DNA of 64,000 nucleotides from Geothermobacter ehrlichii. GTDB lineage: Bacteria > Desulfobacterota > Desulfuromonadia > Desulfuromonadales > Geothermobacteraceae. The notes beneath the pieces were generated by a model that did no database searches, was not told the origin of the DNA, and was given only the letters and a program-made list of their open reading frames with translations. The translations under genes and the position numbers were made by a program. Positions 1-64,000 of the stretch are shown here, piece after piece. Position 1 is the stretch's first letter, and every line of letters starts with the position of its first letter. The DNA is taken from positions 186,001 to 250,000 of the forward strand of contig NZ_VNIB01000003.1 of assembly GCF_008124615.1 (NCBI RefSeq), in the 5' to 3' direction.

Positions 1-212
1 AGATGGATGACCGCGTCGCAGCCCGAGAGCGCCCCCTCGAGGCTCTCCGGCAAGGTGGCGTCCCCGCGGTGGAAGGTCACTCCATCGCGCACCGCCAGCT
101 TCTTTTCCGAGCCGGGCCGGACCAGAGCGGTCACTTCATGCCCGGCATCGATAAGCTGGCGGATGATTTCGTTGCCGACAAAGCCGGTGCCGCCGGTGAC
201 AAAGACTTTCAT
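1..212 (-). CDS. NAD(P)-dependent epimerase/dehydratase, partial (N-terminus)
   Basis: Only the first 70 or so residues are in the window; the gene runs off the left edge. The N-terminus reads MKVFVTGGTGFVGNEII, the glycine-rich GxxGxxG dinucleotide-binding loop of atypical short-chain dehydrogenases (extended SDR, NDUFA9/epimerase type), followed by the typical region of a Rossmann fold (VTFHRGDATLPES). It lies downstream of the RtcB gene on the same strand, about 80 bases away. The family is clear; the substrate cannot be told from this part. Confidence 0.85.
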   Translation of the reverse strand, partial: MKVFVTGGTGFVGNEIIRQLIDAGHEVTALVRPGSEKKLAVRDGVTFHRGDATLPESLEGALSGCDAVIH

Positions 213-290
213 GACAAGCCTCCAATTTACAGGCTCTCGGCTCAAGGCGCTGGGCCCTCGGTTCTCCCGGGAGCCTGATGCCTGGCGCCT

Positions 291-1733
291 CTAGCCCTTT
301 ATTACCGCCATCGGTCGCAGCCGCGCGACGATCTTGCCGATGCCGGCCTGCTGGACGACGTTGACCACATCCATGACATCCTTGTAGGCCTCGGGAATTT
401 CCTCGGCAACGGTGGCCCGCCCGGCGGCGCGGATGATGATGCCCTGCTCGGCCAGTTCGGCGACGATGTTGTGGCCCCTGGCTCGCTTCTTTGCGGCGTG
501 GCGCGACAACATCCGCCCGGCACCGTGGCAGGTGGAGCCGAAGGTCTCCTCGAAGGCGCCCTGGGTGCCGACCAGCACGTACGAATAACGGCCCATGTCG
601 CCGGGGATGAGGACCGGCTGGCCGACGTGCCGGTAAGCTTCCGGAGTCTCCGGATGCCCGGGGGGGAAGGCCCGGGTCGCCCCCTTGCGGTGCACGCACA
701 GCCGGCGCGTTCTGCCTGCCACCTGGTGGGTCTCCATCTTTGCGATGTTGTGGCAGACGTCGTAGATGACTGACAGGCGTAACTCCGCCGCGTTCTTGCC
801 GAACACCTGCTCAAACGACTCGCGCACCCAGGAGGTGATCAGTTGGCGGTTGGCGAAGGCGAAGTTGGCGGCGCAGGCCATGGCCGCCAGGTACTGCCGT
901 CCCTCCGGACTGCTCAAGGGGGCGCAGCAGAGCTGCCGGTCGGGCAGCTCGATGCCGTACTTCTGACTGGCCCGCAGCATCAGCCGCAGGTAGTCGTCGC
1001 ACACCTGGTAGCCGAAGCCGCGGCTGCCGGTGTGGATGGTGACCGTCACCTGGCCGGGGTAGAGGCCGAGGGCCTCGGCCGCTTTTTCGTCGCCGATCTG
1101 ATCGACCCGCTGCACCTCGAGAAAATGGTTACCCGAACCCAAGGTGCCGAGCTGGGCCCGGCCCCTCTCCAAGGCTCGCTCCGAGATCAGGTCCGGGTCG
1201 GCTCCGGGAATGACGCCGCCCTCCTCGATATGGCGCAGATCCTCCTCGTTGCCGAAACCGTGCTCGACGGCCCAGCGTGCCCCCTGCTGCAGGACCTGGC
1301 GCTCCTGGGCGATGGTGAGCTTCAGGTCGCGCCGCTTGGATCCGATCCCCGCCGGTACGTTGCGGAACAGGGTATCGGCCAGATTTTTGAGGTGCGGGCG
1401 GACTTCCTCGACGTTCAATGCGCTGCGCAGCAGGCGCACACCGCAGTTGATGTCGTAGCCGACCCCGCCCGGCGAAACGATGCCCTCGTCCGGGTCGAAG
1501 GCGGCCACTCCACCGATTGGAAAGCCGTAGCCCCAGTGGATATCGGGCATGGCTATCGAGGGGCCGACGATGCCCGGCAGGGTGGCGACGTTGCGCACCT
1601 GCTCGAGGGCCTGCTCATGGCGGAGCGTTTCCATCAACTGCTCGCTGGCGAAGATCAGTCCTTCGGTGCGCATCGCCCCTTCTTTGATAATGCGCCAGCG
1701 ACAGTCATCGATTTTTTCTATCTTTAAAGCCAT
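291..1733 (-). CDS. rtcB: RNA-splicing ligase RtcB
   Basis: RtcB joins RNA 2',3'-cyclic phosphate (or 3'-phosphate) ends to 5'-OH ends using GTP and Mn2+, in tRNA splicing or RNA repair. The 480-residue length is normal for the family. Signature residues are present: the metal-binding Cys97 in GVGYDINCGVR, GSGNHFLEV in the middle, and the guanylylated histidine motif CHGAGRMLSR near residue 405. The start has ATG followed by the conserved MALKIEKIDD. Archease, its activator, is encoded immediately upstream, so the two probably form one unit. In bacteria this pair usually acts in RNA repair rather than in intron splicing. Confidence 0.95.
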   Translation of the reverse strand: MALKIEKIDDCRWRIIKEGAMRTEGLIFASEQLMETLRHEQALEQVRNVATLPGIVGPSIAMPDIHWGYGFPIGGVAAFDPDEGIVSPGGVGYDINCGVRLLRSALNVEEVRPHLKNLADTLFRNVPAGIGSKRRDLKLTIAQERQVLQQGARWAVEHGFGNEEDLRHIEEGGVIPGADPDLISERALERGRAQLGTLGSGNHFLEVQRVDQIGDEKAAEALGLYPGQVTVTIHTGSRGFGYQVCDDYLRLMLRASQKYGIELPDRQLCCAPLSSPEGRQYLAAMACAANFAFANRQLITSWVRESFEQVFGKNAAELRLSVIYDVCHNIAKMETHQVAGRTRRLCVHRKGATRAFPPGHPETPEAYRHVGQPVLIPGDMGRYSYVLVGTQGAFEETFGSTCHGAGRMLSRHAAKKRARGHNIVAELAEQGIIIRAAGRATVAEEIPEAYKDVMDVVNVVQQAGIGKIVARLRPMAVIKG

Positions 1734-1791
1734 GAAAGTTTTGTCCTCTGCTTATGACCGGGCGTTGCCCGCTCTTGCGAAAAGTATTTTG

Positions 1792-2208
1792 TTACAGGTC
1801 AACGTAAACCCGCGCCCGCCATGTCCCGTCCCTCTCTTCCACCACGAGCTGATGATAGGTTGCCGCCTTGACCTCCCGTTCGACCGGATGCCGTGCGGGA
1901 TCGAAACGTTCTCCACCGACCCGCACCCTCAGGTGTGTCTCATCCATCTCGTCGATGGCAAATTCGGCCGGGAAAAAGCCGCGGATCTCAAAGAGGTAAA
2001 GAATCTCGTTCAGCCAGTTGACCAGCAGTTCCTCTCGGTCGCCGCCAGTGATCTCGACGGTGATCTCTTCACTGACCGAACCGACGGTCTCACCGGTGAT
2101 CATCTGGCGCAGGCCGCGTCCCGTTTCGACGAAAAGCTCCGCCAGGCTTTCCCCTTCGGCCTCGATGCCCATGTCGGCAGTGTGTTCCAGCAGGTGGTGT
2201 GTTCTCAT
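1792..2208 (-). CDS. Archease family protein (RtcB cofactor)
   Basis: The 138-residue protein begins MRTHHLLEHTADMGIEAEG, the archease N-terminal signature in which an Asp binds Ca2+, and ends RARVYVDL. Archease speeds guanylylation of RtcB and turnover of the ligase. The start at 2208 matches the family N-terminus; a longer in-frame reading would add 23 unconserved residues and has no clear ribosome site. It sits 58 bases upstream of rtcB on the same strand, as in many bacteria and archaea. Confidence 0.92.
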   Translation of the reverse strand: MRTHHLLEHTADMGIEAEGESLAELFVETGRGLRQMITGETVGSVSEEITVEITGGDREELLVNWLNEILYLFEIRGFFPAEFAIDEMDETHLRVRVGGERFDPARHPVEREVKAATYHQLVVEERDGTWRARVYVDL

Positions 2209-2293
2209 TGATACCTTTAGGCCTCGTGGCAAATGACAAGAACCAGAGCAAAAGGCTTTCTCTGGTTCACGACGCATTTTTTCGTTTCCGCCG

Positions 2294-2812
2294 TCAGGTC
2301 AACCGTTGCCAGGTGACCCGACAGGTCGCCGGGTCGCCCGTCCAAGTGACCTTGAGCTTGCCCTGGTGGGCCCGGTGAACGGCCCGGCCGAGATGCTCGG
2401 CAAGTTTCTCTTCCGTGGTTTCGACGATCAGTTTGTCCCCCTCGCGCTCCATGCGCATGATCCGTTCCAGCGGATTCTGGGCCATGGCCCGCTGTTCTTC
2501 ATTTTTCAGAATATTGCGGATCTCCTCTTCGTGATCCCACAGGTACTTTCCGCTCAGGGTAAAGATACCTTCCGCAAAGTGCTGGGCGATTTTCTGGCAG
2601 GCGGGGCAGGTGGTCCACTCAAAATCGCCTCCCTGTTTGCTTTCCTGGTAGGCTTTTGCATCGAGCAGCCAGCTTTTGTTGCGGTAGAGGGCGTGGCAGT
2701 CTTTGCAGAGCAGGGTGCCTTTCAGGCCGCTTTCCGGGGCGTAGGGATCGTCATGGGTGGCGGCCCGACCGCGCTTGTCGCTGGTGCCGAATTTGCCGAC
2801 ATCGCGTGTCAT
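2294..2812 (-). CDS. BCAM0308-like zinc-ribbon protein
   Basis: The 172-residue protein starts after a good ribosome site (GGAAAGGGG, spacing about 6). Two CxxC pairs, CKDC near residue 39 and CPAC near residue 75, suggest a bound metal, as in the BCAM0308/NMD3-like group; this family name is from memory of similar sequences. The second half (LIVETTEEKLAEHLGRAVHRAHQG) resembles a small nucleic-acid-binding fold. It is co-directional with archease and rtcB, 85 bases upstream, which fits an RNA-related role by association only. No catalytic residues are recognised. Confidence 0.7.
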   Translation of the reverse strand: MTRDVGKFGTSDKRGRAATHDDPYAPESGLKGTLLCKDCHALYRNKSWLLDAKAYQESKQGGDFEWTTCPACQKIAQHFAEGIFTLSGKYLWDHEEEIRNILKNEEQRAMAQNPLERIMRMEREGDKLIVETTEEKLAEHLGRAVHRAHQGKLKVTWTGDPATCRVTWQRLT

Positions 2813-3004
2813 ATTCAATCCCCTTTCCTTTTGTTCGTTCGTTCCTCCTGGTTTCAGTATAGCACCCGGTATTGTCTTGTGTGGGGAGCCGGGAATTCCA
2901 GCAGGCTTGCAGGTCATCGGCCGGGAGAAAAGGGGCCAGTGAGCTTGATCCGCGCGGCAGGAAAATCACGATTAATAATTAAAATTCACCTGTTTTCATC
3001 TGGC

Positions 3005-3050
3005 GATGTATACGGTACGTTCATTAGATATATGGTATAGTGTATACATC
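3005..3050. promoter_or_regulatory. Long inverted repeat upstream of the hydrogenase operon
   Basis: GATGTATAC at 3005-3013 and its exact complement GTATACATC at 3042-3050 are separated by 28 bases. The repeat lies just upstream of the best promoter for hyaA and could be a bipartite operator or activator site. A transcript hairpin is also possible, but no T tract typical of a terminator follows. Confidence 0.45.
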
Positions 3051-3067
3051 ATTTTGTAAAAATCCCC

Positions 3068-3097
3068 TTGACACCCGAAAGAAACGGACAGTATTAA
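3068..3097 (+). promoter_or_regulatory. Putative sigma70 promoter for hydrogenase operon
   Basis: TTGACA at 3068-3073 and TATTAA at 3092-3097 are 18 bases apart, giving a long leader of about 135 bases before the hyaA ATG. The -35 box is perfect; the -10 box matches 4 of 6. No -24/-12 sigma54 element was found nearby. Confidence 0.4.
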
Positions 3098-3238
3098 CAC
3101 TGTTGTATTTTGAAGCAAGATCTCGGCACGCCGAATGATTGGAATTAAATAATCTTTCCAAAACGGCACGTTGACATCATTTTTTTTTCGAATCGTGTTT
3201 GTGACAGGGGTTCTGCAAGACGAAAGGAGGAAGAGTCC

Positions 3239-4357
3239 ATGAAACCTGGTCTGACGCCGCATGAGGGGTCCATTCCGGAGGAAACCCTCCAGAAGTGGGA
3301 GAAGCGCGGGGTCTCCCGGCGTGATTTCATCAAGTTCTGCACCGCGACCACGGCCGCCATGGCCCTGCCCATGAGCTTCGTGCCGAAGGTTGCCCAAGCT
3401 ATCGAGGACAAGCGGGTTCCGGTCATCTGGGCCGAGTTCCAGGGGTGCTCTGGAGACTCCGAGGCCTTTTTGCGCGCCAACCAGCCGACGGCGGGCGACA
3501 TCATTCTCGATGTCATCTCCCTCGAATACTCCGAGGTGATCATGGCCGCGGCCGGTCATCAGGCCGAGGAGGCCAAGAAACAGGCCATGCAGAAGTACAA
3601 GGGCCAGTATGTGCTGGTCGTGGAAGGATCCATTCCCAAGGGGGATGGCGGGGCCTATTGCACTGTTAGCGGCCAGAGCGCCGTTGACAGCTGCACCGAA
3701 CTGGTGAAGAACGCCGCCGCCACCATCTGTGTCGGGTCCTGTTCCAGTTTCGGCGGCGTTCCGGCGGCCGCGCCCAATCCGACTGGCGCGGTTTCGGTCA
3801 CGGACCTGGTTCCCGGCGCGCCGGTGGTCAAGCTGCCCGGCTGCCCGGTCAATGCTGTAAACCTGACGGCGACCATCGTCCATTTCATCACCTTCGGCAA
3901 ACTGCCCGCCACCGACAGCCTCGGGCGGCCCAAATTCGCCTATGGCAAGCGGATTCATGACAACTGCGAGCGGCGGGGGCACTTCGATGCCGGCCAGTAT
4001 GCCGAGACGTTCGGCGACGAGGGCCATCGCAAGGGCTACTGCCTCTACAAGCTCGGCTGCAAGGGACCGGAAACTTTCCACAACTGTCCGACGGTTCGTT
4101 ACAACGAAGGTGTCTCCTGGCCGGTCATGTCCGGGCATGGCTGCATCGGCTGCTCCGAGCCGCAGTTCTGGGACACCATGAGCCCCTTCTACCGGCGGTT
4201 GCCGAAAGTTCCCGGCTTTGGCGTCGAAGCGACCGCCGACAAGATCGGTATCGGTCTGGCGGCCGCCACCGCCGTGGCCTTCGGCGCTCACGGTGTGGCC
4301 AGCTGCTTCCGGCGTGGCGACAATATGGAACAAGACAAGGTGATCGAGGAGGAATAA
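3239..4357 (+). CDS. hyaA: [NiFe]-hydrogenase small subunit, Tat-exported
   Basis: The small subunit carries the Fe-S clusters that pass electrons from the NiFe site to the membrane. The N-terminus has a twin-arginine signal (SRRDFIKF at residues 26-33, then a hydrophobic stretch), and the proximal cluster motif begins at EFQGCSGDSEAF. Further cysteine motifs include NCERRGHFDAG, GCKGPETFHNCP and GCIGCSEPQFWD for the medial and distal clusters. A C-terminal hydrophobic helix (IGIGLAAATAVAFGAHGV) anchors it in the membrane. At 372 residues it is full length. Ribosome site AAAGGAGGAAG precedes the ATG. It begins the four-gene hya operon. Confidence 0.96.
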   Translation: MKPGLTPHEGSIPEETLQKWEKRGVSRRDFIKFCTATTAAMALPMSFVPKVAQAIEDKRVPVIWAEFQGCSGDSEAFLRANQPTAGDIILDVISLEYSEVIMAAAGHQAEEAKKQAMQKYKGQYVLVVEGSIPKGDGGAYCTVSGQSAVDSCTELVKNAAATICVGSCSSFGGVPAAAPNPTGAVSVTDLVPGAPVVKLPGCPVNAVNLTATIVHFITFGKLPATDSLGRPKFAYGKRIHDNCERRGHFDAGQYAETFGDEGHRKGYCLYKLGCKGPETFHNCPTVRYNEGVSWPVMSGHGCIGCSEPQFWDTMSPFYRRLPKVPGFGVEATADKIGIGLAAATAVAFGAHGVASCFRRGDNMEQDKVIEEE

Positions 4358-4361
4358 GACG

Positions 4362-6074
4362 ATGGCCCAGAAAATAGCAGTTGATCCGATTACCCGTATC
4401 GAGGGGCACCTGCGCATCGAGGCGCAGGTGGAAGGCGGCAAGATCACCGACGCCTGGAGCTCTTCAACCTCCTTTCGCGGTATCGAAACCATTCTCAAGG
4501 GGCGTGATCCGCGTGACGCCCATCACTTCACCCAGCGTTTCTGCGGCGTCTGTACCGCGGTGCATTCCATGGCCAGTATCCGGGCCGTCGAGGACGCCCT
4601 GAACATCCAGATCCCGGACAATGCCCGTCTGATCCGCAATCTGATCATGGGCATCCAGACCGTGCAGGACCACGTCATTCATTTCTATCACCTGCACGCT
4701 CTCGACTGGGTCGACATCACCAGTGCCCTGCAGGCCGACCCGAAGAAGACCGCCCAGCTCGCCCAGTCGATTTCCGACTGGCCGAACTCGAGCGTCAAGC
4801 ATTTCAAGGCGGTGAAGGAGCGGATCGCCGCCTTCGTCCAGACCGGCCGCCTCGGCCCCTTCCAGAACGCCTACTGGGGGCACAGCGCCTACCGGCTGCC
4901 GCCGGAGGCCAACCTGATGGCGGTCGCCCACTACCTCGAGGCCCTGGAGTGGCAGAAGGACGTCATCAAGGTCCACGCCATTCTCGGCTCGAAGAACCCG
5001 CATCCGCAGACCTTCCTGGTCGGCGGCATGGCGGTGCCTGTCGATCCCGACAGCCAGAACGCCATCAACGCCGACAAGATCGCCTACATGCAGAAGCTGC
5101 TGAAGAAGGCCCGCCTGTTTGTTGAGAAGGTCTACATCCCCGATCTGCTGGCGGTCGCTTCCTTCTACAAGGACTGGGCGGCCATCGGCGGCGGCGTCGG
5201 CAACTTCCTGGTCTACGGCGATTTCCCCATGGACAACAGCGGCGGCACCGACAGCCTCTACTTCCCGCGCGGCGTCATCATGGGCAAGGATCTGGCCAAC
5301 GTCCTGGAGATGGACGAGAAGAAGATCACCGAGTACGTCACCCACAGCTGGTACACCTACAGCGGCGGTGACGACAAGGGCCTGCATCCCTACCAGGGCG
5401 AAACCAATCACAAGTACACCGGGCCGAAACCGCCCTATGACTTCCTCGACACCAACGGCAAGTACTCCTGGGTCAAGTCGCCGCGCTACAACGACCAGCC
5501 GATGGAAGTCGGCCCGCTGGCGCGGGTGCTGGTCGCCTACGCCTCCGGCAACGAAGACGCCAGGGCGATCGTCGGCCATGTACTCAAGACTCTGGGCGTC
5601 GGGCCCGAGGCCCTCTTCTCGACCCTCGGCCGCACCGCCGCCCGAGGTGTCGACTGCCTGATGCTGGCGCGGATGAACGAGAAGTGGCTGATGCAGCTGG
5701 CCGACAACATGGGCCGCGGCATCTATGAGACCCACAACCCCGAGAAGTGGGATCCCTCGACCTGGCCGAAGGAGGCCCAGGGCTTCGGCTACCACGAGGC
5801 TCCGCGCGGCGCCCTCGGCCACTGGATCCGCATCGAGAACGGCCGCATCGCCAACTACCAGGCGGTGGTGCCGTCGACCTGGAACGCCGGACCACGCGAC
5901 GCCGCCGGCCAGATGGGCCCCTACGAAGCGGCCCTGATTGGTACGCCCATCGCCGATGAGAAGAAGCCGCTGGAGATTCTGCGCACCATCCATTCCTTCG
6001 ATCCCTGCCTCGCCTGTGCGGTGCATGTCATGGATGGCAAAGGCAACGAGCTCATCAAGGTCAAGGCCCTCTAA
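4362..6074 (+). CDS. hyaB: [NiFe]-hydrogenase large (catalytic) subunit
   Basis: The 570-residue subunit holds the NiFe(CN)2CO centre. The N-terminal ligand motif RFCGVCTAVHS gives Cys61 and Cys64, and the C-terminal motif DPCLACAVH (547-555) gives the other pair. The 15 residues after His555 are the tail removed by the maturation protease encoded by hyaD. It follows hyaA by 4 bases. Together with the Tat-targeted small subunit and the cytochrome b it forms a periplasm-facing group 1 uptake enzyme feeding H2 electrons to quinone. Confidence 0.97.
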   Translation: MAQKIAVDPITRIEGHLRIEAQVEGGKITDAWSSSTSFRGIETILKGRDPRDAHHFTQRFCGVCTAVHSMASIRAVEDALNIQIPDNARLIRNLIMGIQTVQDHVIHFYHLHALDWVDITSALQADPKKTAQLAQSISDWPNSSVKHFKAVKERIAAFVQTGRLGPFQNAYWGHSAYRLPPEANLMAVAHYLEALEWQKDVIKVHAILGSKNPHPQTFLVGGMAVPVDPDSQNAINADKIAYMQKLLKKARLFVEKVYIPDLLAVASFYKDWAAIGGGVGNFLVYGDFPMDNSGGTDSLYFPRGVIMGKDLANVLEMDEKKITEYVTHSWYTYSGGDDKGLHPYQGETNHKYTGPKPPYDFLDTNGKYSWVKSPRYNDQPMEVGPLARVLVAYASGNEDARAIVGHVLKTLGVGPEALFSTLGRTAARGVDCLMLARMNEKWLMQLADNMGRGIYETHNPEKWDPSTWPKEAQGFGYHEAPRGALGHWIRIENGRIANYQAVVPSTWNAGPRDAAGQMGPYEAALIGTPIADEKKPLEILRTIHSFDPCLACAVHVMDGKGNELIKVKAL

Positions 6075-6089
6075 GCAAGGAGACGCGTC

Positions 6090-6743
6090 ATGTTGCAGAT
6101 ACGCTATGTCTGGGAGTGGCCGGTCCGGATCACACATTGGGTCAATGCGGTCAGTATTGTGGTCCTCTCGGTCACCGGATTCTACATCGGAAATCCATTC
6201 GTGACCGTCAGCAGCCCCAGCCAGTTCGTCATGGGTGTCATGCGTGTGGTGCACTACGGCTTCGCCTACGCTTTCGTCCTGTCGGTGCTGTCGCGCCTGA
6301 TCTGGAGTTTCTTCGGCAACCATCACGCCTCGTGGAAGGAGTTCTTCCCCTGGGTGACGGCAAGCGGCTGGCGGCGGATCATCGGGACTCTCAAGTATTA
6401 CACCTTTCTGGCCAAGAAGCCGCCGTATGAAGTCGGTCACAACGCCCTGGCGGCCATGGCCTACTCGGTGGTCTTCCTGCTCTACCTGGTGCAGATCGTC
6501 AGCGGCTTCGCCCTCTACGGTCAATACGCCCCGGGCAGCGGCTGGGACAGCATCCTCGGTCCGGTTCTGGTGGTTTTCGGCAACCAGGGACTGCGACTGG
6601 CGCACCATATCGTCATGTGGCTGCTGATCGGGTTCGCCATCCACCATGTCTACAGCGCCTGGCTGATGGACGTGAAGGAAAAGAACGGCACCCTCAGCTC
6701 GATTTTTGGCGGCTACAAGTTCATTGAGCCCGAGGACCTCTGA
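6090..6743 (+). CDS. hyaC: Hydrogenase b-type cytochrome subunit
   Basis: A 217-residue membrane protein of the HyaC/HupC family with about four hydrophobic segments. Candidate haem-ligand histidines are in VRITHWVNAV, RVVHYGFAYAF and LRLAHHIVMWLLIGFAIHHVY. It accepts electrons from the small subunit and reduces the quinone pool. Its stop overlaps the hyaD start (TGATG), so the two are translationally coupled. Confidence 0.94.
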   Translation: MLQIRYVWEWPVRITHWVNAVSIVVLSVTGFYIGNPFVTVSSPSQFVMGVMRVVHYGFAYAFVLSVLSRLIWSFFGNHHASWKEFFPWVTASGWRRIIGTLKYYTFLAKKPPYEVGHNALAAMAYSVVFLLYLVQIVSGFALYGQYAPGSGWDSILGPVLVVFGNQGLRLAHHIVMWLLIGFAIHHVYSAWLMDVKEKNGTLSSIFGGYKFIEPEDL

Positions 6744-7225
6744 TGCAGGTTCTGGTCCTCGGCATCGGCAACAGCCTGATGAGCGATGATGGATTCGGGG
6801 TGCGGGTGGTCGAGGAGCTGCAGCGCCGCTACCGTTTTCCGGAAAACGTCACGGTGCTCGACGGCGGCACGCTTGGTCTCGATCTTCTGCCCCATCTGGA
6901 GGGGGCGGACCGGTTGCTGATCATCGATGCCATCGACATGCGGGAGAAACCGGGGGAGATCTTTCGCCTCGAAGGAGAAGAGGTCCCCCGGGCCTTTGCC
7001 AGCAAGTTGTCGGTACACCAAATGGGCGTCCAGGACCTGCTGGCGGTAGCCGAACTTCAGGGCTACTGCCCGCCGGAGCTCGTGGTCTGGGGGGTTCAGC
7101 CCGACTCCATCGAAATGAACATGGAGCTGAGCCAGGCCGTCGCTCCGGCCCTGCCCAGAATCGTCAAGGCCGTGGTGGAGGAGCTATCGGCCTGGGGCTG
7201 TCCGCCGGAAGAACTTGCCGCCTGA
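6743..7225 (+). CDS. hyaD: Hydrogenase maturation endopeptidase
   Basis: A 160-residue M52-family protease that clips the C-terminal tail of the large subunit after nickel insertion. MQVLVLGIGNSLMSDDGFG is the diagnostic N-terminus. Nickel-probing acidic residues near D15/D16 and in IIDAIDM, and the His in KLSVHQMG, are in place. It ends the hya operon and is followed by a hairpin terminator. The accessory hyp genes are not in this window and must lie elsewhere. Confidence 0.95.
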   Translation: MQVLVLGIGNSLMSDDGFGVRVVEELQRRYRFPENVTVLDGGTLGLDLLPHLEGADRLLIIDAIDMREKPGEIFRLEGEEVPRAFASKLSVHQMGVQDLLAVAELQGYCPPELVVWGVQPDSIEMNMELSQAVAPALPRIVKAVVEELSAWGCPPEELAA

Positions 7226-7248
7226 AGAATCAATCAATGAAAGGAAAC

Positions 7249-7278
7249 GGGGCCGCCGATGGCGGCCCCGTCCATTTT
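7249..7278 (+). terminator. Rho-independent-like terminator after hyaD
   Basis: A perfect 9-bp stem, GGGGCCGCC (7249-7257) and GGCGGCCCC (7261-7269), with a GAT loop, is followed by GTCCATTTT. The T tract is short, so the terminator may be leaky into the cytochrome gene that starts 12 bases on. Confidence 0.7.
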
Positions 7279-7289
7279 GGGAGGAGCTC

Positions 7290-7698
7290 ATGCGCTGGCA
7301 CCTGCTGTTGGTCCTGCTTGTGCTTGCCGCCTGTCAGGAACAGACCCCGACCTATCCCGCTCGAGTGGTTCCCACCGACCTGTTCATGGATGCGGACGTG
7401 GTTCGGGCGGGACGTGAGCTTTTTCAGCAGAAATGCGCTTCCTGCCATGGTCATTCTTACGAGGGTCGCTCACTCCGTGCCGTCTTTTTCGACCCGCCCG
7501 CCCCGACGTTCAGCGAACCTCGCTACCGCAGCGTCGATCCGGCCTATCTCTTCTGGCGCATCGAACAGGGCAAGGCCGTCGAACCTTTCAGCTCCCGCGG
7601 CTCGGTGATGCCGAGCTGGGGGGGGCTATCTCTCCGACGATCAGATCTGGCAGCTCGTTGCCTATCTTCGCTGGCGGGCGGATGGAAAAAAGCCCTGA
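7290..7698 (+). pseudogene. Lipoprotein cytochrome c with +1 frameshift in a G8 run
   Basis: ATG at 7290 follows GGAGGAG-type sequence. The product begins MRWHLLLVLLVLAAC, a lipoprotein signal with lipobox LAAC, and has one c-type haem motif CASCH and the axial-ligand-like VMPSWG. The original frame then continues for about 55 unconserved residues. If one G is removed from the eight Gs at 7618-7625, the frame reads YLSDDQIWQLVAYLRWRAD and stops at 7698, the expected last helix of a monohaem cytochrome c (135 residues). Either the gene is broken, the run is phase-variable, or the base is a sequencing error. It would be a small periplasmic electron carrier. Confidence 0.8.
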
Positions 7699-8066
7699 AG
7701 CCCAGGCAGTCGCACATGACAGCCTGGCGACATGCCCCGGGGGCTGAAACGTCAAGCCTGCCGATCGGGTTCGCGGAACCGGCTTGACTTTTAGCAAAAC
7801 TAACCTTTTTTATTTTTCTTAAAAAGGCTACAATGAATGGCCGAGGATAAAAAAGTGGGTTCAGGGTGTTGACCCTCGGTGGGAGCAGGCGTATTCTTGG
7901 CAACATTTGACGGCGCCTGACCTCCCATCCCCTTTCGGCGTCAGCAGACCAGCCTGATTTGCCGGGGCGAGCCGAGTGCAGGTGCTCGGTTCCTGGAATC
8001 GGGCTTTTCCTTTTCGGTACAATCTCCGCCAGCGGCGGAAAAAAACCAGGATGCAAGGGGGCAGAA
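7699..8066. other. Intergenic region upstream of pckA
   Basis: This 368-base region contains no supported gene. It is AT-rich at 7790-7835 (TACAAT at 7829 is a -10-like box) and then GC-rich, suggesting a long pckA leader. No known riboswitch was recognised. Confidence 0.5.
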
Positions 8067-9653
8067 ATGCAAACGAACGGACCTGATGCCGCGCAACTTG
8101 GTCTCAAGAGCGTCGGCAAGCTCTACCACAACCTGAGCTACGAGGAACTCTTCCAGCACGAGCAGGACCGGAAAGAAGGGCAGGTATCGGAAAACGGCAC
8201 CATGATGGTCGATACCGGCAAATTTACCGGCCGCTCGCCCAAGGATAAATATTTCGTAAAGCAGGACCCTTCCTCCGGCAACATCGCCTGGGGCAGCGTC
8301 AACCAGCCGGTTTCGCCCGAGATTTTCGATGAGCTTTACGCCGATGTCATCGACTATCTCTCGGGTAAAGATCTCTATGTCACCGATGGCTTCTGCGGCG
8401 CCAATCCGGCTACCCGCAAGCAGGTGCGGTTCATTACCGAATTCGCCTGGCAGTCGCATTTCGTCAAGAACATGTTCATCCGCCCTTCGGCGGAGGAGCT
8501 CCAGGCCTTCAAACCGGATTTCCGGGTCTACAACGCCAGCAACCTGACCAACGAGAAATGGCAGAAGCATGGCCTGAATTCCGAGGTCTTCATCATCTTC
8601 AACATCGAGAAGAACGTGGCCATCATCGGCGGAACCTGGTACGGCGGCGAGATGAAGAAGGGCATCTTCACGATGATGAACTACTGGCTGCCGCTGCAGG
8701 GGATTCTCTCCATGCACTGCTCGGCCAACGTCGGCAAGGATGGTGATGTCGCGCTCTTCTTCGGCCTTTCCGGTACCGGGAAGACCACCCTGTCCACCGA
8801 CCCGAACCGCAAGCTGATCGGAGACGACGAGCACGGCTGGGATGACGACGGCATCTTCAACTTCGAGGGTGGCTGCTATGCCAAGTGCATCAACCTGTCG
8901 GCCGAGAACGAGCCGGAGATCTACAATGCCATCCGTCGCAACGCGCTGCTCGAGAACGTGGTCGCCAACGCCGACGGCGTGATCGATTTTGCCGATGGCT
9001 CCAAGACCGAGAACACCCGTGTTTCCTATCCGATCGAGCATATCGAAAACCACGAGCCGAGCCTGAAGGGCGAACATCCGAGGAACATCATCTTCCTCAC
9101 CTGCGACGCCTTTGGCGTACTTCCGCCGGTTTCCAAGCTGACCAAGGAACAGGCGATGTACTACTTCCTCTCCGGCTACACCGCCAAGGTGGCCGGCACC
9201 GAGCGGGGCATCACCGAGCCGCAGGCGACCTTTTCCGCCTGCTTCGGCGAGGCTTTTCTGCCGCTGCATCCGACCGTCTACGGCAAGCTGCTCGGTGAGA
9301 AGATGGAGAAGCACGGCGTCAACGCCTACCTGGTCAACACCGGCTGGGCCGGCGGCGGCTACGGCGTCGGTCAGCGGATGAGCATCAAGGCTACCCGCGC
9401 CTGCATCAACGCCATCCTCGACGGCTCGATCAACGACGCCGAGTTCGAGCAGACCCGCTTCTTCAAGCTGAACATCCCCAAGGCACTGCCCGGTGTAGAC
9501 AGCAGTCTGCTCAACCCGCGCAACGCCTGGGCCGACAAGGACGCCTTCGACGCCACCGCCCGCAGGCTGGCCGGCATGTTCATCGAGAACTTCAAGAAGT
9601 ACCAGGTCGAGGGCGACGTCGACTTTGCCCAGTACGGACCACAGGTCGACTGA
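8067..9653 (+). CDS. pckA: Phosphoenolpyruvate carboxykinase (ATP)
   Basis: Converts oxaloacetate and ATP to PEP, CO2 and ADP, the entry to gluconeogenesis for a cell growing on acetate or aromatics. The kinase-1 loop [11 protein letters not shown] and the metal motif [11 protein letters not shown] are intact, and [12 protein letters not shown] near residue 50 is typical of the ATP family. The start at 8067 has AAGGGGG upstream and gives 528 residues, the usual length; an earlier in-frame codon would add 36 unconserved residues. A strong terminator follows. It stands alone as a single-gene unit. Confidence 0.96.
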
Positions 9654-9674
9654 CGTTTATTTCTGTTAAGACAC

Positions 9675-9707
9675 AAAAAAGGGCGGCCAATTCGGCCGCC
9701 CTTTTTT
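9675..9707 (+). terminator. Rho-independent terminator after pckA
   Basis: GGGCGGCC (9681-9688) pairs with GGCCGCCC (9694-9701) across an AATTC loop. Six Ts follow and six As precede, so it can also act in reverse. Confidence 0.9.
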
Positions 9708-9758
9708 CATGCGTGCGCCCGGCAGGGGCAGGAGCTGGTGAAATAGTGTTTGCAATAA

Positions 9759-9774
9759 ATCCGGATATCCGGAT
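9759..9774. promoter_or_regulatory. 16-bp palindromic operator before arsR
   Basis: ATCCGGATATCCGGAT is a perfect palindrome ending three bases before the arsR ATG at 9778. Its position overlaps the likely promoter or transcription start, as expected for an ArsR autorepressor site, and leaves little or no room for a ribosome site. Confidence 0.6.
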
Positions 9775-9777
9775 ATT

Positions 9778-10128
9778 ATGTGTGCCATGAAAAGGCTCTG
9801 TGATCACCTCAAGGCCCTTGGCGACGAGACCCGCCTGCGGATTCTCAACCTGCTGCGCGATGACGAGCTCTGTGTCTGTGACCTGTTCGCCGTGCTCGGC
9901 CTGCCGCAATCGACCGTATCGCGGCATCTCGCCATTCTCCGACGGGCCGGCTGGGTGAACGACCAGCGCCGCGGCAGCTGGATGTACTACCGGCTGACCG
10001 ACGACGCGCAGGCCCGGTCCCTGCTCGATCCGCTGCTCCAGCGCCTGGCAGGCAGCGAACGAAGCGTGGCCGACCTGGTGGCGCTGCGGCAGTATTTGCG
10101 GAAGAAAAGCGAAACGGAATGCCTGTAA
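9778..10128 (+). CDS. arsR: ArsR-family metalloregulator
   Basis: A 116-residue winged-helix repressor. The metal motif ELCVCDL in helix 3 (the ELCxCxL type that binds As(III)/Sb(III)) is followed by the recognition helix PQSTVSRHLAILRRAGWV and the wing RRGSWMYYRL. It should release DNA on arsenite binding and derepress arsC and acr3 downstream. Two starts are possible: ATG 9778, which abuts the palindrome, and ATG 9787 (MKRLCDHL). The first repeat element separates it from arsC. Confidence 0.93.
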   Translation: MCAMKRLCDHLKALGDETRLRILNLLRDDELCVCDLFAVLGLPQSTVSRHLAILRRAGWVNDQRRGSWMYYRLTDDAQARSLLDPLLQRLAGSERSVADLVALRQYLRKKSETECL

Positions 10129-10143
10129 GTCGCGCCCCTTTGG

Positions 10144-10277
10144 TCTCGCGCCCGTTCGCTTTGCTCACTCAAGACGCAGAGGCACAGAGAAAATCCAGGA
10201 CTTTTGGGTTGGTAAACCCCAGATTCCAGGGTTTTTGACTCTACCCGTTTCCACATCTCTGTGGCTCTGCGCAAGAC
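10144..10277. repeat. Inverted-repeat element copy 1 (left of arsC)
   Basis: The left arm contains ACGCAGAGGCACAGAGA and the right arm the near complement TCTCTGTGGCTCTGCGC, with a variable AT-richer middle. About 50 bases at the left end (starting TCTCGCGCCCGTTCGC) are identical to copy 2 at 10773. It separates arsR from arsC. Confidence 0.8.
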
Positions 10278-10306
10278 AGATTTGAATCACTGTGAAAGAC
10301 TCTGAC

Positions 10307-10732
10307 ATGCCAAAACGTGTCCTCTTCCTCTGCACCGGCAACTCCTGTCGCAGCCAGATGGCCGACGGCATCATCAACCATGACTTCGCCGGACAGATCG
10401 AAGCCTTTTCCGCCGGTACCGAACCGCACGGGCTCAATCCAAAAGCGGTGCAGGTGATGGCCGAGATCGGCATCGATATCTCGAACAACTCTTCCGATCA
10501 CCTCAGCCAGTACGAGGGGCAGAACTTCGATTACGTCATTACCCTGTGCGGCGACGCCAACGAGAAGTGTCCGCTCTTTTTCGGCGGCGTGCAGCGGATC
10601 CACATCGGTTTCGACGATCCGCCGAAAGCGACCGGCAGCGAGGAAGAGGTGCTCAATGTCTACCGCCGGGTGCGGGACGAGATCCGCGAGCGGCTGGGGG
10701 ATTTTTTCCGTAAGGAACTGGAAAACGATTAG
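10307..10732 (+). CDS. arsC: Arsenate reductase, thioredoxin-coupled type
   Basis: Reduces arsenate to arsenite for export by Acr3. It has the low-molecular-weight phosphatase P-loop CTGNSCRSQ and the redox pair TLCGDANEKCP (Cys-x6-Cys), the three-cysteine relay of the S. aureus pI258 type that is recycled by thioredoxin. ATG 10307 (MPKRVLFLC) gives the family N-terminus, 141 residues; a GTG at 10292 is an alternative. It lies between two copies of the inverted-repeat element, so it could be an independently acquired module. Confidence 0.93.
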   Translation: MPKRVLFLCTGNSCRSQMADGIINHDFAGQIEAFSAGTEPHGLNPKAVQVMAEIGIDISNNSSDHLSQYEGQNFDYVITLCGDANEKCPLFFGGVQRIHIGFDDPPKATGSEEEVLNVYRRVRDEIRERLGDFFRKELEND

Positions 10733-10772
10733 CCGTCAAGTCGCCAGGGACGCCAAGAGGGGCAAAGATTAA

Positions 10773-10913
10773 TCTCGCGCCCGTTCGCTTTGCTCACTCA
10801 AGACGCAGAGGCACAGAGAAAACCCGGGATTTTCAGATTTTGACTAAAACTTAACGAAGTCCAGAGCTTTTTTGACTCTGCTTTCTCCGCGTCTTTGCGA
10901 CTCTGCGCGAGAT
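10773..10913. repeat. Inverted-repeat element copy 2 (right of arsC)
   Basis: Begins with the same roughly 50 bases as copy 1 (TCTCGCGCCCGTTCGC...GGCACAGAGAAAA) and ends CTCTGCGCGAGA, the complement of the outer arm. The middle differs from copy 1. Confidence 0.82.
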
Positions 10914-10920
10914 TGATTTT

Positions 10921-12006
10921 ATGAAAGGTTTGTACATGGAACACGGACTGACGAAAAAACTCTCCTTCCTCGACCGCTACCTGACTCTGTGGATTTTTCT
11001 CGCCATGTTCATCGGTGTCGGAGCCGGCTGGCTCTTTCCAAGCGTGAAGGATGTCGTCAATACCTTCTCGGTCGGCACCACCAATATCCCCATCGCCATC
11101 GGCCTGATCCTGATGATGTATCCGCCGCTGGCCAAGGTGCGTTACGAGGAGCTGAGCGAGGTTTTCGCCAACCGGAAGATTCTCGGCATTTCCCTGCTGC
11201 AGAACTGGGTCATCGGCCCGGTGCTGATGTTCATTCTCGCCATCGTTTTTCTGCACAACTATCCCGAGTACATGGTCGGACTGATCATGATCGGCCTGGC
11301 GCGCTGCATCGCCATGGTCATCGTCTGGAACGAACTGGCGAAAGGAAATACCGAATATTGTGCCGGGCTGGTCGCCTTCAACTCGGTCTTCCAGGTCCTG
11401 TTCTACTCGGTCTACGCCTGGTTCTTCGTCACCGTCCTGCCGCCGCTGTTCGGTCTCGAAGGGGCAGTGGTTGAAATTTCCATCGGCCAGATCGCCGAGA
11501 GCGTGGCGATCTACCTCGGCATTCCCTTCGTTTCCGGGATGCTGACCCGTCTGGTGCTGGTCAAAAGCAGGGGGCGGGACTGGTACGAAAGGAAATTTAT
11601 CCCCAGAATCAGCCCCGTCACCCTGGTTGCGCTGCTCTTCACCATCCTGGTCATGTTCAGTCTCAAGGGGGAACTGATCGTTTCGATACCGCTCGATGTG
11701 GTGCGGATCGCCATCCCGCTGCTGATCTATTTCGGCATCATGTTCCTGGTCAGTTTCTGGATGGGAGTCAAGGCCGGAGCGGACTACTCCAGGACCGCGA
11801 CAGTGGCCTTTACCGCTGCCGGCAACAATTTCGAGTTGGCGATCGCGGTGGCGGTGGCGGTCTTCGGACTCGATTCCGGCGCGGCCTTTGCCGCGGTGAT
11901 CGGCCCGCTGGTCGAGGTGCCGGCGCTGATCGGGCTGGTGAATGTCGCCTTCTGGCTGCAGAAAAAGTATTATGGCCGCAAGGAGCCTGTTTCTGCGGCC
12001 GTCTGA
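10921..12006 (+). CDS. acr3: Arsenite efflux transporter Acr3
   Basis: Exports arsenite from the cytoplasm by proton exchange. The 361-residue protein has about ten hydrophobic helices (BART superfamily). The conserved cysteine of the fourth helix, [18 protein letters not shown], and the discontinuous-helix motif [18 protein letters not shown] are present. Start choice: ATG 10921, with an alternative at 10936 (MEHGLTKKL). It follows arsC and repeat copy 2, downstream of arsR. Confidence 0.95.
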
Positions 12007-12115
12007 GCCCTCTTTTGTCTTTCGTTTTTTCGCGGCTGCCCCCGCACGGGGCAGTTTCCCCTTGCGATCCTTGCGCCTTTTGTTACCCTTTTTTTTGTTT
12101 GAAAATACATTCAAT

Positions 12116-12149
12116 TGTAATTCGGTTCATATTTTGGACTGCAATTCGG
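12116..12149. promoter_or_regulatory. Direct repeats in front of second arsR
   Basis: TGTAATTCGG (12116-12125) and TGCAATTCGG (12140-12149) are spaced 24 bases, roughly two helical turns, 37 bases before the start of the next regulator gene. They may be half-sites for that regulator. No inverted arrangement is evident. Confidence 0.35.
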
Positions 12150-12185
12150 CGCCAAGGTGCCATCTGACACCTGTCTGGAGGATCC

Positions 12186-12473
12186 ATGGACAGCCGCTGG
12201 GCGGACAAATTCAAGGTGCTGGCCGATCCCAACCGACTGGCGGTGATCGGCGAATTGCTGCAGGGTGAGTTCTGTGCCGGAGAACTGAGCGAAAGGCTCG
12301 AAATCGAGCCAACCCTTCTTTCCCACCACCTCAAGGTTCTGCGCGAGGCCGGCTTTGTTACATCCCGGCGAGAAGGAAAAATGATCCGGTATTCCCTGGC
12401 AGAGGGACTGAGCTGTTCGGTCGACGGCAGGGCCCTCGATCTGGGCTGTTGTCAGATTACCTTTCGAAAGTAG
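12186..12473 (+). CDS. arsR: ArsR-family regulator (second copy)
   Basis: A 95-residue winged-helix protein: helix-turn-helix GELSERLEIEPTLLSHHLKVLREAGFV and wing SRREGKMIRYSL. It lacks the classical ELCVCDL metal motif; Cys in GEFCAGEL and a C-terminal pair LGCCQ could bind As(III) in an alternative place. An ATG with GGAGGATCC upstream starts it. The stop lies seven bases before the channel gene, so both are one unit. Confidence 0.88.
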   Translation: MDSRWADKFKVLADPNRLAVIGELLQGEFCAGELSERLEIEPTLLSHHLKVLREAGFVTSRREGKMIRYSLAEGLSCSVDGRALDLGCCQITFRK

Positions 12474-12479
12474 GTGGTT

Positions 12480-13148
12480 ATGATGCCTCTGATGCAGCGT
12501 TGCGTTGGAGAAGTGATCGGAACCTTTGCCCTGGTTTTTGCCGGAACCGGGGCGGTTGTTATCGACAAGGTTTACGCCGGCGCGGTCGGCCATGTCGGCA
12601 TTGCCCTGACCTTCGGACTGGTGGTGACGGCGATGATCTACAGTTTCGGCGAGCTATCCGGCGCCCATTTCAATCCGGCCGTCACGGTAGGATTTGCCTG
12701 CACGGGACGATTTTCATGGCGCGAAGTTCCTGCCTACCTTGGTGGCCAGGTCACCGGTGCGCTGTTCGCCAGTCTGCTTCTGCATGCCACCTTCCCGCAA
12801 AATGCGGATCTGGGGATGACCCTGCCGAAAGTGACGCCCGAGTTGGCGTTTGTCTGGGAACTGGTTTTGACTTTTCTGCTGATGCTGGTGATTCTTCAGG
12901 TTGCCACCGGCAGCAAGGAACAGGGATTGATGGCGGGTGTTGCAATCGGTGGCACTGTCGCACTTGAGGCCCTTTTTGCAGGACCGATCACCGGTGCATC
13001 AATGAACCCGGCCCGTTCGTTGGCTCCGGCCCTGGTTGCTGGTCATCTGCATCTGCTCTGGCTTTATATTGTTGCGCCTGTTGCGGGCGCCTTGCTGGCG
13101 GTTCTCGCCTGGCGGTGCATGCGACGTGTTGAGTCGGTATCGGCTTGA
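12480..13148 (+). CDS. aqpS: MIP-family channel (aquaglyceroporin, AqpS-like)
   Basis: A six-helix major intrinsic protein. Both half-helix NPA boxes are intact, HFNPAVT and SMNPARS. In ars operons such channels (for example Sinorhizobium AqpS) carry As(OH)3 downhill; here Acr3 is also present. ATG 12480 follows an AGGTGG ribosome site; a GTG at 12474 is possible. It lies between the second arsR and arsM. Confidence 0.9.
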   Translation: MMPLMQRCVGEVIGTFALVFAGTGAVVIDKVYAGAVGHVGIALTFGLVVTAMIYSFGELSGAHFNPAVTVGFACTGRFSWREVPAYLGGQVTGALFASLLLHATFPQNADLGMTLPKVTPELAFVWELVLTFLLMLVILQVATGSKEQGLMAGVAIGGTVALEALFAGPITGASMNPARSLAPALVAGHLHLLWLYIVAPVAGALLAVLAWRCMRRVESVSA

Positions 13149-13273
13149 CGGGATTGTGAAAACAGTCAAGAGGGGATGGCGGCCGGAAGGCGCAGCCTGC
13201 ACACCGGTCGCTTGCGCCCCCGGAGACCGTTTCGCCGCCACGCCTGCAAAATCAAAATCAAGGAGACGGTTTC

Positions 13274-14320
13274 ATGTTCGACCCACAGACGACCATCGAG
13301 CAAGTCAAGGAGTACTACGGCAAGGTACTTTCCAGCCAGAAGGACCTGAAGACCAGCGCCTGCTGTTCCACCGAATCACTGCCCAGGCGGCATCGGGAGA
13401 TTCTGGCGCAGATCGAAGACGAGATTCTCGAGAAGTTTTATGGCTGCGGCTCGCCGATTCCGCCGGCCATCGAAGGCTGTACGGTGCTTGATCTCGGTTC
13501 TGGCACCGGCCGCGATGTTTACCTGGCCAGCGCCCTGGTCGGTGAGCGGGGGCGGGTGATCGGCGTCGACATGACCGACGAACAACTGGAGGTGGCGCGC
13601 CGGCATGTGGCGACCATGACCAAGCGCTTCGGCTACAGGGAGCCGAACGTCGAGTTCCGCCAGGGCTACATCGAGGATCTGGCCGCCGCCGGCATCGAGG
13701 ACAATTCGGTCGATGTGGTGATTTCCAATTGTGTGATCAACCTTTCTCCAGACAAGGAACGGGTGTTCAGCGAGATTTTCCGCGTTCTCAAGCCGGGCGG
13801 CGAGCTCTATTTCTCCGATGTTTTCGCCGGCAGGAGGGTGCCGGAGGCGATTCGTCGCGATCCGGTACTGCACGGCGAATGCCTGGCCGGAGCGCTCTAC
13901 ATCGAGGATTTTCGTCGCCTGCTGGCGCGGCTCGGCTGTTCCGACTACCGGCAGGTCAGCAGTCGCCGCATCGCCCTGAACAATCCGGAACTGGAAGCCA
14001 GGGCCGGCATGATCGATTTCTATTCGATCACCGTGCGGGCCTTCAAGCTGCCGTCGCTGGAGGATATCTGCGAGGACTATGGCCAGGTGGCGATCTACAA
14101 GGGGACCATCGAGGACCATCCGCATCATTTCGACCTCGACGATCACCACCGGCTGCTGACCGGCAAGCCGTTGCTGGTTTGCGGCAATACGGCGGCGATG
14201 CTGCAGGAAACCCGCTTTGCGCCGCATTTCGAAATTATCGGCGATCGCTCGGTGCATTACGGACCGTTCGACTGCAAGCCGGCGGCGGAAGCGGATACCA
14301 GCGGCGGTGGGTGTTGCTGA
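13274..14320 (+). CDS. arsM: Arsenite S-adenosylmethionine methyltransferase
   Basis: Methylates arsenite stepwise to methylated, partly volatile forms. The SAM motif VLDLGSGTGRD lies near residue 75. Conserved arsenic-binding cysteines appear in SACCST, ISNCVINLSPDKERV and HGECLAGALY, and the 348-residue length and CxC-type C-terminal tail (GGGCC) fit the family. The ATG follows AAGGAGACGG. It completes the ars cluster with efflux, reduction and methylation. Confidence 0.95.
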   Translation: MFDPQTTIEQVKEYYGKVLSSQKDLKTSACCSTESLPRRHREILAQIEDEILEKFYGCGSPIPPAIEGCTVLDLGSGTGRDVYLASALVGERGRVIGVDMTDEQLEVARRHVATMTKRFGYREPNVEFRQGYIEDLAAAGIEDNSVDVVISNCVINLSPDKERVFSEIFRVLKPGGELYFSDVFAGRRVPEAIRRDPVLHGECLAGALYIEDFRRLLARLGCSDYRQVSSRRIALNNPELEARAGMIDFYSITVRAFKLPSLEDICEDYGQVAIYKGTIEDHPHHFDLDDHHRLLTGKPLLVCGNTAAMLQETRFAPHFEIIGDRSVHYGPFDCKPAAEADTSGGGCC

Positions 14321-14459
14321 GGCCGTTCCCGGATGAGGGAAGATGCCCGTTCGCACGGTCCGGCGTTCGACTGTTTATTTTTCCCCGATGCGGTTGGCAT
14401 GGGGCACGGCCATGGTATGAGTTGAAGGAAACCCATACATCGACCGAAGGAGCTGGACC

Positions 14460-14765
14460 ATGAGAAAGCTGACGGTACTCTTGATCGCTCTTGTTCTCTT
14501 GCCGCCGTCTGCCGTTTTCGCAGCAGCGAGCGGCATGGCCGTTTACCAGAAAGCCTGCGGATTCTGTCATGACAGCGGCGTTGCCGGGGCCCCAAAACTG
14601 GGTGACAAGGTGGCCTGGAAAGAGCGGCTCGGCAAGGGCATCGAAGGATTGAGCGAATCGGTGCTCGAAGGCAAGGGGGCCATGCCGCCCAAGGGGGGAA
14701 ACGCCAGCCTGAGTGAGGCCGAGGTCCGGGCCGCGGTCGAATATATGGTTGAACAGAGCAAGTAG
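14460..14765 (+). CDS. Monohaem cytochrome c (c5-like), periplasmic
   Basis: A 101-residue protein with a Sec signal peptide (KLTVLLIALVLLPPSAVFA) and one haem site CGFCH. The sixth ligand is probably the Met in KGAMPPKGG. The C-terminal helix SEAEVRAAVEYMVEQ closes the fold. It acts as a soluble periplasmic electron carrier. A GAAGGAG ribosome site precedes the ATG; a strong terminator follows. Confidence 0.9.
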   Translation: MRKLTVLLIALVLLPPSAVFAAASGMAVYQKACGFCHDSGVAGAPKLGDKVAWKERLGKGIEGLSESVLEGKGAMPPKGGNASLSEAEVRAAVEYMVEQSK

Positions 14766-14773
14766 GCAACAAC

Positions 14774-14804
14774 AGCTCCCGGCATCTTTCAGATGCCGGG
14801 AGCT
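14774..14804. terminator. Terminator between convergent genes
   Basis: A perfect 14-bp stem, AGCTCCCGGCATCT and AGATGCCGGGAGCT, with a 3-base loop sits between the cytochrome gene and the convergent CoA-disulfide reductase gene. Few Ts follow on the plus strand (GTCTTCTC). Confidence 0.75.
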
Positions 14805-14844
14805 GTCTTCTCGTCGATCGGTCGGGACTATCTGTCTCCGGCTG

Positions 14845-16563
14845 TCAGGCGGCCGTTGGCGCCTTTACTTCAACGACACCCCTTTCCAGCTCCCAGGGCC
14901 AGCCGAGGATGCCGCCCTCAAGGTAGGCGACCTGATCGAAGCCGGCCGCGAGCAGTATGCGTGTCGCTTCGTAGCCGCGCAGGCTGATCTTGCAGAAGGG
15001 CACGATCAGCCTGTCCTTCGGCAGTTCGGCAATCTTGGAGCGCAGCTGGCCCAGGGGGAGCAGAGTGGCGCCGGGGATACGGACTTCGGCGTACTCGTCC
15101 GGAGAACGGACGTCGAGCAACAGAATTTTCTCTCCGGCGTCGAGGCGCTGCTTCAGTTGCAGCGGGCTGAGGCTGTCGGCAAGCCCATCGAGCTTGTTGC
15201 GCAGTGCGTTGGCTGCCTGATGCAGCGGATCCATCGCTGCGGAGTAGGGTGGCGCGTAACCGAGGTCGAATTCGGCGAGCTGGTCGAGGGTTGCGTCGAG
15301 ACTCAGCGCGGTGGCGACCACGTCGATGCGTTTGGCGGTCTCTCCCGGGCCGACGATCTGCGCGCCGAGCAGTCTGCGGCTTTTGCGGTCGACGGTCAGA
15401 CGGGTGAGGATCGGCCGTGCCGAGGGCATGGAATGAACCCGGTCGGGAGACGGGGCGAGGATGCTGACCGGCTCGAAGCCGGCCTTTTCGGCAGCCTCTT
15501 TCGACAGCCCGGTGCGGCCGACGTTGAGGCCGAAGACCTTGACCAGCAGGGTGCCGAGGACGCCAGAGAAGGCCGAGTCGATACCGCCGAGGTTGTCGGC
15601 AACCACCCGCCCCTGTTTGTTGGCGGTGGAGCCGAGGGGCAGGTAGAGGGGGGTGCCATTCAGCTGGTGGCGGCTTTCCACGCAGTCGCCGGCGGCATAG
15701 ATGGCCGGATCGCTGGTCTGCATCCGTTCGTTGACGGCGATGGCGCCGCTTACGCCGATCTTAAGGCCGGCTTCACGGGCCAGCTCGACGTTCGGTTTTA
15801 CCCCCAGGGCGAGGATCACCAGGTCGGCCGGGTAGCTTCCGGACGTGGTGATGACCCGCCCGACTCTGCCGTCTTTCTCTTCGATCCCTTTCAGGGCTTC
15901 GCCGAGATGCAGCTCGACGCCGTTCTGCCTGAGTGTCCGGTGAACCTGCTCCGCCAGGTCGGCATCGAGGATGCCGGAAAGGACCTGCGGCTGCATTTCC
16001 AGCAGGCGCACTTCCATATGCCGGGCACGCAGGGCTTCGGCCATCTCCAGTCCGATCAGCCCGCCACCGACAATGACGGCCCGGGCTTCGGGCCTGACGA
16101 GTTCGGCAATGGCGGCGGCATCCTCGACTTTTTTCAGTGCGAGAACTCCGTCCAGCTCCGTGCCCGGCAGCGGCGGGATCAGCGGACTGCTTCCGGTGGC
16201 CAGCACCAGGGCGTCGTAGGAAAGGGTCTGCCGGCGGTCATCATCGAGAAAGCGGACCTCCAGGCGCCTGTTCTCCCGGTCGATGCGAAGTGCTTCGCAA
16301 CGGGTCAGAACCTCCACGCCCTTGACCCTGGCGAAAAAGGTTTCATCTCGCAGGGTGCCGTTGGTGGTGCGGCGCACCTCGTCGAGCTCACCGATCTCGC
16401 CGGCAAGGACGTAGGGCAGGGCGCAGGCTCCATAGGAGAGATAGTGGCCGCGTTCGATGACGGTAATCTTTGCCTCGGGGTCGAGCCGGCGCAGGCGGGA
16501 GGCGGTTTTCATTCCGGCGGCGACGCCGCCGACGATCAGGATCTGGCGTTGATTTTCGGACAT
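14845..16563 (-). CDS. CoA-disulfide reductase-type flavoprotein with C-terminal rhodanese domain
   Basis: A two-dinucleotide-fold FAD/NAD(P)H enzyme (FAD loop ILIVGGVAAGMKTA, NAD loop VIVGGGLIGLEMAE, FAD motif IYAAGDC) joined to a rhodanese domain (about residues 470-565). The active cysteine of the CoADR group is in SYGACALPY and the rhodanese cysteine in PFCKISLRG. CoADR-Rhd proteins reduce CoA disulfide, CoA persulfide or polysulfide and link to sulfur metabolism. ATG 16563 is chosen (AAAGGAG, spacing 12); a TTG nine bases earlier is in frame. The DUF4405 gene is 17 bases upstream. Confidence 0.9.
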   Translation of the reverse strand: MSENQRQILIVGGVAAGMKTASRLRRLDPEAKITVIERGHYLSYGACALPYVLAGEIGELDEVRRTTNGTLRDETFFARVKGVEVLTRCEALRIDRENRRLEVRFLDDDRRQTLSYDALVLATGSSPLIPPLPGTELDGVLALKKVEDAAAIAELVRPEARAVIVGGGLIGLEMAEALRARHMEVRLLEMQPQVLSGILDADLAEQVHRTLRQNGVELHLGEALKGIEEKDGRVGRVITTSGSYPADLVILALGVKPNVELAREAGLKIGVSGAIAVNERMQTSDPAIYAAGDCVESRHQLNGTPLYLPLGSTANKQGRVVADNLGGIDSAFSGVLGTLLVKVFGLNVGRTGLSKEAAEKAGFEPVSILAPSPDRVHSMPSARPILTRLTVDRKSRRLLGAQIVGPGETAKRIDVVATALSLDATLDQLAEFDLGYAPPYSAAMDPLHQAANALRNKLDGLADSLSPLQLKQRLDAGEKILLLDVRSPDEYAEVRIPGATLLPLGQLRSKIAELPKDRLIVPFCKISLRGYEATRILLAAGFDQVAYLEGGILGWPWELERGVVEVKAPTAA

Positions 16564-16580
16564 GGTGGTCAAAAGCTCCT

Positions 16581-17435
16581 TTACAGGTTGGGATGAATGA
16601 TTTTCTCCCCGCTCAGCAGGGTCTGCAGGATTTCAATCGGTGAAACTTCGAGACGGTCGGCGGCGGTCTTGAGGTTCTCCCCCTGATCGAGAACCCAGCC
16701 GCGCTCGGCCAGCTTGGTCGCGGCCCGTTCGGGAGGGATGGAGAACTCACGACACAGATCGGCCAGGGTCTTCCGGCCGATTCCGGTTCCCTCGAAACGC
16801 TCCTGCACCAGTTCTGGCGTATAGTGGTGTGGTGCCGCAGCGGTCCGTGCCGGTCTGATCAGGGCATAGACAGCGGCCGGTGAGCGGTGATTCGCGGTGG
16901 CGATCTGCTTAAGGGTCGCTGTCGCATCGATACCCTGGAGTCCCGCCTCCCTGAGCTTGGCCATGGCTTCGTCCAGGTCGATTTTCTGCTTGTCGCAGAG
17001 ATCCGCCAGGGAACTCAGTTCGGCATGGCCGAAAGGCGGTTTCTGCGCAGCAGAGGAAATCCAGCTCTCCTTGACCCAGGCGTTGAAGTCGAACAGCTGG
17101 CGCAGTGGAGGCGGCTCAAGCACCGCGCCGATACTGAAAAAGAGCGTCAGGGCTGCGGCCGCCAGCAGCGGTCGTCGGCTGCGGAGACCGGTCCGGCGGC
17201 TGCTCAGGTAACTGAGCAGCGCTTTCCAGTTCAGGCAGGTGTGAATGATGCCGGCCAGCAGAAAGAGCAGGCCGGTGGCGATGTGGATGTTGCTCCAGGC
17301 CGGCTTGTCCAGGCCGAACAGGGACCAGTCGTTCCAGTAGGCGATCCGCCCCTGGGGCATGACGAAGGCGATCAGTCCCGAGATGGACATGACCAGGAAG
17401 CTGAACGCGGTCAGCAGAGAAGTGAAACTGCGCAT
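16581..17435 (-). CDS. DUF4405-type membrane protein with cytoplasmic helix-repeat tail
   Basis: The first 120 residues hold three hydrophobic segments with histidines (WSNIHIATGLLFLLAGIIHTCLNWKALL), the DUF4405 pattern related to cytochrome b561-like haem membrane proteins. The remaining 160 residues are soluble and look like repeated short helix-turn units (ISSLADLCDKQ..., TLADLCREFS...). Length 284. It is probably the membrane partner of the ferredoxin-like protein just upstream. Electron donor and acceptor are not known. Confidence 0.7.
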   Translation of the reverse strand: MRSFTSLLTAFSFLVMSISGLIAFVMPQGRIAYWNDWSLFGLDKPAWSNIHIATGLLFLLAGIIHTCLNWKALLSYLSSRRTGLRSRRPLLAAAALTLFFSIGAVLEPPPLRQLFDFNAWVKESWISSAAQKPPFGHAELSSLADLCDKQKIDLDEAMAKLREAGLQGIDATATLKQIATANHRSPAAVYALIRPARTAAAPHHYTPELVQERFEGTGIGRKTLADLCREFSIPPERAATKLAERGWVLDQGENLKTAADRLEVSPIEILQTLLSGEKIIHPNL

Positions 17436-17462
17436 CTGGTGGCTCCTTCCGAATTCTCCGGT

Positions 17463-17795
17463 TCAGATGTTCACATCGATTTTCAGCGCTTCGCAGTAAC
17501 CGGTACATTCCAGGCACCGGGTGCAGACGCTGTGGTTCGGGGTTCGGGCCGGGTCGATTCCCTGCGGGCAGTGCCTTTCGCAGGCCCGGCAGTGGCTGCA
17601 GTCCTTGTTTTTCAGGTTCAGAAACAGCCCGGAGAACCTGTTGGCCAGGGCGCAGTTGGAGCAGCTCAGGAAACTGCAGGGAACAAAACGCAGCCAGGAC
17701 AGAAACCAGGCGTTGGCCAGCACCAGGCTGGTGGCCTGTACCCAGCGGCGGGGCGCAATGCCCCTGAGCCATTCCTGGAAAGACTTGGCGGACAT
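17463..17795 (-). CDS. Membrane-associated 4Fe-4S binding protein
   Basis: A 110-residue protein with two ferredoxin motifs in the second half (CSHCRACERHCPQG and CTRCLECTGYCEAL), each CxxCxxC...CP-like, and an extra CSFLSCSNC in the first half. The hydrophobic LVLANAWFLSWLRFVPC segment suggests membrane contact, as in NapH/YccM-type quinol oxidases, but truncated. It lies between the DUF4405 gene and a small membrane protein, all same strand, and is probably a subunit of the same electron-transfer unit. Confidence 0.8.
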   Translation of the reverse strand: MSAKSFQEWLRGIAPRRWVQATSLVLANAWFLSWLRFVPCSFLSCSNCALANRFSGLFLNLKNKDCSHCRACERHCPQGIDPARTPNHSVCTRCLECTGYCEALKIDVNI

Positions 17796-17802
17796 GGGAT
17801 GT

Positions 17803-18021
17803 TCAGTTCTGGTGAGGACGGGTTCTGTGCGGGTAAGGGACCCGGGTTGGCATGCGGCCTCCGGGGAGCCTCACCCGGGAGAAATCGAGCGGCGACGCCT
17901 GTCGCAGGACCCGGGTCATGGCGGCCGGTTTCGGCTGCAGGTAACGGCCGAGCAGAAAGGCACAGACCAGCATGACCAGGACCCAGCCCAGACGTACTAT
18001 CTTCTTCGTTTTCAGCGGCAT
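17803..18021 (-). CDS. Small single-pass membrane protein
   Basis: A 72-residue protein with one N-terminal transmembrane helix (VRLGWVLVMLVCAFLLGRYL) and a basic, proline-rich tail. No family was recognised. It sits 7 bases before the 4Fe-4S gene and two bases after the stop of the DUF134 gene. The tight packing supports it as a real gene, perhaps a structural subunit of the DUF4405 complex. Confidence 0.6.
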   Translation of the reverse strand: MPLKTKKIVRLGWVLVMLVCAFLLGRYLQPKPAAMTRVLRQASPLDFSRVRLPGGRMPTRVPYPHRTRPHQN

Positions 18022-18023
18022 GG

Positions 18024-18350
18024 TCAGGATTCTGCCGGGGATTCGACGGACGTACCCGGTTCTTCGGCGGTCAGCAGGACGGCTCGTCCCTCCAGCAGGG
18101 CATCGATCAGTTTCTTGCGGCCGCCGGCAACCAGTCGCTGCACCGTGCCGCGGGAGACGCCCATGCGTTCTCCGGCCTGCTGCTGGGTCAGGCCGAGGCT
18201 GTCGCACAGATGGAGTGCTTCGGTCTCGTCCGGGTAGAGAGTGGTTGTTTCCAGTTCCTTCAGCGGTGTACCTGCCGGTTTGAAGATCAGGCTGCCGAAT
18301 TCCTGACGGACGCAGCAGCAGTTTCTCGGTTTTCGCGGCCGCGGCGTCAT
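18024..18350 (-). CDS. DUF134 predicted DNA-binding protein
   Basis: A 108-residue protein of the DUF134 (PF02001) type: N-terminal RPRKPRNCCCV with a cysteine cluster and a helix-turn-helix near LGLTQQQAGERMGVSRGTVQRLVAGGRKKL. DUF134 proteins are commonly found with dinitrogenase iron-molybdenum cofactor (NifX/NifB-like) domain proteins, and such a gene is close upstream here. It could be the metal- or Fe-S-responsive regulator of this cluster. The start at 18350 overlaps the DUF302 gene end by 4 bases. Confidence 0.85.
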   Translation of the reverse strand: MTPRPRKPRNCCCVRQEFGSLIFKPAGTPLKELETTTLYPDETEALHLCDSLGLTQQQAGERMGVSRGTVQRLVAGGRKKLIDALLEGRAVLLTAEEPGTSVESPAES

Positions 18351-18823
18351 CGGTGTTCCACCACATCCCGCAGGATTCGTTCTTCTTCCGTGGCCACCTT
18401 GGCCATCACTTCGGTAATGGTTCCGCCGAACATTCTGCTCATCAGCCTGACATTCATCTTTGCCAGACGGACCTGGCCGTCGGCCGGGACGAAAACGCCA
18501 ATGCGGCAGGGCATGATGCCGCTGACCATCTTGTTGGCGTCCTCCCGCAGGACCCGATAGGCGTGGTCCGGCTGGCACATGGAAATGATTTTCACCGGGG
18601 TCATGTCCTCATGCCCGGCCGTTCTGATGGTGTTCTGCAGGTCGTAGATCTTCGGCACATTCCAGCCGTGTGCCTTGGCTGCCTGCTCGATCGCCGCAAC
18701 GGTTTCCTCAAATCCGAGCCTGCTCTTGTGGACCGTCAGCATCAGTTTGGGCATCAGTTTCCAGACCAGAACTCCGGTAATGACAACGCCTGCGATCAGC
18801 CCGAGAAAAAAACTGCCGGCCAT
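18347..18823 (-). CDS. DUF302 membrane-anchored protein
   Basis: A 158-residue protein with an N-terminal membrane anchor (FFLGLIAGVVITGVLVWKLM) followed by a DUF302 fold (SRLGFEETVAAIEQAAKAHGWNV...VRLAKMNVRLMSRMFGG). DUF302 proteins recur beside redox and sulfur genes, with unknown biochemical role. GGAGG lies seven bases before the ATG. It is translationally coupled to the DUF134 gene. Confidence 0.85.
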   Translation of the reverse strand: MAGSFFLGLIAGVVITGVLVWKLMPKLMLTVHKSRLGFEETVAAIEQAAKAHGWNVPKIYDLQNTIRTAGHEDMTPVKIISMCQPDHAYRVLREDANKMVSGIMPCRIGVFVPADGQVRLAKMNVRLMSRMFGGTITEVMAKVATEEERILRDVVEHR

Positions 18824-18882
18824 GATGTCCTCCGAGTAGGAAAAGGGTTGTCCGCTATTTCGTTGATTGCGGGGGCGGCTGC

Positions 18883-19278
18883 TCAGTGGTGACAGCCGCC
18901 TCCGCCGTGTCCGTGGCCATGAGCATGGCCGCCGCAGGTCTGCGCCGGGGTCAGCTCGGGCAGGCCGTTTTCGACGAGGGAGGTGATGTTCTCGGCAACG
19001 GTCTTCGCCTGTGCCCGGTAAACGGTCAGTCCGGCCCGGTTCAGGCCCAGCAGGGCTCCGCTACCGATGCCGCCGACCACGACGGCATCCACTTCCTGCC
19101 CGGCAAGAGCCTTGAGGGGCTGGCAGGCACCGTGGGCGTGGTGCTGATCCCTGTTTTTCAGTGTCTTGACTTCACGGGTTTCAGTGTCGACGACAATAAA
19201 CTGTGGGGCTGACCCGAAATGCCCGTAAACAGGGCTGTTCAGTCCCTGGTCCTCGGCGACGGGAAAACAGATTTTCAT
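18883..19278 (-). CDS. NifX/NifB-like dinitrogenase iron-molybdenum cofactor domain protein
   Basis: A 131-residue protein starting MKICFPVAEDQGLNSPVYGHFG, the NifX/NafY-like domain that binds Fe-S or metal cofactors. The tail is rich in His, Gly and Cys (CGGHAHGHGHGGGGCHH), a likely metal-binding extension. No nif genes are nearby, so it is one of the stand-alone members linked to DUF134 regulators. An AGGAGG ribosome site fixes the start. Confidence 0.9.
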   Translation of the reverse strand: MKICFPVAEDQGLNSPVYGHFGSAPQFIVVDTETREVKTLKNRDQHHAHGACQPLKALAGQEVDAVVVGGIGSGALLGLNRAGLTVYRAQAKTVAENITSLVENGLPELTPAQTCGGHAHGHGHGGGGCHH

Positions 19279-19308
19279 GCTGGCCTCCTGGGAATTTGTC
19301 CGGCTGTT

Positions 19309-19324
19309 TTGTGTATATGCACAA
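19309..19324. promoter_or_regulatory. Inverted repeat upstream of the NifX-like gene
   Basis: TTGTG (19309-19313) and CACAA (19320-19324) flank six bases in an AT-rich stretch 31 bases before the NifX-like start. It is a plausible operator, possibly for the DUF134 protein of the same cluster. Confidence 0.4.
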
Positions 19325-19392
19325 ATATAGTTTTGCGATATATTGATGTCAAGATAATATTTCAACATATTTTATGCGGAAATAGGCTGGCA

Positions 19393-19422
19393 GCCTGGCG
19401 AGGAGAGATCTCCTCACCAGGC
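19393..19422. terminator. Strong hairpin downstream of the DUF3365 gene
   Basis: GCCTGG-C-GAGGAG pairs with CTCCTC-A-CCAGGC around an AGAT loop. No T run follows on either strand, so it may be a transcript-end hairpin rather than a classical terminator. Confidence 0.45.
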
Positions 19423-19540
19423 CGGCCCGGCGGGTTCAGGTTGAACTGCAACTGTCTCTGGTGCAGCCGCAGGTCGTAATGTCGCGCAGCGAACAGGGCG
19501 GGAAGAAGCTGACGGCTGTCAGAAGTGGAACAATGCTGGC

Positions 19541-20116
19541 TCAATCCAGCGGCTTGCTGAGGGTAAAGGCGCCGCGGAGATCTCCCTGGCTGAACCCGGT
19601 CGCCCGGTCGCCTGGATAGTTTTTCCGCAGGGCCTGACGTACGGCCGGAGCAATCTTTTCCCCGTGACAGACCAGGCAGAGCTTGCCGGTGGGGATGGCC
19701 TTGAGAAAACGGAAGCGCCGCCCCTGTTCATCCTCGACGATGGTGGCGCGGACAAGTTTCGCAGCCGGGACGCCCCGCCGGTGCTGTCGTTCGAACTCTT
19801 CGAGAGCGGCTTTTTCCCAGGCGTCCGGACGGTTGTCGGGATTGCGTACGCGCAGGCTGGTGCGCCCGACTTGCCAGCCGGTTGAACGGCTTATCTCTTC
19901 GGCGAACGCCGGCGCCTGCAGGCGGCAGGTTTCGATCGCCCGAACGGGTCCTCCTTCGGCCAGGGCACCGCGAAGGGCCCCTTTCAACCGGGTGACATAG
20001 GTTTTGATTACGGCATTGGCCTCGGCTTTCAGGGCCGCTTCATCGGCTGCCGGCAGCTGTCCGGGGCAGAGCAGCAGGATTGCCAGACTTATGGATGACA
20101 AGGAAATTCCGCGCAT
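19541..20116 (-). CDS. DUF3365 (Tll0287-like) haem sensor protein, exported
   Basis: A 191-residue protein with a signal peptide (SISLAILLLCPGQLPAA) and one haem site, CLVCH, near residue 147. The pattern (AIETCRLQAPAFAEEISRSTGWQVGRTSLRVRNPDNRPD) is that of the DUF3365/Tll0287-like haem domain, related to PAS-like redox sensors. ATG 20116 sits behind GGAGGAAGG; in-frame codons further upstream overlap the thioredoxin gene. It is probably a periplasmic c-type haem protein. Confidence 0.85.
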   Translation of the reverse strand: MRGISLSSISLAILLLCPGQLPAADEAALKAEANAVIKTYVTRLKGALRGALAEGGPVRAIETCRLQAPAFAEEISRSTGWQVGRTSLRVRNPDNRPDAWEKAALEEFERQHRRGVPAAKLVRATIVEDEQGRRFRFLKAIPTGKLCLVCHGEKIAPAVRQALRKNYPGDRATGFSQGDLRGAFTLSKPLD

Positions 20117-20132
20117 TCCTTCCTCCATCGGG

Positions 20133-20369
20133 TCAGGGTTTGAGCAGTTTTTCAATTTCGGCCGGGCTCGGCACCTTGCCGGACACCAGCACCTGCCCGT
20201 CGACCGCCAGACCTGGCGTCGCCATGATGCCGAACTTCATGATTTCATTGATGTTGGACACCTTGACCATTTCGTACTCCAGGCCGAGATTGTCGGCGGC
20301 CTGTTTGACGTTCTCCGCCAGTTTCTGACACTTAGCACAGCCGGTTCCGAGGATCTGGATCTTTTTCAT
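20133..20369 (-). CDS. Small thioredoxin-fold protein (redox-active disulfide protein 2)
   Basis: A 78-residue glutaredoxin-like protein. The active site CAKC is in MKKIQILGTGCAKCQKL, and TPGLAVDGQVLVSGKVPS includes the cis-proline. This family commonly neighbours permeases of the ArsP/DUF318 group and ArsR regulators, as here. The AGGGAG ribosome site is eight bases before the ATG. Possible role: handling thiol-bound metalloid for the permease. Confidence 0.92.
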   Translation of the reverse strand: MKKIQILGTGCAKCQKLAENVKQAADNLGLEYEMVKVSNINEIMKFGIMATPGLAVDGQVLVSGKVPSPAEIEKLLKP

Positions 20370-20406
20370 TTTGACTCTCCCTTTTTTTTGGTGGTTTGAA
20401 AATCTG

Positions 20407-20552
20407 CCTCGCGCCCGTTCGCTTGCGCTCACTCGAGACGCAGAGACGCAGAAAAATTCGTAGAATTTTCAGGTTTTGATTCAAACAAAGATTCAATTTT
20501 TCCATTCATTTCGGTTCTTGCCCTCTCTGTGTCTCTGCGTCTCTGCGCGAGG
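20407..20552. repeat. Inverted-repeat element copy 3 (3' side of the permease)
   Basis: The left end CCTCGCGCCCGTTCGC and GAGACGCAGAGACGCAGA pair with the right end TCTGCGTCTCTGCGCGAGG. It shares the CTCGCGCCCGTTCGC start with copies 1 and 2. Confidence 0.82.
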
Positions 20553-20558
20553 GCGACT

Positions 20559-21866
20559 TTAAAAAATAGTCCCATAAATCAACCCGCTCACCGTCGCCAT
20601 CACCATCACCAGCACGACGAAGACGACGGTTTTTTTCGTTCCCATGACGCTGCGGATCACCAGCATGTTCGGCAGGCTCAGCGCCGGGCCGGCGAGCAGC
20701 AGGGCCAGTGCCGGCCCCTTGCCCATGCCGGCACCGAGCAGACCCTGAAGGATGGGAACTTCGGTCAGGGTGGCGAAATACATGAAGGCGCCGAACACAG
20801 AGGCGAACAGGTTCGCGGACAGTGAGTTGCCGCCGACCAGGGAAGTGACCCAGTTGGAAGGAATCAGTCCTTCATGGCCCGGCCGGCCGAGCAGCAGCCC
20901 GGCGACAAGGACGCCGATCAGCAGCAGCGGCAGGATCTTCTTGGCAAAGTCCCAGCTCTCCTCGAACCATTGCCCCATTTCGCCGTCGCGGCTGTCTTTG
21001 AGGTTGCTCAGCACCGAAAGACCGATGACCCCGAAGGTGAAGGCGAGGGTTGGCTGTTGCGGTTGCAGGATCGCCAGCAGCAGTGCGGGCAGGCTGGCGA
21101 TGAAGATACGCCCGAAACCGACTCCGAACCAGGTCGTCAGAATCACCGCCAGGGCGATGGCAAAGCCGCTGGTGATCCACCACTTGGCCGTGTAGATGGC
21201 GTACCAGAGCCCGCTTGGGTCATCGGTTCTGCCCCAGTTGGCGAAGACCAGGATGCCGATCATGCTGGCGAAGTAGAGCGAGGTCTGCCACAGCGGGCGC
21301 CCTTCATCCTCGTCGCCCATGACCGGCGCGGTTGCCGCCTTTTCGGCCTCTTCGCGGCGGAAGAAGAAGTGCATGGCGAGGCCGATGATGACGGCGAACA
21401 GGATGGCGCCGAGAGCCCGGGCGATGCCCATTTCCGGGCCCAGAATCCTGGCGGTCAGGACAATGGCGAGGATGTTGATCGCCGGGCCGGAATAGAGGAA
21501 GGCGCAGGCCGGGCCGAGCCCGGCGCCCATCCGGTAGATCCCGGCAAACAACGGCAGGATAGTGCACGAACAGACCGCGAGGATGGTGCCCGAGACCGAG
21601 GCGACGCCATAGGCGAGCGCCTTGTTCGCCCTGGGGCCGAGATATTTCATCACCGCCGCCTGGCTGACGAAGACCGCCACCGCCCCGGCGATGAAGAAGG
21701 CCGGCACCAGGCAGAGCAACACATGTTCCCGGGCATACCACCTGACCAGGTGCAGCGACTCCAGAATCGCTCCCTGCACCCGTGACGCCTCCACCGGCAG
21801 GAAGAAGCAGCCAGCAAAGACCGCGATGATCCAGATAAGGGGTTTCCATTCGCTTTTCCAGTTCAT
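20559..21866 (-). CDS. arsP: ArsP/DUF318-type permease
   Basis: A 435-residue membrane protein with about ten helices. The motif VCSCTILPLFAGIYRMGAGLGPACAFLYSGPAIN is the signature of the UPF0718 (DUF318) permeases, which include ArsP (export of trivalent organoarsenicals) and SO_0444-like As/Cu-related efflux proteins. The second half repeats the pattern (ASVFGAFMYFATLTEVPILQGLLG). The thioredoxin-like gene is downstream and an ArsR gene upstream, with a shared operator. Flanked by repeat copies 3 and 4. The symbol is by similarity. Confidence 0.82.
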   Translation of the reverse strand: MNWKSEWKPLIWIIAVFAGCFFLPVEASRVQGAILESLHLVRWYAREHVLLCLVPAFFIAGAVAVFVSQAAVMKYLGPRANKALAYGVASVSGTILAVCSCTILPLFAGIYRMGAGLGPACAFLYSGPAINILAIVLTARILGPEMGIARALGAILFAVIIGLAMHFFFRREEAEKAATAPVMGDEDEGRPLWQTSLYFASMIGILVFANWGRTDDPSGLWYAIYTAKWWITSGFAIALAVILTTWFGVGFGRIFIASLPALLLAILQPQQPTLAFTFGVIGLSVLSNLKDSRDGEMGQWFEESWDFAKKILPLLLIGVLVAGLLLGRPGHEGLIPSNWVTSLVGGNSLSANLFASVFGAFMYFATLTEVPILQGLLGAGMGKGPALALLLAGPALSLPNMLVIRSVMGTKKTVVFVVLVMVMATVSGLIYGTIF

Positions 21867-21880
21867 GATGCTTGTTCCCT

Positions 21881-21900
21881 ATTTGGTCAAAAGGCCAAGT
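21881..21900 (-). promoter_or_regulatory. ArsR-type operator of the permease gene
   Basis: ATTTGGTCAAAAGGCCAAGT is an imperfect inverted repeat 14 bases before the permease start. It matches the operator of the adjacent ArsR gene (22369-22388) in 16 of 20 positions. Confidence 0.7.
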
Positions 21901-21915
21901 ACTTAAACGAATTTG

Positions 21916-22016
21916 TCTCGCGCAGAGACGCCAAGGCGCAGAGAAAGACCATAAAATGATTCGTTTATTTCAAATCGATTTTGTTTTCTCTGTGTCTCTG
22001 CGTCTCTGCGCGAGGC
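21916..22016. repeat. Inverted-repeat element copy 4 (5' side of the permease)
   Basis: TCTCGCGCAGAGACGCCAAG at the left and CTCTGCGTCTCTGCGCGAG at the right form long complementary arms around an AT-rich centre. A trailing TTCTTCGTGACTTCGTGG follows. Confidence 0.82.
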
Positions 22017-22044
22017 AGGTTTTCTTCGTGACTTCGTGGTTGCC

Positions 22045-22368
22045 TTACCGGCCGCACACCGCCGAACTGCACCTGGCCTGTTCGCTCAGCACCGCCTCAA
22101 TACAGTCGAAAAAGCCCGTCACGCAGGGGACCCGCAGGCGGTAGAAGACCTGGTTGCCGCGCTTGTCGTCGAGTACCAGTCCGGCGTTCTTCAGCACGCT
22201 TAGGTGCTTGGAAACGGTCGACATGTCCGCGCCGACCAGCTGCTGCAGCTCGCAGACGCAGCGCTCCCCCTGTTCCAGCTCCTCGACCATCAGCAGACGC
22301 GATGGGTGGGCCAGGGCCTTGAGAACCCGGGCGCGGGCTTCGAGTTGTTGGCGGCGTTGTTCGTTCAT
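22045..22368 (-). CDS. arsR: ArsR-family regulator controlling the permease
   Basis: A 107-residue winged-helix repressor with metal-site motif ERCVCELQQLV and recognition helix MSTVSKHLSVLKNAGLVLDD. Additional cysteines (VPCVTGFFDC, ARCSSAVCGR) could bind metalloid near the C-terminus. The ATG directly abuts its own operator, leaving no room for a ribosome site, so translation may be from a leaderless transcript. Confidence 0.93.
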   Translation of the reverse strand: MNEQRRQQLEARARVLKALAHPSRLLMVEELEQGERCVCELQQLVGADMSTVSKHLSVLKNAGLVLDDKRGNQVFYRLRVPCVTGFFDCIEAVLSEQARCSSAVCGR

Positions 22369-22388
22369 ATTTGGCAAAATAGCCAAAT
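22369..22388 (-). promoter_or_regulatory. Autoregulatory operator of the ArsR gene
   Basis: ATTTGGC-AAAATA-GCCAAAT, a perfect 7-bp inverted repeat touching the start codon at 22368. The related site lies before the permease. Confidence 0.75.
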
Positions 22389-22774
22389 GCTCTGTCTGGG
22401 TCAAGCTCCTTTTTTGACAAAAAGAGAGATGGCGCGATGGCGCCTGCCCTGATGGACCCCTGATAGTCTGTCCTGTATCGAAGCGTTCCGGCAGGGGCCG
22501 GAGTGGTTTGCCGCGCGGTGTGGCCGGGAGATTGACAGATTCCAAGAAATTTCCTAGGCTGAAACTCGGCTTTTTATGGAGTCTTGGAGGGGGGCACGCA
22601 CCTGCCGAATCAAGTCGCCTGTTGGCGCTCTCTCCTTTCTTTTTATTCCAAGCAGTTACGGCCTTTGTTGCAGGCTTGTTATAGGTCGTTCCATTTTATC
22701 CAATAACGCGGAATCCGCTTTATCCAATAAAATCGATTCCGCCTAATCCCTGTTAGCTTTTAAGGGCATCATTA
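22389..22774. other. Boundary region left of the cassette insert
   Basis: This 386-base region contains no supported gene. Base composition falls sharply in GC from about 22600. It ends with a degenerate attC-like site: GCGGAATC at 22708-22715 pairs with GATTCCGC at 22735-22742, and a GTTAGC box at 22752-22757 precedes the first cassette gene. Confidence 0.5.
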
Positions 22775-23434
22775 ATGTCTAAGCTTGTCAATGAATTTGA
22801 AGATATCGGTATTTTCTTTGAACTTGAAAATCTTCGGTTGCACTGTGGGTTCACAAAAGACATTCTTGAAAAAGAACAGTCCGATTTTAAAAAGCGAGTT
22901 GACACAAAAGTAGAAAGTCTTACCGGTTCTGCTAGAGAGAATTATTTAGAATGGCTGACCGATAACCATTTTTATTTGTTCAATGTATTTCCTTCATTGC
23001 AATGGCTTTCCTTGTTTAATACAGCATATTCTATGTTTGAAAAAAATATGAATTATATTTGCCGACTGGCTGAAATTAAAACTAAATCAAATTTCAAACT
23101 GAAGGACCTAAACGGTCAGGGGATTCGGAGAGCAAAGTTATACTTAAAAAAAGTTGCAAACATTGAAAAACCATTCGTTGGACTGGAATGGAAAGAAATA
23201 ACAGAGTACGCCGCTTTAAGAAATGTAATGGCTCATGCGACAGGTGAATTAGACTTATCGAGGGATGATCACAAAAAAGTCTTAGACTTTGCTCGACAGC
23301 GTTCAAATATTGAAATCATATACCATAATGGCAATTCAGAATTTCCGGAAATACGTCTTGGCCCAGATATTGTGTTTGAGTCAATACAAAACTATATTGA
23401 TTTTCTTAGATTGCTTTCTAGGCAAGATTTATAA
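22775..23434 (+). CDS. Integron-cassette gene 1: HEPN-like hypothetical protein
   Basis: A 219-residue, AT-rich and Lys/Asn-rich protein unlike the neighbouring genes in codon use. No family is certain. The motif LRNVMAHATGELD near residue 150 is an R-x4-H arrangement typical of HEPN RNases in defence and toxin systems, within an otherwise helical protein. It may therefore be a ribonuclease effector. AAGGG lies eight bases before ATG. An attC-like site follows the stop by three bases. Confidence 0.6.
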   Translation: MSKLVNEFEDIGIFFELENLRLHCGFTKDILEKEQSDFKKRVDTKVESLTGSARENYLEWLTDNHFYLFNVFPSLQWLSLFNTAYSMFEKNMNYICRLAEIKTKSNFKLKDLNGQGIRRAKLYLKKVANIEKPFVGLEWKEITEYAALRNVMAHATGELDLSRDDHKKVLDFARQRSNIEIIYHNGNSEFPEIRLGPDIVFESIQNYIDFLRLLSRQDL

Positions 23435-23437
23435 AAA

Positions 23438-23543
23438 GCTAACAAAATAGATGAACCGGACTGTTGATACATGGGCGATTCTCGTAAAGGTCTCTACTAG
23501 GTTAAACGACCAGTCGTAGCCGGTTATCATGAACCATTAGCCC
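23438..23543 (+). other. attC-like recombination site 1
   Basis: Starts with GCTAAC (23438). The arms ATGA-AACCGG-ACTG (from 23451) and CAGT-CCGGTT-TCAT (from 23511) pair with bulges, and the right end reads ATTAGCC. The layout fits an integron attC folded strand; the terminal box has ATT instead of the usual GTT, so recombination may be impaired. Confidence 0.55.
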
Positions 23544-23557
23544 AAAAGGAATAGTTT

Positions 23558-25267
23558 ATGAAACTTGTCGAATTCCGCATCACGAACTTTCGGGGCTTAG
23601 GTGGCTCCGGCAACGTCATCACGTTCGATGGCAGCAATGTCATATTCCTGATAGGACAGAACAATGTTGGTAAATCGTCTTTCCTCCATGCATACGAGTT
23701 CTTTGTCAATTCTAGGCAGAAGGCAGCGGAATCCGACTTCTTCCAGTACAAGACCGACACAGCTATTGAAATGGAGGCGGACTTCCGCCGTGAAGAGGGT
23801 GACGACGAGAACCCGGATTTCTCGGGTGAACCTGACTGGATTGAGAAATGGGTGCAGACAGATACAGGCCTAATCACAATCAAGAAAATATGGACTGAAG
23901 TCGGCAAGGCCTTCACCAAGTATACCAAGGGCGCTGATGGCGAATTCGTTAAGAACGGATTCGGCGGGATGGATTCTCTGTTCACGAAGTATGCACCAAC
24001 ACCGATCGCCATAAACGCGATAGAAACCGTCGAATCACTTGAGAAGAAGGTCAATGAGATCATTGAGAAAGAGCACCTGAAGAAACTCAAAGAGAATTAC
24101 ACAACGGAATATGATGACGCAGTCACAGCAATCAGGAAGATCCAGGAGAAGGTGACCTCATCCGAGGCTATCCAGACCTATAACACCAATATCAACGCCT
24201 CATTCAAGAAGGTCTTCCCATCGCTCTCACTCAAGATTTCTGTGAAGGATGAGGGAGGTGGCATAGATGTCGTTAAAGCATTTAAGACCAACCACTCCAT
24301 TGATGTGGCGAAAGATGGTGTTGATCGGAAGGAGACTTTTTCGCAGCACGGACACGGGGTGATCCGTCAGGCGCTGTTTAACTTCTTCGCGTTCCTGAAG
24401 AGTGAAACAATCGGCAATAGAAAGGAATACATCCTCCTCTTCGAGGAGCCGGAGCTATTCCTGCACCCGAAATCGACGCGACTATTACGAGAGGAACTTT
24501 ACAGTCTGGCTGAAGACAGCCCATTCCAAATTCTCTGCTGTACACACTGTCCGCAAATGATTGACATCTCGAAACCTCATTGCTCGTTGGTTCGGATCTG
24601 CAAGGTGGAGAATGAAAGGACTGTTTCTCATCAAGTTGGTGAAAGCATATTCCAGAATGAAGTGAACAAAGACTTTGTGCAGATGATCAATCGATTCGAT
24701 CCGAATGTTTGCGAAGCATTCTACGCGGATACTGTGTGTCTGGTCGAGGGAGACACAGAAGCGGTCATTTGTCGTGAACTACTCAAATCTAGTTACCCTT
24801 CAAGCGATATCTTTGTTCTCAATACCGGCTCTAAGAACAACATTCCCTTCTTCCAGCGGATATTGACGCACTTCCGAATCCGCCATGTTGTCATCCATGA
24901 TTCTGACACTCGATACGCATATGTGGATAGAGATCGCACTAAGCCACGCACGAAGAAAGATGGCAACCCTCGAGCAAACTCAGCATGGTCTTTGAATGCA
25001 TCGATTCAGGCTGAGCTAAGTGCTGCCAAGACGCAAGGGGTGCCTGTCGCTCGTCTTGTCTCAGTCTATGACTTCGAAGGCGAGAATGACTACGTGATGG
25101 ATACGGATAAGGGCAAGCCTCTCTCCGCCTATGAATTTGCGACCACTCAGAAAGAAAATGCTGACTTGCCAATACGGAAGTTCCTCGAACAAATAGTAGG
25201 CTGGAATTTCGAGAAGGAGTGGTCTGGCGAGGAAGTGGATGCCATTGAGGAACCATGGAAGGGCTAA
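23558..25267 (+). CDS. Integron-cassette gene 2: OLD-family ATPase/TOPRIM nuclease
   Basis: A 569-residue protein: ABC-type ATPase with Walker A GQNNVGKS (33-40), signature-like FSQHGHGVIRQAL, Walker B YILLFEEPELFLHP and a His loop CTHCPQMI, followed by a TOPRIM nuclease domain (CLVEGDTEAVI and VIHDSDTRYA). This order is that of OLD/class 1 nucleases such as phage P2 Old and of Gabija GajA-like proteins. No GajB-type helicase is next to it. The stop codon lies inside the attC R'' box (GGCTAAC). Likely anti-phage function by family; not proven. Confidence 0.88.
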   Translation: MKLVEFRITNFRGLGGSGNVITFDGSNVIFLIGQNNVGKSSFLHAYEFFVNSRQKAAESDFFQYKTDTAIEMEADFRREEGDDENPDFSGEPDWIEKWVQTDTGLITIKKIWTEVGKAFTKYTKGADGEFVKNGFGGMDSLFTKYAPTPIAINAIETVESLEKKVNEIIEKEHLKKLKENYTTEYDDAVTAIRKIQEKVTSSEAIQTYNTNINASFKKVFPSLSLKISVKDEGGGIDVVKAFKTNHSIDVAKDGVDRKETFSQHGHGVIRQALFNFFAFLKSETIGNRKEYILLFEEPELFLHPKSTRLLREELYSLAEDSPFQILCCTHCPQMIDISKPHCSLVRICKVENERTVSHQVGESIFQNEVNKDFVQMINRFDPNVCEAFYADTVCLVEGDTEAVICRELLKSSYPSSDIFVLNTGSKNNIPFFQRILTHFRIRHVVIHDSDTRYAYVDRDRTKPRTKKDGNPRANSAWSLNASIQAELSAAKTQGVPVARLVSVYDFEGENDYVMDTDKGKPLSAYEFATTQKENADLPIRKFLEQIVGWNFEKEWSGEEVDAIEEPWKG

Positions 25268-25333
25268 CAATCGCATGCACCGGATGCTTACTACGCTGCG
25301 CTCCGTAAGCACCGGTGATGCGTGCCGTTAACA
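25263..25333 (+). other. attC recombination site 2
   Basis: A 71-base site from GCTAAC to GTTAAC. The arm CGCATGCACCGGATGCTTAC pairs with GTAAGCACCGGTGATGCG, leaving single unpaired bases on one side, the hallmark of attC sites recognised by integron integrases. The loop is CTACGCTGCGCTCC. This is the best attC in the window. Confidence 0.8.
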
Positions 25334-25356
25334 GGCAAAAACAGAAAGAATAATTG

Positions 25357-25845
25357 ATGAATGAAATTGCGCTATCCACATTGAAGTACACTGCACCTTT
25401 CATAGCTGGATTCATAATAAAGTCATTTCTTGATTTTGAATCAGCAGCATTCTTAGTCAAGCGGCTAAGCTTGTTGCCAACACGATGGATTTACAGAAGT
25501 AAAGAAACCAACATTTCAGGAATGTGGGAACAAAAGTGGGAAGTAGAAAGTGAAAATTATCCAAAATCAACAGACCGGCATGGTCATACAGAAATGAAGC
25601 AATTTTTCAAATATTGCTATGCGGAGTTTTATTCAAGGGGTGAAAAATACGTCTTTTTTGGAAAACTAAACAAAGAATATTTAACAGGTCGCTGGTATAG
25701 CGCTGACGACGAAAATGGTTATTTTGGTACATTTGAACTCCTATTAAAAAACAGCAACAGCATGTCCGGCATGTGGATTGGTCACTCCAAAGAAACAAGA
25801 GTTATTAACACAGGTAAATGGCACTGGCGACGCTTACCAAAATAA
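25357..25845 (+). CDS. Integron-cassette gene 3: small beta-rich protein with hydrophobic N-terminus
   Basis: A 162-residue protein without a recognised family. The N-terminal 40 residues (TAPFIAGFIIKSFLDF) could contact the membrane. The rest has regularly spaced G-x-W motifs (SGMWEQKWEV, LTGRWYSADD, MSGMWIGHSK, NTGKWHWRR), suggesting a small beta barrel. A membrane helix followed by a beta barrel recalls the Cap15 CBASS effector; this is only a resemblance of layout. ATG 25357 follows AAAGAA; a partial attC follows the stop. Confidence 0.5.
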   Translation: MNEIALSTLKYTAPFIAGFIIKSFLDFESAAFLVKRLSLLPTRWIYRSKETNISGMWEQKWEVESENYPKSTDRHGHTEMKQFFKYCYAEFYSRGEKYVFFGKLNKEYLTGRWYSADDENGYFGTFELLLKNSNSMSGMWIGHSKETRVINTGKWHWRRLPK

Positions 25846-25850
25846 AACCT

Positions 25851-25892
25851 GCTAACAATCTAATGATGAACCGGACTGCCGATACATGAAAG
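25851..25892 (+). other. Truncated attC (left half) at the end of the cassette cluster
   Basis: GCTAAC and then ATGATGAACCGGACTG are nearly the same as the left arm of attC site 1. No complementary right arm is found; ordinary host-like GC-rich sequence follows. The cluster appears cut here. Confidence 0.55.
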
Positions 25893-25975
25893 ATAAAGGG
25901 GGCAGACTTGACAAGTTGACAAAATGTGTAGAGCTTGTATTTTCTGACACCACCCCTGCCAGGGTGACGAGCGCA

Positions 25976-26020
25976 TATGAAAAAAACGGCCAACCGGCAT
26001 TCGCTGGTTGGCCGTTTCCG
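25976..26020 (-). terminator. Rho-independent terminator of the zinc-ribbon operon
   Basis: AAACGGCCAACC and GGTTGGCCGTTT form a 12-bp stem; on the minus strand seven Ts follow the stem. It ends the two-gene minus-strand operon. Confidence 0.85.
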
Positions 26021-26086
26021 CTTCGGGGGGCAGACCTTCGTACCTGGTCGCCCTCTTGTTTGCTGGCCGCGGGGTGCCGCAGCCGC

Positions 26087-26371
26087 TCAGCAGGAGATGC
26101 AGGAGCCGGTTGAGTGCTGGCTGGCGAAAGACGGCGGGAAATGGTTGCCGTGTTGGATGGCAAAGGCGGCGATGGCCAGTACTCCGGCCAGCAGACCGAC
26201 CAGCAGCAACCTGCCGGGGGCGGACGATGTGGTGTCGGTCTGCCGTGGCCGATCGTCCGTTCCGATCCCAAGCGAACGTTGACAGCGCTGGCAGAAATTC
26301 TGGTCCTGGCGACGGGGCGAACCGCAGCCGACGCACTTGTCCAGGGCGCTCATGGTGTCTTGGGCTTTCAT
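26087..26371 (-). CDS. Zinc-ribbon protein with one membrane helix
   Basis: A 94-residue protein. The N-terminal zinc ribbon CVGCGSPRRQDQNFCQRC has two CxxC pairs, followed by a basic linker and one transmembrane helix (RLLLVGLLAGVLAIAAFAI). The C-terminus ends CISC. ATG 26371 overlaps the stop of the upstream gene (ATGA). Function unknown. Confidence 0.7.
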   Translation of the reverse strand: MKAQDTMSALDKCVGCGSPRRQDQNFCQRCQRSLGIGTDDRPRQTDTTSSAPGRLLLVGLLAGVLAIAAFAIQHGNHFPPSFASQHSTGSCISC

Positions 26372-26562
26372 TCGGCCCTCCGCCGTTCGCTGTCCGGACG
26401 GGTGCCTTCGCCGCCCTGTCCACGAATGGGTTCCCTACCGGGAACCACCCAGCTTTCCTGCCGCCTGAAGGCCTGGATCCGGCCATTTACGATCAAGTGG
26501 TCGAGTTGTGAGGTTTTGACAATGTCGTAACGGCCGTCCGGGTATCTGATTGGGACCATCAT
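26368..26562 (-). CDS. GSU3473-like small conserved protein
   Basis: A 64-residue protein starting MMVPIRYPDGRYDIVKTSQLDHLI, a small domain common in Geobacter relatives (GSU3473 family, by recollection). AAGGAGGTGG lies seven bases before the start. It shares an operon with the zinc-ribbon protein. No catalytic residues are seen. Confidence 0.75.
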   Translation of the reverse strand: MMVPIRYPDGRYDIVKTSQLDHLIVNGRIQAFRRQESWVVPGREPIRGQGGEGTRPDSERRRAE

Positions 26563-27024
26563 GAAACCACCTCCTTCTGTGGGCATCTACGTGCTGCCGG
26601 TTCTTTACTGCAAATTGGAAGCCAACCGTTCCGGGGCGCGAAAAGGGGTTTTGGGCCAGCTGGACGTCCGGTATCTGTGGACTATTCAACAAGGCGGTGT
26701 TGAATATCCGGCGGATGGTAGGGGCGGGTTGTCGATTGCCGCCCGCAAGGCCGGATGCGGTTTCGTGGTCGGAAGGGAACGGACAAAAAGGGAATCATCG
26801 TCGGGAGGACCGTTTCCGTTCAGAGATGTGAATGCCACCCCACGGGCGTGGTTCCCTTTGCGGTATACTTGACCTGTCTCTTCATTGTAAAAATCCCCGG
26901 CGAACCGTAGGGTGCGCCTGAGGTTTTTGCAAAGAATCTTCAGCTCAAGCAGTTACACTTTTTATCTGCCATGAACCCCCGGATTCAGGCTTGAGTGAAT
27001 CCGGGATCGATGGAGGCTTGAACC
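26563..27024. other. Divergent intergenic region
   Basis: This 462-base region contains no convincing gene; an open frame of about 100 codons at 26561-26872 has no family features. A hairpin sits near its right end at 26978-27005. Confidence 0.45.
26978..27005 (+). promoter_or_regulatory. Leader hairpin before the 27025 gene
   Basis: CCCGGATTCA pairs exactly with TGAATCCGGG around an 8-base loop, 19 bases before the start codon. It lies in the untranslated leader and could affect translation, or terminate upstream transcripts. Confidence 0.45.
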
Positions 27025-27822
27025 ATGGACAGAAGAGAGCTCACCGGCCTGATTGGCGAGCTTGATCACATTCTCGGTGTCATCAGCCGTTACCGGAAAC
27101 AGAACCAGTATGTCTACCCCCGTCCGTTCGAAAGCTGGTGCAACGGCTACAACCGCATCCTCGATCAGCTGGCGGATGCGGACCTGCCGGTGGCGCACTT
27201 CCGGCTGGAGAAGGACGACTATTCACCGAGCGGCAAGTCGATTCGGCCGGAATCGGTGGACCGGCTGGTGGAGAGTATCCGTGCACTGATTGCCCACCTG
27301 GAGGAGCGGGTCGAGGAGCTGACCCGGGCCCTCGAAGAGAAGCTGGCCGCGCCGCACCCGTTGGCGGAGTATTTTCCCCGAGACGCCGACGGCTCGCCGA
27401 TCGAGCCTTCGCCGGTGAAGAACCTGGTTCTGGTCGCCGTTCCGGCTGGAGCGGTCGGGGAGCGGTTGCTGCGGGAGGCGATTCTGCCGGTGCTGGAAGC
27501 GCGGGGGCTGGACTGTTGCCGGGCGCAGGGATTTCTGGTGGACGAGGCCGCTTTCGCCGAGCTCTGCCGGCAACTCTGTGCCTGCCGGCTGGCGGTTTTC
27601 GCCCTTGCCCGTCGCGATCCCGGAGTCATGCTCGCCCTGGGGTTGGCCCGCGGCATCGGCAAGCCGCTGTTGACGCTGCAGCCGCGAAGCGAGGGGGCCG
27701 TCGCCGTGCTCGGTGAGGCCGGCCTGACCTACTCTGACGCGGAGGAGCTGAAGGCGGAACTCGGTCGGATGCTGTCTCGCCTGCTGGAGAGCGCGGAAGA
27801 CGCAGAGAAGGAGAATGCCTGA
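27025..27822 (+). CDS. Hypothetical protein with C-terminal nucleoside-deoxyribosyltransferase-like fold
   Basis: A 265-residue protein. The first 115 residues are helical (a coiled region VDRLVESIRALIAHLEERVEELTRALEEKL). Residues 135-235 read like a small Rossmann-type sheet (KNLVLVAVPAGAVGERLLREAILPVLEARGL...CRLAVFALARRDPGVMLALGLARGIGKPLLTL), similar in pattern to 2-deoxyribosyltransferase/TIR-like domains that recognise nucleotide metabolites, but without a clear catalytic Glu motif. Its stop overlaps the thioesterase start (TGATG). Confidence 0.55.
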   Translation: MDRRELTGLIGELDHILGVISRYRKQNQYVYPRPFESWCNGYNRILDQLADADLPVAHFRLEKDDYSPSGKSIRPESVDRLVESIRALIAHLEERVEELTRALEEKLAAPHPLAEYFPRDADGSPIEPSPVKNLVLVAVPAGAVGERLLREAILPVLEARGLDCCRAQGFLVDEAAFAELCRQLCACRLAVFALARRDPGVMLALGLARGIGKPLLTLQPRSEGAVAVLGEAGLTYSDAEELKAELGRMLSRLLESAEDAEKENA

Positions 27823-28337
27823 TGAGCAGAAAGCCCGCCAAGTTCTGCCGGGAATCGCGAGCTGTCAAGACGCTGATGGTGCTGCCCCCGGACACCAACA
27901 ACTACGGGACCATGTTCGGCGGCAAGGTGATGTATCACATCGACGATATCGCCGCCATCGCCGCCACCCGCCACGCCCGTATTTCGGTGGTCACCGCCTC
28001 GACCGATTCGGTCGATTTTCTCCAGCCGATCCGCAACGGCCAGTCGGTCTGCCTCGAGGCCTTTGTCACCTGGACCCACCGCACCTCGGTTGAAGTGTTT
28101 GTCAAGGTGGTCGCCGAAGACATGCTGAGCGGCGAGCGCACGGTATGCGCCACTTCATTTCTGACCTTCGTGGCCCTCGACGTCAACGGCGAAAAGCAGA
28201 TGGTTCCCGCCGTGATTCCCGAAAGCGAGCTGGAAAAGTTCCTCTTTGAAGGTGCCCCGGAGCGGGCCCGCAAGCGGCTGGAAAAACGCGAGCAGTCGAA
28301 GGCGCTGGCGGAGCGGTTCAGTAGCGAAGATCTGTAA
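27822..28337 (+). CDS. Acyl-CoA thioesterase (hotdog, YciA/BACH type)
   Basis: A 171-residue hotdog-fold hydrolase. PPDTNNYGTMFGGKVMYHIDDIAAIAATRHAR holds the catalytic Asn/Asp region and VTASTDSVDFLQPI the second strand typical of acyl-CoA hydrolases. It cleaves acyl-CoA to acid and CoA. It is translationally coupled to the 27025 gene. Confidence 0.92.
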   Translation: MSRKPAKFCRESRAVKTLMVLPPDTNNYGTMFGGKVMYHIDDIAAIAATRHARISVVTASTDSVDFLQPIRNGQSVCLEAFVTWTHRTSVEVFVKVVAEDMLSGERTVCATSFLTFVALDVNGEKQMVPAVIPESELEKFLFEGAPERARKRLEKREQSKALAERFSSEDL

Positions 28338-28403
28338 CCTCACTTGCTCCGCTGCGAATTCCATTCATTCTGTCACTTCGCTCTGCCGGCCGTTTTCCCC
28401 CAT

Positions 28404-29309
28404 TCAAGGCCGGCTCTTCCATAGCGCTTCACCCGAATAGACGGCCAGTCCGGCCCAGATGAAGAGAAAGCTCAGCAGGTGACCGCGGCTGAACGGCTCG
28501 TGGTAGAGACCGACCGCCAGCAGAAAGTGCAGGCTGGGGGTGATGTACTGCAGAAAACCGGTGGTGGCCAGGCGCAGCCGGCGGGCGGCGCCGATGAAGC
28601 AGAGCAGGGGAATGGCGGTGACCACGCCGGACAGCGGCAGCAGCAGGTCCAGCCGCAGCGAACCGTTCAGAAAGGCGGCCTGGCCGCTGGCGGCAAACCA
28701 GAACATGCCGGCCAGCGCCAGCGGCGCCAGCAGCAGGGTTTCGACGGTCAGCCCGATCAGGGCGTCGACCCGGGCGATCTTGCGCAGCAGGCCGTAGATC
28801 CCGAAACTGCCCGCCAGGAACAGGGCGATCCAGGGGAGCCGGCCGTACTGGACGGTCAGGGAAAGCACCCCGGCCAGGGCGAGCAGGACGCTGAGCTGTT
28901 GCCAGCGGCTCAGCCGCTCGCCGAGAAAGATAAAGCCGAGCAGCACGCTGAGCAGCGGAGTGATGAAGTAGCCGAGGCTCGACTGCAGCACCTCGCCGAT
29001 CTGCACCGCGTAGATGAAGACCAGCCAGTTGCCGGCGATCAGCAGGGTCGAGCCGCACAGGGTCAGCAGCATCGCCCGGTCGGCGAGGGTCGCGCGGATG
29101 GTGCCGAGCCGGTGGCGCAGCGCCACCAGCAGGGTGAGAAAGACCGCCGACCAGAAGATGCGGTGGCAGACGACTTCCAGCGGCGCGGCACCGGCCAGAG
29201 CCTTGAAGAAGACCGGGAAGGCCCCCCAGAGGGTGTAGGCCGTCAGGCCGAGGAGGACGCCCTGCCGGGAACGGTCGCTGGCGGTCGTTGTGGATGCGGA
29301 GGAATTCAT
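28404..29309 (-). CDS. rarD: EamA-family transporter RarD
   Basis: A 301-residue protein with ten predicted helices of the drug/metabolite transporter superfamily. GLTAYTLWGAFPVFFKAL and VVCHRIFWSAVFL are typical RarD landmarks. Start 29309 gives the family N-terminus; a longer reading adds 65 unconserved residues. Substrate unknown. Confidence 0.92.
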   Translation of the reverse strand: MNSSASTTTASDRSRQGVLLGLTAYTLWGAFPVFFKALAGAAPLEVVCHRIFWSAVFLTLLVALRHRLGTIRATLADRAMLLTLCGSTLLIAGNWLVFIYAVQIGEVLQSSLGYFITPLLSVLLGFIFLGERLSRWQQLSVLLALAGVLSLTVQYGRLPWIALFLAGSFGIYGLLRKIARVDALIGLTVETLLLAPLALAGMFWFAASGQAAFLNGSLRLDLLLPLSGVVTAIPLLCFIGAARRLRLATTGFLQYITPSLHFLLAVGLYHEPFSRGHLLSFLFIWAGLAVYSGEALWKSRP

Positions 29310-29677
29310 GCGGAGAATGTACGCCGGGCCGTGCCGAAAAGCAAGTGTTCTTTGCGGGGTGGGGCAATTTTCGGCAGCCGGCGGAGGCGCCCCGGTTGGT
29401 TTTGTTCCCGAAAGGATGCGTCCGGGTTGTTGTTGGGACAGGTTACGAGTGTACGGTGCGGATGCAGCCAGTCGGCAAGCTCCGGCTCCGGAAAGTTCTT
29501 TCAAATTTATTCTGCTCGCCCCGGATATTCTGCACGGGGCAGTGGAGATCGGTCAGCTCGGCTTCGATATTCCAGTTGCGAAATGAGGGGACAGCCAGCC
29601 CCTTGGCCAGCGCTGGAAGATCGGCTCAATACTCTGCTGGTGGTAGGGAGGGCCTTAGGGGTTGTGCCGCCTTTTGC
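29310..29677. other. Intergenic region beside a decayed locus
   Basis: A 368-base region with no supported gene. It lies between rarD and the remnant gene pair and probably contains decayed sequence; no repeats were recognised. Confidence 0.4.
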
Positions 29678-30313
29678 TCAATCTCCAATGAAGTCGTTTT
29701 TCTTTTCTTGCTCAATCTGCACACGTAGCCCCTGGATATAGCGCTCGACGTATTGCTTGTGCGGGAGGAGGTCCACTGTGTTCATGAGCGGCAACAACGA
29801 TTCCCAATAGCTCACGTGTCCTTGCAGTACAGGTACCTGACTGCCACTCCAGGACCAGCTGCTAGACTCCAAGGAAAGGCGCTTGAATGCATCGAAACTC
29901 CTGTTTCGCTGGACGAATCGCTCAACAAACTGGCGTCTCCTCGCCGGTTGGAACTGCGCTATGACACCGAACAGGAGTACCATGAGGTCCACTTCTTCAC
30001 TCCGCTCGTCGATGAGACGCAACAGGTAGGTATCCTGTTTCTCTCGCACCTCCCCCTCTGCCTCATTGTCTCCCCTGGCTTGGAAGAAGGTTTTGAGGTA
30101 TGGATTTATGGAAACAAAGCTGTCTTGTTCGTAACCGTAGATGCGCTCGATCACCCTGTCCATGATGGCCTGGTGATCCGGCCGAGCCCAGATGAAACAA
30201 TAGTTTCTGTGGTCATCGTGGCTACTCAACCATCCGCGCTCGGCATTCTCATACTTCCACGCGATGTACTCCGTGATGAAGGCGGGATCGAGATCTAAAA
30301 GTTGATTGAACAC
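29678..30313 (-). pseudogene. C-terminal part of a large defence-like protein (remnant)
   Basis: A 211-residue open frame that begins LLDLDPAFITEYIAWKYENAERGWLSSHDDHRNY and is mostly helical, with no family certain. It starts at a GTG overlapping the end of the preceding frame by 19 bases in another frame, has no good ribosome site, and looks like the tail of a longer protein whose middle is missing. Likely a deletion remnant together with 30295-30705. Confidence 0.5.
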
Positions 30314-30705
30314 AGATCAAGATTCACCCCCTTCTCTTGGCAAACTTCGGCTAGTTCGTTTTCCTCCCCTGGATCGAGTTCTCCCGTAAAACAAAAAATC
30401 ACCCTCTCAATTCTGCCAACGGGTACGCCGGTCTTGGATTCGTCAAAGCATTTGTCGAGATCGGCTCTTATCTTATTCAGCAGGCCTGACTGCTGGGTCG
30501 TGTGTTCAGCAAAGACGTAGTTTCCATCGGGTGTCGTGATGAGAGTGTCCGGAGTTCCTGTTTTGACTTTGTTAGCCGCGATGACAGAGCCGATGGAGTT
30601 GACGCGCCCGAGTCCTTTCTCCGCGAGGTATGCGTCAGCCAGTTTCTGGAACTCGCCTCCACTCATCTCAATGAGGGCTTTTTGGATTTGGTTAATTTTA
30701 GACAT
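30295..30705 (-). pseudogene. N-terminal restriction-endonuclease-like domain (remnant)
   Basis: A 136-residue open frame from ATG 30705. IQKALIEMSGGEFQKLADAYL and GTPDTLITTPDGNYVFAEHTTQ match the N-terminal PD-(D/E)xK nuclease-like domain found at the start of very large STAND or similar proteins, with catalytic D and E in GTPD and FAEHTTQ. The frame stops just where the central part of such proteins should begin. It is either a truncated gene or the first piece of one. Confidence 0.55.
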
Positions 30706-30790
30706 CCGAAGATTTTCCAAATGAGCGGAAGTTTTGTTTGGCTAGTAGTTTTGCGGGAGGCCGATGTACAAGTGGTTCGTGTCGCTGAAG

Positions 30791-32251
30791 TTACTCCTCG
30801 CCTTGTTGCGCCAGCTGTTTTCTTTCCCCGTCGGTCAGTCGGTATTTCTGCAACCGGCTGTTTGGCTTTTCCGGGATGGTCATTGCGATCACGCCAAGAT
30901 TCAGCAACCGTTTGATCTGCTTGTGCAACTCGCCGGAAACGGTTTTGTGTCCGAGTTTTCTGGCAAGCTCTGCCTTGCCGGCTGGCCCTTTTTCCAGCAA
31001 AAGGACGATTTTTGCCGCCAGTCGTGACTCTAGCCGTGACTCTAGCCGTGACTCTAGCCGTGATGGGGCTCCGGGCTGGCTTGCGGCCTGGGAAGATTCC
31101 TGAACCGGGATCGCTTCTGCCAATGGAAAGACGAAACGCACCCGCAGACCCAGCTCCCGGATCACGGGGACCGGAAAGCCTTGCGCCGCGATCTGGCTGT
31201 AGATGCGCGGCACCCCGCTGCCCCATTGCTCGATCAGGTTCAGTTCCCGGAACACGCGGGCGATGACCGGGTTGCGGATTTTCGAGACTCCCTGCAACAT
31301 GTCCTCAATTGTGATTCCCGGAGGCAGGATGCCCGGGTTTTCGATCTCGATGCGGTCGTCAAAGAAGGCCACACGGACGGGCGTGCCACGCTGAGACCAG
31401 TCGGCATGGACAAGGGCGTTGATCACCGCCTCGCGCAGAGCCTCCAGCGGAATGCTCCAGATGTCCCGTCGCCGAGTGTCGGAAAAGTCCGCACCGCGCA
31501 TGGCGTGTTTTTTCAAAAACAGCATGATGCTGTCCACGGTCTGGGGCAGTGGCTCCTCGATCTCGATATGGTCGAAGATCTTTGCTTTGTCCGTACCGAT
31601 GAAGCGGCCGCACTGGACCCAGCAATCGGGGAAGTGAAAGGTGCGGTTGCGGCCAAAGAGCAACATGCCGCCCCGGGAGGGAACAGTTCTTCCCTGATCC
31701 TGAACCAGAATCTTCAGCGTGCGCAGGTTCTGTTCATGCAGCTCGCGAACCCCGGCAAAGGCACGGCGGGCGGCGTCAAGATCGAGGTCGTCAATGGTAC
31801 ACTCCGGCATGGGCATCTCGTCGAAGGAGATTCCCTCGACGGTGCGCCGCAGCTCGGCGATCAGTTCCCGGTCCGCCTGGCGGTTGGTGGAGCCGAGCCG
31901 CACGTAAACGCCGTTTTCCGCGCCTTCGGCACGGAGATGGTGGGGACGGGTGCTGCTCAGAAACACCTCGGCCACCAGCAGGGTTTTCCCTTCCACCGTG
32001 AGCATCTCGATGTTCGGCACCAGCCGGGGAGCGATGCCGTCGGCGATCAGGTTGGCCAGTCGCTCTTCCTCGTCAAGGGGGTTTTCGACGCCGACCACCG
32101 ACCGATCGTCGGCAATGCCGATCAGCAAACGGCCGCCGGCGGTATTGGCAAAGGCCACCAGGGTTTTCAGCAGGTTTCTGGGGGAGGAGAGATCCTGCTT
32201 GAATTCCAGGGTCTTGCCTTCTTCACGTTTGAGCAGATCGACGATCATCAT
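30791..32251 (-). CDS. AlbA_2 / Schlafen-like ATP-binding protein with 12-bp repeats
   Basis: A 486-residue protein. The N-terminus is an AlbA_2 domain (EGKTLEFKQDLSSPRNLLKTLVAFANTAGGRLLIGI), the middle carries the HATPase-like region (ALREAVINALVHADWSQRG...IEIENPGILPPGI) of the predicted transcriptional-regulator/RecG-like group, and the C-terminus a winged-helix. Four SRLE-type units lie between (near residue 400), encoded by 12-bp tandem repeats. Functions of this family are mostly unknown; some act in defence. Two adjacent ATGs (32251, 32248) start it. Confidence 0.8.
   Translation of the reverse strand: MMIVDLLKREEGKTLEFKQDLSSPRNLLKTLVAFANTAGGRLLIGIADDRSVVGVENPLDEEERLANLIADGIAPRLVPNIEMLTVEGKTLLVAEVFLSSTRPHHLRAEGAENGVYVRLGSTNRQADRELIAELRRTVEGISFDEMPMPECTIDDLDLDAARRAFAGVRELHEQNLRTLKILVQDQGRTVPSRGGMLLFGRNRTFHFPDCWVQCGRFIGTDKAKIFDHIEIEEPLPQTVDSIMLFLKKHAMRGADFSDTRRRDIWSIPLEALREAVINALVHADWSQRGTPVRVAFFDDRIEIENPGILPPGITIEDMLQGVSKIRNPVIARVFRELNLIEQWGSGVPRIYSQIAAQGFPVPVIRELGLRVRFVFPLAEAIPVQESSQAASQPGAPSRLESRLESRLESRLAAKIVLLLEKGPAGKAELARKLGHKTVSGELHKQIKRLLNLGVIAMTIPEKPNSRLQKYRLTDGERKQLAQQGEE
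31023..31064. repeat. In-frame 12-bp tandem repeat
   Basis: GTGACTCTAGCC is repeated about 3.5 times in tandem. Each unit adds four residues (ESRL) to the AlbA_2 protein, so changes in copy number keep the frame. Confidence 0.85.
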
Positions 32252-32529
32252 TGCTTCCGCTGGTAGATGGCGTGGAACTTTTGGCTGGAAGCGAGAACCG
32301 GCAAAGGCGCTGTCGGGCGGTTGTCCGGAATGGTCATGATCCTCCCCTCCAAGAATCACGAAAAGACAGGCAAACTCAATATTGGACAGAGTAGCATTTT
32401 TCTCCCGGACCCCCCAAAAGAAAACAGACTCAGGCATTCGGGAATGTAGCTCTGTGCATTTGGGAGAAACATATCGTTTATCTGGGGAAGTCAGGTGCTT
32501 GAGCTACAGCAACATCAAGGGGTTCGGGA

Positions 32530-33717
32530 TCAGGCGGCCGATCTGCTCAGCAGCCGGATGCCCGCCTCCAGCCCTTCCAGCGTCAGGGGAAACATCCGCC
32601 CCTCCATGATCTGCCGGATCATGCCGATCGACTGGGTGAACTGCCACCATCCCTGCGGGGTCGGATTGAGCCAGATGGCGGCCGGGTAGGTGTCGAGCAG
32701 CCGCCGCAGCCAGACTTCGCCCGGTTCCTCGTTGTGGTGCTCGACGCTGCCGCCGGGCATGACGATCTCGTAGGGGCTCATCGCCGCGTCGCCGACGAAG
32801 ATCAGCTTGTAGTCGGAACCGTAGGTGTGCATCAGCTCCCACAGGTCGGTCCGTTCGGCCCGGTAGCGCCGGTTGTCGCGCCAGACGCTCTCGTAGACGC
32901 AGTTGTGGAAATAGAAGTATTCCAGGTGCTTGAATTCGCTGCGGGCGGCGGAGAAGAGCTCTTCACAGACCCGGATGTGCTCGTCCATTGAGCCGCCGAC
33001 GTCGAAGAAGAGCAGCACCTTCACCTTGTTGTGGCGCTCGGGGACCAGTCGCAGGTCGAGGTGGCCGGCGTTGTCGGCGGTGGCGCGGATGGTGGCGGGC
33101 AGGTCGAGCACTTCCGGCGCGCCCTCGCGGGCGAAGTGGCGCAACCGGCGCAGGGCCAGCTTGATGTTGCGGGTGCCCAGCTCGACCGAGTCGTCGAGGT
33201 TTCTGAACTCGCGCCGGTCCCAGACCTTGACCGCCCGCCGGTGGCGGGAGCGGTCCTGGCCGATGCGCACCCCTTCCGGGTTGTAGCCCCAGGCGCCGAA
33301 GGGAGAGCGGCCGGCGGTGCCGATCCAGCGGTTGCCGCCCTGGTGCCGTTCCTTCTGCTCGGCCAGACGCTTCTTCAGGGTTTCCATCAGCTTTTCGAAG
33401 CCGCCCAGGGCCTCGACCCGCGCCTTCTCCTCCTCGGAGAGCACCAGCTCGGCAAGTTTGCGCAGCCACTGCTCGGGAATCTCCTTTTTCAGCTCTTCGT
33501 CGAGCTCGGTGATGCCCTCGAAATAGCGGGCGAAGACCCGGTCGAACTTGTCGAAATGGGTCTCGTCCTTCACCAGGCAGAGCCGCGCCAGGTAATAGAA
33601 ATCCTCGACGCTGCCCCAGACCACCTGCTTTTCCAGGGCCTCGAGCAGGCTGAGGAATTCGCGGATGGTGACCGGGATTCTGGCCTCTTTGAGCTGCAGG
33701 AAGAAATCGACCAGCAT
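32530..33717 (-). CDS. VWA-domain protein (CoxE-like)
   Basis: A 395-residue protein. The C-terminal half is a von Willebrand A domain with the metal site VLLFFDVGGSMDEH, in which the usual DxSxS has a Gly in the first Ser position. It works with a MoxR-type AAA+ ATPase, encoded directly upstream, in metal-insertion or complex-assembly tasks. Start 33717 (MLVDFFLQL) is four bases after the MoxR stop. Confidence 0.9.
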   Translation of the reverse strand: MLVDFFLQLKEARIPVTIREFLSLLEALEKQVVWGSVEDFYYLARLCLVKDETHFDKFDRVFARYFEGITELDEELKKEIPEQWLRKLAELVLSEEEKARVEALGGFEKLMETLKKRLAEQKERHQGGNRWIGTAGRSPFGAWGYNPEGVRIGQDRSRHRRAVKVWDRREFRNLDDSVELGTRNIKLALRRLRHFAREGAPEVLDLPATIRATADNAGHLDLRLVPERHNKVKVLLFFDVGGSMDEHIRVCEELFSAARSEFKHLEYFYFHNCVYESVWRDNRRYRAERTDLWELMHTYGSDYKLIFVGDAAMSPYEIVMPGGSVEHHNEEPGEVWLRRLLDTYPAAIWLNPTPQGWWQFTQSIGMIRQIMEGRMFPLTLEGLEAGIRLLSRSAA

Positions 33718-33721
33718 CGCG

Positions 33722-34573
33722 TCAGCGGCGGCGGCCCACAAGCCGTTCGAACAGACCCAGATCCTGTTCGTTTTTCAGCAGCGCCCCGTGCAGCGGCGGC
33801 AGCGCCTTTTCGGCCTGCCGGTCGCGCAGGGTTTCGGGAGGGATGCCCTCGGCCACCAGCAGCCGGATCCAGTCGAGCAGTTCGGAGGTGGAGGGCTTCT
33901 TCTTCAGGCCGGGCACCTCGCGCAGGCCGAAGAAGGTCTCCAGGGCGGCTTCGAGCAGCCTTTTGCGGATGTCGGGGAAGTGGACCTCGACGATTTTCGC
34001 CATGGTCGCGGCGTCGGGAAAGCGGATGTAGTGGAAGAAGCAGCGGCGCAGAAAGGCGTCCGGCAGCTCCTTTTCGTTGTTGCTGGTGATGATGATCACC
34101 GGCCGGTGCTTCGCCCGGATCAGCTGCCGGGTCTCGTAGACGTAGAACTCCATCCGGTCGAGTTCCTGCAGCAGGTCGTTGGGGAACTCGATGTCGGCCT
34201 TGTCGATCTCGTCGATCAGCAGCACCGCCCGCCGTTCCGATTCAAAGGCCTCCCACAGCTTTCCCTTGACGATGTAGTTGCCGATGTCGTGCACGCGCTC
34301 GTCGCCGAGCTGCGAGTCACGCAGCCGGGAGACGGCGTCGTACTCGTAGAGGCCCTGGCTGGCCTTGGTGGTCGACTTGATGTGCCACTGAAACAGCGGC
34401 ATGTCGAGGGCGCGGGCGACCTCTTCGGCGAGCATGGTCTTGCCGGTGCCCGGCTCGCCCTTGATCAGCAGCGGCCGTCCGAGGGTGATGGCGGCGTTCA
34501 CCGCCAGGTTAAGATCTTCGGTAGCGACGTAGGAATCGGTTCCGGTAAAGCGCATGGTTTTCAGGGTAGCCAT
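33722..34573 (-). CDS. MoxR-type AAA+ ATPase
   Basis: A 283-residue ATPase: Walker A KGEPGTGKTMLAEE, Walker B VLLIDEIDKAD, and sensor-1 IIITSNNEKELPDAFLRRC. It partners the adjacent VWA protein as a chaperone pair. Its first bases overlap the end of the DUF4143 gene by 13 bases. Target unknown; the acyl-CoA/bam series is upstream but not clearly linked. Confidence 0.93.
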   Translation of the reverse strand: MATLKTMRFTGTDSYVATEDLNLAVNAAITLGRPLLIKGEPGTGKTMLAEEVARALDMPLFQWHIKSTTKASQGLYEYDAVSRLRDSQLGDERVHDIGNYIVKGKLWEAFESERRAVLLIDEIDKADIEFPNDLLQELDRMEFYVYETRQLIRAKHRPVIIITSNNEKELPDAFLRRCFFHYIRFPDAATMAKIVEVHFPDIRKRLLEAALETFFGLREVPGLKKKPSTSELLDWIRLLVAEGIPPETLRDRQAEKALPPLHGALLKNEQDLGLFERLVGRRR

Positions 34574-35751
34574 TGTTTGATGTCCAGTGAGAGAAACAGT
34601 TCGATGTCAAGGCCATCGCCGCCGACCAGCAGGGTTTTTTCCGGCGCGAAACTTTTCACGAAGGTGTCCATTCCCCCCAATGGGGCCGGTTGCTGGTGGC
34701 TTTTGATTTCGATGGCCAGCAGTTTTCCCCGGTGGCGGATGACGAAATCGACCTCCTGACCGCGTTCGCGCCAGTAGAACAGTTCATATCCATGTTCGTA
34801 GGAGCTGTTGAGCAGATGGGCACCGATGGCTGATTCGACCCAGCGTCCCCACAGCTCCGGGGTACTGCGGATGGCGGCGAAGTTCTGATTGGCGAGAGCC
34901 GACATGAGGGCCATGTTCATGACCTGCAGTTTGGGGCTCGAGCCACGTTGCCGGACTTTCTGCCCGGCGTATTTGTTGATCCCGGCCACCATGCCCGCTC
35001 CGGAGAGCAGCTCCAGGTAGTGGGCCAGGGTGGTGGTGTTGCCAGCGTCCTGCAACTGTCCGAGCATTTTCTGATAGGAAAGAATCTGTCCCGAATAGTG
35101 GCAGGCCAGGTAGAAAAGCTGGCGCAGCAACGCTGGTTTGTTGACCTGGGACATCAGCAGGATGTCCCGCGAAATGGTGGTTTCGATCAGGGCGTCCTGG
35201 ATGTAGTGTCGCCAGCGTTCTTCATCTTCCCGCAGGGTTATTGCTCCCGGATAGCCGCCGAAGTAGATGTATTCATCCACAGAGAGCCCGAAAGCGTCCC
35301 GCATTTCGCTGTAGCTCCAGGGCCTGACCGGAATCAGTTCAAAGCGGCCGGCCAGGCTTTCGGTCAGACCCCGCTGCACGAGTAACGGGGCCGAACCGAG
35401 AATGACGACCTTCAGGGGCGTCTGCTTGTGGGTGTCTTCGTCCCACAGGGATTTGACGATTTCCGACCAGCCGGGAACCTTCTGCACCTCGTCGAGAATC
35501 AGCAATCCCTCCTGCGCCCGTCCGGTTGCCAATTGCAAGCGGGCGATTTCCCACTGGTTGCGGATCCATTGCCGGTCTTCGCCGGTCAGAGCGTCGGCAG
35601 AAGCGAAATGGACCGGCTGCGGCAGTTCTGCCATCAGCTGCCGGGCCAGGGTGGTTTTCCCCACCTGGCGGGGGCCTGCCAGAACCTGGATGAAGCGACG
35701 GGGCTCGCGACACCTTTGCAGCAGTTGCTGAAATTGCGGGCGGTGAAACAT
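34561..35751 (-). CDS. DUF4143-type ATP-binding protein
   Basis: A 396-residue protein: AAA domain with Walker A LAGPRQVGKTTLARQL and Walker B LLILDEVQKVPGW, then a C-terminal DUF4143 domain (PD-(D/E)xK-like, EVDFVIRHRGKLLAIEIKS). These proteins are common, mobile and of unknown function. It lies between the acyl-CoA ligase and the MoxR pair and interrupts their direction series. Striking TTTACTCA motifs precede the start. Confidence 0.9.
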   Translation of the reverse strand: MFHRPQFQQLLQRCREPRRFIQVLAGPRQVGKTTLARQLMAELPQPVHFASADALTGEDRQWIRNQWEIARLQLATGRAQEGLLILDEVQKVPGWSEIVKSLWDEDTHKQTPLKVVILGSAPLLVQRGLTESLAGRFELIPVRPWSYSEMRDAFGLSVDEYIYFGGYPGAITLREDEERWRHYIQDALIETTISRDILLMSQVNKPALLRQLFYLACHYSGQILSYQKMLGQLQDAGNTTTLAHYLELLSGAGMVAGINKYAGQKVRQRGSSPKLQVMNMALMSALANQNFAAIRSTPELWGRWVESAIGAHLLNSSYEHGYELFYWRERGQEVDFVIRHRGKLLAIEIKSHQQPAPLGGMDTFVKSFAPEKTLLVGGDGLDIELFLSLDIKQWLP

Positions 35752-35769
35752 GCAAATGAGTATATTGAC

Positions 35770-35817
35770 AATTTACTCAATGCACAAGGTAAATTTACTC
35801 AGTGCGTTGAGTAAATT
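35770..35817 (-). promoter_or_regulatory. Triple TTTACTCA motif before the DUF4143 gene
   Basis: AATTTACTCA at 35770 and 35792 are direct copies; TGAGTAAATT at 35808-35817 is the inverted copy. The outer pair makes a 10-bp inverted repeat. Located 19 bases upstream of the start, as for an operator or toxin-antitoxin-like control site. Confidence 0.55.
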
Positions 35818-35841
35818 GCAGGGTGCATGTTGTGCCGCGCA

Positions 35842-37686
35842 TCAAAGCACGATCACCCCGGGAGCAGGCGGCTCGGCGTAGAGCCGCTCGACCAGCTTCC
35901 GGCGCCGCTGCAGGGCGGCGCGCTGGTTGATGTAGCCCTTGTCGGTGATTTCGCCGGCGTCGATGTCCGGCGGCTCGCTCATCAGCATGACGCGGGCGAT
36001 GCGGGTCGAGCTGCCCTGCTGCCCGGCGTTGAACTTGCGCAGCGTCCGGCGCAGATGCTCTTCGATTTCGGGGCGGCGGATCAGTTCTTCCGGGGCGATG
36101 TCGTCGGCGACGTCCGGGCACAGCTGTTTGCAGGCGGCGAGGTTCGGCCAGCCGAGGATGCCGACAAAATCCCGGTCGTGCCCGGTCACCAGGGCGAACT
36201 GCAGCGCCGGGGCGGCGGCGGCGAGGACGGCCACCCGCAGTGGGCCGACCCGGACCCAGGTGCCGCTGCTCAGCTTGAAGTCCTCGGCCACCCGGCCGGC
36301 GAAGGCGATTCCCTTGGCCGGATCCTCGGGATCGACGAACCGGCCGGCGTCGCCGATGCGGTAGAAGCCGTCCTCGTCGAAGGCGGCGGCGGTCAGGTCG
36401 GGGCGGCGGAAGTAGCCCGGAGTGACGTTTGGGCCCTTGACGCGCAGCTCGAAATTGTCGCCGTTCGGCAGCATCTTCAGGGTGATGCCGGGGCAGGGGA
36501 TGCCGATTACGCCGGCTTTTTCCAGCGGAAAATGGGCGGCGGTGGCCAGCGGCGCGGTTTCGGTCGCTCCCCAGGAGGAGGTCATGACCACTTTTTTGCC
36601 GGTGGCCCGGATGGAGACCTTTTCCAGCCGTTCCCAGAGATCCTGCGGCAGGGCCGCCCCGGCGTAGAAGATCAGCTGCAGCCTGCTGAAGAAGCTGCGG
36701 CGCAGTTTTTCGTCCTGCTCCAGGTGGGGCAGCAGCATGGCGTAGCCGACCGGGACGTTGAAATAGATGGTCGGCGAGATTTCAGCCAGGTTCTTCAGGG
36801 TCTTTTCCACCAGTCCCGGTGCCGGCTTGCCGTCGTCGATGTAGAAGGTGCCGCCCTGCTTGAGCACCAGGTTGAAATTGTGGTTGCCGCCGAAGGTATG
36901 GCTCCAGGGGAGCCAGTCGAGCAGCACCGGCGGGGTGCGGGTGACGAAGGGCCAGACCTGTTCGAGCATCTTCTGGTTGGCGCAGAGCATGCCGTGGGTG
37001 TTGATCACCCCCTTGGGGGTGCCGGTCGAGCCGGAGGTGTAGAGGATCTTGGCGATGGTATCCGTTCCGACCTGCGCGAAGGCCCGGTCGACGGCCGCGG
37101 TGACCGGTGTTTCGAGCAGGCTGGCGAAGGGCGTGGTGGCCGTGCCGGCGACCTCGCCCCGGCTGGCGACGACGTCCACGCCGTCCAGATCGAGGCTGGC
37201 GAGCGCCGGGGCGAAGGCTTCGCCGTCGGCGACATAGATCAGTCCCGGCGTGGTTTCGGCGAAGATGTGGCGCAGCTTGGAGAAGTCCCGGCTGAGCAGC
37301 GAATAGGCGACCGAGACCGGAACCACCGGCACGCCGCTGAAGAAGCCGCCGAGCATCAGCAGGGCGTGGTCGATGGCGTTGCCGGAAAGGATCATCAGCG
37401 GCCGCTCGCTGCCCAGGCCGCGGTCGAGCAGGGCCTGGGCGATGGCGCGGGCCTGCCGTTCGGCTTCGGCGTAGCTCAGCCGGCGCCAGGCGCCGTCGGC
37501 CTGCCGTTCAGCGAGAAAGATCCGCTCCGGAGCCTGTTCGGCCCAGTGGCGCAGCATCCGGCCGAGGCTGTCCGGATAGGCACCGAGGGGCTGGGGCGAG
37601 CTGAGCAGAAAACCGGTTTCGGCGGAGCCTTCGAGGTTGACCAGGGGCGGGGCGAAATCGAGGGGGGCGAATTCGGCGGTACTCAT
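35842..37686 (-). CDS. Feruloyl-CoA synthetase-like acyl/aryl-CoA ligase
   Basis: A 614-residue ANL-superfamily ligase. The P-loop ILYTSGSTGTPKGV, motif SSWGATETAP, GYFRRPDLT and YRIGDAGRF are complete. Closest pattern is feruloyl-CoA synthetase. It activates an acid to a CoA thioester with ATP. The catalytic Lys at the end (ITDKGYINQRA) is present. It is the last gene of the long series with an acyl-CoA dehydrogenase, suggesting an aromatic or phenylpropanoid acid as substrate. Confidence 0.85.
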   Translation of the reverse strand: MSTAEFAPLDFAPPLVNLEGSAETGFLLSSPQPLGAYPDSLGRMLRHWAEQAPERIFLAERQADGAWRRLSYAEAERQARAIAQALLDRGLGSERPLMILSGNAIDHALLMLGGFFSGVPVVPVSVAYSLLSRDFSKLRHIFAETTPGLIYVADGEAFAPALASLDLDGVDVVASRGEVAGTATTPFASLLETPVTAAVDRAFAQVGTDTIAKILYTSGSTGTPKGVINTHGMLCANQKMLEQVWPFVTRTPPVLLDWLPWSHTFGGNHNFNLVLKQGGTFYIDDGKPAPGLVEKTLKNLAEISPTIYFNVPVGYAMLLPHLEQDEKLRRSFFSRLQLIFYAGAALPQDLWERLEKVSIRATGKKVVMTSSWGATETAPLATAAHFPLEKAGVIGIPCPGITLKMLPNGDNFELRVKGPNVTPGYFRRPDLTAAAFDEDGFYRIGDAGRFVDPEDPAKGIAFAGRVAEDFKLSSGTWVRVGPLRVAVLAAAAPALQFALVTGHDRDFVGILGWPNLAACKQLCPDVADDIAPEELIRRPEIEEHLRRTLRKFNAGQQGSSTRIARVMLMSEPPDIDAGEITDKGYINQRAALQRRRKLVERLYAEPPAPGVIVL

Positions 37687-37749
37687 GGCTGACCTCCTGC
37701 GTGCAGACGAAAGGGACGACCGGACAAAGCTGGCTTGAGAAAACCGGGC

Positions 37750-37850
37750 CTCACCACAGGGGCACGGAGGTCAAAATCAGGGGAAAAGATGTGAAAGTTT
37801 CGTGTTTTGGACTTTCTATTCCTCTGTGGTCTCCGTGACTCCGTGGTGAG
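37750..37850. repeat. Inverted-repeat element copy 5 (variant)
   Basis: CTCACCACAGGGGCACGGAG at the left and CTCCGTGACTCCGTGGTGAG at the right are complementary arms. It is a sequence variant of the other elements, in the gap between two genes of the acyl-CoA series. Confidence 0.7.
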
Positions 37851-37899
37851 TTATCTGTCTGTTCCTGCCGCCCCGGCGGCGAAACAGCTGTTGGTCAAG

Positions 37900-39636
37900 T
37901 CAGAACGGGTACCCTCCCGTGTCACTGGTGGCCGCGGCCAGCAGACGTTTCGACTCCAGCAGCCCGGTTGTCGGACAGGCGCTGAGTCGGGAGACGATCG
38001 GTTGCATCCCGGCCGGATCCGCTTCGACAGCGGCATAGGCGGCGCAGCGGGCGGCGGCGGTGCCGATCCGGGCGGCGAGCTCGAAGCTGGCGGTGCGGGC
38101 GGCGGCCTGCAGCAGTTGCCGCCTGGCCGGGCTGACACGCGTCCGGGCCTTGTCCGTACGCAGCAGCACGCTCTCCAGGGCGAAGATGTCGATGGCCATG
38201 TCGCCCAGCGCCAGCAGAATCTCCTGCTCCCGGTGCCGTTGCCGAACCGCCCCGAGCAACAGCAGATAGAGAGTCTTCGTCTTCGCGAGCAAATCCTGCC
38301 CGCATTCCTCCAGCTTGCCGGTGGTGAGGTCGTCCTCGACCGTCCGGACCCGCTCCCAGAGTTCGAGGCGTTTCTCGTCGGCCCGGCGCAGCAGCAGGTT
38401 GGGAATCAGCAGCCTGTTGATTTCGTTGGTGCCCTCGAAAATCCGGTTGATGCGCTGATCCCGGTAGTAGCGCTCCACCGGGTAGTCGCGGATATAGCCG
38501 TAGCCGCCGTGGATCTGCAGCGCCTCGTCGGCGATCCGGCCCAGCGCTTCGCTGCAGAAGACCTTGGCGATGGCGCATTCGCCGGCATACTCCTCGATCG
38601 CCTGCCGGTAGCGCCGGGGATAGTCGTCGGTGTCGCGGTCGAGGGTCGCGATCCGGGCGTCGAGCAGTCCGGCGACCCGGTAGAGGACCGATTCGGCGGC
38701 GAACAGGGCGGCGCTCATGTCGGCCAGTTTTTCGCGGATGGCGCCGAATTCCCGCAGCAGCCGGCCGAACTGTTTCCGCTCGCCGGCATAGGTCGCCGCT
38801 TCGGCCAGGGCGCCCTTTGCGGCGCCGACCACCGTGGCGGCCAGCTTCAGCCGGCCGATATTGAGCACGTTGAAGGCGATCTTATGTCCCTGGCCCGCCT
38901 CGCCGAGCAGGTTCTGCCGCGGCACCCGGACATTGTCGAGGATGACCTGGGCGGTCGAGGTCCCCTTGAGGCCCATCTTCCGCTCTTCGGCGCCGACGCT
39001 CAGCCCGGGGCTGTCGCGCTCGACCAGAAAGGCCGAGAACTGCCGACCGTCGATCTTGGCGAAGACGGTGAACAGGTCGGCGAAGGCGGCGTTGGTGATG
39101 AACTGCTTGACCCCGTTGAGCAGGTAGCAGCTGCCGTCTTCGCTCAGGGTGGCGGTGGTGCGGGCGCTCAACGGATCGCTGCCGCAGTCGGGTTCGGTCA
39201 GGCAGTAGGCGGCGATCCACTCGCCGCTGGTCAGCTTTGCCAGGTATCTTTCCTTCTGCTCGGCGGTGCCGTAATAGACCAGCGGCAGCGAGCCGATCCC
39301 GGTCTGGCCGCTGGAGGTGATGGCGAAGGAGCCGCTCGGGCCGATCGTCTCCGCCACCAGCATGCTGGTCGCCTTGTCGAGCTCCAGGCCACCGTATCGC
39401 TCCGGGATGTCGACCAGAAACAGGCCGAGGTCGGCGCAGCGGCGCAGCTTGGCGCGCAGCAGGGCGAAGTCCTGCTCCTCCAGCCGGTCGAGGTCGGGGA
39501 GGATTTCGTTGCGGATGAAGGCTTCGGTGGTCTCGGCGATCTGCCGCTGCTCCAGGGAGAAATCCTCCGGGATGAACGGGACGGCAGTTTCGTCGAGCAG
39601 AAAGCCGCCGCCGGGCGGTGTGGCGTGAACGGTCAT
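37900..39636 (-). CDS. Acyl-CoA dehydrogenase
   Basis: A 578-residue FAD enzyme of the longer VLCAD/ACAD9-like type. Landmarks: YCLTEPDCGSDP, KQFITNAAFADLFTVFA, GERKQFGR, IHGGYGYIRDYPVERYYRDQRINRIFEGTNEI, with the catalytic-Glu region EGTNEI. It oxidises an acyl-CoA to the enoyl-CoA and passes electrons to ETF. Adjacent genes: ligase, UspA. The exact substrate is not visible. Confidence 0.92.
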   Translation of the reverse strand: MTVHATPPGGGFLLDETAVPFIPEDFSLEQRQIAETTEAFIRNEILPDLDRLEEQDFALLRAKLRRCADLGLFLVDIPERYGGLELDKATSMLVAETIGPSGSFAITSSGQTGIGSLPLVYYGTAEQKERYLAKLTSGEWIAAYCLTEPDCGSDPLSARTTATLSEDGSCYLLNGVKQFITNAAFADLFTVFAKIDGRQFSAFLVERDSPGLSVGAEERKMGLKGTSTAQVILDNVRVPRQNLLGEAGQGHKIAFNVLNIGRLKLAATVVGAAKGALAEAATYAGERKQFGRLLREFGAIREKLADMSAALFAAESVLYRVAGLLDARIATLDRDTDDYPRRYRQAIEEYAGECAIAKVFCSEALGRIADEALQIHGGYGYIRDYPVERYYRDQRINRIFEGTNEINRLLIPNLLLRRADEKRLELWERVRTVEDDLTTGKLEECGQDLLAKTKTLYLLLLGAVRQRHREQEILLALGDMAIDIFALESVLLRTDKARTRVSPARRQLLQAAARTASFELAARIGTAAARCAAYAAVEADPAGMQPIVSRLSACPTTGLLESKRLLAAATSDTGGYPF

Positions 39637-39688
39637 GACTCCCCCGGATACCGGAACGATGTCCCGGGCGGTTTGGAAATCGCGTTGT

Positions 39689-40117
39689 CTAGATGACCAG
39701 CACCGGGCAGTTCACCCGGTGGACGACGTAGTTGGCGACCTGGCCGAAGAGCAGGTCCCGCAGTTCGCTGACCGGATTGCGGCCGATGACCAGCAGGTCG
39801 TAATCGCCGCTGTCGGCGAGGGCGCAGATGACGTCGCGGGCGTTTCCTTCCCGGACCAGGGTTTCGGTCGCCATCCCGGCGTCGGCGAAGATCTGCTGTT
39901 GCCGGTCGATGAACTCCCGGGCCTCTTTCCGCGCCCGCCGGCTGAATTCGATGTAGTTCCTGTCGGGGAACCCCTGGCAGGAGAGACGTTCCAGGTCGAG
40001 GACGTGCAGCAGGGTCAGGGGTGTGGCCAGGTAGTCCTTCATGGCGATCAGGCCTTTGACCGTCTGGGCCGAGATGGGCGAGCCGTCGAGGGGCACCAGT
40101 ATCTTCTGTTCGAGCAT
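39689..40117 (-). CDS. UspA-family universal stress protein
   Basis: A 142-residue protein with the family ends KILVPLDGSP and VNCPVLVI. The ATP-loop is only partly kept (GRNPVSELRDLLFGQVANYVV, lacking the second Gly of GxxGx9G). It may thus not bind ATP as the typical members do. Situated between fdhD and the acyl-CoA dehydrogenase. Confidence 0.88.
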   Translation of the reverse strand: MLEQKILVPLDGSPISAQTVKGLIAMKDYLATPLTLLHVLDLERLSCQGFPDRNYIEFSRRARKEAREFIDRQQQIFADAGMATETLVREGNARDVICALADSGDYDLLVIGRNPVSELRDLLFGQVANYVVHRVNCPVLVI

Positions 40118-40203
40118 GCGACCTCCCTGCTTTTTCGCTGTGGATAGCGACGTCTTTGCCGTTCGTGGGCCCGGCGGCGTGCCGAGGCCGCCGGCGATTC
40201 GGG

Positions 40204-40989
40204 TCAGACCGTCGCTTGCGCAAACCGCAGCTGCTGCGGATGGGTGAATATGTCCATGCGCTGGCTCCGCAGGTAACCGACCAGGGTGATGCCGGCCTGC
40301 TGGCAGAGGTCGATCGCCTTGTCGGTCGGCGAGGTGCGCGAGGCGATCAGGCCGATGCCGAGCCGCGCCGCCTTGGCGACCATTTCGCTGGAGATTCGTC
40401 CGGAGCTGATCAGTATCCGGTCGCGCAGTTCGATTGTTCGGAACAGGGCCTCGCCGGCCAGCCGGTCGAGGGTGTTGTGGCGGCCGATGTCCTCGGCGTG
40501 CAGCAGCAGGCCGTCGGCATCGCCGATGGCCGCCGAGTGGATGCCGCCGTGGCTGCGGTAGTGTTCGGCCCGCTGCTGCAGTTCGTGCATGCAGCGCAGC
40601 AGCGCGTCGGCGTGGTAGAAGCGGGTTGTTGGTGACGGCGGACGGAGCAGGTTTTCGGGCAGGTTGAAGAAGATGCCGGTGCCACAGCCGGAGGTCAGGG
40701 TCGGTTGCAGCCGGTCGGGAACCTGCGTCCGCAGACGCAGTTCGGCCAGGGCGTCGTCCTGGCAGATGCCCATGATCAGGATGTCGTCGAGGCTGTCGAT
40801 GAAGCCCTGCAGGCGCAGAAAGCCGGCGACCAGGAAATGGAGCTGGTGAGGTGAGCAGACCAGGGTCGCCAAATCGTGACCGTTGATGCGCAGACGCAGG
40901 GGATATTCTTCCACCACCTGCCGCTGCGTCGGTTCCGGCTGTCCCTGGACCACCCGTACGATCTTGCGTGCGAAAGGCTGCTTGGTCAT
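40204..40989 (-). CDS. fdhD: FdhD sulfurtransferase for Mo/W-cofactor
   Basis: A 261-residue FdhD protein, which transfers sulfur from IscS to the bis-pterin Mo/W cofactor of formate dehydrogenase. The active loop TLTSGCGTG has one Cys where E. coli has two. HNTLDRLAG and SSGRISSEMVAKAARLGI are family landmarks. It starts 10 bases downstream of bamI, so it belongs to the bam unit; no formate dehydrogenase is in the window. A role for the tungsten cofactor of BamB is a possibility. Confidence 0.93.
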   Translation of the reverse strand: MTKQPFARKIVRVVQGQPEPTQRQVVEEYPLRLRINGHDLATLVCSPHQLHFLVAGFLRLQGFIDSLDDILIMGICQDDALAELRLRTQVPDRLQPTLTSGCGTGIFFNLPENLLRPPSPTTRFYHADALLRCMHELQQRAEHYRSHGGIHSAAIGDADGLLLHAEDIGRHNTLDRLAGEALFRTIELRDRILISSGRISSEMVAKAARLGIGLIASRTSPTDKAIDLCQQAGITLVGYLRSQRMDIFTHPQQLRFAQATV

Positions 40990-40999
40990 CGGCAGAATG

Positions 41000-41623
41000 T
41001 CATCCGTGTCCCGAACAGCCGCCGCAGGATTCTGCTTGCGGCGGCGCCATCAGCGACTCGATCAGCACGTACGCGGCCTGCAGCGCCGAAGTGGGGCAGA
41101 GCGGAAAGCATTCCTTGCAGTCCCAGCATTCCTTGACGGCGATCTCCGGGATGAAGTTGATTTCGCGTTTCGCCCCCCGGTCGAAAAAGCCGACGGCGTG
41201 CTTCTGCTTGACTTCGGCACAGTATCGCACACAGAGGCCGCAGAGGATACAGAAAGAGGCCTCCTTTTCATAACGTCCGGGATCGGCGCCGTATTCGCCG
41301 GCCAGTTCCAGCAGCTCCTCCGAGTCGGGAGCGTGGGACAGCATCTGTTCGAGCAGCACCCGGCGGATTCTGTCCAGCTGTTCGCTCCGGGTCCTGACCA
41401 CCTGGTCGGCTTCCGCCGGATGGGTGCAGGCGGCGACATAACCGGTTCGTCCCTGCGCTTCCAGCTCCACCGTGCAGATGCGGCAGGCCCCGTAGGGCTC
41501 CAGCTGTTCGTGGTGGCAGAGGGTGGGGATGGTGATCCCGGCCGTCTGGGCCGCTTCGAGAAGGGTCATGCCGGGCTTGGCGGCGACCTTCTTTCCGTCG
41601 ATCTGCAGGAAAAAATCACTCAT
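41000..41623 (-). CDS. bamI: BamI-like 2Fe-2S/4Fe-4S protein (NuoG N-terminal type)
   Basis: A 207-residue protein. N-terminal 2Fe-2S domain (LCHHEQLEPYGACRICTVEL...ACTHP), followed by 4Fe-4S sites CILCGLCVRYC and CWDCKECFPLCP. It resembles the first part of NuoG/HoxU and is the BamI position of the class II benzoyl-CoA reductase cluster. Transfers electrons between BamGH and the core. 6 bases separate it from bamH. Confidence 0.85.
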   Translation of the reverse strand: MSDFFLQIDGKKVAAKPGMTLLEAAQTAGITIPTLCHHEQLEPYGACRICTVELEAQGRTGYVAACTHPAEADQVVRTRSEQLDRIRRVLLEQMLSHAPDSEELLELAGEYGADPGRYEKEASFCILCGLCVRYCAEVKQKHAVGFFDRGAKREINFIPEIAVKECWDCKECFPLCPTSALQAAYVLIESLMAPPQAESCGGCSGHG

Positions 41624-41629
41624 GGGCTG

Positions 41630-43540
41630 TCATCCTATGCATCGCTTCTCTTCGGGGAGAGGCTCGGGAACGGGCTGGCCGGACAGCTTGCTGACGGCGC
41701 CGAAGGCTTCGGGGCAGGCCTCCAGGCAGGCGCCGCACCTGGTGCACCTGTCCTGGTCGATGACGTGAATCCGTTTCTTGCCGCCGTCGATCGCTTCGGC
41801 CGGGCACTGGCGGAGACAGGCGCCGCAGGCCCGGCACTTCTCCGGATCGATATGGTAGGCGATCAGCTCCCTGCAGGCCAGGGCCGGACAGCGCTTCTCC
41901 CTGATGTGCGCCTCGTACTCTTCCCGGAAGTGGTTGAGGGTGCTGAGAACCGGGTTGGGGGCGGTCTTGCCCAGGGCGCAGAGGGAGGCGTACCTGGTGG
42001 TTTCGGCCAGCTCCTGCAGGCGCTCGAGGTCGTCCTCCTGCCCCTGCCCGCGGGTGATGTCGGTCAGAATCCTGAGCATCTGCCTGATGCCCTCGCGGCA
42101 GGGGGTGCACTTGCCGCAGGACTCGTCGCTGAGAAAGCCGAGAAAGTAGCGCGCCAGGTCGACCAGGCAGGTGTCCTCGTCCATGACGATCATGCCGCCC
42201 GAGCCCATCATGGCGCCGGCCCGGGTCAGCTCGTCGAAGTCGACAGCGGTGTCCAGCAGCGATTCCGGGATGCAGCCACCGGAAGGACCGCCGGTCTGCA
42301 CCGCCTTGAACTTCTTGCCGCCGGGAATACCGCCGCCGATCTTGTAGATGATGTCGCGCAGGGTGGCGCCCATCGCCACCTCGACCAGGCCGGTGTTGTT
42401 CACCTTGCCGACCAGGGAGAAGATCTTGGTCCCCTTGCTCCCCTCGGTGCCGATGGAGTTGAAGAATTCGGCCCCACGGTTGATGATCAGCGGAATGTTG
42501 GCCCAGGTTTCGACATTGTTGATGTTGGTCGGCCGGTTCCACAATCCGCGGACCGCCGGGAAGGGCGGCCGTGGTTTCGGCTCGCCCGGCAGGCCTTCCA
42601 GGGACTTGATCAGCGAAGTCTCCTCGCCGCAGATGAAGGCGCCCGCGCCGCGATGCACCCTGACCGTGAAGTCGAAGCCGGAGCCGAGGATTTTCTTCCC
42701 CAGCAGGCCGTATTTTTCCAGCTTGGCGAGGGCGGCTTCGAGATTGCTGACCGCCAGCGGATATTCCTGGCGCACGTAGACATAGCCTTCGCTGGCGCCG
42801 ATGGCGTAGGCGCCGATCATCAGCCCCTCGATCACCGCGTAGGGATTCCCCTCCATCAGCGAGCGGTCCATGTAGGCTCCGGGGTCGCCCTCGTCGCAGT
42901 TGACGACCACGTATTTCAGCTCGCCGGGCGCCCTGCGGGTGAATTCCCATTTCACGCCGGTGGGAAAGCCGGCGCCGCCGCGGCCGCGCAGGTTCGCCCG
43001 CTTCACTTCGTCGACGACCTGCTCCGGTGTCAGCTCGAACAGCGCCCGGCTCAGGGCCTGGAAGCCGCCGACGGCGAGATAGTCCTCGAGGCTCTTCGGG
43101 TCGATCTCCCGGTTCTGGCCGAGGATGAGCCGCTGCTGGTGCCTGTAGAAGGGAATCTCGGCTTCGCGGGCGATCTTTTCGCTGGTGGCGGGATCGGCGT
43201 AGAGCAGCCGTTCGACCCGCTTCCCGTTGACGATCGTTTCACTGACGATTTCCGGAACATCTTCCGGCTTGACCCTGAGGTAGCAGATACCCTCGGGCTG
43301 GATGACGGCGATGGGGCCCTGTTCGCAGAAGCCGTGGCAGCCGGTCCGGCGAAAATCGACCTTGTCGCCGAGCCCCTGTTTCTTCAGCTCCTGTTCGATC
43401 GCCGCGGCGACCGGACCACAGCCGGTCGCGTGGCAGGCGCTGCCGGAGCAGAGTGTGATGCTGGGGCGTTCCGACTCTCTCCGGGCGAGGATTTCGGTGC
43501 GGAGTTTTTCCAGGTCGGCAACTGATTTTATCCTGGCCAT
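41630..43540 (-). CDS. bamH: BamH-like NuoF-type FMN/NADH subunit
   Basis: A 636-residue protein: thioredoxin-like 2Fe-2S domain (CSGSACHATGCG, CHGFCEQGP), NuoF core with NADH/FMN loops (LRGRGGAGFPTGVKW, VVNCDEGDPGAYMDR, GAGAFICGEETSL), 4Fe-4S motif SCGKCTPCREG and a C-terminal two-cluster ferredoxin (CRACGACLRQCP, CTRCGACLEACP). It is the NAD(P)H-reacting side of the complex. Start 43540. Known family members in Geobacter are named BamH. Confidence 0.9.
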   Translation of the reverse strand: MARIKSVADLEKLRTEILARRESERPSITLCSGSACHATGCGPVAAAIEQELKKQGLGDKVDFRRTGCHGFCEQGPIAVIQPEGICYLRVKPEDVPEIVSETIVNGKRVERLLYADPATSEKIAREAEIPFYRHQQRLILGQNREIDPKSLEDYLAVGGFQALSRALFELTPEQVVDEVKRANLRGRGGAGFPTGVKWEFTRRAPGELKYVVVNCDEGDPGAYMDRSLMEGNPYAVIEGLMIGAYAIGASEGYVYVRQEYPLAVSNLEAALAKLEKYGLLGKKILGSGFDFTVRVHRGAGAFICGEETSLIKSLEGLPGEPKPRPPFPAVRGLWNRPTNINNVETWANIPLIINRGAEFFNSIGTEGSKGTKIFSLVGKVNNTGLVEVAMGATLRDIIYKIGGGIPGGKKFKAVQTGGPSGGCIPESLLDTAVDFDELTRAGAMMGSGGMIVMDEDTCLVDLARYFLGFLSDESCGKCTPCREGIRQMLRILTDITRGQGQEDDLERLQELAETTRYASLCALGKTAPNPVLSTLNHFREEYEAHIREKRCPALACRELIAYHIDPEKCRACGACLRQCPAEAIDGGKKRIHVIDQDRCTRCGACLEACPEAFGAVSKLSGQPVPEPLPEEKRCIG

Positions 43541-43549
43541 GACGTCCCC

Positions 43550-44008
43550 TTATTTGCAGGTGCAGTTCTTCAGTACTTTCGCCGTTTCGGCCGTATCGAC
43601 GTTGCCGTGGTACTGACCGTCGACGACCATCACCGGTCCCAGGGCGCAGCAGCCGAGACAGTTGACGGTCTCGACGCTGAAATTCAGCTCGGGATCGGTT
43701 TCGCCGGGGCCGACGCCGGTCACCTCGCGCACGGTATCGAGAATCCGCTCCGCGCCGCGAACGTGGCAGGCGGTGCCCATGCAGACATGGACCTCGTGGC
43801 GGCCCCGGGGGACCAGGCTGAAGGTCTTGTAGAAGGTGGTGATGTGCCGGATGCGGCTCATAGGAACGTTCAGCCGCTCGCTGACCCTGACCAGTGCCTC
43901 GTGAGGCAGCCAGTTGTTCTTGCTCTGGATTTCCAGCAGCACCTGGATCAGCGAGCCGGCCTCGCCCTGGTGCCTGTCGATAATCTGATCGATGGTTCCG
44001 ATGTCCAT
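43550..44008 (-). CDS. bamG: BamG-like NuoE-type 2Fe-2S subunit
   Basis: A 152-residue thioredoxin-like ferredoxin: CMGTACHVRGAERIL and VNCLGCCALGPV bind one 2Fe-2S cluster, the NuoE pattern, following a helical N-terminus (LLEIQSKNNWLPHEAL). Start 44008 follows AGAGGA; an in-frame codon five residues earlier has no better site. It is partner of BamH. Confidence 0.9.
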   Translation of the reverse strand: MDIGTIDQIIDRHQGEAGSLIQVLLEIQSKNNWLPHEALVRVSERLNVPMSRIRHITTFYKTFSLVPRGRHEVHVCMGTACHVRGAERILDTVREVTGVGPGETDPELNFSVETVNCLGCCALGPVMVVDGQYHGNVDTAETAKVLKNCTCK

Positions 44009-44075
44009 GGAGTTCCTCTTCATTCCGGAATCTGTGGCAAAAGCAGGTTGCCGTAAAGCCCGTCAGTGTACCCTC

Positions 44076-44840
44076 TCACGCCAGGGCGAAGCGTTTCTGC
44101 TTCTCGTCGAACCGGACCAGCCCGTACATGGTCGAATTCTTCAGGTGCCTGGCCGCCTCGGCTGGCGGCAGGTCGAGGGCCTGGGCGATTTCCCCGCTGG
44201 AGAGCTGCCGGTCCCGCAGCAGCAGCGTCAGCAGGGTGATGTTCAGCTTGTCGAGCAGCAGCTCCCTGAACAGCCGGTCGAAGTCCTCGCCGGCGAAATA
44301 GTCGGCATACTCCTCCTGGGTGGCGAATCTCACTCGCAGCCGTTCACGCTCCACCAGCTTGATGTAGGGCACCATCCTGTTCAGTGCTTCCAGCTTGAGC
44401 TTCAGGGTATCCCGGTCGAGGCCTTCGCCCTCGCCGAGCGGACCGAAGCCCTTGAGCTGCCTGCCGAAGTCGTTCATCACCTCGGCATAGCGGGCCCCTT
44501 CCGAGGCGGCGATCCATTCGAGCCGCAGCCGCAGCGGATTGACCCCGATCTGTTCGAGAAGCTTGCGGCACAGGTGCATGTTGAACAGAGCGTCGTAGTT
44601 CCCCTCGGTAACGTAGTGACACTCGCCCGGCCAGCAGCCGCCGATGAAGACCCCGTCCGCGCCCCGTGCAAAGGCGCGCAGCACGAAGGAGAGGTCGACC
44701 CGGCCGGTGCACATGACCCGGATGATCTTGGTTTCAGTGGTGTATTGTTGCCTGGAAACTCCAGACAGGTCCGCAGCCGCGTACGCTCACCAGGTGCACA
44801 GAAAGCCGATGACGTTGGGCCTGTACTCAAATCCTGCCAT
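44076..44840 (-). CDS. bamF: BamF-like MvhD-type selenoprotein (in-frame TGA = Sec18)
   Basis: ATG 44840 follows GGAGGAAACC. The reading frame gives MAGFEYRPNVIGFLCTW, then TGA at 44787-44789, then AYAAADLSGVSRQQYT and on to the stop at 44076 with full homology (CTGRVDLSFVLRAFARGADGVFIGGC). In related MvhD proteins this position is a Cys (TWCAY), so TGA replaces Cys and should be selenocysteine; BamF of Geobacter and Desulfococcus are known selenoproteins. The hairpin at 44752-44764 is the SECIS candidate. 254 residues in all. MvhD-type proteins pass electrons from HdrA to the partner; the C-terminal part carries a winged-helix-like tail. A search that stops at TGA would start at Met43 and lose the redox-active N-terminus. 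Confidence 0.93.
44752..44764 (-). promoter_or_regulatory. SECIS-like hairpin for Sec18 of BamF
   Basis: In the transcript, CUGGA-GUU-UCCAG forms a 5-bp stem with a 3-base loop whose first base is G. It begins 22 bases after the UGA, inside the 16-37 base window needed for bacterial SECIS elements. Confidence 0.75.
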
Positions 44841-44861
44841 GGTTTCCTCCTTTCATGGGTA

Positions 44862-44983
44862 GGGCTGATGAAAAACGCTCATCTGCGGCGTTGCCCCCAT
44901 CCCTTGTCAACGACGTATCTTTCGGTACGCCTTGTTCTCCGGGATTCCGGCCGCCCAGCATCCGGACATTCTTGATCAGCCTG
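44862..44983. repeat. Long inverted-repeat element between bamE and bamF
   Basis: GGGCTGATGAAAAACG at the left and CATTCTTGATCAGCCTG at the right are complementary in most positions, with a further inner pair around GACGTATC/GGTACGCC. It looks like a non-coding palindromic element of about 120 bases inserted in the series. Only one copy is seen here. Confidence 0.55.
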
Positions 44984-45019
44984 TGGTCTTTTCACTCAAC
45001 AGTCCATGAGCCGGTTGTC

Positions 45020-48000
45020 CTACGGAATCGCCTCGTCGATCTGGGCGATGATTTCGTCGTCGGTGTAGTGCTTCAGGTAGATCGCGCCGGTTGGGCACTT
45101 GGCGTTGCACAGTCCGTCGCCCTTGCAGAGCACCGGTTCGACCCGCGCCTTTTTCCCCTGTGGCGTCTGGTGGAAGCTGATCGCGTCGTAGGTGCAGGCG
45201 CTGATGCAGGCGCCGCAGGAGATGCAGGCGTATTCGTTGACGTCGCAGACCGCGCCCGAGGCGGTGACCGAGTCGCCCGACAGGATACTGACGGCGCGGC
45301 CGGCAGCGCCGTAGGCCTGGTTGATGGTTTCGTGGATATGCTTCGGATACTGCGCGGTTCCGCAGAGGAAGACGCCGTCGGCGGCGAAGTCGACCGGCCG
45401 CAGCTTGACGTGGGCTTCCTGGAAGAAGCCGTCGGGATTCATCGAGACCTTGAACAGCCGTGCCAGCTCCCGACTGCCCTTCGCCGGAACGATGGCCGCC
45501 GACAGGACGAGCAGGTCGGCTTCCAGCTCCAGTCGCTGCCCCAGCACCGGGTCGGGGACGGTGATCTTCAGCCCGTTGCCGGCCGCTTCGACCTGCGGCT
45601 TGTTGTCCGGCTCGAAGCGGATGAACTTGATGTCCAGCTCGGCGGCTCTGCGGTAGTGATCCTCCTTGAAGCCGTAGGTGCGCATGTCGCGGTAGAGGAT
45701 GTGAATGTCGATCTCCGGGTTGCGCTCCTTCAGCTTCAGGGCGTTCTTGACCGCCTGGCCGCAGCAGACCCGGCTGCAGTAGTTTCGGCCCTCTTCGCGG
45801 CAGCCGACGCACTGGATCATGACCAGGCTGCCGGCGGCGTTGACCCGGTCGCTGTCGGTGACGATTTCCTTCTCCAGCTCGAGCTGGGTCAGGACCCGCT
45901 CGTTCTCGCCGTAGAGGTATTCGTCGGGACGGTGCTGTTCGGCACCGGTGGCGACGACGGCGATGCCGTGCCGGATCGTCTGCAGCCGTCCGCCCTCACG
46001 CTCGATGGTGGTCTCGAAGTTGCCGATGTAGCCGGTGACGTCGCGGATGCTGGCGTCGGTGGCGACATGGATGCGCGGATTGCGGTAGACCTTGCGGATC
46101 AGCTCCTGCAGGTGGGCCTGAACGTCCATCCCCTCGAGGGTGTAGTAGATGTTTCGCGCCATGCCGCCCAGGTCGGAATCCCGCTCCACCAGATAGATTT
46201 CGTAGCCCTGTTCGGCCATGTTCAGGGCACTGGTCATGCCGGCCAGGCCGCCGCCGATCACCAGGGCCCGCTTGTCGACCGGCAGCTCGAATTCCTGCAG
46301 CGCTTCCAGGTGCGCCGCCCGGGCCACCGACATGCGGATGATGTCCTTGGCCTTTTCGGTGGCGTTCTCCTTCTCCTTGGAGTGGACCCAGGAGCAGTGT
46401 TCGCGGATGTTGGCGAACTCGAAAAAGTAGGGATTGAGCCCTGCCTCGCGGCAGGTATCCCGGAACAGCGGCTCGTGGGTGCGCGGCGTGCAGGCCGCCA
46501 GCACCAGGCGGTTGAGGCCCTTTTCGACGATGGCGTCGGAGATCTGCTTGGCGTTTTCGGTGGAGCAGGCGAACAGGTTCTCGCCCGCCCAGGTGACGTG
46601 CTCCAGGGTGGCGGCGTATTCGACCACCGCCGGGATGTCGACCACCCGGCCGATGTTGGCCCCGCAGTGGCAGACCACCACCCCGATGCGGGGTTCTTCC
46701 TGCGAGACGTCCCGTTCCGGTGGATAGACCCGCTCGCGGCTCAGCCGGTGGCGGCGATGATTGAGCAGCTTGCCGCACAGGGCGTCGGCGCCGCTGGCGG
46801 TAACCACCGCCTCGGGGATGTCCATCGGCCCCTGGAAGGCGCCGCTGACGAATACCCCCTTGCGGCTGGTCAGGATCGGGTTGCGCGGGTCGGTCCTGCA
46901 GAAACCGTGCTCGTTCAGCTCGATGCCGAACTTCTGCGCCAGTTCCTTGTTGCCGGCCGGCGGATTCAGCCCGACCGACAGCACCACCAGCTCGAACTCC
47001 TCTTCCTTCACCCCCCCGTCGAAGGTCGAATAGCGGATGGTGACGTTCTTGGTCTTCGGATCCTCGCGGACGACGGTGACGTAACTGCGGATGAAACGGA
47101 CATCCTCCAGTTTCTCGGCCCGCTGGTAGAAACGCTCGAAGTCCTTGCCGAAGGCGCGGATATCGTTGTGGAAGATGGTGGCGTCGAGCCCGCTGTCATG
47201 GTCCTTGGCCAGAATCACCTGCTTCTGGGTGTAGGTGCAGCAGACGGCCGAGCAGTAGCTGTTGCCGCCGGGAATCACCTGGCGCGAACCGACACACTGG
47301 ATCCAGGCGATCTTTTTCGGGTGCGTCAGGTCGGACGGCCGCAGGACTTCGCCCTCGAAGGGGCCGGTGGAGCAGAGCAGCCGCTCGAAATCGAGGCTGG
47401 TGACGACGTTCTCCATCCGCCCGTAGCCGAAGTCGTTGCGCAGCTTCGGGTCGAAGGTGTCGTAGCCGGGGGAGAGCAGGATGGCGCCGACCTCGACCTC
47501 GAACTGCTCCGGCTTCTGGTGCAGGTCGATCGCCCTGGTCTTGCAGACGCCGACACAGATCTGGCACTTCTCTTCCTTCAGGTAGAGGCAGGTTTCGGGG
47601 TCGACGTAGGTGACCAGCGGCACCGCCTGCGAAAAGTGGATGTGCACCGCCTTGTTGGTCGACAGCCCCTGGTTGAAGGGATCGGGGATTTCGACCGGGC
47701 AGTAGTCGACGCAGATGTTGCAGCCGGTGCATTTCTCCTCGACGATGTAGCGCGGCTTTTTGCTCAGGGTGACCCTGAAGTCGCCCGCTTCGCCCTCGAC
47801 CCGTTCGACTTCGGTGTAGGTCAGGATTTCGATATTCGGGTTGCGGGAACACTCGATGAACTTGGGCGACTCGATGCACATCGAGCAGTCGTTGGTGGGG
47901 AAGGTCTTGTCCAGCTGGGCCATCTTGCCGCCGAGGGCCGGCGACTTGTCGACCAGGAAAACCCGGAAACCCGAATCGGCGAGGTCGAGCGAGGCCTGGA

Positions 48001-48076
48001 TGCCGCTGATGCCGCCGCCGACAACCAGGACATCGCCCTTGTCCGCGGAATGTCTCGCTGCTGGTCTGTTTGCCAT
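45020..48076 (-). CDS. bamE: BamE-like HdrA-type flavoprotein (electron bifurcation)
   Basis: A 1018-residue fused HdrA: two FAD-binding Rossmann domains (VLVVGGGISGIQASLDLA near residue 17; ALVIGGGLAGMTSALNMA near residue 570), cysteine-rich CTGCNICVDYCP and KCQICVGVC sites, VCHCGANIG, and a C-terminal pair of 4Fe-4S clusters (CISCGACISAC, LCKGDGLCNAKCP). Start 48076 (MANRPAARH) follows GGAAGGAAG; a longer frame overlaps bamD. HdrA carries the FAD that bifurcates electrons. Confidence 0.9.
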   Translation of the reverse strand: MANRPAARHSADKGDVLVVGGGISGIQASLDLADSGFRVFLVDKSPALGGKMAQLDKTFPTNDCSMCIESPKFIECSRNPNIEILTYTEVERVEGEAGDFRVTLSKKPRYIVEEKCTGCNICVDYCPVEIPDPFNQGLSTNKAVHIHFSQAVPLVTYVDPETCLYLKEEKCQICVGVCKTRAIDLHQKPEQFEVEVGAILLSPGYDTFDPKLRNDFGYGRMENVVTSLDFERLLCSTGPFEGEVLRPSDLTHPKKIAWIQCVGSRQVIPGGNSYCSAVCCTYTQKQVILAKDHDSGLDATIFHNDIRAFGKDFERFYQRAEKLEDVRFIRSYVTVVREDPKTKNVTIRYSTFDGGVKEEEFELVVLSVGLNPPAGNKELAQKFGIELNEHGFCRTDPRNPILTSRKGVFVSGAFQGPMDIPEAVVTASGADALCGKLLNHRRHRLSRERVYPPERDVSQEEPRIGVVVCHCGANIGRVVDIPAVVEYAATLEHVTWAGENLFACSTENAKQISDAIVEKGLNRLVLAACTPRTHEPLFRDTCREAGLNPYFFEFANIREHCSWVHSKEKENATEKAKDIIRMSVARAAHLEALQEFELPVDKRALVIGGGLAGMTSALNMAEQGYEIYLVERDSDLGGMARNIYYTLEGMDVQAHLQELIRKVYRNPRIHVATDASIRDVTGYIGNFETTIEREGGRLQTIRHGIAVVATGAEQHRPDEYLYGENERVLTQLELEKEIVTDSDRVNAAGSLVMIQCVGCREEGRNYCSRVCCGQAVKNALKLKERNPEIDIHILYRDMRTYGFKEDHYRRAAELDIKFIRFEPDNKPQVEAAGNGLKITVPDPVLGQRLELEADLLVLSAAIVPAKGSRELARLFKVSMNPDGFFQEAHVKLRPVDFAADGVFLCGTAQYPKHIHETINQAYGAAGRAVSILSGDSVTASGAVCDVNEYACISCGACISACTYDAISFHQTPQGKKARVEPVLCKGDGLCNAKCPTGAIYLKHYTDDEIIAQIDEAIP

Positions 48077-48093
48077 GATTCTTCCTTCCATGC

Positions 48094-49290
48094 TCAGAGC
48101 ACGGCCTGAACTATTTCCGTGAGATCCTTGATTTCCAGCGCCTCGTTCTCGTCGAGATCGAGACTGCTGTCGGTGAAGTTGGTGATGCAGTAGGGACACG
48201 AGGTCACCAGCACTTCGGCGCCGGCCTCGACCGCCTGTCTGACGCGCAGATCGGCGAAGCGGTCCTCCTTGGGGGTCTCCATCCAGATCCGCCCGCCGCC
48301 GCCGCCGCAGCAGAGACTGTTTTCGCGCGCATCGGCCATCTCGTTCAGCTGAAGGCCGGGGATCCTGCCCAGCACCTCGCGCGGGGCGTCGTAGATGCCG
48401 TTGTGCCGGCCCAGGTAGCAGGGATCGTGGTAGGTGACCCTTTTCGGATACTCGCCCTTCAGCTCCAGCCGCCCCTCGGCGATCAGCTCGGCGATCAGCT
48501 CAGAGATGAACATCACCTCGAAGTTGACCATGAATTCGGGATACTCGTTCCTGAAGGTGTGGTAGCAATGGGGCGAGGAGACCAGCACCTTCTTCACCCC
48601 GCGTTCGATGAAGGCCTTGATGTTGTCCCTGGCCAGGCGCTTGAACAGGTCTTCGTTGCCGGTCTTGCGGATGCTCTCGCCGCAGCAGTTCTCCGCGGCG
48701 CCGAGAATGCCGAAATCGACCCCGGCCTTCTGCAGGATGGCGGCGGTGGCGGCCGCGACCTGGCGCATCCGCGGGTCGTAGCTCAGGTAGCAGCCGGTGA
48801 AGTAGAGGATCTCCATCCCCTCGGAGTAGGGCTTGACCGCCAGGTCTTTGGCCCAGTCGGCGCGCTTTTCGCGCTCGCCGCCGAGGGAGTTGCCTTCGGA
48901 GGTCAGGCTGGCGACGACGTTCTGCACCGGGGCGACATGGCCCGGATAGACGTCGTATTCGGCGGCGATCCGGCGCAGCGCCACCCCGGCCTCGATCTGG
49001 TTCACTCCGCGGGGACAGCGCTGGGGACAGGTGCCGCAGGTCGAGCAGCGCCACATCTCTTCCTTGTCGATCTCGGTCAGGCCGAAGGTCGCCTGGCGGA
49101 CGAGCTTGCGCATGCTGAATTGCCGCACCCGGTTCCACGGACAGACGGCGTCACACAGTCCGCACTGGTAGCAGTACTTGAACGAATCGCCGCCGTTCTC
49201 CTTGATGACCTCGATGATTTCCCGTTCGGGGGCTACAGTTTCCACGCTATCACCTGTTTCTGTTTGCAAACCTGCAAGTAAGTCCGCCAC
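48094..49290 (-). CDS. bamD: BamD-like HdrD/HdrBC-type Fe-S protein
   Basis: A 398-residue protein. Two 4Fe-4S motifs at the N-terminus (CYQCGLCDAVCP, CSTCGTCPQRCP) precede two CCG domains (CCGESIRKTGNE, SLCCGGGGGRIWMET) of heterodisulfide-reductase type. It links BamC/B with the HdrA-like BamE. Separated by 17 bases from bamE. Position and family match BamD. Confidence 0.87.
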   Translation of the reverse strand: MADLLAGLQTETGDSVETVAPEREIIEVIKENGGDSFKYCYQCGLCDAVCPWNRVRQFSMRKLVRQATFGLTEIDKEEMWRCSTCGTCPQRCPRGVNQIEAGVALRRIAAEYDVYPGHVAPVQNVVASLTSEGNSLGGEREKRADWAKDLAVKPYSEGMEILYFTGCYLSYDPRMRQVAAATAAILQKAGVDFGILGAAENCCGESIRKTGNEDLFKRLARDNIKAFIERGVKKVLVSSPHCYHTFRNEYPEFMVNFEVMFISELIAELIAEGRLELKGEYPKRVTYHDPCYLGRHNGIYDAPREVLGRIPGLQLNEMADARENSLCCGGGGGRIWMETPKEDRFADLRVRQAVEAGAEVLVTSCPYCITNFTDSSLDLDENEALEIKDLTEIVQAVL

Positions 49291-49327
49291 CAGGACGCCG
49301 GGAGCACCAGGTGGGAAAAAGTTTTTT

Positions 49328-49431
49328 TAACGCAGAGACGGAGAGAGGCGGAGACTGAGAGAAGAGGCAAAATTCTTATCTGCTTTATTGCGTTTCTCCG
49401 CGGGCTCTCCCTCTCTGCGACTCTGCGCTAA
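49328..49431. repeat. Inverted-repeat element copy 6
   Basis: ACGCAGAGACGGAGAGAGGC at the left, CTCTCTGCGACTCTGCGCT at the right, arms complementary around an AT-rich centre. Lies between bamC and bamD. Confidence 0.75.
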
Positions 49432-49460
49432 AAACGGTCTCCCTGGTGCCTGGCGGTCGA

Positions 49461-50003
49461 CTAGCCCTTGTCTTTCGCCAGCTGTTCCACCGTGTCGAGG
49501 ATCTTGTCGAGGCCGTGCTTGTTGATCAGGGTTTCCAGACCGATTTCGATCTCGTCCGGCGCTTCCTCCTCCTCGACTTCCACCTCTTCTTCCCGCTCCT
49601 CGTAGGTCAGGGCGTCGACCAGACACCACTTGACGCACAGGGGCTCCTCTTCGCCTTCGCACATGTCGCATTTCAGCGGCAGGCCGGAGTCGGGTTCCTT
49701 GAACTCCTCCCGCGACGGACAGGCGGCGCGGCAGAAGGCGCACTCGTCGTATTCCTTGCCGTCGATGACGTACTTGTCGCGGCCGGCGCACTCGGCGACG
49801 GTGTATTCGCCGGCGTAGACCGGAACGTAGATGTCGCGCAGCGGATCGTGGATCACCCGGATGCGCGAGCGGGCCGGATTGTTGCTGCTGTATTTCGGCA
49901 CGGCGTGGAAGGCGGAGCAGATGACCTCGCAGGCCCGGCAGCCGTTGCACTTGTCGACGTCGATCTTGATGTTCTTGATCGTTCTCTTCTTCATGCTGGT
50001 CAC
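49461..50003 (-). CDS. bamC: BamC-like 4Fe-4S ferredoxin subunit
   Basis: A 180-residue protein with several 4Fe-4S clusters: CNGCRACEVICSAFH, CAFCRAAC, CDMCEGEEEPLCVKWC, followed by an acidic tail. It is the electron-transfer partner of BamB. Start is GTG 50003 if the GGGAGG at spacing 9 is used; ATG 49994 gives MKKRTIKNIKID and is the alternative. 17 bases follow the bamB stop. Confidence 0.85.
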   Translation of the reverse strand: MTSMKKRTIKNIKIDVDKCNGCRACEVICSAFHAVPKYSSNNPARSRIRVIHDPLRDIYVPVYAGEYTVAECAGRDKYVIDGKEYDECAFCRAACPSREEFKEPDSGLPLKCDMCEGEEEPLCVKWCLVDALTYEEREEEVEVEEEEAPDEIEIGLETLINKHGLDKILDTVEQLAKDKG

Positions 50004-50020
50004 GGTTCGCGTCCTCCCGG

Positions 50021-52036
50021 CTACTGGTTCGCTGTTTCCGTTACCGCCTCCCGGTTCTCGTCCGTGGCGGCCGTTTCGTCGTCGCTCAGGATCCCCCGCT
50101 CCAGGAACTCCCGGGCCACGTAGTCCAGGCCGAGCGACTCCAGGGTTTCCTTCGTTGGAATGCCCTCCTCGTTCCAGCCCTTGAATTTGTAGTAGGTGTC
50201 GAGCAGTTCCTTCTCCAGTTCCGGGAAGCGATGCTTCCAGTGGTTTTCCGGCGGCTTTTCGTCCTTGCGCCGCATCCCCCGGCGGATGTTGATCGCCCGC
50301 ACCAGGGTCCGGTAGCGTTTCGCCGCCTCGGTCAGCTTCTCTTCGTCCATCGCAATGCCGGCGCCGGCGGAGATGAACTTTGGGTAGTTGTGGATGTGGT
50401 AGGGCGGCTTCAGCGGGAAGGAGGAGAGCCCGGCGCACTGGCCGAGAGCGTCGTCGATGTAGTGCATCCGCTCCTGCCAGTCGACGATTTCACAGGTCAT
50501 CTGCACCGTCGGGTAGTAGGGGATCGAGTTCTCGCCGCGCGGTTCCCAGTCGAGGAAGTACTGCTTGAACTTCTCGTCCGGCACCTGGATCCAGTCCTTG
50601 ACGAACTCCTCGCGCGCCTCGCGGCTGGGAAAGGGCGCCTGCGGAAACTGGCCCTCGATCTGGGTGATGTTGATCTTCTCGCCGGTGGAGTACATCAGGA
50701 AGTAGATCGGGTTGAGCATCGACAGCTTCAGGGGCAGCTGCTCGTGCTTCTTGATCGTGTTGTGGGCGTAGTCCTCGGCGCCGTTGCCGATCTCCTTCGC
50801 CGCCCAGTAGGTGCCTTTGGCCAGCGTGTCGCCGATGCCCTTGCGGTGGACGATCATGTCGAGCAGGTAGAAGAAGCGGCCCTCGTTGTCCTCAGGCATT
50901 CCGGGGAAGTCGTCCTTGCTCAGGATGCCGTTCTCCAGCAGCTCGAGGGCGAAGGCCATCACCTGCGGGGCGGAGAAGCCGTCCAGGCCGTACTCGGTGG
51001 CCTTCTGGGCGATGCGCAGGCCGAAATCGAGGTCCGAGTAGGCGGCCATGGTGTAGGTCAGCTTGGTGAAGCACTTCATCATGTAGGTCGGCAGCCCCGG
51101 CATCGAGATGGTTGCCCCGCACTTCATCGGGCAGTTGAAGCAGCTGATCAGCCGCGTGCGGGCCTTCTCCATGGTTTCGGTCCACTCTTTTTCGATCTCC
51201 TCGGTCCAGAAGCCCTTGCGGCGGGTGCGGGAGTTGCCCCACATGAAGTTTTCGGTGTGCCACTTCTCGTCGTGGATCTTCATCTCCTGCGGCGAGCCGA
51301 GCCCGGCCAGAATCGGCATCACCCCCGGGATCGGGTGTTCTTCGCGGTACTTGATGTACTCCAGAACCTCGTTGCACAGGGCCAAGAACTCCTCCGGCCG
51401 GGCGACGCTGATGTCTTTGGTGCCGCGCACCGCGATCGCCTTGACCCCCTTGTCGCCCATGACGGCGCCGATACCGCCGCGGCTGGCGCTCGAGCGGCCC
51501 TGCTCGATGGAGGCGTAGTAGACCCGGTTTTCGCCGGCCAGGCCGATGGCCGCCACCTGGGCCCTGGGCTCGTTCAGCTCCCGCTTGATGATTTCGGCGG
51601 TTTCGATGGCGCCCTTGCCCCGCAGGTGCGAGGCGTCGCGGATTTCGACCTTGTCGTTGTGGATCCACAGGTAGACCAGGTCGGGCGACTTGCCTCGCAG
51701 CACGATCTTGTCGTAACCGGCGTACTTCAGCTCCGGGGCCCAGAAGCCGCCCATCATCGAAAAGGCCATCAGGCCGGTCTGCGGCGAGATGGTCGAGACG
51801 ATGGTCCGGTTGCAGCCGGTCGCCGGCGTGCCGCACAGCAGGCCGGCACCGAAGATCAGCAGATTGTCGGGGGAAAAGGCGTCGACCTCGGGGGGGACCC
51901 GGTCCCAGAGAAGCTTGGTATTGGTGCCCAGGCCCCCGAGATAGAGCTCGGTTTCTTTCGGATCGGTGGCCACCTTTTCTATGTTGCCCCGGGAAAGATC
52001 GATTTCGAGATTGATCCCTGTCTCTGCGTACCTCAT
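50021..52036 (-). CDS. bamB: BamB-like tungsten aldehyde:ferredoxin-oxidoreductase-type subunit (benzoyl-CoA reductase)
   Basis: A 671-residue AOR-family enzyme. It is the catalytic subunit that reduces benzoyl-CoA to a cyclohexadiene-carboxyl-CoA at a W-bis-pterin centre, without ATP. Cluster motif CFNCPMKCG near residue 300 and the pterin-binding landmarks (GLGTNTKLLWDRVP, SASRGGIGAVMGDKGVKAIAV) are present. The ATG at 52036 is preceded by AGGGGTAGGAAG. It opens the series bamBCDEFGHI. Other AOR-like functions cannot be ruled out from sequence, but the partner set is specific. Confidence 0.87.
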   Translation of the reverse strand: MRYAETGINLEIDLSRGNIEKVATDPKETELYLGGLGTNTKLLWDRVPPEVDAFSPDNLLIFGAGLLCGTPATGCNRTIVSTISPQTGLMAFSMMGGFWAPELKYAGYDKIVLRGKSPDLVYLWIHNDKVEIRDASHLRGKGAIETAEIIKRELNEPRAQVAAIGLAGENRVYYASIEQGRSSASRGGIGAVMGDKGVKAIAVRGTKDISVARPEEFLALCNEVLEYIKYREEHPIPGVMPILAGLGSPQEMKIHDEKWHTENFMWGNSRTRRKGFWTEEIEKEWTETMEKARTRLISCFNCPMKCGATISMPGLPTYMMKCFTKLTYTMAAYSDLDFGLRIAQKATEYGLDGFSAPQVMAFALELLENGILSKDDFPGMPEDNEGRFFYLLDMIVHRKGIGDTLAKGTYWAAKEIGNGAEDYAHNTIKKHEQLPLKLSMLNPIYFLMYSTGEKINITQIEGQFPQAPFPSREAREEFVKDWIQVPDEKFKQYFLDWEPRGENSIPYYPTVQMTCEIVDWQERMHYIDDALGQCAGLSSFPLKPPYHIHNYPKFISAGAGIAMDEEKLTEAAKRYRTLVRAINIRRGMRRKDEKPPENHWKHRFPELEKELLDTYYKFKGWNEEGIPTKETLESLGLDYVAREFLERGILSDDETAATDENREAVTETANQ

Positions 52037-52279
52037 CTTCCTACCCCTTTGGAGAGTCCGGAATGGCTGGTTTTCCGGCCATTGCTCATCGTCAGGCTGC
52101 TGTTGGAGAAACGGATGCAGGTAAAAAGGTACTGCAATGCTGAATTAAGGTCAAGACTAAAATATAACGGTGTTTGTGGTGGGGGCGATGGAGACGGGAG
52201 CTGCATGGGAATTCTCTTGTCGGCAACTGGTGTTTATGGTACCACAATACCAAGTTTTGAACGCCAGGGATATCCGAAC
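52037..52279. promoter_or_regulatory. Divergent region between bamB and GNAT with palindrome
   Basis: A 243-base region holding the bam promoter. A TGGTACCA palindrome at 52237-52244 with further complementary flanks lies near the GNAT side. No clear sigma70 or sigma54 box could be assigned. Confidence 0.35.
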
Positions 52280-52729
52280 ATGGACATGACAGCACAGGTG
52301 ACCATCCGCGACGCCAGGGAGAGCGATTTTGAGGCCGTGGTCGCGCTCGACCAGGCCGGCGTGCAGCACGAAAAGCCCGCCTACTGGCGCGGCATCTTCG
52401 ACCGCTATGTTCGCGCCGGCCGTAACGACCGCATCTTTCTCGTGGCCGATATGGCGGGGGAGCTGGTCGGTTTCATCGTCGGCGAGGTTCGCGCCTGGGA
52501 GTTCGGCTCTCCTCCCTGTGGCTGGGTCTTCGCCCTGATCGTGGCGCCGGCGCTGCGGGAGCGGGGCGTCGGCCAGATGATGTTCGAGGAGATCTGCCGG
52601 CGGCTGAAAAGGGCCGGGGTCACCACCGTGCGGACCATGGTCGACCGGGAGGACAAGCTGACCCTGTCCTTCTTTCGCAGCCAGGGGCTGCGGACAGGAC
52701 GCTACATCGAACTCGAAAAACCGCTTTAG
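52280..52729 (+). CDS. GNAT-family N-acetyltransferase
   Basis: A 149-residue acetyltransferase (RimI-like). VTIRDARESDFEAVVALDQ at the start and VAPALRERGVGQMMFEEICRRLKRAGV, which includes the acetyl-CoA loop RxxGxG-like, are family landmarks. It is the first gene across the divergent region from bamB and is followed by an Rrf2 regulator 18 bases on. GNATs acetylate proteins or small molecules; target unknown. Confidence 0.88.
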   Translation: MDMTAQVTIRDARESDFEAVVALDQAGVQHEKPAYWRGIFDRYVRAGRNDRIFLVADMAGELVGFIVGEVRAWEFGSPPCGWVFALIVAPALRERGVGQMMFEEICRRLKRAGVTTVRTMVDREDKLTLSFFRSQGLRTGRYIELEKPL

Positions 52730-52747
52730 CGGGGGCGGATTCATGTC

Positions 52748-53236
52748 ATGAAACTGCACAAGGCGAGCCTGTTTGCCCTCTATGCCGTGCTCGAACTGGC
52801 CAGGGACCCCGAGCGCCAGCTCTCGGCCACCGATATCGCCGAACAGTACGGCATCTCGACCCATCATCTCGCCAAGGTGCTGCGCACCCTGGTACGGGCC
52901 GGGCTGGTGCAGGCGGTGCGCGGCGTAGGCGGCGGCTACCGGTTTACCGGCGTGCCCAACCGCACCACCCTGCTCGACGTCATCAGCCTCTTTGAAACCC
53001 TGGAATCGGAACTGGACGCGCCGAATCCCAGTGCCGAGGCGAGCCGGGCGGTGGTCGAGGAGCTGCAGAGCATCACCCGCGAGATCGACGACCTCACCAA
53101 GGCGGTGCTCGACACCATCACCCTGGAGACGGCCCTCAACAGCGTCCGGCTGCGTGCTGGACTCGGGGCGCCGCCGGACGGAGACCAGGCGCCGGAGGCG
53201 GCCGGTCAGGAAGGACGAACCCTTGCGACGCGCTGA
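52748..53236 (+). CDS. Rrf2-family transcription regulator
   Basis: A 162-residue winged-helix protein (KLHKASLFALYAVLELA...DIAEQYGISTHHLAKVLRTLVRAGLVQAVRG VGGGYRF). The family binds Fe-S or other signals, but the usual three cysteines of the effector domain (IscR/NsrR) are missing here. Being beside the bam unit and GNAT, it could regulate them. Its stop overlaps a possible upstream TTG start of the next gene. Confidence 0.88.
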   Translation: MKLHKASLFALYAVLELARDPERQLSATDIAEQYGISTHHLAKVLRTLVRAGLVQAVRGVGGGYRFTGVPNRTTLLDVISLFETLESELDAPNPSAEASRAVVEELQSITREIDDLTKAVLDTITLETALNSVRLRAGLGAPPDGDQAPEAAGQEGRTLATR

Positions 53237-53273
53237 GGGGGACGGAGCCGGCGGCCGTCGTGACGGTGTTTCG

Positions 53274-53636
53274 ATGGGCCGGATCGGCGAGCGCCCCTAC
53301 TGGGTGCTCTACCTTTCCCTGGTGCTGCGGGCGTTTCATCAGGTCGGCGCGGCGGTGTTTCTCGCCGCCTGGCTGTTCGACGCCCTTCCCGGACCGCCGC
53401 TGCCCTACCTGGTGATGGTCCTGGCCAGCGGCGTCGCGCTCTTTCTGACCGAATGGATGCGGCACCGGCAGCTTTACCGCGAACTGTCCGGCATCGTCAG
53501 CATGGCCAAGGTCCTGCTGCTGGGCGCGGCCGTTCACGGATTTTTGCCGGGGCGGCCGACGGTGCTGCTGGCTTTCGTTGCCGCTTCGGTTCTGGCGCAT
53601 GCGCCGAAACATGTGAGGCATCGATTGCTTTTTTGA
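53274..53636 (+). CDS. Small multi-pass membrane protein
   Basis: A 120-residue protein with three or four hydrophobic segments (YLSLVLRAFHQVGAAVFLAAWLF, LVMVLASGVALFLTEWM, MAKVLLLGAAVHGFL). No family was recognised. Start ATG 53274 is conservative; a TTG at 53223 behind AGGAAGGA could add 17 residues. It follows the Rrf2 gene. Confidence 0.6.
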   Translation: MGRIGERPYWVLYLSLVLRAFHQVGAAVFLAAWLFDALPGPPLPYLVMVLASGVALFLTEWMRHRQLYRELSGIVSMAKVLLLGAAVHGFLPGRPTVLLAFVAASVLAHAPKHVRHRLLF

Positions 53637-53712
53637 GGGTGCGGAAGTCAGGGGGCAGGATGACAATGGTCCCTGGCTCCTGAACGTGGGTGTTTTTTCG
53701 CAAGGGTTTTCC

Positions 53713-55059
53713 GTGACCATCGTCGATTCAGTTGCAGCCGTATTCTGCCACCAGGGGCGCATCTTTGCCGTGCGCCGCCAGCCGCACCTGAACGTCTTTC
53801 CGGGCTACGATTCCTTCCCCGGCGGCAAGATCGACCGGCAGGATTCCACGCTGCGGCACGCCGTGCCGATGCTGCGGGACTGTGACGGCCGGGCGGTCCA
53901 TGCCCTGGAGCGGGAGATTCGGGAAGAGCTCGGCTACGACCTGGCGGCCGGAATCGCTACTGGCGAGGTGCTTTCGGTGCAGCCCCTGGCCACGGTGCTG
54001 GCCCCGCCCATCGTTCCCTTGCGTTTCCGCCTGCATTTCTTTCGCGTCGACTTGAGAAGCCGTCCGCGTTTCCGCCTCGACAGCGGGGAGCTCGCCGAAG
54101 GTTTCTGGCAGACCCCGCGCCAGCTTCTCGAGCGGTTCGAGCGGGGGGACGCCCTGATGGTGCCGCCGCTGCGCCGGGTGCTGGCGGCGCTGGTCAGTCA
54201 GCCGGACGGCGCCCGGTTCGGCGACCTCTCCCTGCGGCACGACGAAGAGAGCCGGGTGGTCCGGGTCGAACCGCTGAGCGGGGTGGAGGTGCTGCCGGTG
54301 CCGTCGCGCACCTTTCCGCCGGAACGCAGGACCAACGCCTTTCTGCTCGGCGACGACGATGCGCCCCGCATTCTGGTTGACCCTTCCCCCGAGTCGCCGC
54401 AGGTGTTTCGGAAGCTGCTGCGTACCCTGCAGTCCGAGCGCCTGGACGCCCTCTTTCTCACCCACCATCACCTGGATCACCACGAGCACGCGCCGCAGCT
54501 GGCCAGGCACCTGAACGTTCCGGTCTGGCTGAGCGAGGACACCCGGCAGCGCATCCTCGGGCAACACGGGGCCGACTACTTCTCCGGAATCCGTCTGGAA
54601 ACCAGGCGGGAAGGGGACGAGCTGACGCGCTGGAAGGGGGAAGCGGTCCGGGTTTTTGAGCTGCCCGGTCATGACGCCGGCCAGCTCGGCCTGGCCCCTG
54701 AATCGCTGCGCTGGTTTCTGGTCGGCGACCTGGTGCAGAGTTACGGGACGGTGGTCATTTCCGCCCCGGAAGGGGACATGGCCGCCTATTTCCGGACCCT
54801 GGAGAAGCTCATCGCCCTGGAGCCCGCGGTGATCATCCCCTCGCACGGCATGCCGATGCGCAGCACCCTGCGCCTGCGGCAGACCCTGCAGCATCGCCGC
54901 CAGCGGGAAGCGGCGATCCTCAAGCTGCACAGCGACGGCAAAAGCCCCGCCGAAATTCTCGACCACGTCTACCAGGGGGTCGAGGACGAGCTGCGCCCCT
55001 ATGCCCTGCGCAACATCGAGTCACACCTGGCCAAGCTGCGTCGGGAAGGGCGGATCTGA
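53713..55059 (+). CDS. Nudix hydrolase-metallo-beta-lactamase fusion
   Basis: A 448-residue two-domain protein. The N-terminal Nudix domain has a box split by an insertion (SFPGGKIDRQ, then ALEREIREELGYD). The C-terminal half is a metallo-beta-lactamase-fold hydrolase with the zinc site THHHLDHHEH and FELPGHDAGQLGL. The MBL half ends with a LACTB2-like winged-helix. GTG 53713 is the start (AAGGG upstream); an in-frame GTG at 53686 is the alternative. Function unknown. Confidence 0.85.
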   Translation: MTIVDSVAAVFCHQGRIFAVRRQPHLNVFPGYDSFPGGKIDRQDSTLRHAVPMLRDCDGRAVHALEREIREELGYDLAAGIATGEVLSVQPLATVLAPPIVPLRFRLHFFRVDLRSRPRFRLDSGELAEGFWQTPRQLLERFERGDALMVPPLRRVLAALVSQPDGARFGDLSLRHDEESRVVRVEPLSGVEVLPVPSRTFPPERRTNAFLLGDDDAPRILVDPSPESPQVFRKLLRTLQSERLDALFLTHHHLDHHEHAPQLARHLNVPVWLSEDTRQRILGQHGADYFSGIRLETRREGDELTRWKGEAVRVFELPGHDAGQLGLAPESLRWFLVGDLVQSYGTVVISAPEGDMAAYFRTLEKLIALEPAVIIPSHGMPMRSTLRLRQTLQHRRQREAAILKLHSDGKSPAEILDHVYQGVEDELRPYALRNIESHLAKLRREGRI

Positions 55060-55144
55060 AACAGGGATCGAGGCCCCTGCGAACGAACGGGCTGCGGAAT
55101 GTTATACTGGACTGCAAACAACAGCCCATTCGTCGGGAGGCCAT

Positions 55145-55339
55145 ATGTCGGAATTCACGAGCGAAGAATGCACGGACCCCGCCGGCCACAGACTGCATAT
55201 CTGCCAGTTGAGGAAAGAGGGACGGGACGAGGAGGTGGCTGCCCTGATGGCTGATCCAGGGCACACCTGCCTCAACTGCAACGCCGTGGCCAAACACGCG
55301 AAGAACCTCTGCAACCCCAGCCCGTTTTCCCGGGCCTGA
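55145..55339 (+). CDS. Small conserved cysteine protein
   Basis: A 64-residue protein with HICQLRKEG, a C-x-x-C pair (CLNCNAVA) and a further Cys in NLCNPSPF. Ribosome site CGGGAGG is clear and it stands alone. No family assigned; a metal-binding small protein is likely. Confidence 0.65.
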   Translation: MSEFTSEECTDPAGHRLHICQLRKEGRDEEVAALMADPGHTCLNCNAVAKHAKNLCNPSPFSRA

Positions 55340-55353
55340 GACCGGGGCCCGAA

Positions 55354-55379
55354 GGCGGCCGTTGCTTTCACCGGCCGCC
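55354..55379. terminator. GC-rich hairpin after the small cysteine protein
   Basis: GGCGGCCG and CGGCCGCC pair across a 10-base loop shortly after the stop. No T run follows, so this is a possible terminator only. Confidence 0.35.
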
Positions 55380-55477
55380 GCCATCCAGGTGCGCCGCGCC
55401 AACCGCTGGCGTTGGCGGCAGGAAGGTGGATGCGGTACGCTGGTGTTACGCGACAGATCTTTTCCCGGGAGGTGACC

Positions 55478-56479
55478 ATGAATCCCGCCAACTGGAATCC
55501 GGCCGAACTGCTGAATCTGTCCGGCAGTTACTGGGCCACCTGTACCCTGCATGCCGGGGTCAAGCTGGATCTGTTCACGCCGCTGGCGGAAAAAACCCGG
55601 TCGGCTGGTGATCTGGCCGAGGCCAAAGGCCTCGATGTCCGGGCCCTGGAGATGCTGCTCAATGCCTTGGCCGCCATGGGGCTGCTGGAGAAAAGAGGCG
55701 ACCACTTTGCCGCTGTACCGGCAGCAGCGCGCTACCTGGCCAAAAACTCCCCGGACTACCTCGGCTACATGATCCTGCACCACCATCACCTGGTGGCAAG
55801 CTGGAGCCGGCTGGACGAGGCGGTGCGTACCGGCGGGCCGGTGCGCGACCGGATTTCCCACGAACCGACCGACCAGGAACGCGAAAGCTTCCAGATGGGG
55901 ATGTTCAACCTCGCCATGCTGATCGCGCCCAAGGTGGTGCCGAACATCGACCTTGCCGGCCGGCGGCGGCTGCTCGACCTCGGTGGTGGTCCCGGCACCT
56001 GGGCGATTCATTTCTGCCGGCACAATCCCGGACTCGAAGCGGTCATCTTCGATCTGCCGACCACCAGGCCGTTTGCCGAACAGACCGTTGCCCGGTTCGG
56101 CCTGTCCGACCGAATCCGCTTCGTCGCGGGTGATTTCACCGTTGATCCTTTGCCCGACGGCTGCGATGTCGCCTGGCTTTCCCTGGTGCTGCATGGGGAA
56201 AGTCCGGTCTCCGCCGCCCGCCTGCTGGCCCGGACCGTCGAGGCGCTCGAGCCGGGCGGCCTGCTGCTGGTCCAGGAATTCCTGCTCGCCGCCGACCGCA
56301 TCGCCCCCGAGTTTCCGGCGCTCTTTTCCCTCAACATGCTGCTCGGCACCCCGCAAGGGCAGGCCTACAGCGAGCCGGAACTGGTGGAGATGATGCGCCA
56401 GGCCGGGTTGAAGGGCATCGAACGCCTGCCGCTGGAATTGCCCAACGGGGTGGGGATTCTTGTGGGGCGCAAGGGTTGA
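55478..56479 (+). CDS. O-methyltransferase, SAM-dependent
   Basis: A 333-residue methyltransferase: an N-terminal dimerisation winged helix (GVKLDLFTPLAEK...LEMLLNALAAMGLLE) and a SAM-binding domain with LLDLGGGPGTWAIHF. It belongs to the PF00891 group. Start 55478 (MNPANWNPAEL) is preceded by GGGAGGTGACC. A terminator follows. Substrate unknown. Confidence 0.88.
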   Translation: MNPANWNPAELLNLSGSYWATCTLHAGVKLDLFTPLAEKTRSAGDLAEAKGLDVRALEMLLNALAAMGLLEKRGDHFAAVPAAARYLAKNSPDYLGYMILHHHHLVASWSRLDEAVRTGGPVRDRISHEPTDQERESFQMGMFNLAMLIAPKVVPNIDLAGRRRLLDLGGGPGTWAIHFCRHNPGLEAVIFDLPTTRPFAEQTVARFGLSDRIRFVAGDFTVDPLPDGCDVAWLSLVLHGESPVSAARLLARTVEALEPGGLLLVQEFLLAADRIAPEFPALFSLNMLLGTPQGQAYSEPELVEMMRQAGLKGIERLPLELPNGVGILVGRKG

Positions 56480-56484
56480 GTTAT

Positions 56485-56511
56485 CTCCCCGGAATTCTAC
56501 CCGGAGTTTTT
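56485..56511 (+). terminator. Terminator after the methyltransferase gene
   Basis: CTCC-CC-GG pairs with CC-C-GGAG around AATTCTA, followed by five Ts. It lies in the convergent gap with the ALDH gene. Confidence 0.65.
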
Positions 56512-56532
56512 CATGGGCAGTCCGACGGCCGC

Positions 56533-58068
56533 CTAGACATCGAACCTGATCCCCTGGGCCAACGGCATGGTCTTGCCGTAGTTGATGGTGCTGGTCTGGC
56601 GGCGCATGTAGGCCTTCCAGGCATCGGAACCGGACTCGCGGCCGCCGCCGGTTTCCTTTTCGCCCCCGAACGCGCCGCCGATCTCGGCTCCTGACGTTCC
56701 GATATTGACGTTGGCGATTCCGCAATCCGAACCGGCCGCGGACAGAAACACCTCCGCCTCCTGGAGACTGTCGGTGAACATGGCGGATGACAGCCCTTGG
56801 GCCACATCATTGTGCAGGGCGATCGCCCGGTCGATCTCTCCGCAGTAGCGGATCAGGTAGAGAATCGGCGCGAAGGTCTCTTCCTGCACGATCCGGTAGC
56901 TGTTTTCGGCCTCGACAATCGCCGGCACGACGTAGCAGCCGGACTCGTAGCCGGGCCCCTTGAGAACCTCGCCGCCGTACACGCGGGTGCCGCCTTCTGC
57001 CTCGACGCGGGCCAGGGCCTGTTGAAAGGTGTTGACCGCCTCTTTGTCGATGAGCGGGCCGACATGGTTGGCCTCATCCAGCGGATTGCCGATCTTCAGT
57101 CCGCCGTAGGCCTTGACCAGCGCGCTTCTGACTTTGTCGTAAATCGATTCATGGATGATGAGGCGCCGGGTCGTGGTACAGCGCTGTCCGGCCGTTCCGA
57201 CCGCACCGAAGACAATCGCCGGCAGGGCCGTCTTCAGGTCGGCCCGCGCGGTCAGGATGATGGCGTTGTTGCCGCCAAGTTCGAGGATCGCCTTGCCGAA
57301 CCTTCCGGCGATCACCTGCGCGGCGTGCCGACCCACCCTGGTCGATCCGGTGATCGAGATCAGCGGCACCCGCTTGTCGCTGAGCAGTTGTTCGCCAACC
57401 GACGCTCCACGGCCGACAATCAGGCTGAACAGCCCCTCGGGGAGGTCATTTTCGCGGATCACATCCGCCAGGATATGCTGCACGGCGATGGCGCTCAGAG
57501 GCGTCTTTGATGAGGGCTTCCACAGACAGGTGTCGCCGCAGACGGTGGCGAGCATCGCATTCCAGGACCAGACTGCAACCGGGAAGTTGAACGCGGAAAC
57601 GATCCCGACGATGCCGAGTGGATGGTACTGTTCGTACATCCGGTGGTGCTCCCGTTCGGAGGCCATGGTGAAGCCGTAAAGCTGGCGGGACTGGCCGACG
57701 GCGAAATCGCAGATGTCGATCATTTCCTGCACTTCGCCCTTCCCCTCCTGCAGGGACTTGCCCATTTCGTAGGAAACCAGCGCCCCGAGATCATCCTTGT
57801 GTTCGCGCAGTTTCAGGCCGATCTGCCGGACGATTTCGCCGCGTTTCGGCGCCGGCACCATTCTCCAGGTCCTGAAGGCCTCCTGCCCCCGGGAGACGGC
57901 CTGTTCGTAGTCCTGCTCCGAGGCGAGGTAGACGCTCGCGATCTTCCTGCCGTCCACCGGAGAGACAACCTCAAGCTCCTCGCGGGGGGGCTTATCCATC
58001 CACTCCAGGCCGGTCGAGGCGCCGAAATTTTTCTCTTTGATCCCCAGTCTTTTCAAGAAGTCCATCAT
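56533..58068 (-). CDS. amaB: Aldehyde dehydrogenase, ALDH7 type (lysine pathway)
   Basis: A 511-residue aldehyde dehydrogenase. Landmarks: [34 protein letters not shown] and the catalytic Cys in [12 protein letters not shown]. The ALDH7A1/piperideine-6-carboxylate dehydrogenase group oxidises alpha-aminoadipate semialdehyde to alpha-aminoadipate. It lies next to a saccharopine dehydrogenase family gene, which supports that role. Confidence 0.85.
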
Positions 58069-58134
58069 GACCTCCTCTGCCTGGCGTGACGCTAGGCCTT
58101 TGGGGCCGCAACGGCTACCGGCGGCTTCTGGCTG

Positions 58135-59235
58135 TCATTCCTGTTCCGCAAGCCTGCCTCCGTGAGGCCGGCCGGCGTAGAGACGTCCGCTGCCGGTCTT
58201 CAGGAAGGTTTCAAGGGGCACCTCCTCCTGCCTGATGAATCCCTTGTCGGGCAGGGTGCCGTTGCTGACCAGCTCGATGACGGCACAGACCGACGCGGCC
58301 GTGGTCCAGGATATCGCCCGCCAGCGGCGACCGGAAATCTCGAGCGGATAGTAGGCCCTGACGAACTCCTCGCGGGCCAGGGCGCCCTGTTGCCAGCCTT
58401 CCGCCGACGCGTGAACGTAGACCACGTCTTCGTTGACCGGCGGCTTGGCATTGACCAGGATCTCCCCGGCCCGGGCGCGGTCTTCACGCATCAGCAGCTC
58501 GTGGAAAAAGAAATTCATCAGCTTTGCGTGCCCCGGGTAGCGGATCGATTTGTAGTCAAGATTTTCCACCTTCCCGGCATAGGTCTGGCACATGGTCCCC
58601 AGGCCGCCCGAGGTGGTGAAGGCCTCCAGCTGGTTGCCGTTGATGACGATTTTTTCGAGCCACTCCAGGGGGGACACCAGCTTGCGCTGGCCGTTCTCGA
58701 TCACCTCGCAGTCGTTGAGATACTCGTTGACCACACCCTCGGGCGACCAGTTGAACGCGTAGGAGAGCAGGCCGGTGGGATGGCAGGGAAGGGCTCCGAC
58801 ACGCAGCTTGATGCTTCTGATCTTGTCAAACTTGCCGGCCAGAAAGGCCCCGACAATGGCGATAAAACCCGGGGCAAGGCCGCATTGAGGGGCCATGACC
58901 GCCCTCGAGGATCTGCTCATGTCGATGATGGCCCTGGTTGTCGGCACATCTTCCGTGAGATCGAAATAGTGGACGCCATGCCGGTTGGCGAGGGTGGCGA
59001 CGCCGAGGTTGAAGCGGTACGGCAGGCAGGAAACCACCGCATCCACGCTCCTGACGGCTTTTGCCAGCTGGTCCGCCTGACCCGCGTCCAGGGTCTTGAC
59101 GGGGAAGGGATGTTCCTCGTGAATCCGGGTGTCGGCACCGGTGACCGCGAACCCGGTCTCCTTGAGCATGGAGGCCACCAGGGTGCCGACTTTCCCCAGG
59201 CCGAGAACCAGGATGGAATTGATTTTTCCCGGCAT
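58135..59235 (-). CDS. Saccharopine dehydrogenase family protein
   Basis: A 366-residue oxidoreductase with the N-terminal Rossmann loop ILVLGLGKVGTLVASML and the family body (CLPYRFNLGVATLA, GGLGTMCQTYAGKVENLDYKSIRYPGH). In the saccharopine route it releases aminoadipate semialdehyde from lysine and 2-oxoglutarate; the next enzyme (ALDH7) is downstream. Together they make a lysine catabolic unit. Start 59235. Confidence 0.88.
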   Translation of the reverse strand: MPGKINSILVLGLGKVGTLVASMLKETGFAVTGADTRIHEEHPFPVKTLDAGQADQLAKAVRSVDAVVSCLPYRFNLGVATLANRHGVHYFDLTEDVPTTRAIIDMSRSSRAVMAPQCGLAPGFIAIVGAFLAGKFDKIRSIKLRVGALPCHPTGLLSYAFNWSPEGVVNEYLNDCEVIENGQRKLVSPLEWLEKIVINGNQLEAFTTSGGLGTMCQTYAGKVENLDYKSIRYPGHAKLMNFFFHELLMREDRARAGEILVNAKPPVNEDVVYVHASAEGWQQGALAREEFVRAYYPLEISGRRWRAISWTTAASVCAVIELVSNGTLPDKGFIRQEEVPLETFLKTGSGRLYAGRPHGGRLAEQE

Positions 59236-59394
59236 TCTCCACCGTCCTTGTCAAGGGTTGAATGACGTTTCCCGCACACTAAAAACTAGCATGGGATCGG
59301 CCGTTTTCGAGGTATGCTGCAGATTTTGCCCCGATGGGAGTCGCGGGCTTGACAAATAGGTGTTTGGCTGGACCGGGGTTTGTGTCGGATCTGT

Positions 59395-60114
59395 CTACTG
59401 CCCCTTGGGTTGCGGCAGGGCCCGTCTCAGTCGGCGAATCCGGTCCCACAGCAATGCCTTGGGCAGTTCGATATCCAGGGCTTTCAGGCAGCGGTCAAAC
59501 CGGCCCGGACGCTCTTGCAGGCTCCGAATGGCCTTGTCCAGGTCGCGCACGATCGCATCACCGTACGCCGTTTCGGCCTTGGCGACTGCTTTCTTCAGCA
59601 ACCGGGTCGATGGACACAGCATCGCCAGGTCGATCAGGTCGCGGCTGAAGACACCATCGTCATGCCAGCGGTCCGAATTTGCCAGCAGTTTGCTGACCGC
59701 CAGATCGAGGAATGACAGGGTCGATATGCCGCAGACTTCATCGTCCGGTCCCGGCGGCTCGAGCGGGATGCGCCCTTCCAGGATGATTTCGAACTTGATC
59801 TGCTGCCCGCCGACCAGCAGCATGGTGCGAATGCCATACTGGTCAGCCCTGATGTCACGTACGGTTTCAATGCCAGAGGCACCTGGGTCCAGGATGGCGG
59901 CAAGGCCTTGCCTGCCGGTCAATCGTTGGCGCAACTGACGGTATCCTGCCGGATTCGAGACAAGAAAATCGATATCAAGCGATTCGCGATACTCTCCCCG
60001 CCTCAGCACGATTGCGGTGCCACCGCCGAACAGGCAACCCAGTTCGCGCAACAGCGGACCGTTCAGCGACAGGAGGACCCGGGCGATGCGCTGGTGATGG
60101 GGACGTTCAAACAT
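59395..60114 (-). CDS. AbiEii/MenA-like nucleotidyltransferase toxin
   Basis: A 239-residue nucleotidyltransferase. FGGGTAIVLRRGEYRESLDIDFLV is the nucleotidyltransferase core (GGT...DxD), typical of AbiEii toxins, which modify tRNA ends or other targets. ATG 60114 follows GAGG; its first eight bases overlap the end of the XRE gene. With that gene it forms a toxin-antitoxin pair. Confidence 0.82.
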   Translation of the reverse strand: MFERPHHQRIARVLLSLNGPLLRELGCLFGGGTAIVLRRGEYRESLDIDFLVSNPAGYRQLRQRLTGRQGLAAILDPGASGIETVRDIRADQYGIRTMLLVGGQQIKFEIILEGRIPLEPPGPDDEVCGISTLSFLDLAVSKLLANSDRWHDDGVFSRDLIDLAMLCPSTRLLKKAVAKAETAYGDAIVRDLDKAIRSLQERPGRFDRCLKALDIELPKALLWDRIRRLRRALPQPKGQ

Positions 60115-60604
60115 CCCGGACCTCATCGGCAAAGGCCAGGCGCAGGGCGTCTATCAGGGATTGTTCGTGTGGCATCAGGGCATCCAGGTCGAGGTGGCGC
60201 CAGTTCCGTTCATAGATTCCCAGCGCCTCGCGTGGCGACAGGTGCTCCACGCCCTGCAGTTGCCAGGCGAGTTGTTTCAGCTGGGGATAGTCGGCCAGAG
60301 CTATGCGCGCAGGAATCCAGCCTGCCTTATGCGGTTCCTCAGCCTCGTCCTCCGGGGTTGATGCGGCCGGCGCAACGACCTTCAGTTTCATGCCCAGAAC
60401 CGAAATCGCGCTCAGGTAGGCGGCAAAGGTAACCGAGGGCTCTCCCTGTTCAATGCGATACCAGGTCACTCTCGACATACCGGCCGCTTCTGCCGCAGCC
60501 GCAGTACCGACTTTCAGCTCCTTGCGTCGGGCGCGTATCTGCTGCCCGATTATCGTGGCTTGTCCGGTCACATCTTCAGTTATGTTTGCGAGTCTGGCTG
60601 GCAT
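60107..60604 (-). CDS. XRE-type HTH antitoxin
   Basis: A 165-residue protein: an XRE helix-turn-helix (IRARRKELKVGTAAAAEAAGMSRVTWYRIEQGEPSVTFAAYLSAISVLG) and a C-terminal helical part that probably binds the toxin. Start 60604 follows GAGAGGAG. Overlapping coding with the toxin gene shows coupling. Not a classical AbiEi antitoxin. Confidence 0.85.
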   Translation of the reverse strand: MPARLANITEDVTGQATIIGQQIRARRKELKVGTAAAAEAAGMSRVTWYRIEQGEPSVTFAAYLSAISVLGMKLKVVAPAASTPEDEAEEPHKAGWIPARIALADYPQLKQLAWQLQGVEHLSPREALGIYERNWRHLDLDALMPHEQSLIDALRLAFADEVRDV

Positions 60605-60622
60605 TGCTCTCTCCTCTCTTGT

Positions 60623-60668
60623 GTTTCTCATTTTAAACAAATTGACTATTTTGTCAATATTGAGAAAC
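60623..60668 (-). promoter_or_regulatory. Nested inverted repeats before the XRE gene
   Basis: Outer pair GTTTCTCA (60623-60630) and TGAGAAAC (60661-60668); inner pair TTGAC (60642-60646) and GTCAA (60653-60657). AT-rich. Probable autoregulatory operator covering the promoter. Confidence 0.6.
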
Positions 60669-60795
60669 AAATAAGGCCAAAGAGTCGAGATTGCTCCCCC
60701 CGAGCCAGATTCTTCAGAGGCTGGCTTTTCCGCTTCTGGCTTCACCTTTGCGGCGGTCTTCTCTTCTGCTGGTCTGAGTCCCACGCTAGGGACGG

Positions 60796-62448
60796 CTAGC
60801 TCCGCTCGAGGCTTTCGTTGGGGGTGATGGCCAGCGGATTGGTTTTCAGCTCGATCAGTGTCGGGCCGTCGGCGGCCAGCGCCCGCTCGAAGGCGGCGAC
60901 GAAGGCATCGTGGTTGTCGACCGTCTCGCCGTGTGCGCCGTAGGCCCGGGCGAGGGCGGCGAAATCGGGGTTGACCAGGTCGGTGCCGCAGGTCCGGCCG
61001 GGATAGCGCCGTTCCTGGTGCATGCGGATGGTGCCGTACATGCCGTTGTTGCAGACGACAAAGACGATGCCCAGCCGGTGACGGACGGCGGTGGCCAGCT
61101 CCTGTCCGTTCATCAGAAAACAGCCGTCACCGGCCAGGCAGACCACCGGCCGCTCCGGGTGGACCAGCTTGGCGGCGATAGCCGCCGGCACGCCGTAGCC
61201 CATGGCCCCGCTGGTGGGAGCCAGCTGGGTGCGGAAGCCGCGATACTGGTAGAATCGGTGCAGCCAGGCGGTGTAGTTGCCGGCGCCGTTGGTGACGATC
61301 GCCTCTGCCGGCAGCCGGCGGTTGAGATATTCGATGACGGCGGCCAGATCCAGCTCGCCCCGCGCCGGGGGCGGCTGCAGATGGGCCAGGTAGTCTTCCC
61401 GCGCCTGGCGCAGCCAGTCCCGCCAGGCCGAGGCGTCGACCGGCGGCAGGTTGCAGACGGCGGCGGCGAATTCCGCCATGCCGGCATTGATCGGCAGGTC
61501 GGCCTGGTAGACGCGCCCGAGTTCCTCGGCGCCGGCATGGACGTGAACCAGGGTTTGCCGGGGACACGGGATATCGAGAAGGCGATAGCCGCCGGTGGCC
61601 GTTTCGCCGAGGCGCGGGCCGACGGCGAGCAGCAGGTCCGCCTGTCTGACCCGCTCGGCCAGGCGGGGGTTGACGCCGAGCCCCAGGTCGCCGACGTAGT
61701 TGGGCAGACGATTGTCGTACAGATCCTGCCGCCGGAAGGTGCAGACCGTCGGCAGCCGGTTGGCTTCGCTGAAGCGGCGGATGGCGGCACAGGCCTCGGC
61801 CGACCAGCCGCCGCCGCCCAGAATCAGCAGGGGACGTTTGGCGGCGGCCAGCCGCTGCCGCAGGTCCTGGAGGGCATCCGGCCCCGGATGGGCCTGGACG
61901 GGCTGGTAGCAACCGCAGTCGGGCACCGCGGCCACCGCGGACAGGACGTCCTCCGGCAGCGCCAGAACCACCGGCCCCGGTCGACCCGATACCGCCAGGT
62001 GAAAGGCGTGACTGACCATTTCCGGAATGCGTTCGACCCGGTCGATCTGGGCGACCCATTTGGTCATCTGGCCGAACATGCGGCGATAGTCGATTTCCTG
62101 GAACGCCTCGCGTTCGACCAGGCGGCCGCCGACCTGGCCGACGAAGAGCACCATCGGAGTCGAGTCCTGCCGTGCGGTGTGGACCCCGATGCCGGCGTTG
62201 GTCGCGCCGGGTCCGCGGGTGACGAAGCAGACCCCCGGCCGGCCGGTCAGCTTGCCGTAGGCCTCGGCCATGAAGGCGGCTCCGCCCTCCTGCCGGCAGA
62301 CGATCAGGCGCATCCGCTCCTGCTCGTCATGCAGGGCGTCGAGTACCGGCAGAAAGCTCTCGCCCGGTACGCAGAAGACCGTGTCGACCTGGTGGATTTT
62401 CAGGGCGTCGACGAGAATCCTGCCCCCCTCGCGCTGGGGAATCGTCAT
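60796..62448 (-). CDS. TPP-dependent enzyme (acetolactate synthase-like)
   Basis: A 550-residue thiamine diphosphate enzyme. Landmarks: catalytic Glu in VCRQEGGAAFMAEAYG, GRPGPVVLALPEDV, and the TPP site GDGCFLMNGQELATAVRHRLGIVFVVCNN. The start is ATG 62448 behind GAGGTG. Not linked with ilvN or leu genes, so it is probably not the biosynthetic acetolactate synthase; an alpha-keto acid decarboxylase or a similar enzyme is possible. Confidence 0.88.
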   Translation of the reverse strand: MTIPQREGGRILVDALKIHQVDTVFCVPGESFLPVLDALHDEQERMRLIVCRQEGGAAFMAEAYGKLTGRPGVCFVTRGPGATNAGIGVHTARQDSTPMVLFVGQVGGRLVEREAFQEIDYRRMFGQMTKWVAQIDRVERIPEMVSHAFHLAVSGRPGPVVLALPEDVLSAVAAVPDCGCYQPVQAHPGPDALQDLRQRLAAAKRPLLILGGGGWSAEACAAIRRFSEANRLPTVCTFRRQDLYDNRLPNYVGDLGLGVNPRLAERVRQADLLLAVGPRLGETATGGYRLLDIPCPRQTLVHVHAGAEELGRVYQADLPINAGMAEFAAAVCNLPPVDASAWRDWLRQAREDYLAHLQPPPARGELDLAAVIEYLNRRLPAEAIVTNGAGNYTAWLHRFYQYRGFRTQLAPTSGAMGYGVPAAIAAKLVHPERPVVCLAGDGCFLMNGQELATAVRHRLGIVFVVCNNGMYGTIRMHQERRYPGRTCGTDLVNPDFAALARAYGAHGETVDNHDAFVAAFERALAADGPTLIELKTNPLAITPNESLERS

Positions 62449-62488
62449 GGTTGCACCTCGTCTGTCGGGCTGTTGTTGTCCAGCGAAA

Positions 62489-62880
62489 TCATTTCCCCTC
62501 CAGAACGGCGCCCCGCTCCGCCAGCAGCTCGCGCAGCATCGAGCGGTGACAGCGCGCCTCGTTCTCGCAGTAACAGCCGACCGAAAAATCGGCCTGCCGG
62601 GAGAGGGCCGCCAGCAGATCGAGCAGCCGTATTTTGTCGGGGCTGCCATCTCCGCACGGTACCTCCTGGCGAAAGCGGCCCAGTCCTGCTCCGTTTCGGC
62701 CGCCCGGGCCAGCTTCACCAGCTCCGCCGACGGGGCCAGTTCCGGCAGCCAGAGATCGTACCAGTTCTGCGTCGCGTATTCACTCTTCGGAACGCCGCGC
62801 GGCGGATGCCGCACCGTGCCGATGCGCAGGCCTTCATTGGTGTGCCGCGGGGTGCCGAGACGAACGATCCGGACGGGCAT
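62489..62880 (-). pseudogene. DUF488 protein gene with frameshift
   Basis: The gene starts at ATG 62880 behind AAAGGAG (MPVRIVRLGTPRHTNEGLRIGT). Near 62645, after AAFARRYRAEM, the homologous frame shifts by one base and continues SPDKIRLLDLLAALSRQADF, then VGCYCENEARCHRSMLRELL and stops at 62489-62491. About 130 residues in the joined form, the normal DUF488 size. The frame either decayed recently or has an indel error. Confidence 0.75.
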
Positions 62881-63004
62881 GGCAGGCTCCTTTCGGTCCC
62901 GTATGCCGAAGCACGAGGAACGTTGTTGAAGGGTGAAGGACAGCTTCGCCCGAACCTGTCCCGAGACGGCGAAGCCCGATGGCCGTTGCGGGAATGCCGG
63001 TGAT

Positions 63005-63325
63005 TTATCCGCCCCATAACGATGACAGCGGGGCCGCCCAGAGACGGTCGCCAAGGGGCATGGTTTCGGAGCCATCGTACAGAACGATTCCCAGCCGGGA
63101 ATAATTGCGCAATTGTCCGGAGACTTGGGCCAGGGCCTGCACAAACCTGGGCAGCAGGTCGAGCTTGTCGACATCCGTCACTTCCTGTACGTCGCGCTGG
63201 ATGATGGCATCGATATACTGGCGGTGCCATGCCATCCGGCGATGCGGTGTGACGCGAAAAACCGCTTCCGGGTAGCCTCCCCGAAGGACGATTTCACCCA
63301 GTTTCTCGCCCAGAAAACCTAGCGT
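63005..63325 (-). pseudogene. Remnant of a DUF4143 ATPase
   Basis: The open frame reads LRGGYPEAVFRVTPHRRMAW, then QYIDAIIQRDVQEVTDVDKL, the mid region of DUF4143 ATPases, then jumps to GIVLYDGSETMPLGDRLWAA at its C-terminus. The Walker A part is missing (an upstream stop is in frame) and about 200 residues are lost in the middle. A decayed relic. Confidence 0.6.
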
Positions 63326-63515
63326 GTGATTGGGATTTTATCAACCGATATTTGGGAATATACAGCCGTGTTTCGGGGAGCCATGCCTCGTGTCTTCGTC
63401 ATGAGGGACGTTTCAACAAGCCCCATTCGCGATTCGCGAATAGCGCAAGTGGACAGTAAGCGAAAGAAGAGAGTCGGGTTGAACAAATTGACCAAACATC
63501 CCCGATCGTGCCCCG

Positions 63516-64000
63516 TTATTTTGATTGCGTCATCTGCTCCCGCGCCTGCCGCATGCCGGCGAAAACCGGTTCAGCGACGGCGGCGGGAAAGGTTGCGGGC
63601 AGCCGGGCCGCGACCTGCGCGATCACCTCGTCCAGTCGCGCCATCATTTCGTCGATAATGGCCGCCATCTCTTCCGCCGGAAACCGGCATTGTCCGGCCG
63701 TGGTCAGCCAGTGCCGGTAGAGCATCCGGTTCCATTCGTAGTGCCGGTTTCTGCCCGTGAGCGCCATGGCCATTTTCAGTTTCGGAACCGCCAGCTGTTT
63801 TTGGCTCACCAGCGGCCAGGCCGAGATGACATCGTAGTTCGGAGTGAGCCGAAACCGGTTCTCCGGCAGCAGGAAGATGCTGAAGTTCTTGGCGTGGCCG
63901 TCGATGGCCGCCAGCATCCAGAACAGGACGTTGGTGGCGATGAAGGTCCGGCGATCTTCCAGACTGGTCACGGAACCGAGCAGCAGGTCCATGATCGGTG
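63516..64000 (-). CDS. HipA-like kinase, partial (C-terminal part)
   Basis: Runs off the right edge; about 161 residues are visible. ATNVLFWMLAAIDGHAKNFSIFLLP has the catalytic D-x-H-x-K-N motif of HipA Ser/Thr kinase toxins, and LTPNYDVISAWP the metal-binding Asp. Such kinases usually pair with an HipB-type HTH antitoxin, expected outside the window. Confidence 0.85.
   Translation of the reverse strand, partial: PIMDLLLGSVTSLEDRRTFIATNVLFWMLAAIDGHAKNFSIFLLPENRFRLTPNYDVISAWPLVSQKQLAVPKLKMAMALTGRNRHYEWNRMLYRHWLTTAGQCRFPAEEMAAIIDEMMARLDEVIAQVAARLPATFPAAVAEPVFAGMRQAREQMTQSK

Follow-up and report, generated by a model that had tools for sequence, protein, structure and literature searches.

The window analyzed here, a stretch of 64,000 nucleotides from Geothermobacter ehrlichii, carries on its minus strand an intact bamBCDEFGHI gene order encoding a class II benzoyl-CoA reductase, an enzyme complex that breaks aromatic rings anaerobically (Table 1), and the bamD-to-bamI part of this context is common to most of the checked relatives with a Sec-type bamF. 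The bamF gene is complete and contains a single internal TGA, at codon 18, after which the frame stays open until a TGA stop codon at 44078-44076. Mechanical ORF calling yields a 212-aa ORF at 44714-44076 that starts at Met43. A sequence-only reading of this DNA had instead followed the frame from the upstream ATG through the TGA and taken the latter as a selenocysteine (Sec) codon; the ribosome-binding site in front of that ATG and the open frame behind it agree with this proposal. The same reading had held that automated calling starts at Met43 and thereby loses a CxxxU-type redox site. The predicted start is indeed the one called, whereas the motif around codon 18 is C15-T-W-U18, that is, CxxU.

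Table 1. Features of the bam locus, in coordinates of the window.
Feature	Coordinates	Strand	Remarks
bamB	50021..52036	-	aldehyde:ferredoxin oxidoreductase (AOR) family, tungsten subunit
bamC	49461..49994	-	ferredoxin-like; ORF with MKKRTIKNIKIDVDKCNGC start; assigned by place and Cys motifs
bamD	48094..49290	-	HdrC/HdrB- and GlpC-like iron-sulfur protein
bamE	45020..48199	-	HdrA-like, duplicated; true start may be inside the listed ORF
Ribosome-binding site GGAGG	44846..44850	-	upstream of ATG 44840; read directly in the sequence
bamF CDS	44076..44840	-	254 aa with predicted Sec18; MvhD/FlpD domain at aa 10-133 plus C-terminal region with HTH-like matches; PF02662, PDB MvhD chains
In-frame TGA at codon 18, predicted Sec	44787..44789	-	78 of the 86 distinct relatives have TGA, eight have a Cys codon
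Bacterial SECIS-like hairpin	44749..44767	-	5' arm 44767-44760, loop GUU 44759-44757, 3' arm 44756-44749
bamG	43550..44023	-	NuoE/HoxE-like
bamH	41630..43540	-	NuoF-like
bamI	41000..41623	-	HoxU/NuoG-N-like
fdhD	40204..40989	-	sulfurtransferase for Mo/W enzymes

Homology to MvhD runs unbroken across the UGA, and the site is Cys in standard MvhD proteins, both as had been proposed from the sequence. The PF02662 (MvhD/FlpD) profile matches the read-through protein over its full length (positions 1-123 of 123) with 156.4 bits against a cut-off of 22.3, and MvhD chains of solved structure in the PDB align with BamF from residue 5 onward, with Cys at residue 18. The best solved relative, MvhD of Methanothermococcus thermolithotrophicus (PDB: 5ODC; E 6e-41), is unlike BamF in having Cys at the site (C-N-W-C) and no C-terminal extension. 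The length of this extension is kept in relatives, and its match to HTH_20 reaches 23.4 bits, under the cut-off of 27. Across 89 compared sequences, including two MvhD of solved structure, Cys15, Cys44, Cys69, and Cys74 are invariant and residue 18 is always Sec or Cys.

In two genome collections, 108 loci were found, with TGA at the codon 18 site in 104 and a Cys codon in 4; removal of duplicates and the addition of four Cys-type copies left 78 distinct TGA sequences and 8 Cys sequences. The stop codon at this site is always TGA, with neither TAA nor TAG among the 86 distinct relatives, and the eight Cys sequences carry TGC or TGT. Identity to BamF of the window is highest, at 84%, in the nearest relative, Geothermobacter hydrogeniphilus, and falls as low as 52%. 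Judged by title, the records with these loci come from Geobacteraceae, other Desulfuromonadales, Desulfobacterales, Syntrophobacterales, Myxococcota, Planctomycetota, Acidobacteria, Chloroflexi, and others.

The genome to which the window belongs (3.24 Mb, 100% complete, 33 contigs) encodes SelA (538.8 bits) and SelB (374.7 bits, over the cut-off), together with a tRNA-Sec (selC; 76 bits) to which ARAGORN assigns the anticodon UCA. The genes for all three adjoin one another on one contig (C15). Two selD genes are also present, both complete, at L138:1061-2100 (G000:C4) and L139:1090-2100 (G000:C9), and each has an in-frame TGA (ARTCGUAAKIG and SRTCGUAAKIG, respectively) that we take to mark the active-site Sec/Cys position. 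To our knowledge, two Sec-containing SelD proteins in one genome are unusual. The absence of sel genes, named beforehand as the finding that would speak against a Sec codon, was thus not observed: selA, selB, selC, and selD are all present. Among the relatives, one genome with a Sec-type bamF, the draft of Desulfosarcina cetonica, has no SelA match.

Downstream of the UGA lies a hairpin, 20-38 nt to its 3' side, whose core stem CUGGA/UCCAG closes a GUU loop and starts 22 nt after the UGA, where the sequence-only reading had placed it; three more pairs at the outer end, including a U.G pair, extend the stem to 8 bp, so that it starts 19 nt after the UGA. Bacterial SECIS elements are hairpins 3' of the UGA with a small loop, a G in the first two loop bases, and a distance of about 16-37 nt between UGA and loop. 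The GUU loop of the bamF hairpin begins 27 nt after the UGA. No match to Rfam was obtained at gathering thresholds anywhere in the window, and hairpins as good as this one stand behind 31 of its 1738 TGA triplets (1.8%). Single-sequence folding indicated that the hairpin is not unusually stable alone (z-score, -0.17) and hence gave it no support, so comparative tests were used.

These tests set the TGA genes apart from the Cys-type genes. The core stem is kept in 77 of the 78 TGA genes, which share ancestry and therefore do not count as independent events in this or the following codon comparison; the expectation was 3.4 and the maximum 9 in 300 simulations in which codons were redrawn at random among synonyms according to each gene's own usage. 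None of the eight Cys-type genes has the stem. Within the 3' arm, all 78 Sec genes encode Arg30 by AGA or AGG, codons that make up 37% of the remaining Arg codons of these genes, and all eight Cys genes encode it by CGN, although AGR accounts for 54% there. In some lineages, the stem is retained despite a change of Ser29 to Thr or of a Val codon to GTG. Mere inertia appears an unlikely cause of this conservation, because identity among the relatives falls to 52%. A SECIS-like element as suggested earlier is thus borne out by its conservation against the synonymous null and its absence from the Cys homologs.

Taken together with the continuous homology and the sel genes, a hairpin conserved only in TGA genes argues strongly that SelB and tRNA-Sec, directed by this hairpin, insert selenocysteine at the UGA of bamF codon 18; we regard this reading as nearly certain. 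Were the TGA instead a true stop, a shorter functional BamF would begin at Met43, where a 212-aa ORF does start. Such a protein would lack C15 and residue 18, both conserved in all MvhD and BamF sequences compared, while the ribosome-binding site sits at the upstream ATG instead, codons 1-42 are still homologous in the relatives, and only TGA genes conserve the hairpin. We consider a Met43 start very improbable.

The presence of TGC or TGT in eight homologs would fit a sequencing error at this base or a decaying pseudogene. Against both, the TGA recurs in 104 loci of two collections, G. hydrogeniphilus included, and bamF has no other frame damage and intact neighbor genes. The independent presence of the TGA in relatives at 52-84% identity excludes a sequencing error in practice, and the probability that either explanation holds is vanishingly small. 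The frame itself shows read-through as such and nothing more, which would also suit translation of the UGA by another route, through a near-cognate tRNA-Trp or a reassigned code. However, homologs with a sense codon at the site have Cys rather than Trp, bamF itself ends in TGA, the genome has tRNA-Sec, SelA, SelB, and SelD, and the hairpin is kept solely where the codon is TGA; read-through other than as Sec is therefore highly improbable.

With codon 18 read as Sec, a role for BamF can be proposed. SelB and tRNA-Sec, guided by the hairpin, would insert Sec at this codon during translation, and Sec18 together with C15, C44, C69, and C74 would form a [2Fe-2S]/redox site. Electron transfer between BamGHI, the NADH module, and the flavin-bifurcating BamE may run through this site. 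In MvhD, a [2Fe-2S] cluster lies close to the bifurcating FAD of HdrA (PMC12350162), and we infer that BamF likewise connects BamGHI with BamE, with Sec18 in or beside the BamF cluster.

Sec in bamF of the window adds a further example to a feature that had been described before in the MvhD/FrhD family. The novelty implied by the sequence-only reading does not hold: a 2026 review counts MvhD/VhuD/FrhD (PF02662, CxxU) among the experimentally verified selenoproteins (PMC13188914), and a 2006 survey recorded one Sec-containing FrhD in Geobacter metallireducens (PMC1794560). The latter is very likely BamF, because bamF is annotated as a hydrogenase delta subunit in that organism, where BamF (Gmet_2083) matches that of the window in operon position and architecture ("hydrogenase, delta subunit; HTH"; PMC1924859). 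The window's BamF comes from another bacterial family, that of Geothermobacter, and no functional difference between the two is seen. Huwiler and colleagues, writing in PNAS in 2019, reportedly found that the Bam complex they had purified contains selenocysteines. The Sec-containing MvhD/VhuD/FrhD of methanogens and sulfate reducers share the domain and the CxxU motif with BamF of the window, whereas their partners are hydrogenase or formate dehydrogenase and those of BamF are BamGHI. The archaeal members use archaeal SECIS elements. For Desulfococcus multivorans, SECIS-backed Sec codons have been described in mvhD and bamE (PMC5109826). In bamE of the window there is no internal stop or in-frame UGA; the position of Sec seems to differ between Bam complexes. 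Gene callers that stop at UGA shorten BamF by its N-terminal 42 residues, two of them in the redox site, a truncation that annotation of aromatic-ring-reducing bacteria should therefore correct.

In a protein tree rooted on two Cys-containing MvhD, a single change between Cys and Sec is needed among BamF-type proteins (support 84/83), with the Cys rows basal. A tentative scenario, which we hold to be somewhat doubtful, is that the change from a Cys MvhD to Sec happened a single time, at the root of Sec-type BamF, and that Sec has been fixed since. If it is true, single gain and fixation would suggest that the potential of the BamF electron-transfer step requires the selenol or, alternatively, that the UGA makes the Bam complex selenium-dependent. 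SelA is present in all eight genomes with Cys-type copies, so loss of the machinery does not explain the Cys. Pairs of Sec and Cys BamF, with and without the hairpin, offer a natural control for the role of selenium in the MvhD connector.

Of the eight Cys-type copies, three lie in bam operons (L052, L060, and L072) and four in other contexts, the flank of L093 being too short to assign. In the three operons, BamF has Cys-Cys at positions 18-19 in place of Sec, a naturally occurring Cys form of the complex. Genomes of this class with a Sec-type bamF also have BamF-like copies of the Cys type (C-N-W-C-C-Y) away from bam operons (L141, L142, L143, and L144), and near the Cys-type gene in L142 and L144 is an ORF that by eye resembles 2-hydroxyacyl-CoA dehydratase activators.

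A scan for other UGA codons in the window that required six Watson-Crick pairs returned no candidate and missed bamF too. A relaxed scan gave two further plus-strand sites, at 11472 and 16881, each with a strong hairpin and a long open frame; they have no Pfam domain, are overlapped by long ORFs on the opposite strand, and probably reflect chance. On the minus strand, fdhD directly follows bamI, an arrangement also seen in Geothermobacter (L024), and its product may act in the maturation of BamB, the tungsten subunit, or of a formate dehydrogenase elsewhere.
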